Position numbers and translations under genes: made by a program. DNA of 32,121 nucleotides from a virus. Where the stretch lies: IMG/VR virus record IMGVR_UViG_3300022200_001565, positions 1-32,121 of that record, one strand, 5' to 3'. Positions 1 to 32,121 of this stretch are shown one piece after another. The notes beneath the pieces were generated by a model, which was not told the origin of the DNA, did not search any database, and saw only the letters and a list, made by a program, of their open reading frames with translations. Positions within the stretch are counted from its first letter, which is position 1. The number at the start of each line of letters is the position of its first letter.

Positions 1-815
1 GCGCCGTAACCACCGCCCTGTGTTGTTTGAGTTTTATAATAATACCTCTGGCACCTCGCCAGTTGATCGGAGTATGGGATGTGCTCGAAGGGTGTACTAG
101 TGTCCCCGATTTCCAACTGGACGCCTGTGAGGTACCAGTCATTAGCAGTGTTGTCTGCAAGGTTTACGTTACTAGAAGATACTCGGTTTGCATCAGAAAG
201 AGATGCCCACGATGTTGAGATCGTGCCAGATGTGAAATTTGTTCCCGCACCCAACCAGAAATTTACATGAAGGGAAGCATTGTTGTCATTGGTAAAAGCA
301 CCAGTTGTGTCACCCGCATAGGTTATCGTTTTGTATTCCCAAGTGTCCGCAACAGAAATTGTGTAAGTGCTTGCAATATGTCGGCTGTTATCCACATCAC
401 GAAGCGCAACGGTATACGTTCCCGTTTTATTTGATCGAACCCAAAACGACAAAGTAACAGGAAGGGCGTTGGCTGTTCCCTTTTTTAATTGTTGGAGGTT
501 TTGTCCCTCAAGAATTGTTTGCGCATAAAGATATGCTCCCGCTGCTAAAGAGGCGTTTGCTGTTGTGCAATCTAATTTGTAACTGTTTGCAAAACCTTCA
601 GGCGCAGTGCTTGACTGGGAAATGCTCCAAGTTCCGCTAGACACAGTTTGAAGGGCAAACCTATCTGGCCCTCCATACGTCCCTGTATTTGTTTTTCCAG
701 TAACATCGCCCCGTTGATTTACGGTCATTCCACCGTTCACCACCATATTCCTGTTCGACAAGGCACCATCATCATAGACGTTACCAAGATCTGCAAGTTG
801 TCGTGCCTTGCTCAT
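1..815 (-). CDS. Second tail fibre / receptor-binding protein (3' end cut by window)
   Basis: About 271 codons are visible; the gene runs off the left edge, so its C-terminus is missing. The N-terminus is MSKARQLADLG, followed by a beta-rich segment (MTVNQRG, YGGPDRF, TLSFWVRSNKTGTYTVAL) and then the stretch LTGVQLEIGDTSTPFEHIPYSD-LARCQRYYYKT. That last block is common near the C-terminal part of phage tail and appendage proteins with a carbohydrate-binding jelly-roll. The ATG overlaps the TAA of the upstream fibre gene (TAATG), so translation is probably coupled. It is likely a structural protein at the tail tip that binds the host surface. The family type is fairly clear; the ligand cannot be inferred. 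Confidence 0.8.
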   Translation of the reverse strand, partial: MSKARQLADLGNVYDDGALSNRNMVVNGGMTVNQRGDVTGKTNTGTYGGPDRFALQTVSSGTWSISQSSTAPEGFANSYKLDCTTANASLAAGAYLYAQTILEGQNLQQLKKGTANALPVTLSFWVRSNKTGTYTVALRDVDNSRHIASTYTISVADTWEYKTITYAGDTTGAFTNDNNASLHVNFWLGAGTNFTSGTISTSWASLSDANRVSSSNVNLADNTANDWYLTGVQLEIGDTSTPFEHIPYSDQLARCQRYYYKTQTTQGGGYG

Positions 816-3121
816 TAGTTACCCTCCAGTGCGTCTAATCTTGCTTTAACAGAGGTCATTTCTGTCTCTAATGTTTCTATCTTGGCTATACTTTCCTTCA
901 GTGCAGCCGTGAGCAATGGCACAAGTTTGCTCTGGTCAATCCCCTGCATGACCGCATTGCCATCATCGTCCACCTCATTGTGAGTACCTGTGACTGCCTC
1001 TGGTATGACTAATTGAACTTCGTGTGCTAGGAAGCCATCTACCGTTCTGTCAGGGTCTACAATAAAATTAAACCGTTTGGGTTCTAGTTGTTTGACCCGT
1101 GTAATGCCATCAGTTACGTCTGTTACGTTTTCTTTTAGGCGGTGGTCTGATGAGGTGTTGTAACTGACACCAGTTGTTCCACTTTGTGTTACTCCACCAA
1201 TTTGAGTTGCATTTCTTCTAAACTCTAGAAAACTGGCGCCACTATTACCATTTGAATTACCTATTCCAACATTACCTACTGGTTGCAAAACAACTCCAGG
1301 ATTAGGTGACGCACTAGTAGTCCCCACCAGCAAGTTACCGCTGCTGTCGATGCGAAGTCTCTCTGACCCTGCTGTCTCCATCTTGATAAAGCCATCTGGG
1401 TCTACTTCAATGTCTTCGTTACCATCGTGTGTTTGAAGCTGGATAGGCTGAGATGCATTTTTACCTTTAATGATAAATGCACCATTATTAATTCTTAAAG
1501 ACCCAACATCAGTACCATCAGATTGCTCAATCAGAATTGCATCTTCTTCATTAGACGCTGTCTTTATTGTTGCTATTGCACTAGGACTAGTCGTCCCAAT
1601 CCCAACATTACCGCTGCCGTCCAGCGTCATAGCAGTAGATGTAGCGTTGTCGTCAATACCCTGAGATGTAAACGCACCATTTACAGTAGCAGCGCCGCTA
1701 AAGGTAACATTGCCCGAGAACGTCCCGCCTGTGCTTGCTGGAACCATGTCAGCGGTCGTGAAAGACTTAAAGGCAACAATGTTTAGCTCGTCACCCGTAG
1801 CCGCACCAGAGGCCAGCACAATGCTTGTCCCATTGTTTGCAGTGTAATCTGTGCCATCTTCTAAAGTTATGCCATTTAATGTAACAATCAGATTTTGCTG
1901 AGTATATGATAACGTAGCTGCATTATCATCAGCGCCAGAAAATGTTGTTTGTCCCGATGTGGCTGTGTAATTATAATTTAACAAAGACACGTTGCCAGCC
2001 GATGTTGCTGCAATCCAGTTCGCACCATCGTACACACGCATCTCATTGGCAGTGCTGTTGAAATACAGATCGCCAGCATTTAGCGGATCACCATCATTGT
2101 CCGTTGTTGGATCAGATGTTTTGCTGCCAAGGTAAGTATCATCAAAGTTATCAAAAGCAGACGCCGCAGATGCAGCCGAAGCAGCCGCCGCAGTCTGTGA
2201 TGCTGCCGCAGCCGATGCAGAAGTCGCCGCATTTGTTGCCGATGTTGCCGCATTTGTTTCTGACGTTGCAGCGTTAGTCGCAGAAGTTGCCGCCTCCGCA
2301 GCTTTTGTTGTTGCTGTTGCGGCATTTGTTGAAGCGTTTTGAATATCAACAATATTTGTTGCAGCAGTATTTACGGAAGCAATGTTTGTTGCCACTGTTC
2401 CAATATCAGTTGCATCCCCAGCAACGGCTGTAACATCAGAGCTAATACCAGCTACCGTTGCAATTTCTGTTGCAACACTAGATACATTTGACAAGTGTGT
2501 AGTATTGATTCCAGCAACAGTTGTTACATCAGTTCTAATTGCATTTACATTTTGAATAGCATCCGTTGCATCAGTCCCATCTTCAATGTCAGCAAGCGTT
2601 GCAATGTCAGCACTAATAGCTGAAAGAGTTGATACATCAGAAATTTGAGGCCCAGCTTCAACTGCACCTGTTGTTAAGTTAAATCCTAAAACAGTACCTT
2701 TCCTTGATGCCAAAGATGGCAGTGTCATTGTTGGCGCATTCTCATCATCTGGCGCGCGCAATGCTCTTTCAGATCTATCTTTATTATCAGATGCAATAGC
2801 TGTTAAAGTATCAAGCTGCGTATTCAATGCTGCTCGGTTGATCGCTTGACCAGCACTGAAATCAGTAACACGCTCAATGTCGATTCTTCGCGTAATCGTT
2901 ACTGCATCGTTAAGAACAAGACCTGAGTTAAAAGTAACCGTGCCTGTAGAACCATCACCGCCTGATACAGTGTAATCGGTAGTAATAGTCTTTTGCGTAC
3001 CGTTTACATACACATCTAAGTCAGCATCATCAAAGAACTCAAATGAAACGCTGAATGCAGTTTGCCCAGATGTTGCCGTAAAATGTAATCGCGCAGAGTT
3101 AGCCGAAGAAGATATAGACAT
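815..3121 (-). CDS. Tail fibre protein, T7 gp17-like N-terminus with C-terminal S74 chaperone
   Basis: 768 aa. Residues about 1-130 look like the T7 gp17 N-terminal fibre domain that attaches to the tail (TATSGQTAFSVSFEFFDDADLDVYVNG). Residues about 230-330 form an Ala/Thr/Asn-rich low-complexity shaft (repeats of ATSATNAATS). Then come beta-repeat fibre sequence and, from about residue 657, SSDHRLKENV...GFLAHEVQ: a Peptidase_S74 intramolecular chaperone, which trims itself off after trimerisation using a Ser/Lys pair (here Ser657 or Ser658 and Lys663). The C-terminus ends in a coiled coil. The start has a strong AGGTGAACA leader and lies 45 bp after a TTTGTGCGTTG element, so it may have its own promoter. 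Confidence 0.9.
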   Translation of the reverse strand: MSISSSANSARLHFTATSGQTAFSVSFEFFDDADLDVYVNGTQKTITTDYTVSGGDGSTGTVTFNSGLVLNDAVTITRRIDIERVTDFSAGQAINRAALNTQLDTLTAIASDNKDRSERALRAPDDENAPTMTLPSLASRKGTVLGFNLTTGAVEAGPQISDVSTLSAISADIATLADIEDGTDATDAIQNVNAIRTDVTTVAGINTTHLSNVSSVATEIATVAGISSDVTAVAGDATDIGTVATNIASVNTAATNIVDIQNASTNAATATTKAAEAATSATNAATSETNAATSATNAATSASAAAASQTAAAASAASAASAFDNFDDTYLGSKTSDPTTDNDGDPLNAGDLYFNSTANEMRVYDGANWIAATSAGNVSLLNYNYTATSGQTTFSGADDNAATLSYTQQNLIVTLNGITLEDGTDYTANNGTSIVLASGAATGDELNIVAFKSFTTADMVPASTGGTFSGNVTFSGAATVNGAFTSQGIDDNATSTAMTLDGSGNVGIGTTSPSAIATIKTASNEEDAILIEQSDGTDVGSLRINNGAFIIKGKNASQPIQLQTHDGNEDIEVDPDGFIKMETAGSERLRIDSSGNLLVGTTSASPNPGVVLQPVGNVGIGNSNGNSGASFLEFRRNATQIGGVTQSGTTGVSYNTSSDHRLKENVTDVTDGITRVKQLEPKRFNFIVDPDRTVDGFLAHEVQLVIPEAVTGTHNEVDDDGNAVMQGIDQSKLVPLLTAALKESIAKIETLETEMTSVKARLDALEGN

Positions 3122-3165
3122 TGTTCACCTTTTTTTTCTGTTTTCTATGAAAAACAAAAGATGTT

Positions 3166-3176
3166 CAACGCACAAA
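3166..3176 (-). promoter_or_regulatory. TTTGTGCGTTG element upstream of tail fibre
   Basis: One of five exact copies of the 11-mer on the minus strand. It lies in the 70-bp gap between the gp16-like stop and the tail fibre ATG, 45 bp upstream of the start. A CATAGA box follows, but three bases closer than the -10-like boxes of the other two intergenic copies. Candidate late promoter or activator site. Confidence 0.6.
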
Positions 3177-3191
3177 TAAACTAGGACAAAA

Positions 3192-6100
3192 TTACTGCGC
3201 CCACATTCTTGTGATTGCGTTCATGTCATCTTTCCAAAACCACATGCGCGCAAATGGCAAATTCCTAACAACCTGTTTTGCGCCTTCACCATAGTTTCCA
3301 GAAGCAAACTCATATCCACCCATAAACAAATCTGTAGCTATAGATGGTCCAGCACCAGCAACATTTGTTATTGCATCTACTGCGCTCTCTTTTTGCGGAA
3401 ACTTAGGTTGCAAAAATCCATTGGTAATATTTGGCCCACCAAGAGCAAGCGATGTATGCATAGATTGATAAAATAAATCGCTATACAATGCAGTAACACC
3501 ACTAGAATCCCAAGCCCTAGCAAACCTGTCCTGTGCTGACATCTCATCCCAAGCAAACTCTGCGCCTGATAATGAATATCTCATCTTAACGGACAGATAA
3601 CCCAGACCAAGCATTGTTGTTAAACCAACCGCTCTGTTCTTTAACTGACCATGCGCAGCCGCACCAACCATCTTATTTACATTAGCAAGTGTGTAACTGT
3701 AAAACTGAAATGGTAAGGCTAAGAAACCATTCTCAATCCTAGAATATCCTTTTGCCTTTGGATCTTCTTTGTAACCAAAACGCTTGGCAATATGATGCGG
3801 CACAAACACAACACCATCATTAATAATTGGTCTATCCGCAGGTGTTGCAGCAAGAATTGTATTTAAAATACCAGAGTTCAAAGCAGACCTAAATGTATCT
3901 ACTGTTTCTTGCTGTATTGCATTTTGCTTTTTGTATTCTGCAAATGCTAAATCATTTATTTTATTTTCATACTCAAGAAACTGTCGCTGACTAAGCCTTT
4001 TAGATGGACTTAATCCTTTTTCTATATCTAACTGCTGTTTAAATTCTTCTGTTTTAGATATTTTTGTAAGCTCATCTCTGATAGCAGAATTGTTTGCAAA
4101 ACTTGCAAGAAGTTCATCATCTGGGGGTGCGTCAGAACGCATTAAAGCAGTAATAATTTCGTTTTGATTTGCTATTTCTAAATTAATATATTCTAATTCT
4201 TTTAACAATTTTTTGGGCGAGGTATAAACTCTTGAAAAAGTAAATACATTAGGAGCTTCTGCGTCAGCAACAGTTTCTACATCTATAGTAAATTCTTTCT
4301 TTAATGTTTGTTCTGCATAAATTCCAAGATCTTCTGGTCTAAATCTTGTGTGCATAATTTCATGCAACATTACAAAGTTAGACCAATCTTTTGGAGAATC
4401 AAAAACATCAGGCAAAGGCTTAATGCCTTCACGTCTTGGATTCAGCCAAGCTTTGCTTTCAAAAAACTCGCCCTCAATATAATCTCTGTCAAAAAATATT
4501 GTGTTTGTTGCCCAATTATATCTAGCTGGAACATAACCAACACCTTCACGCATAATGCCAACAGGTGTGCCATCTTCATTGGCTTCAACAATCTTAACAG
4601 TCTTGCCTTCAATCTCAGGAATAAGAAAGCTGGTTGACCATTCATCTGTGTTAGCAAGATACAAACCATTCTGGCTTTGCTGCCAAGGCGCGCGCGCAAT
4701 CTGTTTTGCCATATTCTGATCAATGCCGTAACGCGCAAGCCACTCCCTTTCAAAAGCAGAAGCCTCATTCCTACTTAACTTAATAGATCTTTCAATGATG
4801 GTGTGACCGCGCGCTATACCATCAAGCGTTTTACTCAACTGCGTAATTGGACCAAGGCCATTCAAAGTATAAAATGCATTACGCGCTTTATTCCAAAACT
4901 CAGTAGCATCAACATTGTTTGCCATATCATCAACCATACGAGCAAACGCACTGCCTTTAAGAATATCTATTGCTTCTCCTGATAGGCGTATTTCTGTTGA
5001 TCCCTTCATTCTAATATCTTTATCCAAAAGACCTTGAATGGCTTTAATCATTACCGCACCGTCATGCTCCATAACAATGCGACCAAACTCAGGAACAGCC
5101 GCAACAAAACCAGATCCCATATAGTTAGTTGCCGCTGCTTCTTTCATAACGTAAGCAGCTTTCTGGCTAAGAGCAGATGGATTTCTAAGAACAGCACCAG
5201 CAATACGATCATACATAAGGTTAAAGTCCCTCATGTGCTTGCGTATCTCTTTATCTTTAACGCCCTTCTTAATCATGTCGCGCTCTAAATCAAACACAAC
5301 ATCATCAAGCTCTTTGTTGCCAAACTGTTTTGTAAACTCAAGTCGAGGCGCAATGCGCGCAGTATAGGTTTTCATAATGGCAAGAGGGTCTTGCATAATA
5401 AAATCCCAAACTAATTCATTTGGAATATCTAACTTACGATGCCTAAAGTGTTTTGACCTGCCGTATCCATAACCAATACTTGCTTCATTAGTTGGATCTG
5501 TTTCATTAAGAATATTATCAATCGTATCCTTAACACGTTTATCAATAGCATCCTTATCAGTGCCAAGATATTTCTTAGTCCACTTACCCTTTTCAAGAAC
5601 CCATATTGTTGGATTCTTAAAATACCAATTCCTAAGAATATCCTCAAATCTTCTGCGATCTTTCTCAATGGCCTTATGATTCCAGAAACGAGGAAGAAAG
5701 CTATCTATTGATACCTGATCTGTATCTGCAAAATTATCTAAAGAAGCTTGGGCCTCATCTCTTCTTGCTATTAAATTATTTCTGCGTGACTCCAACCTAG
5801 TCAATAGACGACCTTGAGGAGTAATACCAATCTCATCCTCAATGTTAGCTAAAGCACGATTGAGATAATTTAACTTATCTTTAATGGCCTTCTTGCTTCC
5901 AATCAAACCAACATCTTGGAGTTCGCGCTCTGCTTTCTTAAAGAAATCATCAATAACTCCAATTGCGCGCTTTTCAACTTCAGTAAGTTTTTCAACCTTA
6001 GTTGTTCTTTTCTGATTAATACCGCGCAACCAACTGCCGTAACTGTCATCACGCCGCATTACACTGCGATAAGCTTGAACAACGTCAATGTCCATTACAG

Positions 6101-7286
6101 ACACATTTGCTAACTTCATTTCTTCGCGGAACAACTTAATTAATTGATCGTTTGCTCTGACCCATTCACCATTGCGCACTGCCGCGCGCTGATGCACAGA
6201 AAGAGGGCTGGCAAAGCCAAGAACATTAGCCATCAAATTAACACCAGAATCACCACCAAGCCTTACCATAGCTTCTTTCATCAAGCCTGTAGCTGTATCT
6301 GACTGTAATACTCTTTTAAACGGAGTGCTTACAGCCCTGTAAAAAATACTGTCTGTAAATGCATTCTTGTTAATGGACCAAAGTTTCTCAGGGGTATAAC
6401 CCTGATCAAGAAGTTCTCTTATACCAGCTTCGCGTCTGTAGGCTGATAGCTCTGTTGCAACAATATCTCGCTCTTCCGTTACTGGCGAAAAGTCTTCTTT
6501 GTCCTTCGTCGCAAGTGTTAGCTCTATCTGTTCTTGCTTTTTAGTAAGGTTGGTTATTTTTGACTTTAGTTGCTCAACGCTTAAAGACTCATGTGGCCTA
6601 ACAGCATTAGGAAGATCGTTAAGATCGTTCGCACTTAACTCTGATATATGTTCTATCTGCCTTAATGATTTCTGATAATCAACTAGATCATCCCTCATTT
6701 TAGCAAGTGCAGACGCGCGCCTTGTAATCGGTATTGAAGCAACACCACCAAAGGCGCCACCAAACATAGCAGCACCAGCAATGTTATACATACTTTCTGT
6801 TTGACTTTGCACAGGATCATACGGCTGTATTAATGCCGCCTCAACGCCAGCTTGAATTACCGCGCTACCTAAGCCAACACGCAAAACACTGCGACCAATT
6901 CCAACCGCAGGGCCACCAAGAGGTAAAGCAACAAGATTAAGCGGGTCAAACAAACCTGCAAAAAGCTGAGAAGTAAAAGAAGAATTAGCTAGAACCTGTC
7001 TGCGCTGTATTGATTCATCAATGCCGCGTTTAAGAAATGCCATATGCGCTGGGCTAGTTGCATGACGCAAATCCATAGCAAACAGAGCATGATCCCCAAG
7101 ATCATCAAACGGGTCATATCCCTCTTGGCGCTCACGACCAAAACGATTTCTAGCCCTAATTGATTCCATTATTGGATCATAGGTGTACCCAAGAGTTGCG
7201 CTAACCGTTTCTCTAAATGTTGGCGCAGCAATATCTTGCCTTGGAGAATAAGGGCTAAAGTCTATGGTGTAGGGATTTGTAACCAT
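3192..7286 (-). CDS. Internal virion protein, T7 gp16-like, with HEIMH zinc-protease motif
   Basis: 1364 aa, a size typical of the gp16 class of ejected core proteins. The C-terminal part (Ala/Gly-rich, ending in NLPFARMWFWKDDMNAITRMWAQ) matches the usual end of podovirus gp16-type proteins. Hydrophobic stretches near residues 105-180 could insert in the host envelope. I see no lytic transglycosylase domain at the N-terminus. Instead residues 975-979 read HEIMH inside a segment (WSNFVMLHEIMHTRFRPEDLG) that looks like a zincin active-site helix. The ATG overlaps the stop of the gp15-like gene (TAATG). Role inferred: ejected with the genome to form the channel and perhaps cleave the cell wall or protein. 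Virion role likely; protease activity untested. Confidence 0.82.
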   Translation of the reverse strand: MVTNPYTIDFSPYSPRQDIAAPTFRETVSATLGYTYDPIMESIRARNRFGRERQEGYDPFDDLGDHALFAMDLRHATSPAHMAFLKRGIDESIQRRQVLANSSFTSQLFAGLFDPLNLVALPLGGPAVGIGRSVLRVGLGSAVIQAGVEAALIQPYDPVQSQTESMYNIAGAAMFGGAFGGVASIPITRRASALAKMRDDLVDYQKSLRQIEHISELSANDLNDLPNAVRPHESLSVEQLKSKITNLTKKQEQIELTLATKDKEDFSPVTEERDIVATELSAYRREAGIRELLDQGYTPEKLWSINKNAFTDSIFYRAVSTPFKRVLQSDTATGLMKEAMVRLGGDSGVNLMANVLGFASPLSVHQRAAVRNGEWVRANDQLIKLFREEMKLANVSVMDIDVVQAYRSVMRRDDSYGSWLRGINQKRTTKVEKLTEVEKRAIGVIDDFFKKAERELQDVGLIGSKKAIKDKLNYLNRALANIEDEIGITPQGRLLTRLESRRNNLIARRDEAQASLDNFADTDQVSIDSFLPRFWNHKAIEKDRRRFEDILRNWYFKNPTIWVLEKGKWTKKYLGTDKDAIDKRVKDTIDNILNETDPTNEASIGYGYGRSKHFRHRKLDIPNELVWDFIMQDPLAIMKTYTARIAPRLEFTKQFGNKELDDVVFDLERDMIKKGVKDKEIRKHMRDFNLMYDRIAGAVLRNPSALSQKAAYVMKEAAATNYMGSGFVAAVPEFGRIVMEHDGAVMIKAIQGLLDKDIRMKGSTEIRLSGEAIDILKGSAFARMVDDMANNVDATEFWNKARNAFYTLNGLGPITQLSKTLDGIARGHTIIERSIKLSRNEASAFEREWLARYGIDQNMAKQIARAPWQQSQNGLYLANTDEWSTSFLIPEIEGKTVKIVEANEDGTPVGIMREGVGYVPARYNWATNTIFFDRDYIEGEFFESKAWLNPRREGIKPLPDVFDSPKDWSNFVMLHEIMHTRFRPEDLGIYAEQTLKKEFTIDVETVADAEAPNVFTFSRVYTSPKKLLKELEYINLEIANQNEIITALMRSDAPPDDELLASFANNSAIRDELTKISKTEEFKQQLDIEKGLSPSKRLSQRQFLEYENKINDLAFAEYKKQNAIQQETVDTFRSALNSGILNTILAATPADRPIINDGVVFVPHHIAKRFGYKEDPKAKGYSRIENGFLALPFQFYSYTLANVNKMVGAAAHGQLKNRAVGLTTMLGLGYLSVKMRYSLSGAEFAWDEMSAQDRFARAWDSSGVTALYSDLFYQSMHTSLALGGPNITNGFLQPKFPQKESAVDAITNVAGAGPSIATDLFMGGYEFASGNYGEGAKQVVRNLPFARMWFWKDDMNAITRMWAQ

Positions 7287-10200
7287 TATCTTCTAAGGTC
7301 CATTAAGAATTCCATAATAGGTCCATAAGTCGGATCATTTAAAACTGCTGCTGGATCTTTTAAATTAGCTTCATCCAACAACTCATTTATTAAAGTTGCT
7401 GCATATCTTTTTCTAAGACTTGGCGCAATCTTTGTGACATCCCCAACAAATATAGCCTTATAAGCTTTAACATATTGTCTAGCCTTTGTGCTTTCATCAA
7501 GGTTATAAAGTCTTGCACCCCTATCCTCAAATAATGTTTTTGCTGCAACATTTGCTTCAACCAAATTTGTTAAGTTTTCTTTAACAGCTTCTGTTCTCAT
7601 TGGAGTAGTAACAAATTCATCAGCAGCCGCCTTAACATCTCTTGCTTCTTGGATTACTTTTGCTTCTGCACTCGTTCTTTTAATTTTAAGTTTTTGTTTA
7701 AAGCCACGCTCACCAGTTGAAACAAAGATAGCGTGTTGTATTTTATTACCTTCTCCATCGGTTGTTTCCATTTGATATGGGACGCCCTCTTTATTTACAA
7801 CAACATAAGTTTGACCCTTATATTGAGTATCATAACCAACCCTCGAAAGATAATATTCTCCAACATCAGCAAACTCAGATTCACCAGTAAGCTCGTTAAA
7901 CATTTCAACAGCGCCGACTACATTTCGTCTAAGTTCTTCACCAGCATATTCATAAAATTCATCTCCATTTCCATTCGTTGTAATATCAAGTGCAAATGGA
8001 GAAAGAGTGCTATCACTGCCAAATGTCACAACGCGCTCATCTTTCATAGCGCGACTTTTAACAACATCCTTTAACACTTGTTCGGGTTTAAAAGTTTCAC
8101 CTGTTGCTCTTGTACGAGAATACTCCGCGCGCAAAGCAGCAACACCAAATTCAACAAGCTCTGGATCTTCTAAATAATCAGAATTTGTATTAACAACGTA
8201 ATGATCAAGACTTTTAGGTTTATCAAGTTTTTCAAACAAGTTGTCTCTAAACGCCTCGTTTTCCATTACCAATGTCATATCATTAAATATGCGAACAAGT
8301 GCGGCCTCACGCGCTGCATCATCAAGACTAGGATTAATATTCATTTCTGCAATAACAAGCGCATCAAGCATTGCCTTTGTATCATTATCTAACGCACCCT
8401 CTAATCCTTTTGATTTGAAAGTATTTCCCTTTACTGGATTAAGAGGATCAGTAAACGCTCTGTAAAATCGTAATACTTTACTCATCGAAAAATTAGGATC
8501 AGACATCCCACCATTTGCAGCTTGCTCTAATACTTCTACAAGTGCTTGAGGTGGAACCGCATGATACATTTGAATTTGAGTTTCAAACTGTTTAACAGCA
8601 ACAATATCTTTGCCGTCCATATTCGGATTAATAAATGCATCAGTAAGACTTTTAAAACCAAGGCCGACTGCTGTTGGTTCCAGACTTTCCGAAACAAGTT
8701 CTCTACTGTCCTGATTATTAACCAACTCACCGAGAACAGCCATCCTAAGTTTTTGATTATTTTCTAAGGTATCAGCTTCCGCAGCTAACCTTTGGCTTAT
8801 TGTTCCAACTTTTCTACTTACTGCGCCAGATAATTGAGCATCATCTAAGTTTTGACTTGCTTTTGCAGCAAGAGATTTTTCTTCGTCTGTAAGTTTTGGT
8901 AAGCTTTCTGGCTCTTCACCAGTTATTAAATAAGTCTCCAAAGCCATAAGCTTTGAGCTACTATTAACGTCAGAAAACAATTCTGTTAAATAACTACGAC
9001 CAGCAGCAACTTGCAACTGACCTTCCAAAACACGCCGTTGCTCTAATGATAAATCAGATTCCCTAATTGATTTTTCATAATTATTATATTTATCTGTAGG
9101 CTCACCATTTGCTGTTAGATTGGACTTATCTAGTCGAATAGCGTCTTCTAACTCAGAAAAGTTTTCATATTGATTGGCAAAGTTTTTGCGACCTGCTTCA
9201 TCATTGAAAGAATTAGCTAACTGAATTGCCTGTTCTGCAAAATCAATTTCTTCAACATCACCATCTATATATGTAATCATTTTTGCTCTATCAGCCATTG
9301 CTGAATTGAGAGCATCTAATCTTTCTAAATCAGAGTCACTTCCTGTTGTAAGATAAGTTCTAAGCGCATCTAACTGTTCTAAGTTTTCAGCATCAGCAAC
9401 AGTTCTGCTAATTAAACCATCGGCTATTGAAGATATCTTTAGCAAAGAACCTGCTGTATAAGTCTTAACAGACTCTGATGTTTCGCCGTCCTCAATTGCA
9501 ATTCGTGCTTGTTTTTTAGCAACAGAATATTCATCATATGCTGCATCAATAGCAGACTGCAAGGCAGTCATATTTACTGACCTACCTATATTAGCATATT
9601 CACTTGTTGAAATAACAGATGCTGCTGTTAATCTTTTCTGCGCAGCTACAAGATCAGTAAATGCATTTCTATCTCGGGCATTTTTTACAAGAGGTAATGC
9701 AAATTGCCTAACCTCATCTTGTAAAACAAGATTTTGTTCAGAAGCCCGAAGGGTTTCTCTTAATATGTTAAACCTATTATCATTTGGTAAAAAATCTGGA
9801 TCACCTGTATTTATACCATGATAGATTTGATCAAGTTCATTACTTGATAGCTCTGGCCCTAGCCTAGAAAGCTCATGGGCAATAGTTCCTCTAGCTTTTG
9901 CGGCTCTTCTTTTTAGGTTAAATAATAAAAAATCACTGTTTTGGACATAGCCAGCTTTTAAGTCATTTTGATTTCTAGCATCAAGAGCAGCTATAACTTC
10001 TTCAGCAGCATCAAACTGACCATTTGCATATAAAAGTTCATAAGTATTAAGCCCTTCACTATTTGCAAAGTCATTTGCTTTTGCCATTTCAGCTTCATGT
10101 CTTTGCATCGCTGCAAGCTGAAGGTTGTGATAAAAATTGCTTGTTAGCTGCGCGCCAGTATTCTGAATTAATTGTGTGAAGACTGTGCTTTCTTCAGCAT

Positions 10201-10615
10201 TAGCCATAGAAGCAGTATAATCAGACATAGCCTTCTTAAATGCTTCTGGGCTTTTACGATATTTGTTTGCAAACTCTTTCGCTTTATCACCAAGCTCTAT
10301 TTCAAGCTCTTCTTCAAAACGGGTAAGTAATGCTTGCTCTCGCGCTTTTGTAGCAATGCGCCCAAACCCAAGCGGAGCCTTCATTGCCTGTGGCTGTCCA
10401 TCTTCTCCAAGAGTAAGAACCTGTTGATCACTTAATTCAGCAACAGACTTAATGCCTTTTTCCTGTGCATCTTCAGCCGCACGTCGAAAAAACTCAGCAG
10501 ATAATGCACCTGCGCTTTCAGCAATGGCCTCACCAACAATTACACCAGCCCTTGAAGACCTAGCAACACCAATAGTGCCAACTCTAAACTGCCTCTTTTC
10601 TCTGATTACAGCCAT
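7286..10615 (-). CDS. Internal virion protein, T7 gp15-like
   Basis: 1109 aa, largely helical and rich in Glu, Ala and Leu with many predicted coiled-coil stretches. No enzyme motif was seen. It lies exactly between a gp14-like and a gp16-like gene, the T7 order gp14-gp15-gp16, and has a fitting length, which is the main basis for the call. The N-terminus (MAVIREKRQFRVGTIGVARSS) is basic. In T7 the equivalent protein forms the periplasmic part of the DNA-ejection tunnel. The start is the ATG at 10615, nine bases after the gp14-like stop. The role is an inference from order, size and composition. Confidence 0.75.
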   Translation of the reverse strand: MAVIREKRQFRVGTIGVARSSRAGVIVGEAIAESAGALSAEFFRRAAEDAQEKGIKSVAELSDQQVLTLGEDGQPQAMKAPLGFGRIATKAREQALLTRFEEELEIELGDKAKEFANKYRKSPEAFKKAMSDYTASMANAEESTVFTQLIQNTGAQLTSNFYHNLQLAAMQRHEAEMAKANDFANSEGLNTYELLYANGQFDAAEEVIAALDARNQNDLKAGYVQNSDFLLFNLKRRAAKARGTIAHELSRLGPELSSNELDQIYHGINTGDPDFLPNDNRFNILRETLRASEQNLVLQDEVRQFALPLVKNARDRNAFTDLVAAQKRLTAASVISTSEYANIGRSVNMTALQSAIDAAYDEYSVAKKQARIAIEDGETSESVKTYTAGSLLKISSIADGLISRTVADAENLEQLDALRTYLTTGSDSDLERLDALNSAMADRAKMITYIDGDVEEIDFAEQAIQLANSFNDEAGRKNFANQYENFSELEDAIRLDKSNLTANGEPTDKYNNYEKSIRESDLSLEQRRVLEGQLQVAAGRSYLTELFSDVNSSSKLMALETYLITGEEPESLPKLTDEEKSLAAKASQNLDDAQLSGAVSRKVGTISQRLAAEADTLENNQKLRMAVLGELVNNQDSRELVSESLEPTAVGLGFKSLTDAFINPNMDGKDIVAVKQFETQIQMYHAVPPQALVEVLEQAANGGMSDPNFSMSKVLRFYRAFTDPLNPVKGNTFKSKGLEGALDNDTKAMLDALVIAEMNINPSLDDAAREAALVRIFNDMTLVMENEAFRDNLFEKLDKPKSLDHYVVNTNSDYLEDPELVEFGVAALRAEYSRTRATGETFKPEQVLKDVVKSRAMKDERVVTFGSDSTLSPFALDITTNGNGDEFYEYAGEELRRNVVGAVEMFNELTGESEFADVGEYYLSRVGYDTQYKGQTYVVVNKEGVPYQMETTDGEGNKIQHAIFVSTGERGFKQKLKIKRTSAEAKVIQEARDVKAAADEFVTTPMRTEAVKENLTNLVEANVAAKTLFEDRGARLYNLDESTKARQYVKAYKAIFVGDVTKIAPSLRKRYAATLINELLDEANLKDPAAVLNDPTYGPIMEFLMDLRR

Positions 10616-10624
10616 TTAATTACC

Positions 10625-11065
10625 TTACATTGTTTTCTGGAAGTCCATAAAGGCTCCCATTGCTGTAGTAAAAGCACGAATGTTTGCAGCTTGCTCCCGC
10701 GCGCGCCCTTCTATTCTAAGAGTTGTTGCTTGCTGTTGAAGTTTTGCTTGTTCAAATACGCCCATAAGATCAGATCTGCGAATATCCTCAAAGGCTATTT
10801 CTTTTTGACGATTTAAGAATGCCTCAACAGAAGCATCAGCCCTATTAAGGTTTGCGCCAAATGTCGAAATATTTATTGCAGTATTGTTTCTATATTGCTC
10901 AAGCCTGTCATTGTGACGCTGCATAGATTCAATCTTGCTTCTGACCTTATCTGTTTCTGTATTGAAGGCATCAAGTTCAGCAGCAGCGCGTTCTGCTTTT
11001 CCAGCAGCAGCAATTGCACTTGCTTGGGCTAAGCCACTAAATAATCCTAAAACTGCCATAACCAT
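10625..11065 (-). CDS. Internal virion protein, T7 gp14-like
   Basis: 146 aa. The N-terminal segment (VLGLFSGLAQASAIAAAGKAE) is hydrophobic and Ala-rich, followed by a long amphipathic helical region (AELDAFNTETDKVRSKIESMQRH and onward). This fits gp14-type ejected proteins, which insert in the outer membrane. It sits between tail tubular protein B and the gp15-like gene, as gp14 does. Its ATG overlaps the TAA of tail tubular B (TAATG); a second in-frame ATG two codons later is possible. Moderately confident, from size, composition and position. Confidence 0.7.
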   Translation of the reverse strand: MVMAVLGLFSGLAQASAIAAAGKAERAAAELDAFNTETDKVRSKIESMQRHNDRLEQYRNNTAINISTFGANLNRADASVEAFLNRQKEIAFEDIRRSDLMGVFEQAKLQQQATTLRIEGRAREQAANIRAFTTAMGAFMDFQKTM

Positions 11066-13299
11066 TAGAAGATAACCTCCGATACAAATCCATTAACCTG
11101 CATTGTTAAGGGATCATCTTGTTCAATTGTTACTTTAGGATCACGTCCATATCCAAGTAACCTTACCTCTTTCTTTCCAGTAAAACTTGTCTCCAAGTTT
11201 ATTGGCTTTGTATTTACCTTTATTGATCGGGTATTTTTCATATCAACAACAATGTTTGTAATACCACGCAGCATTCCAGTAAGCGGTCCAGAAGCGCCAG
11301 TTGCATCTATCGGATTAGAAATAATTTTAGAAGTAAACTTCTTACCAACATAAGCATGAGTAAAACCAGCAGTAGAATACGCAGATAAATCAACAGCACC
11401 AGAAGCAACAGTAAACTCACCTAGATACGATAAAACTGATCCATCAGTTGCAACAACATCAACAGTAACTCCATCTGCATACGCAGCACTGACAGTAACT
11501 GAGTTACCACTAATTGCTCCATATATGTATGAGTCAAGACCAATATCACCATCAAACTCACAAAGCATCAGTTTGTCATTAGCATCATAGATGTTTGCAA
11601 ACAATCTATCATCAATGGCAATAACAGAATCAAACTTTCCATTCGTAGTAAACTGAACCCAAGAAGCTCTTTTCTCAGCCCTGTTTGATGTAAATATGGC
11701 AGCATTACCATCTGTCATTGTAAGAAAGGCGTAAGAATCTGGTTGACCAAATCCACTTTGAACAACAGTCATAAACTTAGGGGTATTAATCAAATGAGAA
11801 GAAATAGAAGATATTGCTGTTGAAGAATATGCATCCTCTGAATCTGTAAATAAATACTCTCGAACAACACGACCACTTGCTTGAACAAAGATGGTAGAGC
11901 CATCAATCAAAGATGGCTCAACAAAAGCTGATCCGTATGGAGTTTGTTCGCGTATTTGAGCATTTGTTGGAGTAATAGCTTGATTCAAATATGTTGGAAC
12001 ATATAGCTCACCACTACCAGCAAATACTTGCAAATCACGGCTGGAAATCAAGTACCTAATTTCATGCACATCACCAGTTGCCGCAGTTAGCTTAATAGCC
12101 TCATTGTCTTGGGCTGTTCCAACATCATGATTAAAATATTCACCAACCTCACTCATAAATAAAGAATCAGGCTCGGCAAGCGTTCCACCAAAAACAAGTC
12201 TGTTTTCATGGAATGCAACAGCAGCAGGGTATCCACGCTTGGCAGACCAAGCTTGTTCATCCCAATCTAGTGTTGGCGCATGAGTTATTATTTTGGGAAA
12301 TCCACCGCCATCTTCGGAAGAGTTTGCTGTTGCGCCAGCAGTGAAGTTATAAGTATTTTCATCTATAATATTAGCAACAGTTCTTGCTCCATTTATGCTT
12401 GCCGCATTAATACCACCAACAGTACTTGCGTCCGATATGGTAATAGATTCACCGCCACCATAACCATGATTAAGCTGAGTAACCTCAACCAAATTACTAC
12501 CATCATTCGCTCTAAGAGGATTTGCTACTGACAACCTAACGGTCAAAGTATCAACAACATTACCTGTTGCCTGAGTAGAAGATTGAACACTTGTTATTTC
12601 AATTTCATTTCCGCCATATCTAACAACAACACCAACATGCAAAGAGTCAGGATAGTTTCCTCCGCTTTGCGTTCCTGTTGTATCCCAATACGCAGAACTA
12701 GTTGTTAATGTCACACCTGTTCCGCTACTTGCAGAAGGATCAAGTGTAACCCCAACATTTTGATATTTTGTATATGGTTGGTAAATCTGTTTGTTATCTG
12801 CACGTTCATCAAATGTATAAGTGCTAATTTCAAAGGTTGTTAAAGAAGTTCTTGTTAGCAATCTTGGCGCAAATAATGGATGGCAAATAAACATAACATC
12901 GCCCATTTGGGCTACTGTATATTGTTGTAAATAATCCTGATCGAATGGAAGAGTATTCGTACTTACATCTTGAGTAAGTGTTGCAACTAAAGTAAGATTT
13001 CCATCTAATCTAAAACATCTTACTTTTTGATGCTCTATAGAAATAACGTAGCGTTCATTATCATCAAAAATAAATGGAAAAAGATTAGATTGATTTGGAT
13101 TACTCGCATTATAAGTTATAGAATAATCATATATATGTTTTAAGCCTGTTCTCTTCTTGGCGCTACCCTCAACTGTAATGATCATATTCTCAACTTTTTG
13201 AGCAGAACCAGTATAAATAGCAGTATCAGTCCGCATAACTAAAGAATCGCTGACCTCACCAAATTGAAAACTGTTTTGAGGAATACGAGCCTTTTGCAT
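11065..13299 (-). CDS. Tail tubular protein B (nozzle, T7 gp12-like)
   Basis: 744 aa, close to T7 gp12 (about 794 aa). The N-terminus has the typical phrases of this family: NSFQFGEVSDSL, a segment with VENMIITVEGSAKKRTGL, and later FHENRLVFGGT, which is characteristic of gp12-type nozzles. The protein forms the distal tube of the short tail and holds the DNA end. It overlaps the upstream tail tubular A gene by one base (TAATG) and is followed by the same arrangement with the gp14-like gene, so these are translationally coupled. Confidence 0.93.
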   Translation of the reverse strand: MQKARIPQNSFQFGEVSDSLVMRTDTAIYTGSAQKVENMIITVEGSAKKRTGLKHIYDYSITYNASNPNQSNLFPFIFDDNERYVISIEHQKVRCFRLDGNLTLVATLTQDVSTNTLPFDQDYLQQYTVAQMGDVMFICHPLFAPRLLTRTSLTTFEISTYTFDERADNKQIYQPYTKYQNVGVTLDPSASSGTGVTLTTSSAYWDTTGTQSGGNYPDSLHVGVVVRYGGNEIEITSVQSSTQATGNVVDTLTVRLSVANPLRANDGSNLVEVTQLNHGYGGGESITISDASTVGGINAASINGARTVANIIDENTYNFTAGATANSSEDGGGFPKIITHAPTLDWDEQAWSAKRGYPAAVAFHENRLVFGGTLAEPDSLFMSEVGEYFNHDVGTAQDNEAIKLTAATGDVHEIRYLISSRDLQVFAGSGELYVPTYLNQAITPTNAQIREQTPYGSAFVEPSLIDGSTIFVQASGRVVREYLFTDSEDAYSSTAISSISSHLINTPKFMTVVQSGFGQPDSYAFLTMTDGNAAIFTSNRAEKRASWVQFTTNGKFDSVIAIDDRLFANIYDANDKLMLCEFDGDIGLDSYIYGAISGNSVTVSAAYADGVTVDVVATDGSVLSYLGEFTVASGAVDLSAYSTAGFTHAYVGKKFTSKIISNPIDATGASGPLTGMLRGITNIVVDMKNTRSIKVNTKPINLETSFTGKKEVRLLGYGRDPKVTIEQDDPLTMQVNGFVSEVIF

Positions 13300-13883
13300 T
13301 AACTGCGCCTTTGTGCGATGAACCTTGTTGTTTTAAGCTTCCTAGTTGTTTGAGCTTGAGAGTCTAGTCTGCGAGCTTTGATAAGCTGGATTTGCGCCTG
13401 TTGATCCATTGCGGCAGAAAGAGAAGCATCGCGCGCAAGAGACAATGCAAAAACAGATGCAACGGAAAACTCAACACCAAGAGTAAAGTATGGTGCCCAA
13501 GATGATTCTGACGCTCTATAAATATAATCTGCAATTACTTCATCAGCAGCAACAGCATTGTTGTAAATCTTATCCTCATAGGTATCAAACTCTATAGGCA
13601 GATCCTGAACAGTAATGCTGTTTATCATTAAAGAATCAGAAGGAAGTTGGTATGCAGAATCCCATCTTCCAATCGGAACATCAGCAAGTCTGTTTAATTG
13701 AAATTGCTTTGTGGCAAATCTCCAACGACTGCTTGTAAGTGCCGCGCGCACAATATCTTCATACACAGCATCAGCTAGATCTGACTCTGTTGTGCCATCA
13801 GTAAACGACTGAATAGGATCACCCCCAATAAGCATGGAGGCGCGCGAACATATCTTTATTGCTGTATTTGCATAATCAGGCAT
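13299..13883 (-). CDS. Tail tubular protein A (adaptor, T7 gp11-like)
   Basis: 194 aa, matching T7 gp11 in size. Family-like phrases include AIKICSRASMLIGGDPIQSF near the N-terminus and VRAALTSSRWRFATKQFQLN around residues 45-65. It forms the ring between portal and nozzle and is needed for tail assembly. It is followed with one-base overlap by the nozzle gene. No strong Shine-Dalgarno is visible before the ATG; instead an 8-bp GC-rich hairpin (13890-13909) lies directly upstream, which could affect translation. Confidence 0.9.
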   Translation of the reverse strand: MPDYANTAIKICSRASMLIGGDPIQSFTDGTTESDLADAVYEDIVRAALTSSRWRFATKQFQLNRLADVPIGRWDSAYQLPSDSLMINSITVQDLPIEFDTYEDKIYNNAVAADEVIADYIYRASESSWAPYFTLGVEFSVASVFALSLARDASLSAAMDQQAQIQLIKARRLDSQAQTTRKLKTTRFIAQRRS

Positions 13884-13889
13884 ATGAGT

Positions 13890-13909
13890 ATGGGGGCCTT
13901 AGCCCCCAT
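13890..13909 (-). other. GC-rich hairpin between capsid-adjacent gene and tail tubular A
   Basis: Perfect 8-bp stem (ATGGGGGC / GCCCCCAT) with a four-base loop, in the 34-bp gap. There is no T-tract on either side, so it is not a standard intrinsic terminator. It could stop polymerase partially, protect mRNA ends, or lower tail-gene expression relative to capsid. Confidence 0.6.
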
Positions 13910-13917
13910 CCTTCTTA

Positions 13918-14181
13918 TTAATCGCCATCTGTTTCTGCTACAGCCGTACCATCAGATACGTCAACAACAGAACCAGTATTTGACAAAACGGTGCAGAAGT
14001 TAGTTGTTGGAACATTGGTGTCCCGAACAATAATCAGATCACGAACAGCAAGCATGTTTGCCGCATCGTTGAAGTAACCTGCTGTATTCACAGCAGCAAT
14101 TGCATCTGCTGATGTGTACATCCACAAGCTTCCGTTTGAATCACCGCCAACACGAGTAAGATTTGCTGCACTAAAAGCCAT
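13918..14181 (-). CDS. Small capsid-adjacent structural protein (putative head decoration)
   Basis: 87 aa, Ala/Thr/Val-rich and beta-prone (GGDSNGSLWMYTSADAIAAVNTAGYFNDA). Proteins of this type follow the major capsid gene in many marine phages and are usually listed as hypothetical or decoration proteins. It starts 10 bases after the capsid stop with a good GGAGGTGAGCA leader. Head association is inferred from position only; no domain is recognised with certainty. Confidence 0.65.
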   Translation of the reverse strand: MAFSAANLTRVGGDSNGSLWMYTSADAIAAVNTAGYFNDAANMLAVRDLIIVRDTNVPTTNFCTVLSNTGSVVDVSDGTAVAETDGD

Positions 14182-14191
14182 TGCTCACCTC

Positions 14192-15004
14192 CTATGTATT
14201 GTTGTCTAAGAGTTCATAGACACCGTTGTTATCAATAACAACTGCGCCCATAGACATCATAGATGTTGCAAGGTGTGATACTTTTTCAGCCACATAGTTG
14301 ACCTCAGTTTGAACATCAGCATTGATGCCCAAGCCAACAGCGCTTGTGTGGTAGCACATGCTCTTACCAGCCGCGACAGCAGACGTTGAAAAGATCTTGA
14401 ATCCAAGAAACTCTTTCATTGTCATACCACCAGCATAAGGCAAGTTTTGCGGCCCAACAAAGTCAGATGATGCAAACTCTGTAATTGCAAAAAGATCAGC
14501 ATAACCTTTCGGGTGCATTGCAATGTAGCGTTGTCCATCCTCTGGAACATCGGCAGAACCAAATGTTTCAAATACAGCAAGCAGGTCTGCTTTTTCTACC
14601 GCAGAGCTTGTATCGTGAATTTGAGTTGAGTTCGCACCTGAGTCCATAGCTGTAATCAAGAGGCTATCAGTTTTGCGACCAAGGGCAGCAGCAGCAGATT
14701 GTGCTACAGCTTGACGCTCATTGATATTGATCTTGAGTTCATCCAGCTTGTCGATGTACTCGGCTGCATAGTAATCAGCCATTGTCGCTTCCACATTCGT
14801 GTGTGCAAGATCCATTGGAGTTACGTTACCATTGCGTGATTTGGTAGTTGCTTCCGCAGTACCAATTTTTTGGAATCGTACAGTTGAACCAGTTACATTG
14901 GCAGTCCGCACAGTGTTCCGTAGCTTGGAACCCATACGCTGATACGCCAAATGAACTTCGGTTTCGAACTGTTTGATAAAGGCTGTGTCGATTGTATTAG
15001 CCAT
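14192..15004 (-). CDS. Major capsid protein (HK97-fold type)
   Basis: 270 aa. The N-terminus (MANTIDTAFIKQFETEVHLAYQRMGSKL) and the RYIAMHPKGYADLFA and GFKIFSTSAV segments resemble the short HK97-fold capsid proteins of marine podoviruses, which lack a long N-terminal delta domain. It lies downstream of scaffold and gp13-like genes. The leader has GAGGA six bases before the ATG, and the 76 bp upstream hold inverted repeats and, 132 bp upstream, a TTTGTGCGTTG element inside the preceding gene, consistent with a separately boosted, highly expressed gene. Confidence 0.9.
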   Translation of the reverse strand: MANTIDTAFIKQFETEVHLAYQRMGSKLRNTVRTANVTGSTVRFQKIGTAEATTKSRNGNVTPMDLAHTNVEATMADYYAAEYIDKLDELKININERQAVAQSAAAALGRKTDSLLITAMDSGANSTQIHDTSSAVEKADLLAVFETFGSADVPEDGQRYIAMHPKGYADLFAITEFASSDFVGPQNLPYAGGMTMKEFLGFKIFSTSAVAAGKSMCYHTSAVGLGINADVQTEVNYVAEKVSHLATSMMSMGAVVIDNNGVYELLDNNT

Positions 15005-15014
15005 TTCAGTCCTC

Positions 15015-15103
15015 GTTGAAGTTTCGGGTTACTACAGGTATCCGCTACTTCACTTCAACAAGGGTATCCTCACGGGCCTTTCAGTGCATCGCGGGCTGCG
15101 ATG
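15015..15103 (-). other. Inverted repeats in the capsid leader
   Basis: GTTGAAGT (15015-15022) pairs with ACTTCAAC (15052-15059), and CATCGC (15087-15092) with GCGATG (15098-15103). The second overlaps the end of the gp13-like gene. Together they could fold the 5' leader of capsid mRNA and separate its expression from the genes before it. Confidence 0.45.
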
Positions 15104-15587
15104 TGCCATCATAAACATTTTTTTTATTTGGATTGCAACGCACAAAATCAATATACCTGTTTCCGTTAAATATTGTTTCACCAACAACTTCAAACCCAAG
15201 CCAAGATGCCCATTGCAACATATCACCATGTTTCGCCAGTATCGTCATAGACATACCCGATTGCGTTTTATCAAAAAAGTTTACCAACATCTTTGAGCCG
15301 CGCGCCAAAACATGAAAGTTTTGTCGTATAGTTTCCGAAAACATTGCGAACATTTGAGGCCATTGACCATCATCTTCAAATAAAAGACCGCCGACGAATA
15401 TTATAGGGCCATCTTCTTTTCTTACAATGTAAGCTTCAGCTATATCTGGTAGGTCTTGTAGGGCATCTTTTGGCCCTTCATACCCCAAGAAACTTAGCTC
15501 CTCTACATTCTCAATAGATAAGACCTCTATAACTTCTTCGAGATGTTTATTAGTGTAAGGGGTAAGATAATACTTACCCCTTTGCAT
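15081..15587 (-). CDS. T7 gp13-like protein with GNAT fold
   Basis: 168 aa from the chosen start. Phrases such as EAYIVRKEDGPIIFVGGLLF, GDMLQWASWLGFEVVGE and NGNRYIDFVRCNP have the layout of a GNAT acyltransferase-like fold, as in the T7 gp13 (DUF2833-type) proteins that sit among the head and internal-virion genes. The open frame extends to 15674 inside the scaffold gene, but the ATG at 15587 is preferred: it comes five bases after the scaffold stop and has AGAGG about eight bases upstream. Whether it is catalytic is unknown; the family is mostly regarded as structural or assembly-related. Confidence 0.72.
   Translation of the reverse strand: MQRGKYYLTPYTNKHLEEVIEVLSIENVEELSFLGYEGPKDALQDLPDIAEAYIVRKEDGPIIFVGGLLFEDDGQWPQMFAMFSETIRQNFHVLARGSKMLVNFFDKTQSGMSMTILAKHGDMLQWASWLGFEVVGETIFNGNRYIDFVRCNPNKKNVYDGTSQPAMH
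15136..15146 (-). promoter_or_regulatory. TTTGTGCGTTG element upstream of capsid gene
   Basis: An exact copy inside the 3' part of the gp13-like gene (encoding FVRC), 132 bp before the major capsid ATG. It is followed by an A-rich stretch. If a promoter, it would boost capsid transcription. Confidence 0.5.
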
Positions 15588-15591
15588 AACT

Positions 15592-16323
15592 CTAACCTCT
15601 GTAGATTCTTTGGAATCCTTCTGCAACTTGCTTGTGGAAATGCGGATCTCGGTCTTTCCAGTATCTTGGGTCATTCATCATCTCCCTTAAATCAGCCTCA
15701 CTCATCTCAGATGCAGATGTTGTTTCCCCTGAGAATGAACCATCCTTCATTGCGTCCATCATTGCTTCTAAGGCTAAGATACCCTCATGGCTCTCACACA
15801 TTCTTTCAATTGCAGGGATCGCACTTTCTGGAAAAAACTTATTAGCAAACATTGATGCTGCATTAATTCTTGCTTCAGCATTATCTCCAAGTTTTGCAAA
15901 TTCCGCGTCAATATCTGGCTGATTGGACATTGCTGAGTTTGCGTACATTTCTATGCCACGCGCAAACTCTTCCTGACTATACCCATTCTCAAAAGCATGT
16001 TCTGACCACCAACGCAAAAGCTCATTATCAACAGCTTCATCCCGATTTATAATATCTGGTAGCTGATAATCACCAGCGGAATTAGGACGATCAGAAAAAG
16101 CTTCAGCTTGTATTTCTTCCATAATTTGATTGCGTATTTCATCATCACGGCTTCCAAGTTTAGACTCAAGCTCTTTATAAGCCTTTGCTAAGTCTTCACC
16201 TGTTTTGTATTTTTCAGGTAGCCATTCAGGACGCGCTGGCGCTGCGGCCTGATCTACATCTTCCTGAGTTACAAAATCACGACCATCAGCTTCGGCTACG
16301 GCAATTGCTTCTTCTTCACTCAT
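15592..16323 (-). CDS. Capsid assembly scaffolding protein (T7 gp9-like)
   Basis: 243 aa, acidic (starts MSEEEAIAVAEADG). It contains RPEWLPEKYKTGEDLAKAYKELE, the hallmark segment of podovirus scaffold proteins, followed by helical regions. It guides capsid shell assembly and leaves before DNA packaging. The ATG overlaps the stop of the upstream 86-residue gene (ATGA). Portal, this gene and the capsid gene form the usual head module. Confidence 0.88.
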   Translation of the reverse strand: MSEEEAIAVAEADGRDFVTQEDVDQAAAPARPEWLPEKYKTGEDLAKAYKELESKLGSRDDEIRNQIMEEIQAEAFSDRPNSAGDYQLPDIINRDEAVDNELLRWWSEHAFENGYSQEEFARGIEMYANSAMSNQPDIDAEFAKLGDNAEARINAASMFANKFFPESAIPAIERMCESHEGILALEAMMDAMKDGSFSGETTSASEMSEADLREMMNDPRYWKDRDPHFHKQVAEGFQRIYRG

Positions 16324-16580
16324 TTCGTTTTGCTCCTATGTGCATGTGCAATACGTTGCTCAATCATAGCAACCAAATACCTCTGACCTTCAAGATGGCG
16401 AAGCTCTTCCGTAGAAATGTTAGGCCCATTAACTAATTCAATAGTTACTGACCTTAGATACCTAAGAACTTCCTGACCTGTTGGGCTGGAAAATATTTGT
16501 GCAACATTCTTGCTTATCTCAACATCCCGTTCAGATTTGCGTTGGATACCATCTATCCCAATATTAATTCTGTTGCTCAA
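16320..16580 (-). CDS. Small hypothetical protein between portal and scaffold
   Basis: 86 aa, helical. Recognisable parts are VEISKNVAQIFSSPTGQEVLRYLRS and LRHLEGQRYLVAMIEQRI, a pattern seen in small phage proteins next to portal genes. The likely start is TTG at 16580, 17 bases inside the portal gene, with a possible GGA about ten bases upstream; no in-frame ATG exists near the beginning. It ends in an ATGA overlap with scaffold. Function unknown; a head-assembly role is suggested by position. Confidence 0.65.
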   Translation of the reverse strand: MSNRINIGIDGIQRKSERDVEISKNVAQIFSSPTGQEVLRYLRSVTIELVNGPNISTEELRHLEGQRYLVAMIEQRIAHAHRSKTK

Positions 16581-18102
16581 TTGGCATCATTCCCTGTTGT
16601 GCCATCTGTTGTTGCGCCATTTGTTGCGCAGCTTGCGCTATCTGTCTACGCTGTTCTTCATCACGAATCAAGCTTTCTGGCACACCAAATTTTCTTGCAA
16701 GATATATTGCAGTCTGTTCACCGTCAATAAGAAGCTGCAACATCTCAGGACCAAAGCCATTTCCAATAAGCTCAAGGTAACGCGCAACAACAGATATGTC
16801 TTGATTTGCTTGCGCTTGAGCCAAAGGAGATACCGCGCGCACTTTTATTTCACGACCATTAACTGTTGGTATTTCAATGCGACCTTGTTTCTTCAGAATA
16901 TAAACAACACGCTGAAGAACAGGCTGAACCAACTCAGCTTGCAGCCTACCAAACGATGCACCCATTCTCCGAGATAAATCTGCCTGACGCTCTGCAATCT
17001 CTGTTGCCGTTGCTGGCGTTCTGTCAGGATTGCCAAGCATATCATTATAAAGAGCGCGCTTAATATTCAATCGCATGTCACTAAGAACAAGCTGCGCAAC
17101 ATCAAAACGTCCAGCAGCTTGAATAGGTTGCAAACCAGCAGAACCCATAGCCTTTGGTATTATAGTCCCTGGAACTAAGTTAATAGTATCAGGGTTAATA
17201 ACGCCATCATCTTCCATTTGATAAATGCCAGAGATAGACATCTGAGCATTTTCAAGAATAAGCTGAATGGTTAGGTTTGTTGTTTTAATAGAACTCAATG
17301 CATTAATAAGTGGCCCCCTGCCATATATCTCACCAGCGCACTTAGACCATCTAAAGCAAATAAACGGATTAGATCCAACACCGCTCATTTCTTTATAATG
17401 CAATATAGTTTCAGTGGTCATACATATTGCATAGTGCAAATATGCTTCTTGATTTTTCTTTGAGTAATCACGGCAAACAACTTCAAGAACTGTTGTTTCA
17501 CGATTACTTCCCATTTGAGAAGTTACCTTTGGGTCCAGTACAGATTTAGGATACATCAAAGGAATGTGATCAAACTTTACCTTTTTTCTTTCGCGGTAAA
17601 CATGATCAATTCTATCGTCGGGACCAGTATCAAGTACAACATGGGGTAAGGGAATTGCAGAAAAGTTTACTGGGTTTAGTGAGTCACCTTCCTCAACGCA
17701 CAAAATACCAGTCCCGACAGCCAAGTCCATAAAGGATTCATGGACCTCTTGGCTAAAATTAGAGTTTTGAAGTATTTCAAAAACATACTCTGTTACTTCA
17801 TCAAGCTCATTATCAACAGCCTCCCGCTCTTGAGGATCAACCTCAGAACCAGAAACAAAGTCAGCCCAACGTGCATAGTTGGGAACTATGCCTGATTGCA
17901 ATCTGCTTGCAAACTCTTGGGTGCCAACAACGGCAGTTTCATCAAAGATCTTTTCATCACGCCTTTGACCATGCTCTTCGTAATAAAAAGATTCACGCTG
18001 CGGCAAAGCATATTCATAGCACTCTTCAAACAGAGAAACCCATTGCTCTCGAAACGCCTTCGCTGTTCGATACTTTTCTATATAATGCTTTGCCATATTC
18101 AT
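16564..18102 (-). CDS. Portal / head-tail connector protein (T7 gp8-like)
   Basis: 512 aa, the expected size for gp8-type portals. Typical segments are FDETAVVGTQEFASRLQSGIVP near residues 50-70, FRWSKCAGEIYGRGPLINALSSIKTTN around 250-275, and NPDRTPATATEIAERQADLSRRMG around 350-375. The C-terminus is Gln-rich (repeated QQMAQQ). It forms the twelve-fold ring through which DNA enters and leaves the head. A TTTGTGCGTTG element (17694-17704) lies inside its coding sequence, encoding ILCVE. It overlaps its neighbours at both ends. Confidence 0.94.
   Translation of the reverse strand: MNMAKHYIEKYRTAKAFREQWVSLFEECYEYALPQRESFYYEEHGQRRDEKIFDETAVVGTQEFASRLQSGIVPNYARWADFVSGSEVDPQEREAVDNELDEVTEYVFEILQNSNFSQEVHESFMDLAVGTGILCVEEGDSLNPVNFSAIPLPHVVLDTGPDDRIDHVYRERKKVKFDHIPLMYPKSVLDPKVTSQMGSNRETTVLEVVCRDYSKKNQEAYLHYAICMTTETILHYKEMSGVGSNPFICFRWSKCAGEIYGRGPLINALSSIKTTNLTIQLILENAQMSISGIYQMEDDGVINPDTINLVPGTIIPKAMGSAGLQPIQAAGRFDVAQLVLSDMRLNIKRALYNDMLGNPDRTPATATEIAERQADLSRRMGASFGRLQAELVQPVLQRVVYILKKQGRIEIPTVNGREIKVRAVSPLAQAQANQDISVVARYLELIGNGFGPEMLQLLIDGEQTAIYLARKFGVPESLIRDEEQRRQIAQAAQQMAQQQMAQQGMMPIEQQN
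17694..17704 (-). promoter_or_regulatory. TTTGTGCGTTG element inside portal gene
   Basis: An exact copy within the portal coding sequence, with no -10-like box at the usual offset. It may be a chance codon match or an internal promoter for the scaffold region. Confidence 0.38.
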
Positions 18103-18365
18103 TAGTCAAAACGCCCCAAGAAACCAGAAGAACCACCAGCGCCACGCATTCCTGTTCCTCTATAGAAAAGAGAACGTCGTCCAGTGCCGCCACGTCTGCC
18201 TTCATCAGCAGTGCGCTTTTCCAATGCTTCTGTTATATCTTCACGTTTCTTCGTTGCGCGCTTTTCAGCTTCTTCGCGCTGAGTATCTTCAGCTTCTACT
18301 CGCTGTTCAGCCGCAGCTTTTTCTTCTTTTTCACTAGGGCCACCGCCCCCACCACCAAAACACAT
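18102..18365 (-). CDS. Small Gly-rich tail-assembly/ejected protein, T7 gp7.3-like
   Basis: 87 aa: MCFGGGGGG, then a Glu/Arg/Lys-rich helix (residues about 12-52), then a basic Gly-rich tail with GRRSLFYRGTGMRGAGG. T7 gp7.3, encoded just before the portal, ends in a similar basic KSL...Gly-rich tail, and this gene also lies just before the portal (TAATG overlap). The call rests on that pattern and position. It has a strong AAGGAGA ribosome site and lies 48 bp after a TTTGTGCGTTG element. It shares the MCFGG start with the gene at 21185-21373. Confidence 0.6.
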   Translation of the reverse strand: MCFGGGGGGPSEKEEKAAAEQRVEAEDTQREEAEKRATKKREDITEALEKRTADEGRRGGTGRRSLFYRGTGMRGAGGSSGFLGRFD

Positions 18366-18411
18366 AGCAAATCTCCTTTCAAACCTTCCTATTCACAAAG
18401 CCAAAATAAAA

Positions 18412-19926
18412 TCAACGCACAAATTGAAAGCGAGGAGATTTCTTAGGCCGTGAAAAAAGATCAAACTTCCTTCCAGCAACAACTGTTCTTGCTGGTTTTT
18501 GCGTGTTCATTAGCGCGCGCCCTTCACCCGCACCAAGAAAAAGATACTGTGCAGCATCGTGAACATGAGAGAACATATTTTTATCTGGCTTATCAGCATA
18601 ACGCTCACCAGCAACTTCCATTCTCTTGTAAGCGTATCCACCCTCAAAGCCTTTGATAAGTTGAGGGCAACGCCTGTCAATTAAAAATGCTGGCTTACCT
18701 TCAACCATTTTGGTCAACAGGGAAGAAACCGCCTCAAGTCGAAGGTCAACAGAGTTGGAAGGCGCAGGGAACGCCCTCAAGCCAGCACCGCGCAGAATGT
18801 GAAAGGGTGTAGATTCATCAGTCTGCGCTCTAAAATCACCAGAAGGATCTCCGTAAATTATAACCTCGGATGCTACAGCAAACCGTGTTGATAATTCATT
18901 TCTAAGAACCTCGGCAAAACGTACAATTCCCATATCAATAGCAACAATTTCAGATTGCACAAGCCATCTGCCGCGTACCTTTTGAGCAAATACAGCAGCG
19001 GGTGTCAGCCCAAAGTCTATGCCAACATAAACAGGAAGCTGTGCAGCAACAGGTATTTCCTCTTTTGCTATGTGAACATCTGAAGCAAACATCGGATATA
19101 CTGGCTTTCCATCTTGAATGTGACCCAAACGGTTCATCACATATACATCAATCCAGCTTTTTGTCTTACCGCGTATCAGGTTTGAATAATAGCCGCGAAG
19201 AATGTTTTTCTGGTTCTCCGCTTTAGGATTATCTTTGTAATCCTCTATCTCACCTTCTTCGTTTTTAGATTCGAGCATTCCAGCAGGTTGGGTGTAAAAA
19301 CTCCAATTGTCTGGCTTGACCAGCATCTTAGCTTGCTCACGCGGTATATGATCTGGGATTGGAACCTCACCAGACATAATAGGCCACCAATGATCTTCTT
19401 CGGGCGCATTGGTATCGGCAATAACGCCAGTCCAAGAAGGACCGCCATCACGCATAGAAGGATAACGCCCAACACGCATCGTACAGGCATCAATAATCGA
19501 CTTAGGAATCTCGCGCGCTTCGTTGATCCATATACCTGTGAGTTCAAGAGAAAGGAGTTTCTTAACATCCTCAGGGCGGTCAAGAGCCAAGAAAATAACT
19601 TCAAGATCAATGTCTCCCTTTCTAATATGGTGCGTGTATGGCACTGACCAGTGAAACTTGCCCCAATCTGATTCTGGAAACCAATCAAGCCAAGTCTTTA
19701 TTGTTGTTGTTCTAAGTTGCGGATTGGTGTTTCGAATAATAGCCCATCGGCTTTTGCGTATTCCGTCTGGCCCCTTCTGTTGAACAAGCGCGCGCCGAAA
19801 GACCTCAACACAACAGCCAACAGATTTCCCAGAACCAACAGGGCCACGAATACCACGAAAGAACGTATTGTCTTTCATAAAGTCTTTTAGCACCTCGCCA
19901 TCAGGCTTGTACTTAAAGTCAATCAT
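18412..19926 (-). CDS. Terminase large subunit
   Basis: 504 aa. The N-terminal ATPase has Walker A GPVGSGKS (residues 28-35) and Walker B GIWINE (131-136). The C-terminal nuclease has VGIDFG with Asp304, VIIYGDPSGDF with Asp360, and a late HVHDAAQYLF motif. These are the hallmarks of packaging motors that pump DNA into the head and cut it. The ATG overlaps the stop of the small gene upstream (ATGA). The stop codon is overlapped by a TTTGTGCGTTG element (18413-18423). Confidence 0.96.
   Translation of the reverse strand: MIDFKYKPDGEVLKDFMKDNTFFRGIRGPVGSGKSVGCCVEVFRRALVQQKGPDGIRKSRWAIIRNTNPQLRTTTIKTWLDWFPESDWGKFHWSVPYTHHIRKGDIDLEVIFLALDRPEDVKKLLSLELTGIWINEAREIPKSIIDACTMRVGRYPSMRDGGPSWTGVIADTNAPEEDHWWPIMSGEVPIPDHIPREQAKMLVKPDNWSFYTQPAGMLESKNEEGEIEDYKDNPKAENQKNILRGYYSNLIRGKTKSWIDVYVMNRLGHIQDGKPVYPMFASDVHIAKEEIPVAAQLPVYVGIDFGLTPAAVFAQKVRGRWLVQSEIVAIDMGIVRFAEVLRNELSTRFAVASEVIIYGDPSGDFRAQTDESTPFHILRGAGLRAFPAPSNSVDLRLEAVSSLLTKMVEGKPAFLIDRRCPQLIKGFEGGYAYKRMEVAGERYADKPDKNMFSHVHDAAQYLFLGAGEGRALMNTQKPARTVVAGRKFDLFSRPKKSPRFQFVR
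18413..18423 (-). promoter_or_regulatory. TTTGTGCGTTG element at terminase stop
   Basis: An exact copy overlapping the end of the large terminase gene, 48 bp upstream of the gp7.3-like ATG. TTGATT is followed after 16 bases by AATAGG, giving -35/-10-like spacing. Candidate promoter for portal and downstream head genes. Confidence 0.62.
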
Positions 19927-20123
19927 CTCAACCCCTGATCAACCCCTGTCTTAATCATGCATTCCGCAACATCAGGACCGATGTTGTCAATAACATTATC
20001 AAGCATATAGTTTGTAACATAAGACGCGCCATGCTTCTCATCAAAATGCTGAAAGTGAATACGCTTAACAATACGGCGCAACATCTCCAACTCTTCTTGC
20101 TTTAAACTGTTTACAAAGCTCAC
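19923..20123 (-). CDS. Small hypothetical protein upstream of terminase
   Basis: 66 aa with GTG start (GTGA overlap with the stop of the 53-residue gene). Sequence such as VNSLKQEELEMLRRIVKRIHF and YVTNYMLDNVIDNIGPDVAECMIKTG resembles small proteins found beside terminase genes in marine podoviruses. It is predicted helical. Function unknown; coupled to terminase by an ATGA overlap. Confidence 0.7.
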   Translation of the reverse strand: MSFVNSLKQEELEMLRRIVKRIHFQHFDEKHGASYVTNYMLDNVIDNIGPDVAECMIKTGVDQGLR

Positions 20124-20281
20124 TTCTTACCCCTAGCAGCCATTTCTTGAAACCGCTTCTTGCCATACTTCTTTCTGCCAATCGCAGCCGCAAGCGCCTT
20201 TGGGTCTTTAACATCTTTCTTTTCTAACTCTCGCACCAGCAAAGAAAAGCGTTTACCAGTTCCTAACTTGGGCTTCTTCAT
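20120..20281 (-). CDS. Very small basic hypothetical protein
   Basis: 53 aa, strongly basic: MKKPKLGTGKRF at the start, KDPKALAAAIGRKKYGKKRF in the middle. The KDPKALAAAIGRKKYGKK segment is a familiar small-phage-protein pattern. The ATG overlaps the stop of the upstream gene (ATGA), and its own TGA overlaps the GTG start of the next, so it fits the chain of coupled genes perfectly. Possibly nucleic-acid-binding from charge; otherwise unknown. Confidence 0.72.
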   Translation of the reverse strand: MKKPKLGTGKRFSLLVRELEKKDVKDPKALAAAIGRKKYGKKRFQEMAARGKK

Positions 20282-20514
20282 GTTCTATACTTCCTTACCT
20301 TCCGAGCAATCGCTTTCGGTTGAGCCACAAACTGCTTACCCTTTGCCTTACCCTCTCGTTTAGCTCTGGTTGTAGCTGCATATTCAGAACTACTAAGAGC
20401 AGCGATAGCCTTAGCAGGTAAGTAGCGCTCACCAGTCTCACTAGACTTCTTGCCAGACTTGGTTCGCCACTTCTGCTTTCCCCAATTAAGCAAAGATTTC
20501 TGAGAAGGCTTCAT
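20278..20514 (-). CDS. Basic hypothetical protein of marine-phage type
   Basis: 78 aa. The N-terminus KPSQKSLLNWGKQKWRTKSGKKSSETGERYLP followed by AIAALSSSEYAATTRAKREGKAKGKQF is a recurrent pattern in small proteins near terminase genes of marine phages. It is highly basic with conserved Trp residues, so it may bind DNA or virion proteins. It lies between other tiny genes with short or overlapping junctions. Function unknown. Confidence 0.75.
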   Translation of the reverse strand: MKPSQKSLLNWGKQKWRTKSGKKSSETGERYLPAKAIAALSSSEYAATTRAKREGKAKGKQFVAQPKAIARKVRKYRT

Positions 20515-20522
20515 GGCGCTTC

Positions 20523-20792
20523 TTAAAAACCGCGAATTGAGTTTTGAGCACGCTCCATTAGATTTTCCAACCTTTTCTTTTTAGCCAAAAGATCGGGTTT
20601 ACTCTCTTTGCCTCTAAGCATTCTAATCCCACGGCGTAAACCAGTTATTGCGTTTTTAGTAGCATCGACAAAGTTATGAGTTTTACGAAGTTCAGTTTTG
20701 TAAACTTCCTCTCCTTTGTATAAAGGTATAGACTGAAGCTCTTTGTCTATCTTCTTTAAAAGAGTAACACTCTTCGCTTTTACATTTTTCAT
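20523..20792 (-). CDS. Small basic coiled-coil hypothetical protein
   Basis: 89 aa from ATG 20792, which overlaps the TGA of the previous gene; a TTG one codon earlier is the alternative. Lys-rich and helical (LLKKIDKELQSIPLYKGEEV; KRLENLMERAQNSIRGF). No family recognised. Its place among coupled small genes supports that it is real. Confidence 0.65.
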   Translation of the reverse strand: MKNVKAKSVTLLKKIDKELQSIPLYKGEEVYKTELRKTHNFVDATKNAITGLRRGIRMLRGKESKPDLLAKKKRLENLMERAQNSIRGF

Positions 20793-20959
20793 CAAGTATA
20801 CCCTCCACCAGCAGCCTTATACTGCTTTGCTAATAGTTGCGCCTTCCTTGCCGACCACTGACCCGCACCAGTGCCATGAGTTGCCTTTGCCTTAATCCTG
20901 CGAAACAAAGACTTTCTCATCTTAGGCTTAGTATAATTGCCAGCCTCATTTACCGCCAT
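20792..20959 (-). CDS. Small basic protein (GNYTKP...WSARKAQLLAKQYKA type)
   Basis: 55 aa from the ATG at 20959 (MAVNEAGNYTKPKMRK). The pattern NYTKPxMRKxLFxxIKA followed by GQWSARKAQLLAKQYKAxGGGY is widespread in marine phage genomes, usually as an uncharacterised short protein. An open frame extends upstream to 21061, but that part reads as the out-of-frame shadow of the neighbouring gene and lacks the family signature. GGAAGG lies about eleven bases upstream. It overlaps the preceding gene by 14 bp. Confidence 0.75.
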   Translation of the reverse strand: MAVNEAGNYTKPKMRKSLFRRIKAKATHGTGAGQWSARKAQLLAKQYKAAGGGYT

Positions 20960-21185
20960 TGATATACTTACCTTCCATGTCCCACTTCTTCTCAATCCGC
21001 TTGGCTCTGCTAAGAAGAGACTTATACTGAGGATTCCTGTCACGAATGTAAGTCGCAACATCCATCATTACATTATGATAACGCCGCAACCACTTGTTCG
21101 GCTGGTCCTCATCCGTTACCTTGTCAGGAATGTCAAACGCACTCATCTGCTTTAACAAAGTATCGTATCGCTTCTCTTCACTCAT
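20946..21185 (-). CDS. Small hypothetical protein
   Basis: 79 aa, charged and helical (MSEEKRYDTLLKQMSAFDIPDKVTDEDQPNKWLRRYHNVM split over two helices, then YIRDRNPQYKSLLSRAKRIEKKW). No family recognised. The ATG overlaps the stop of the MCFGG gene (TAATG) and its end overlaps the next gene, so it belongs to the coupled chain of small late genes. Confidence 0.68.
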   Translation of the reverse strand: MSEEKRYDTLLKQMSAFDIPDKVTDEDQPNKWLRRYHNVMMDVATYIRDRNPQYKSLLSRAKRIEKKWDMEGKYINGGK

Positions 21186-21373
21186 TAATCCATCCTAAGT
21201 AAAGAACGAACCTGCATACCACCCTTGCGAGGCTTCGGAACATCAGTCAACTGTTGATCCCGCTCTGGACCCTCACCAACCTGAGTCGACGGCAAAGGCC
21301 CATAATCCTTCTTCATCTCCTGATAAAACTCATCAGCAGTCTTAGTCTTCTTCTTACTACCACCAAAACACAT
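21185..21373 (-). CDS. Small MCFGG protein
   Basis: 62 aa: MCFGGSKKKTKTADEFYQEM, a Pro-rich middle, and a tail ending VRSLLRMD. The MCFGG start and the basic RSL-containing tail match the gp7.3-like gene at 18102-18365, suggesting the two are distant relatives or share a targeting signal. TAATG overlaps at both ends. A virion-associated role is only inferred. Confidence 0.68.
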   Translation of the reverse strand: MCFGGSKKKTKTADEFYQEMKKDYGPLPSTQVGEGPERDQQLTDVPKPRKGGMQVRSLLRMD

Positions 21374-21645
21374 TATGACTTCCTATGCCTCTTTGCAAAG
21401 TTGCGCGCCGCCTCAACACTGCCAAACCCCCAAGCCTTCAATGCTAAAGCCTTCCGCGTAGGACGCCCCTTCTCATCCCTCATCGGACCCTTCATCCCAG
21501 CAAACCTAGCAGCAAAAGAAACACGACGACCATGAGTCCCCTTCTTTTGAGGAGGCTTTAAATTAGCACCCTCCTTGCGCTTAAAATAAGCACGACCCGC
21601 AGCATTCAATCCACCCTCAGGATTCTGATACTTCTTGGCGACCAT
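21373..21645 (-). CDS. Small basic protein with KKYQNPEGGLNAAGRAYFKRKEG block
   Basis: 90 aa from ATG 21645 (MVAKKYQNPEGG); an upstream ATG at 21654 is possible. The KKYQNPEGGLNAAGRAYFKR and EGANLKPP segments form a block found in many short, basic phage proteins of unknown function, followed here by a basic C-terminus with RKALALKAWGFGSVEAARNF. Very rich in Lys and Arg, so nucleic-acid contact is plausible. It is near the head of the late block. Confidence 0.75.
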   Translation of the reverse strand: MVAKKYQNPEGGLNAAGRAYFKRKEGANLKPPQKKGTHGRRVSFAARFAGMKGPMRDEKGRPTRKALALKAWGFGSVEAARNFAKRHRKS

Positions 21646-21730
21646 AGCCAACACTCCGCAATGCTAACTTAACCTTGGACATATCGTCCTTCGGTGGTTG
21701 CTTCTCTGGATTCTTCTTAAAACGTGCCAT
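21617..21730 (-). CDS. Possible 37-residue leader protein of the late block
   Basis: 37 aa: starts MARFKKNPEKQPPKDDMSKV, then a short basic region. AGGG lies seven bases before the ATG, and the start is 34 bp after a TTTGTGCGTTG element with a -10-like TATAGG between them, as expected for a first gene. It overlaps the next gene by 29 bp. Too short to judge by coding statistics; it may instead be untranslated leader. Confidence 0.42.
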   Translation of the reverse strand: MARFKKNPEKQPPKDDMSKVKLALRSVGYGRQEVSES

Positions 21731-21763
21731 GATCAAACCCTATAACAAAAAAAATATTTTCAA

Positions 21764-21774
21764 CAACGCACAAA
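21764..21774 (-). promoter_or_regulatory. TTTGTGCGTTG element at the head of the late block
   Basis: An exact copy in the gap between the small terminase gene and the first late genes. TTGTTG is followed after 16 bases by TATAGG, the same geometry as the copy at 18413. AT-rich surroundings. Best candidate for the main late promoter. Confidence 0.65.
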
Positions 21775-21875
21775 AAAACCTTTTTTAAGAAAAATGCTAG
21801 TGGGGGACTATTACTGTCACGTGACTGCCACTTTTTCCCCCCACCCCCTCCTAGCTACACGGATGAACAAAGAGT
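21775..21875. promoter_or_regulatory. Intergenic region with GTCACGTGAC palindrome
   Basis: About 100 bp without a gene between small terminase and the late block. It holds a perfect 10-bp palindrome GTCACGTGAC (21816-21825), flanked by GTGGGGG (about 21800) and CCCCCAC (about 21836), which can pair around it. Candidate operator, structured terminator for small terminase, or packaging-related site; nothing decides among these. Confidence 0.45.
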
Positions 21876-22250
21876 TTACCCTAGATCGATTGAGACGCGA
21901 ATATCTCCAGCTACCTGCACTTGGCTCCGATCTATGGGCTTATAGCCAGCGCGATCAAGAAGATCCTTGGCTGCCTCAAGCTGGACATATTCGCTCTTGG
22001 CACCAGTTGCTAACCGCTTCACAGTTCCAGCAGCAAGGGTAGCGCTGATTCCAAACTCCTCGTTCATCCTTTGCATCAAGTATTGCTGCACATGCGCAAG
22101 CTTTAACGCTTTGGTTGCAGTCACTCTCCCAGATTCTCCTTCTGCGTATCCAGCATCGGCAGCAGCCTGCTTGATACTACAGCCTTTTGCTACGAGGGTA
22201 TCAACTAGCGCAGTCTGCTTTGCAGTCAGCTTACGTTCTGCAATCTTCAT
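21876..22250 (-). CDS. Terminase small subunit (putative)
   Basis: 124 aa. The N-terminal half is a helix-turn-helix typical of small terminases: LTAKQTALVDTLVAKGCSIKQAAADAGYAEGESGRVTATKAL spans residues about 8-49, followed by a helical oligomerisation region. It would recognise the packaging site and load the large subunit. AAGGA sits about seven bases before the ATG. It is separated from the rest of the late block by about 145 bp of regulatory-looking DNA, so it may be expressed at a different time. Confidence 0.8.
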   Translation of the reverse strand: MKIAERKLTAKQTALVDTLVAKGCSIKQAAADAGYAEGESGRVTATKALKLAHVQQYLMQRMNEEFGISATLAAGTVKRLATGAKSEYVQLEAAKDLLDRAGYKPIDRSQVQVAGDIRVSIDLG

Positions 22251-22415
22251 CTCTCATTCCTTTTTTCTAAGCTGCACATATTGATCTAGATGACTGTTTG
22301 CAATGCTGGGCTAGACCATCATCGCTAAGTTCTAAGAAGGAATGAGTGATGATTCTACTCCGTGCTGTTGCCCCCCCTTCCCTCTTCCCCCCCATTGCTA
22401 CTGGCTGACTGCAAG

Positions 22416-22508
22416 GCACGTCAAGATGTTACGTTGCGTCACTTGTGTTTCTTAGCAATGTCACCACAACATCTAGTGCTATTATCTGCTCTGCCCCTCT
22501 TGACGTGC
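22416..22508. repeat. Long-range inverted repeat with nested arms
   Basis: GCACGTCAAGA (22416-22426) is perfectly complementary to TCTTGACGTGC (22498-22508), and inside it AGATGTT (22424-22430) pairs with AACATCT (22468-22474). The arms sit 71 bp apart in non-coding DNA. Candidate structured RNA or protein-binding pair. Confidence 0.55.
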
Positions 22509-22514
22509 TATTGA

Positions 22515-22754
22515 GCCGATGCGCAGCAAGCAGACCATACTGACGCAGATCAGAGATTTGCGCGTTACCATCAAGGCGTAATAGATACTACACTTGGCGT
22601 GAGATTCGACAACATCGGCGCGTCATTTGGTCTGCGTGCAGAGATTGGTTATCCATTTATGGCCCTCCCATTCAGCCTTGCTGCGGCCACCCTAGCGGTA
22701 GTCCCTGATCCGAAATCACAACATCAAACTGGCAGCAAGCAGTTTCCTTTTTGA
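22515..22754 (+). pseudogene. Start-less open frame, possible gene remnant
   Basis: 79 sense codons between two stops, reading ...FARYHQGVIDTTLGVRFD, GASFGLRAEIGYPF and on to KQFPF. There is no ATG near the beginning and no ribosome site, so it is not a normal gene. It reads like ordinary protein sequence, so it may be a decayed gene fragment, or chance. Confidence 0.25.
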
Positions 22755-22770
22755 GCAGGTTTTAAGTGTT

Positions 22771-22801
22771 GCATGTGCTATTCGCCGTTGGCGGCACATG
22801 C
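22771..22801. other. Strong hairpin in the early leader region
   Basis: GCATGTGC (22771-22778) pairs with GCACATGC (22794-22801), with an inner CGCC/GGCG stem (22783-22786, 22790-22793) and a GTT loop. No T-tract follows. It could form in RNA or as a cruciform. Confidence 0.6.
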
Positions 22802-22924
22802 GTTGCAATCAGTGTGCGTTGATGGGTGTGTGCTTAGTTCGCAATGTGCCTTGTGGGGAAACGGCTTGCAGCCAGCGAGGGCAACGCTGGCGTTGCCTTT
22901 GATGCAGTGATTATCGGGGGCCAA

Positions 22925-22945
22925 CCGCGAGGGTGGTCCTCGCGG
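22925..22945 (+). other. Hairpin just upstream of the first early ribosome site
   Basis: Perfect 8-bp stem CCGCGAGG / CCTCGCGG with a five-base loop, ending six bases before the AGGAGAAC site of the gene at 22964. Likely to shape translation or stability of the early mRNA. Confidence 0.6.
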
Positions 22946-22963
22946 CAGAACAGGAGAACCAAC

Positions 22964-23392
22964 ATGTCTAACTCAATATCTACACTTGCCCAAATGAAGC
23001 TTGATGTTATCAAATATCACGCTGTAACTATTACTACAGACCTTGATGGAAACGAGATTACAAATCTCAAAGATCTGGTCAGCATGGCTAACGATGCTTG
23101 CTACACATCGCACAACAGCGTTATGTACGTCAAGAAGAGCATAGCAGATGCACTAGCTGACTATGACATTGCTTGCGAGAACAAAAATGCGCGCGATACG
23201 GAACGTCTTGAGCGATACCTCGCAATCCTCCAAGAACGCTATGCAGCGCAAGATGAGCGTCACCAAGCCGATGTAGACGTCTACTCAATCCTAACGAATG
23301 GCGAGCAATGGCAGCGCGCCAAGCCAAAAGCATCTGGCTCAAAGATGCCCAAGAAAGATCTCTCAGCACTGAGAGCGGTGGCTGCTTCATAG
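22964..23392 (+). CDS. First early gene, hypothetical protein
   Basis: 142 aa. The open frame continues upstream to 22844, but the start at 22964 has the early-block ribosome site AGGAGAAC and the upstream extension is a hairpin-rich leader. The protein is helical in the middle (SIADALADYDIACENKNARDTERLERYLAILQERY) with a basic tail. No family recognised. As the first gene of the early block it may modulate the host; that is only positional inference. Confidence 0.72.
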   Translation: MSNSISTLAQMKLDVIKYHAVTITTDLDGNEITNLKDLVSMANDACYTSHNSVMYVKKSIADALADYDIACENKNARDTERLERYLAILQERYAAQDERHQADVDVYSILTNGEQWQRAKPKASGSKMPKKDLSALRAVAAS

Positions 23393-23600
23393 CAGCCCCA
23401 CACTCTCAGATGGTAGCGCACCACGCGCTGCCATCAGCCACGTCCGTGAGGGCCGATGCTCCATATGCACATTGCGCGCGGGGCAAGGGGGCTTCACCGA
23501 CATTGCCGCGCTTTGTAAGATTTAATGCTTGCAAAGTTTTTTAAATATAAATAGCATTGCTTATACGCAATGTACAACCATAAGATAAAAGGAGAACAAT
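23393..23600 (+). promoter_or_regulatory. Gap with hairpins and weak promoter-like sequence
   Basis: 208 bp without a gene. A hairpin at 23409-23435 pairs GATGG-T-AGCGC with GCGCT-G-CCATC (11 bp with one G-U). Further on, TTGCAA (23529-23534) is followed after 17 bp by TAGCAT, and CATTGC (23555-23560) pairs with GCAATG (23567-23572). A second early promoter with an operator-like dyad is possible but weak. Confidence 0.4.
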
Positions 23601-23807
23601 ATGGTTACTGCACAACTGTTGAAATGGCAAGCGCCTGTTGAGATGAAGCTTACTGCTTCTGATCTTGAATCAATGGCTTTGTTTTTTGCAAAGACAGAAG
23701 TCGAAGAGCTTTTAAAAGATAGTTATGCTATGAAAACTATCGCCAAACAGATTGTCGCTCAATCTGAGAAGGTGCAAGATGCACTTAATCCTTCATACAA
23801 TTCGTGA
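23601..23807 (+). CDS. Small hypothetical early protein
   Basis: 68 aa, probably helical (LTASDLESMALFFAKTEVEELLKDSYAMKTIAKQIVAQSEK, shown as one helical region). The start has an exact AGGAGAAC site and follows a 208-bp gap with hairpins and a weak promoter-like segment. The next small gene overlaps its end by 29 bp. No family recognised. Confidence 0.68.
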   Translation: MVTAQLLKWQAPVEMKLTASDLESMALFFAKTEVEELLKDSYAMKTIAKQIVAQSEKVQDALNPSYNS

Positions 23808-23913
23808 GGCTGTATCTGAGATGCGCACGTCTGACCTAATCGGTATCGTGTGCATCTTAATCATATGGTTGGGGCTGATGTTCATCGCCCCATTCCTAAT
23901 CATAACAATATAG
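23779..23913 (+). CDS. 44-residue single-span membrane protein
   Basis: M-H-L-I-L-H start, a short polar part, then a continuous hydrophobic span LIGIVCILIIWLGLMFIAPF (residues 20-39). GAAGG lies six bases before the ATG. It overlaps the previous gene by 29 bp, and its TAG sits in the ribosome site of the DUF932 gene, so the spacing argues for a real gene. A small inner-membrane peptide made early could affect host physiology or superinfection. Function unknown. Confidence 0.6.
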   Translation: MHLILHTIREAVSEMRTSDLIGIVCILIIWLGLMFIAPFLIITI

Positions 23914-23922
23914 GAGAACGCT

Positions 23923-24762
23923 ATGTCTTATCTTGAACCAATTAATCATTGGGATTTTCCCGTTGAGCTTATGCCAACACCCAATGCAGTAACAGGTGAT
24001 CCAGAACCAGACGCATATCAAGTTGTGCGTACTGATACCAACAAAGTCCTTGGTCATCATGGCTCACGTTACAAACTCGTACCGCATCAGCAAGTTATTG
24101 AGTCCATCATTGGAGCAGTGAACGAAGCTGACATTACAAAAGATTACGAACTCAGTGTCGACATCTTTGAAGATGGACGAAAGATGCGTGGGCAGATACT
24201 CTTTCCTGATCTGGTAACTGAACCAGAGGTCGGTGACATTGTGCAAGCGCGCCTGTCATTTACCAATAGTTATGATGCAAGCTGGTCATTTGCACAGATG
24301 TTTGACGCATTGCGACTGTGGTGCAAGAACGGATGCACAACGCCTGATGCAATAGCGCGCAGCAAATACAAGCATACAACATTCCTCAGTGTTGATGGCT
24401 CTGCCGCCAAGATCCGCGCAGGTATTGACCATTTCCATACGCGCAAAGATGAATGGCAAGCTTGGATGAAAACCAAAGTCGAGCAAGACTTCGTTGAATC
24501 CTTCTTTAAAAAGACAATCTGCAAAGGCGCACACACACGCCAATTGCAGAAGGATAACATCAACCAAAAGCAATTAGAAAACTTGCTTCGCATTTGGGAT
24601 AACGAAAGATCCCAACTCGGTGCCAACAAATGGGCATTGTATAACTGCTTAACATATTGGGCCACGCATACAGACGATGCGCGCACCCCTCATGTTGCGC
24701 GTTACAATCGTGAAACCGACATCGCAAAAGCAATGTCTTCAACACTGTGGAAAGGACTATGA
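23923..24762 (+). CDS. DUF932 phage/plasmid protein
   Basis: 279 aa. The beginning (YQVVRTDTNKVLGHHGSRYKLVPHQQVIES), the middle (DIVQARLSFTNSYDASWSFAQM, LRLWCKNGC) and the end (NKWALYNCLTYWATH) fit the DUF932 family, common on phages and plasmids and of unproven biochemical role. It carries the AGGAGAAC site and its stop overlaps the next ATG (ATGA). It is next to the recombination genes, which suggests a DNA-metabolism link but does not prove it. Confidence 0.82.
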   Translation: MSYLEPINHWDFPVELMPTPNAVTGDPEPDAYQVVRTDTNKVLGHHGSRYKLVPHQQVIESIIGAVNEADITKDYELSVDIFEDGRKMRGQILFPDLVTEPEVGDIVQARLSFTNSYDASWSFAQMFDALRLWCKNGCTTPDAIARSKYKHTTFLSVDGSAAKIRAGIDHFHTRKDEWQAWMKTKVEQDFVESFFKKTICKGAHTRQLQKDNINQKQLENLLRIWDNERSQLGANKWALYNCLTYWATHTDDARTPHVARYNRETDIAKAMSSTLWKGL

Positions 24763-24974
24763 ACCTAAACAGAATACAACTTGAGTGGTTGGCAGATACT
24801 GCCGCCACCACTCTGGCTAAACATGGGGCTTGGCCTACCCCGCTTCGCCTTCTGGCAGACCAAATAGAAAAAGACTGCCCAAACTTCAACAAAGAGAAAT
24901 GGATTAAACGTGCGTTGAAGGCTTGGGAAGACAACTATGTCTATCCAGAAATCAATGATGAAATCCCTTATTAG
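24759..24974 (+). CDS. Small hypothetical protein
   Basis: 71 aa from the ATG at 24759 (MNLNRIQLEWLADTAATT), which overlaps the DUF932 stop and has GAAAGG upstream; an earlier in-frame ATG at 24747 has no site. Helical and acidic at the C-terminus (VYPEINDEIPY). No family recognised. Translationally coupled to the DUF932 gene. Confidence 0.68.
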   Translation: MNLNRIQLEWLADTAATTLAKHGAWPTPLRLLADQIEKDCPNFNKEKWIKRALKAWEDNYVYPEINDEIPY

Positions 24975-24984
24975 GAGAACTAAA

Positions 24985-25779
24985 ATGCAAACAGCAATCG
25001 AAACTATTACTCCAGCTTTAGCAAAAATTATGCTGGGTATGAACACACAAAATCGCAAGCTTAAGAAAAACCATGTTCAAAATATGGTTCGCGATATTCA
25101 AAACGGTTTATGGCAACTTAATGGTTCATCTATTTGTGTCTGTTCAGATGGAACATTGCTTGATGGTCAGCACAGATTACATGCCATTATTAAAGCTGAT
25201 AAATCTATAGAAACTATAGTTGTTCGAGGCTTGCCAAAGGATGCTAGAGATACAATTGACTCAGGCACAAAGCGCACAGTCAGCGATAGAATATCAATGA
25301 ATGGCGCTAGTTACGCAACGTCACAAGCATCTGTTGCTAATTTTTTAATTAGTGTTGCTCATAATACACCTCGATCTGTTACTGCTTCACAACAGGAAGT
25401 ATTATCTGTTATAGAAAATCACGACTTGATTCCAAGTTGTACTGTAGCAGACAAAGCTTTTCCTCGGGTGGGAACCTTATTAGCTGGGCTTCATTACATT
25501 GCTTGCTATCAAGACAATCATCAAAAGGCTGATGAGTTTATAGCTGTCTTTAAAAAAGGTGTGCCAACTTATGAACATGATGCCGCTCATTTTTGCCGCG
25601 AATATTTTATTGCTCAAGAAATGAAACAAGTAAGTATTCGCACTGAGTTTAAACGTAGAATTATAGTGAATGCGTTTAATAAATTCATAATGAATGAACC
25701 AATGCGAAGCGCGCGCTTTCCTGAAAAGTATTATATTCCTCAATGGACTCCTGAATGTGTTGGTGTTCACATTGGATAA
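24985..25779 (+). CDS. ParB/sulfiredoxin-like DGQHR-motif protein
   Basis: 264 aa from the ATG at 24985, which has a perfect AGGAGAAC site; the frame is open further upstream but the site fixes the start. The N-terminal part has NRKLKKNHVQNMVRDIQNG, then ICVCSDGTLLDGQHRLHAI with DGQHRLHA at residues 60-67. That is the ParB/sulfiredoxin-like fold seen in ParB, DndB-like and many phage proteins. The helical C-terminal two thirds has no recognised domain. It may bind nucleotide or DNA; the exact role is unknown. Confidence 0.72.
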   Translation: MQTAIETITPALAKIMLGMNTQNRKLKKNHVQNMVRDIQNGLWQLNGSSICVCSDGTLLDGQHRLHAIIKADKSIETIVVRGLPKDARDTIDSGTKRTVSDRISMNGASYATSQASVANFLISVAHNTPRSVTASQQEVLSVIENHDLIPSCTVADKAFPRVGTLLAGLHYIACYQDNHQKADEFIAVFKKGVPTYEHDAAHFCREYFIAQEMKQVSIRTEFKRRIIVNAFNKFIMNEPMRSARFPEKYYIPQWTPECVGVHIG

Positions 25780-25960
25780 TATTTGCTCTGAGTGTGAAGG
25801 CGATGGCGTTGTAGAAATCTACAAACGCCAAAGCTTTAGCCGTGATGTTGGTTACATAGATACAAAGACATGCACACAATGCAATGGATCAGGGTTTGAC
25901 AATGACTTCGATCCATTGCATACATGCAAGCATGAAGTCGTATCTCCAACTGATAAGTGA
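25757..25960 (+). CDS. DnaJ-type zinc-finger peptide (start uncertain)
   Basis: About 67 aa with two CxxCxGxG-like motifs, CSECEGDG and CTQCNGSGF, the pattern of the DnaJ cysteine-rich zinc domain, separated by about 24 residues. The only ATG (25694) would overlap the upstream gene by 85 bp, so GTG at 25757 or 25763 or TTG at 25772 is likelier; no clear ribosome site is visible. Small phage proteins with this motif are common and uncharacterised. Confidence 0.58.
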   Translation: MLVFTLDNICSECEGDGVVEIYKRQSFSRDVGYIDTKTCTQCNGSGFDNDFDPLHTCKHEVVSPTDK

Positions 25961-26216
25961 CAAAGCTTGGAAAGCTAATGTAAAACTTGAGGATGCCTTT
26001 GATAAAGCAGGGGCTTCCTCAACAACGTATTGGCGTACCGTAAATGAGAGAACAGAGTTAAAGTATGATACGGCATTGAGAGTGTTCAATGCAATCGAAG
26101 AACTTTACCAGATTCAACAAGCCCGTGAGTATTCCAAAGGATTACGAGAAGCTAATCAAAGCGTTGATCGGCGCGCGATTAGAAAAAGGTTTGAGCCAAG
26201 AATCCTTATCCCATAA
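25932..26216 (+). CDS. HTH protein, Cro/repressor-like
   Basis: 94 aa from the ATG at 25932. Residues about 15-52 (LEDAFDKAGASSTTYWRTVNERTELKYDTALRVFNAI across two helices) have the spacing of a phage helix-turn-helix domain. It lies in the early block next to a second HTH gene that overlaps its end by 128 bp in another frame, so its basic C-terminus is doubly coding. Likely a transcriptional regulator; target unknown. Confidence 0.66.
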   Translation: MKSYLQLISDKAWKANVKLEDAFDKAGASSTTYWRTVNERTELKYDTALRVFNAIEELYQIQQAREYSKGLREANQSVDRRAIRKRFEPRILIP

Positions 26217-26343
26217 GATTGGCTGCACCTCTTCTCTGATTCACAAATGGGAATCTCACAAGAGAATACCGTCTGGCTTTATGCTTATCTGCTGGCTTGA
26301 TGCTTTGGACTATCAAATAGATGTCACCAAAAAAGGTTCATAG
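26089..26343 (+). CDS. XRE-family HTH regulator
   Basis: 84 aa. Residues about 22-75 form a classic XRE helix-turn-helix: LIGARLEKGLSQESLSHKIG, then CTSSLIHKWESHKRIPS and LICWLDALDYQI. The ATG at 26089 lies deep in the preceding HTH gene; GTG at 26125 (SIPKDYEK) is an alternative that shortens the overlap. It probably binds an operator in this genome, perhaps one of the palindromes listed here. Confident of the domain, less so of the start. Confidence 0.72.
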   Translation: MQSKNFTRFNKPVSIPKDYEKLIKALIGARLEKGLSQESLSHKIGCTSSLIHKWESHKRIPSGFMLICWLDALDYQIDVTKKGS

Positions 26344-26626
26344 AATATTTTGCATTATCTGCAATGCGCAAACAGAATGGTTTGTCGCAGTGCTTAAACA
26401 AAATTCTTCTGCATCTTATGAAAAGCATTGGTACATTTGCAGACGCTGCTATGAGGAGGACCAATGGCAAACCGTAATAAAAACAAAGGAACCTACCACG
26501 AAAAGTGGTTTGTCAACTGGCTCAAAGAAGCGGGTATCAAAGCGAAAAGGCAACCGCTCAGTGGCAGCTTGGGAGGAGAGTATAGCGGCGATCTCAAGCT
26601 CGAACTCAACGGATACGAATTGGTAG
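26321..26626 (+). CDS. Small zinc-ribbon protein
   Basis: 101 aa. Two CxxC knuckles, CIIC (residues 11-14) and CRRC (40-43), about 25 residues apart, suggest a zinc ribbon in the first half. The second half is Ser/Lys-rich and overlaps the resolvase gene by 163 bp in another frame, so only the first half may be under constraint. It starts inside the end of the XRE gene. Role unknown. Confidence 0.5.
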   Translation: MSPKKVHRIFCIICNAQTEWFVAVLKQNSSASYEKHWYICRRCYEEDQWQTVIKTKEPTTKSGLSTGSKKRVSKRKGNRSVAAWEESIAAISSSNSTDTNW

Positions 26627-26805
26627 GCGAAGTCAAATACCGTGACAAGTCTACCTTTCCCAGCCCCTTCAAAGTTTTAGAAGGCAGAGACATTGCTTTT
26701 TACAAACGGAGAACAGGCAAGCCGCAAACCTTAGTCATCATTGAAGGTGACACATTCCTTAAACTAATGGAGAACTCTAATGAAAAAGATAAAGAACCTA
26801 GCTGA
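26464..26805 (+). CDS. Hjc-like Holliday junction resolvase / PD-(D/E)XK nuclease
   Basis: 113 aa. The order NKGTYHEKWF (Glu13), GGEYSGDLKL (Asp43), VGEVKYR (Glu56, Lys58) matches archaeal Hjc-type resolvases, with the E...D...ExK metal site and a basic, Arg-rich loop between. It would cut branched recombination intermediates before packaging. GAGGA lies upstream of the ATG. It is close to the exonuclease and annealing protein, a consistent recombination set. RusA is not a match. Confidence 0.78.
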   Translation: MANRNKNKGTYHEKWFVNWLKEAGIKAKRQPLSGSLGGEYSGDLKLELNGYELVGEVKYRDKSTFPSPFKVLEGRDIAFYKRRTGKPQTLVIIEGDTFLKLMENSNEKDKEPS

Positions 26806-27025
26806 CGGTCAGGTCTGGGATTCAACTGTTAGCAGGGTATCGCAATCAACAGTATTGCGAGAAGAAATGATTCGTAAAGATTTTATAATTGATAGCGCAA
26901 AGATAAGCGCTGATCGGATTAGACTTGGCGAACCTGTCGGTGACTTCTGGCTAGAAGGCAAAGCCAAAGAAAGATTAATAAAAGATTATGGCTTAACGGA
27001 GGCTGACTTCAAAAAATACCTTTGA
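26780..27025 (+). CDS. Small hypothetical protein
   Basis: 81 aa, starting inside the end of the resolvase gene (26 bp overlap) with a GGAGA about eight bases upstream. Sequence such as SRVSQSTVLREEMIRKDFI and GDFWLEGKAKERLIKDYGL is helical and charged. No family recognised. It is the last gene before the intergenic palindrome upstream of the exonuclease. Confidence 0.68.
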   Translation: MKKIKNLADGQVWDSTVSRVSQSTVLREEMIRKDFIIDSAKISADRIRLGEPVGDFWLEGKAKERLIKDYGLTEADFKKYL

Positions 27026-27056
27026 CTATATTGCATATATGCAGTAGTCTTTGTCT
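27022..27056 (+). promoter_or_regulatory. Palindrome and promoter-like box upstream of exonuclease
   Basis: A perfect 12-bp palindrome TGCATATATGCA (27032-27043) lies in the 51-bp gap, just after a TTGACT box (27022-27027), and is flanked by GACTA and TAGTC, which also pair. Candidate operator for one of the HTH proteins controlling the recombination genes. No good -10 box is visible. Confidence 0.48.
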
Positions 27057-27076
27057 TATAAAAAAAGGAGAACACA

Positions 27077-27841
27077 ATGCAAAGACAAGGTTTTATTGGC
27101 GGCTCTGATTGCGTGAAGATCATGCAAGGTGAGTGGCTAGATCTTTGGAATGTAAAGACTGGGCGCGCGCAGCCTGATGATTTGTCTGACAATATCGCTG
27201 TGCAACTCGGTATTCATACTGAGGATTTTAATCTCAAATGGTTTGAGAAAAATTACAATTGCATATTAACGCATCATCAAACTGAACTGTCAGAAATTAT
27301 CGGGACCGTCCCTGCAAAGGGAACCATCGATGCCGCATTCAATATGCAACCAGTAGAAGCGAAGCACACCAATGCTTTTAATTCTATGAATGACATGATT
27401 GATAGATACATGCCTCAACTTCAGCTATACGCAAAGCTTGCTGGCGTTGACGGAATCTATCTGTCTGTAATTTTTGGCAACAGCAAATGGGAATCCAAAC
27501 ACATCAAACAAAGTAACCAATACTTTGAAGGTATGTGGACTGTTGTCTCTGATTTCTGGTCTTATGTTTTAGATGACAAGCCTCCAGAAAATGTTGCACC
27601 AACTGTACTTAACCACAATAATATTGAAGTTGATCAAATGGTGATACGTGATGCAACACAAGATAATCAATTCGTCGATGCCGCAGTTACTTATATACAA
27701 GGTTATGAGCATAACCGAGTATTCGAGAATGCAAAGAAAGATCTCAAAGCTATGGTCGCACCCAATGAACGTGAGGTTTATTGTGATCAATTGTCAGTCC
27801 GAAGAGACAAGCGCGGCGCGCTCAGAATAGTTAAAAGATAA
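27077..27841 (+). CDS. YqaJ-type viral exonuclease
   Basis: 254 aa. N-terminal GFIGGSDCVKIMQGEWLDLW is the typical YqaJ start. The nuclease core has LGIHTEDF (Glu49), GTIDAAF (Asp85) and PVEAKHT (Glu94, Lys96), then a Gln-containing helix (YMPQLQLYAKLAG). It resects double-stranded ends to give single strands for the annealing protein, as lambda Exo does for Bet. It has a consensus AGGAGAAC site and its own upstream palindrome with promoter-like boxes. Confidence 0.88.
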   Translation: MQRQGFIGGSDCVKIMQGEWLDLWNVKTGRAQPDDLSDNIAVQLGIHTEDFNLKWFEKNYNCILTHHQTELSEIIGTVPAKGTIDAAFNMQPVEAKHTNAFNSMNDMIDRYMPQLQLYAKLAGVDGIYLSVIFGNSKWESKHIKQSNQYFEGMWTVVSDFWSYVLDDKPPENVAPTVLNHNNIEVDQMVIRDATQDNQFVDAAVTYIQGYEHNRVFENAKKDLKAMVAPNEREVYCDQLSVRRDKRGALRIVKR

Positions 27842-27852
27842 GGAGAACAATC

Positions 27853-28233
27853 ATGGCACAGAGAACAGTGACTGATGAAATAAAGTTCAGCGACAATGAG
27901 CTTTGGAAAGCAATGGAATCTCAAGTAATGGATTTAGTTTCTGATAGAGCTATTCAATATTTAACAGCTAAAGCAGTTCAATATCATGTTGATGAATCCA
28001 TTGATAAATACTTTAGTCGCATAAAAGAAATAATAGAAGATGATCCACATGATCTTGTTGACGCAAGTGAAATAGCATTTTCAAATGAAGGTTTTATGGA
28101 AGCAACATACATAGCAGTACAACTTGTACTCGAAGAAGTCCTGCCACAAATTCATTTAAAACCAGAATGGAAAACAAAAAAAGATTGGATAGAAATGATC
28201 CAAGCAAAAAAGGAGAACACCAATGACACTTGA
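27853..28233 (+). CDS. Hypothetical protein between exonuclease and annealing protein
   Basis: 126 aa, acidic and helical (YHVDESIDKYFSRIKEIIEDDPHD). It has a perfect AGGAGAAC site and overlaps the annealing-protein start by 11 bp. No recognised family. Its place inside the recombination pair suggests an accessory role but nothing in the sequence proves it. Confidence 0.68.
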   Translation: MAQRTVTDEIKFSDNELWKAMESQVMDLVSDRAIQYLTAKAVQYHVDESIDKYFSRIKEIIEDDPHDLVDASEIAFSNEGFMEATYIAVQLVLEEVLPQIHLKPEWKTKKDWIEMIQAKKENTNDT

Positions 28234-28684
28234 AACCACAATGGATATATGGGATGCGCTTGCGCAATCTGATCCACAATATCTAAAACCAGTAAGCTTT
28301 GGATCACGCAGCTTCACGGCTATTGACCCACAGTATCAAGTCAAAAAGATGACAGAACACTTCGGCCCTGTTGGCGAAGGCTGGGGTTGGCACAATCAAA
28401 CAGAGATAGTGCCTCTAAGCAACGGAGACAGCGCTGTATTAGCGCATGTAACTATCTGGCATGGGAACCAAGGAAATATGTTTGGCCCCTTCACAGGCTG
28501 TCGCAAGTTCTTTGATGCTTCAAAAGGTAGGCTGGCAGAAGATGCGCCGAAGATGGCTATCACAGATGGGCTGACAAAAGCGCTATCTCACTTGGGCTGC
28601 GATGCGGATGTGTTCTTGGGTAAGATGGATGGGAATAAGTATTCCGCAGACAGTGTTCCTAATGGCGCGGGGCAAGCATGGTAA
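28223..28684 (+). CDS. Single-strand annealing protein (Rad52/ERF-like)
   Basis: 153 aa. The segment SFGSRSFTAIDPQYQVKKMTEHFGPVGEGWGW, then AHVTIWHGNQ and, near the C-terminus, APKMAITDGLTKALSHLGCDADVF follow the layout of phage Rad52-like annealing proteins (beta-strand core, long helix with the TKALSxLG pattern). It would coat and anneal single strands made by the YqaJ exonuclease. Shorter than many relatives. The exact subfamily cannot be set without a profile search. Confidence 0.78.
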   Translation: MTLETTMDIWDALAQSDPQYLKPVSFGSRSFTAIDPQYQVKKMTEHFGPVGEGWGWHNQTEIVPLSNGDSAVLAHVTIWHGNQGNMFGPFTGCRKFFDASKGRLAEDAPKMAITDGLTKALSHLGCDADVFLGKMDGNKYSADSVPNGAGQAW

Positions 28685-28932
28685 CTAAGAAAGTTACTAA
28701 ACTCTGGAAGGGTGAATACCTTTCAATCAGGACATATGAGGTGCAGCCCGCGATCAAAGCGGGCGGGCTGCGCCTCATATATCAAGACAAGCAAATGTTC
28801 TTAGATCCAGTACAGCTACAAAATCTAAGACCATCATCTAAAGTTTTCAAATCAAAAACAGGAGGTAAAGATTACCAACTAATAGATATTAAGTTTGTCC
28901 CACAGGACAGCAAGCAAATGAAACTATTATAA
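28678..28932 (+). CDS. Small hypothetical protein containing a large hairpin in its gene
   Basis: 84 aa, basic (KKVTKLWKGEYLSIRTYEV; KVFKSKTGGKDYQLIDIKF). It starts in the last codons of the annealing protein. Codons about 19-34 are encoded by an almost perfect 18-bp-arm inverted repeat (28734-28780), much more GC-rich than the rest of the gene. No family recognised. Confidence 0.62.
   Translation: MVTKKVTKLWKGEYLSIRTYEVQPAIKAGGLRLIYQDKQMFLDPVQLQNLRPSSKVFKSKTGGKDYQLIDIKFVPQDSKQMKLL
28734..28780 (+). repeat. 18-bp-arm inverted repeat inside a coding gene
   Basis: Arms 28734-28751 and 28763-28780 are complementary at 17 of 18 positions (the exception pairs G-U in RNA), with an 11-base loop. 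Core GCAGCCCGC / GCGGGCTGC. It lies in frame inside the 84-residue gene and stands out as GC-rich. Confidence 0.75.
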
Positions 28933-28945
28933 AGGAGCCAGAAGC

Positions 28946-29317
28946 ATGGCAGAATATGACAACACAAACACAGGCGCAGCATTTGCACCATTCCCAACAC
29001 AACAAATGATTTTGCAAGGGAAGGTTGATATTGATATGAAGCAATCCAAGATTGTTTGCGTCAAAGATCAAACCAAAAACGGCAGAAATATTGTTGAGGT
29101 TTATGCAAAGATTGCAGTGTTGTTTGAGAATGACAAGAAGGGCAATGAAAGCGCGCCAGATTACTCTGGCCCAATTGATGACAATGACGTGCTAAAGATT
29201 GCAGGTTGGAAGCGCATGAAAGATGGCAAGCCTTATATGTCATTCAAAGTATCAGATAAACAGAATGGTTCGCATGGCGCACAAAGTGGATTGCCAAACG
29301 ATGCAATACCATTCTAA
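28946..29317 (+). CDS. SSB-like protein (putative)
   Basis: 123 aa. The body has beta-rich sequence (KIVCVKDQTKNGRNIVEVYAKIAVLF) and a DUF736-like stretch (ESAPDYSGPIDDNDVLKIAGWKRMKDGKPYMSFKVSD in outline). The last residues are LPNDAIPF, close to the acidic-hydrophobic IPF tail by which single-strand binding proteins recruit partners. AAAGGAG upstream of ATG. It ends the recombination run and precedes an intrinsic terminator. SSB function is an inference. Confidence 0.62.
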   Translation: MAEYDNTNTGAAFAPFPTQQMILQGKVDIDMKQSKIVCVKDQTKNGRNIVEVYAKIAVLFENDKKGNESAPDYSGPIDDNDVLKIAGWKRMKDGKPYMSFKVSDKQNGSHGAQSGLPNDAIPF

Positions 29318-29333
29318 CATAAGAATGTTCTCC

Positions 29334-29368
29334 GAGGATTCATTTACATCTGCCCGATTGGAATCCTC
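29334..29368 (+). other. Inverted repeat ahead of the early terminator
   Basis: GAGGATTC (29334-29341) is perfectly complementary to GAATCCTC (29361-29368), 19 bases apart, just before the terminator hairpin. It does not overlap the terminator stem, so it is not an obvious antiterminator; it may be an extra stabilising stem. Confidence 0.45.
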
Positions 29369-29375
29369 CCTGACT

Positions 29376-29402
29376 GACGCAGCTTTGGCTGCGTCTTTTT
29401 TT
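29376..29402 (+). terminator. Intrinsic terminator at the end of the recombination genes
   Basis: Perfect 8-bp GC-rich stem GACGCAGC / GCTGCGTC with a TTTG loop, followed directly by seven T. It lies between the SSB-like gene and the next plus-strand gene. Confidence 0.9.
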
Positions 29403-29413
29403 AGGAGTGCACC

Positions 29414-29647
29414 ATGATAGAATTTTTCACTATCTTAATGATCGACTATGAAATGCCAGCGCATAACGCCGCACCACTTGCAAGCATAGTCTACGCTTCA
29501 GAGAACCACTGCCAGCAAGTAATGGATCAGGGTCTAGCTGACCCAATCTATGACCATATCGTAAAACTCTACGGCAATAACATCTATATGACCTGCGTAG
29601 AAACAGACGTTGTGTCATCCGTACTTAGACCAAGGGCAAGACCATGA
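29414..29647 (+). CDS. Small hypothetical protein after the terminator
   Basis: 77 aa. The N-terminal IEFFTILMIDYEMPA is hydrophobic; the rest is mixed (SENHCQQVMDQGLADPIYDH). TTAGGAG lies immediately after the terminator T-tract, about ten bases before the ATG, so expression needs read-through or a new start. ATGA-type overlap with the next gene. No family recognised. Confidence 0.66.
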   Translation: MIEFFTILMIDYEMPAHNAAPLASIVYASENHCQQVMDQGLADPIYDHIVKLYGNNIYMTCVETDVVSSVLRPRARP

Positions 29648-29970
29648 CCGAAGAACAAATGCTACAAGCAATGCTTGATGACGCCAAACAAATACGCAAA
29701 CGCTATCGTGATAAATGGGGCGGCAAACCAGACCCCAAAGCAAAAGAACCAGAGCCTAAGCCAAAAGAGATCGAGACGACAGCCGCGCCCACAAGAGGCA
29801 GCGGCTGGCGTAACGATCCACTTAGCCAAAAAGAAATAGATGACATCCTATACTTTCAAAGCAAGGGATGGTGCGTAACATCTACGGCTTTGTTCTTGGG
29901 CCTCAATGACAAAACTGTAAGGAAGTATCGTGAGGATGCCAGTCGGGACCAACACCCCCAAGAATCTTAA
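29644..29970 (+). CDS. Putative DNA-binding protein with C-terminal HTH
   Basis: 108 aa. Acidic/basic helical N-terminus, a Lys/Pro/Glu-rich linker (residues about 37-45), then SQKEIDDILYFQSKGWCVTSTALFLGLNDKTVRKYRED, which has the form of a resolvase-type helix-turn-helix (residues about 62-98). It is the last early gene and faces the lysis block tail-to-tail. Could regulate the early-to-late switch; that is inference. Confidence 0.66.
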   Translation: MTEEQMLQAMLDDAKQIRKRYRDKWGGKPDPKAKEPEPKPKEIETTAAPTRGSGWRNDPLSQKEIDDILYFQSKGWCVTSTALFLGLNDKTVRKYREDASRDQHPQES

Positions 29971-29995
29971 TATCAGCTACACATCTAAGTGCAAG

Positions 29996-30448
29996 CTAAA
30001 TCATTAATTCAAAGTGAGGGGCGTCGATAAAAGGTCTCCGCCCCTGACTGCGTCTTGTATCAATGTAATCATTCATTGCAGATTCCATAGTGCCATCCCA
30101 ATAAGCAATGTTTGGAACAGACCAAGCAGCTCCCCAACGAACAGGAACATCTACAGCGCGCGCGCCTTCAGCCATAGCATCAGCAATTTCGTCATAAAGA
30201 TTTAATTCCCAGCGCCCACCATCAACATAAGCCATCAGATCAACAGCCAAACCATCAATGTGCTTGCTCTTCATGGTTTGACTTGCGCCTTTAGCAACCA
30301 AAGCCTTCTGCTCTTCAATAGTTCTTAATCCACAGATCACGCTAAAGTCTTGCTTAGTAACACTGATTGCATACTTCACAACAGCAGCCATGCGTTCATC
30401 AACACCTTCCAGCTTCTCTAAGCTGCGCTTTCCTAGTTTATAACTCAT
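29996..30448 (-). CDS. Endolysin, peptidase M15 (L-Ala-D-Glu / D-Ala-D-Ala type)
   Basis: 150 aa, a single-domain lysin. Zinc site: SKHIDGLAVDL with His63 and Asp70, and PHFELM with His145, the M15 signature. VICGLRTIEEQKALVAKGAS in front is also typical of the M15C L-alanyl-D-glutamate peptidases. No signal peptide, so it relies on the holin encoded just upstream (ATGA overlap). It cleaves peptidoglycan cross-bridge peptides. Confidence 0.92.
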   Translation of the reverse strand: MSYKLGKRSLEKLEGVDERMAAVVKYAISVTKQDFSVICGLRTIEEQKALVAKGASQTMKSKHIDGLAVDLMAYVDGGRWELNLYDEIADAMAEGARAVDVPVRWGAAWSVPNIAYWDGTMESAMNDYIDTRRSQGRRPFIDAPHFELMI

Positions 30449-30903
30449 GGTTTCGCCTTCATGTATTTGCTGACCGCTCTATTTCCAAACCAGAATGACA
30501 TGATAGCAGCAAACAAACCAGCCGTTGCATCATCCCAGATTAGACTAAGTGCGCGCCCCATCTCATGCCCCATGTCCAACAGAGCAAGCAATGCTGTTAC
30601 TTTGATGGCAACGAAAAGAGCAAAAAAACAATAAGTGATAACAGGGCGCACACTTCCGCGTAATGCGTTGATAAAGCCTCCCGCATCAATACTGTCATGT
30701 CGGTACAGCCCCTCGGTTTCTTTAATATCTGCTTCTTTATCCATGATGCTAAGTTTTAATTCAGCACGTTTAGACATCAGATCCATTTCAAGCTGCGCTC
30801 TTTCAAGCTCATGCTTGTGCGCTTGGTTTGCTTTGAAGTAGTTTAAAACCTCTGGCAAAAACGATGTGCCAAAACCAAGCAAGCTGCCAAGAAGAGTAAT
30901 CAT
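30445..30903 (-). CDS. Three-transmembrane holin (GTA holin type)
   Basis: 152 aa. The N-terminus LLGSLLGFGTSFLPEVLNYF is followed by a charged coiled-coil helix (residues 27-65), then membrane spans about 88-110 and 122-142. GSVRPVITYCFFALFVA and AAIMSFWFGNRAVSKYM match the three-TM holins of gene-transfer agents and marine phages. It would open the inner membrane to release the endolysin, encoded immediately downstream. Confidence 0.85.
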   Translation of the reverse strand: MITLLGSLLGFGTSFLPEVLNYFKANQAHKHELERAQLEMDLMSKRAELKLSIMDKEADIKETEGLYRHDSIDAGGFINALRGSVRPVITYCFFALFVAIKVTALLALLDMGHEMGRALSLIWDDATAGLFAAIMSFWFGNRAVSKYMKAKP

Positions 30904-31103
30904 TTGCGCTCACTTCCAAGCCAGACAGCAAACGCGCCCGTCATTGCACCTGATACCACACTAATCATTGCAGATTGTTGCGTGGATAAATCATCCAAAG
31001 ACATGCCCCATTCAATAACACGAATATACATTAAGGTCATAACAGCCATCATGACTCTTGGCATTATCTTCCATTCGAGAATACGTTCCATAGCTATAGT
31101 CAT
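30900..31103 (-). CDS. Small two-span membrane protein (lysis-associated)
   Basis: 67 aa, with hydrophobic spans around MPRVMMAVMTLMYIRVIEW and SAMISVVSGAMTGAFAVWLG. ATGA-type overlap with the holin gene. It could be a second holin, antiholin or holin partner; sequence alone does not decide. Confidence 0.7.
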   Translation of the reverse strand: MTIAMERILEWKIMPRVMMAVMTLMYIRVIEWGMSLDDLSTQQSAMISVVSGAMTGAFAVWLGSERK

Positions 31104-31334
31104 TCAGACCTCCATATCTATGATGCTACCCTGTGGCTTTAGCCCAGAGTTAGACGCGCCAAACTTATCATAACTCAACATTAAATCAAGCTGTTGTCTC
31201 TCCAGCGCCTTAGCGAGCTTGTGAGCGCGATTATGCTCTTTCTGCACCTGTTGCTGCGCCTGATGGTTTTCGATGCTCTCACGCGCTCTCTGTGCTTCTA
31301 TGGCAAAAGGAAGATTACCAACAGGATCAAGCAT
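31104..31334 (-). CDS. Soluble helical protein in the lysis block
   Basis: 76 aa from ATG 31334 (MLDPVGNLPFAIEAQRARES), which overlaps the preceding gene by 8 bp; the frame is open to 31367 but those codons lie in the preceding gene. Coiled-coil rich (NHQAQQQVQKEHNRAHKLAK) with a C-terminal polar tail. No transmembrane span. Function unknown. Confidence 0.64.
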   Translation of the reverse strand: MLDPVGNLPFAIEAQRARESIENHQAQQQVQKEHNRAHKLAKALERQQLDLMLSYDKFGASNSGLKPQGSIIDMEV

Positions 31335-31794
31335 TAGCCAACCATACAAATCCAACAAGACCAGCAAACAAAACTAAAAACAGAGTAATGCCAGCAGCCC
31401 ACTCAATAATAGCTTGTTTTATTTCCATGCGGCGAAACTCATGCTCTCGCTTTTGTTTGCGTATTTCGGCTTCTATTCTTAGAAACTCTTGCCAATGAGA
31501 GGGACCAAGTATTGCAGGGTGGCTAATAATCTCTCGCAATTCATCGCGCATTTGCTGCGCTTTCTTTCGAGCTAAGAAAACTTCCATAGCTTGAGCCTGT
31601 GTCCCAGATCCCAGCGCCTTATACCAAGGTGGTTTCTCTGACATCTTTTCAGCCTGATCCAGTTCAGCCATACAGCCAGCCCATTGCTGCAACTGTTGGC
31701 CCATGTCTTGCAGATCGCGCCCAACTTGAACGCCTTTCTTGAGAAAGTTAAATGCGGCTGTAGCTCCCGCGATTGCAGTGACAGGATCTATCAT
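31327..31794 (-). CDS. Tail/lysis-region protein with C-terminal membrane span
   Basis: 155 aa. MIDPVTAIAGATAAFNFLKKG, GRDLQDMGQQLQQWAGCMAELDQA, and an amphipathic helix followed by the C-terminal span ITLFLVLFAGLVGFVWLA (residues about 135-152). This protein type is common in marine phage genomes near lysis genes and sometimes annotated as holin-related. It may anchor to the inner membrane. ATGA overlap with the preceding gene. Confidence 0.75.
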   Translation of the reverse strand: MIDPVTAIAGATAAFNFLKKGVQVGRDLQDMGQQLQQWAGCMAELDQAEKMSEKPPWYKALGSGTQAQAMEVFLARKKAQQMRDELREIISHPAILGPSHWQEFLRIEAEIRKQKREHEFRRMEIKQAIIEWAAGITLFLVLFAGLVGFVWLANA

Positions 31795-31958
31795 GTTTCA
31801 TAGAACCTCGCTGGGCAGATGTAGCTAGGTGGCACTACATAACTTCTATCATACCATTCATAATCAGGACGTTCATGCCCACAATCATAAAGACAAACCT
31901 GATACAGCCCTAGTTGAAAGCTCTGGCCCCAGAGTATGGCGACCAGAGTACACAGCAT
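31791..31958 (-). CDS. Small Cys-rich, probably exported protein
   Basis: 55 aa. Short hydrophobic N-terminus LCTLVAILWG, then a polar stretch with four more Cys/Tyr-rich positions (VCLYDCGHERPDYEWYDRSY, VPPSYICP). The pattern resembles short exported marine-phage proteins; a spanin-like or lipoprotein role is possible but there is no clear lipobox. The ATG overlaps the TGA of the preceding gene (TGATG), and its own TGA overlaps the next ATG (ATGA), which strongly supports it. Confidence 0.65.
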   Translation of the reverse strand: MLCTLVAILWGQSFQLGLYQVCLYDCGHERPDYEWYDRSYVVPPSYICPARFYET

Positions 31959-32121
31959 CAGCCCATCATATTTATGCGTAAGAGTAGAGCAATAATGAAT
32001 GCAGACGCACCAATCAGAATAGCCTCAAGACGCTTTACACGATTGAACAAATCTTTGAATTGAATATTCATCTGCGTTTTAATCGCTATGATTTCTTTTT
32101 CTAATCCATCAATGCGGTCAT
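31958..32121 (-). CDS. Coiled-coil single-span protein, XhlA/holin-like (5' end missing)
   Basis: The last 53 codons of an open frame entering from the right edge: GLEKEIIAIKTQMNIQFKDLFNRVKRLEAI is a heptad-like coiled coil, then a single span LIGASAFIIALLLRI and a short tail NMMG. This is the architecture of XhlA-type small lysis proteins. The start is outside the window; an internal ATG (MNIQFKD) is the only one inside. TGATG overlap with the next gene. Confidence 0.66.
   Translation of the reverse strand, partial: DRIDGLEKEIIAIKTQMNIQFKDLFNRVKRLEAILIGASAFIIALLLRINMMG

Follow-up and report, generated by a model that had tools for sequence, protein, structure and literature searches.

A compact hairpin inside a small gene next to ssb is kept with compensatory changes in uncultured marine phages

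Introduction

Phage mRNAs are known to carry cis-acting stem-loops, RNase III sites and translational operators among them. Phage origins, too, can lie in early genes; oriL of SPP1, which consists of direct repeats and an AT-rich region, is located in gene 38 (PMC6316719). Palindromes within coding sequence have been described as well, the most striking cases being those of Nematomorpha mitochondria, which have many long repeats of up to 284 bp (PMC6649704). Polymerase template switching can make hairpins and maintain them with compensatory changes (PMC8794818), and in yeast it has altered coding inverted repeats (PMC8604942). Coding palindromes, template-switch hairpins, and cis elements in early phage genes are already known.

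Here we describe a hairpin within an 84-codon gene of a marine virus (IMG/VR record IMGVR_UViG_3300022200_001565; we refer to the whole analyzed stretch of 32,121 nt as the window). Like the cis-acting stem-loops of phage mRNAs, it would be part of a polycistronic early message, and it sits beside a DNA-metabolism gene; unlike them, it lies inside a reading frame rather than between genes, and it is a candidate element that matches no Rfam family. It resembles the Nematomorpha palindromes in that an inverted repeat occupies an intact gene, both arms encode conserved protein, and protein and fold are kept together (PMC6649704). It differs from them in having one 18-bp stem, kept via compensatory changes between groups of relatives. 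Compensatory changes and a possible one-step homogenization of the arms are shared with template-switch hairpins (PMC8794818). Unlike in those hairpins, silent positions here seem to be under constraint throughout the block, in the loop too, and the sense strand is somewhat favored, which suggests selection as well. As with SPP1 oriL, we would be dealing with a cis element within an early phage gene (PMC6316719), but the element in the window is an inverted repeat, and iterons were not found.

Results

A strong hairpin in frame within a short gene

The first-pass annotation had described a GC-rich palindrome lying in frame in a gene, with 18-bp arms, one G-U pair, and an 11-base loop. Arm pairing, fold, and GC content all bore this out (Table 1). 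Of the 18 positions in the arms, 17 are complementary, and the remaining pair (T28742/G28772) is G-U in RNA. A repeat finder extended the arms to 21 nt (28731–28783) at 90%, the longest inverted repeat of the window. The predicted RNA fold reaches −39.3 kcal/mol, compared with −16.2 ± 2.8 in dinucleotide shuffles (z = −8.3), and the hairpin ranked first in a 60-nt scan of the + strand of the window (−38.7; mean of the scan, −9.1; runner-up, −30.7). GC content is ∼0.62–0.64 across the block and 0.26–0.48 in the flanks. The hairpin is in frame with the 84-codon ORF, and, as in a coding palindrome, both arms encode parts of the conserved core of the protein (E21–A25 and G29–L33).

A terminator scanner does not list the hairpin, and no T-run follows the stem on either strand, so it is not an intrinsic terminator. 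Elsewhere in the window, the next-best + strand folds lie at 23371–23430 (−30.7 kcal/mol) and 29761–29820 (−29.6 kcal/mol), and a perfect 12-bp inverted repeat with a 19-nt spacer (25879–25921) is found where ORFs 25694–25960 and 25884–26216 overlap.

Table 1. Features of the hairpin locus (window coordinates)
Feature	Position	Strand	Remarks
Upstream gene, phrog_7838, labeled exonuclease	28223..28684	+	7-nt overlap with start of 84-aa ORF
84-aa ORF with hairpin	28678..28932	+	basic, pI about 9.9; ATG overlaps stop of upstream gene
5' arm of hairpin	28734..28751	+	codes Y20 to A25, N-terminal part of helix 19-27
Hairpin loop, 11 nt, GATCAAAGCGG	28752..28762	+	same letters in groups A and B
3' arm of hairpin	28763..28780	+	codes G29 to Y35, strand 31-35
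Block shared letter for letter (51/51 nt) by L003 and L021 of group A	28735..28785	+	borders near stem ends
SSB-like gene	28946..29317	+	directly downstream of 84-aa gene
Terminator-like stem with U-tail	29376..29395	+	3' of ssb; probable transcript end

The gene, its neighbors, and its phage

The + strand genes of the locus encode a RusA-like resolvase, a YqaJ/RecE-like exonuclease, the phrog_7838 recombination protein, the 84-aa protein, and an SSB-like protein. The start of the 84-aa gene is likely to be translationally coupled to the overlapping phrog_7838 gene, and the operon probably ends after ssb at the U-tailed stem. The gene had been annotated as early; this timing is suggested only by the neighbors (the YqaJ/RecE-like exonuclease, the phrog_7838 protein, and SSB).

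The structure of the 84-aa protein was predicted confidently (pLDDT 88.9). Searches of Pfam, NCBIfam, and PHROG returned no family for it, and no PDB fold matched the model significantly (Foldseek E of 0.4 at best). The model gave weak matches to the Hjc/RecU Holliday junction resolvases (VIA-align Z at most 3.8), and two confident matches in BFVD were both without names. No relatives were found in the genome contigs searched.

Among catalogued terminases, the one nearest to the terminase of the window, at 65% identity, comes from Pelagibacter phage EXVC031P Hodr; in the 29957 of 34238 Hodr bases that were searched, the 84-aa gene had no relative. In the catalog, a distant relative of the protein (31%) turned up only in phage HTVC112P, which lacks such a hairpin. 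Since GC content is 42% in the window and 33% in Hodr, the host may be another marine bacterium. Two stretches near the locus are missing from the closest relatives of the window, L003 and L004: ∼360 bp at 27846–28206, holding an ORF for a 126-aa protein (27853–28233), and ∼235 bp at 29409–29643, with ORF 29414–29647. A 36% relative of the 126-aa protein sits downstream of ssb in L018, and ORF 27853–28233 is probably a recently acquired or moved gene.

The hairpin residues are not an insertion

A sharply bounded, GC-rich palindrome in frame could be a small mobile element, like the palindromic elements of Rickettsia and Wolbachia or REPs, and the first-pass annotation had listed a small inserted palindromic element among its options. 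We aligned 80 relatives of the 84-residue protein, drawn from viral contigs, and found no gap across hairpin residues 18–36, which form the conserved core of the protein (Y-E-x-x-x-A-I-K-x-G-G-[LM]). There were no further copies of the hairpin in the window and only orthologous ones in 88 related loci, and the exact core had no match in 84,980 species genomes. The gap-free alignment refutes insertion, dispersed copies were not found, and we regard a mobile origin as scarcely credible. A scan of viral contigs for the loop motif gave, among the matches listed, orthologues and unrelated matches. In L069/L140 the same loop and a partly similar palindrome occur at an unrelated place, which we took as chance.

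Codon choice pairs beyond what the protein needs

We distinguished group A (the window, L003, and L021), its sister group B (L005–L020), group C (L024, L159, and L162), group D, whose protein is about 51% identical, and group E (L266, L268, and L270), found with more relatives. As a protein-only null, codons were recoded synonymously, using either phage codon usage or GC-matched codons. None of 1000 recodings reached the fold of the window (z = −6.5 and −4.3, respectively). With phage codon usage, z was −5.3 in L021, −4.4 in L005, and −4.2 in L012, and in these three as in the window the observed fold was beyond all or nearly all samples; GC-matched codons gave weaker values (−3.5, −2.6, and −2.2, in the same order). 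A second null, in which the gene's own synonymous codons are permuted along the gene, localized the signal to the hairpin site. Here z was about −7 for the window, with means of −7.8 in A, −5.1 in B, and −5.3 in D, values of about −2.4 to −3.5 in C and −3.0 to −1.8 in E, and about −0.5 in other relatives.

The palindrome could in principle be due to chance, or follow from peptide conservation together with GC-rich codons, and homologues that keep the peptide and lose the pairing had been named beforehand as evidence for protein constraint alone. The conserved peptide does encode complementary codons, and pairing is indeed missing in the majority of distant homologues, so the hairpin is not essential to the gene. 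In groups A–E, on the other hand, codon choice pairs far beyond the protein requirement, and protein constraint alone is therefore insufficient. The synonymous-codon nulls reject this explanation in groups A, B, and D, with weaker rejection in C and E, and compensatory synonymous changes are seen (below); we consider it strongly disfavored.

Silent sites in the hairpin block rarely change

Within groups A and B, synonymous change is nearly absent from the hairpin block. Outside the 51-nt block, all of which they share, L003 and L021 are about 69%–70% identical across the gene, with identity declining at the stem ends. Among codons for the same residue, the fractions that were identical in the hairpin and in the rest of the gene were 17/17 and 21/43 (Fisher p = 7e-5), 16/17 and 23/42 (p = 0.003), 15/16 and 33/57 (p = 0.006), and 16/17 and 41/61 (p = 0.02) in four pairs taken within groups A and B. 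Group B shows a weaker form of the effect (Fisher p = 0.006 and 0.02), with many other 48-nt stretches equally conserved. Comparing 4.2 kb of the window with L021 turned up just one further 48-nt stretch without a difference (26494–26541); double coding may explain it, because ORFs 26321–26626 and 26464–26805 overlap there.

Compensatory changes across relatives

Groups A, B, C, and E share one hairpin register despite differing sequence. Over these groups 79.9% of cells are paired, compared with 28%–47% in slid-partner controls, and six pairs have changed on both sides with pairing kept. The covariation score was 0.218, against 0.098 ± 0.014 in shuffles, none of which (0/500) reached the observed value. 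These double-sided changes represent few independent events, lying between clades and clustered by clade. Several of the compensations run through synonymous codons (Arg CGC/AGG, Gly GGG/GGC, and Gln CAG/CAA with Leu CTG/TTG). Val/Arg GTG..CGC is replaced by His/Arg CAT..AGG, Pro/Gly CCC..GGG by Ala/Gly GCC..GGC, and Gln/Leu CAG..CTG by CAA..TTG, or by Glu/Leu GAG..CTC in C. The hairpin of group D covers these codons too, but was built separately and is in a different register. A hairpin label on the protein tree requires about six changes, on a tree that has few columns and is weakly resolved. The loop is identical in A and B but varies among C, D, and E, and thus offers no sign of a shared motif for protein recognition. 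An attenuator, an RNA-processing site, and a protein-binding site had all been proposed at the outset; compensatory changes and synonymous-site conservation lend support to cis-acting roles of this kind.

The strongest rival to a cis-acting stem-loop is that the hairpin has no function: the codons for the E-x-[QE]-x-A-A ... G-G-L-x-L motif would naturally face complementary ones, and the coding palindrome would have been made and kept up by template switching of the polymerase between these quasi-inverted repeats, which homogenized the arms. The process is capable of this, as noted above, and the codon pairs GAG/CTC, CAG/CTG, and GCC/GGC fit such a predisposition. Groups A and B differ at three adjacent bases (GTG/CAT), as multinucleotide events would leave them, and two hairpin registers at one site fit as well. 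Template switching alone, however, does not predict strongly slowed synonymous change over the whole block, loop included (A and B), nor does it predict the sense-strand G-U pairs in D and E or the stable A-G mismatch in group B. We judge it unlikely as the full explanation, while taking it more seriously than any other rival.

RNA or DNA

We compared the sense and antisense folds, each with its own synonymous null. Sense was better in B, D, E, and L170 and about equal to antisense in group A (z = −7.3 and −7.2); in group C the preference was reversed, sense being slightly worse. The preference is small overall, and the comparison leans, not decisively, toward the RNA level. Wobble pairs numbered seven in sense and three in antisense, which is not above the background ratio of 88:45; since the background is itself about 2:1, G-U counts are uninformative on strand.

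The hairpin might instead work as DNA, either as a stem-loop in single-stranded phage DNA or as a cruciform, and be used for priming, replication, or recombination or as the target of a phage protein, for instance SSB or the 84-aa protein. Its location in a recombination/SSB cassette, the SPP1 precedent, the near-perfect arms of group A on both strands, and the weak resemblance of the 84-aa model to Holliday junction resolvases would suit such a role. Against it, that resemblance falls far short of a meaningful match, the direct repeats nearby are two-copy repeats of chance size and not of iteron type, GC skew tracks gene direction and marks no origin at the hairpin, and antisense folds are clearly worse than sense in D, E, and L170. 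We think a DNA-level element rather improbable.

Association with the downstream SSB gene

Relatives were clustered at 70% identity, giving 17 clusters with downstream data. The hairpin occurs in three of the six clusters with SSB directly next door (A/B/C as one, D, and E) and in one of the 11 without (L170), so that SSB lies directly downstream in three of four hairpin-bearing lineage clusters. L033, L035, and L164 have SSB next door but no hairpin. The association is suggestive only (Mann–Whitney p = 0.04, Fisher p = 0.10), and phylogeny is only partly accounted for in these tests.

Discussion

Our preferred reading, to which we assign a probability of roughly 0.45, is that of a cis-acting coding-sequence stem-loop, selected for its fold, most likely in mRNA, that governs the 84-aa/ssb part of the early recombination operon. 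The support is good for selection on the fold and moderate for action at the RNA level. As for its exact action, we infer that the stem-loop would operate in an early polycistronic mRNA spanning the 84-aa gene and ssb. After initiating at the coupled ATG (28678), a ribosome would meet the stem about 56 nt further on. The stem might then slow the ribosome or, with few ribosomes on the message, be bound or cleaved, setting the output of the 84-aa protein relative to ssb as well as the stability of the downstream message.

A more specific version, which we find distinctly doubtful, is an autoregulatory switch in which the 84-aa protein or SSB binds the hairpin in its own message (or the folded DNA). 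If true, autoregulation would couple the supply of recombination and ssDNA-binding protein to free single-stranded DNA, and the lineage-specific hairpins over the same codons would match their own proteins.

The comparative evidence for the stem-loop is unusually good for so short an element, and compensatory evolution is seldom documented for structured elements within phage coding sequences. The hairpin described here is compact and sits beside a recombination/SSB cassette in marine phages, uncultured relatives of a pelagiphage, several lineages of which have kept it or built it anew over the same codons. These properties make it a clean natural test of selection versus template switching in keeping coding hairpins paired.
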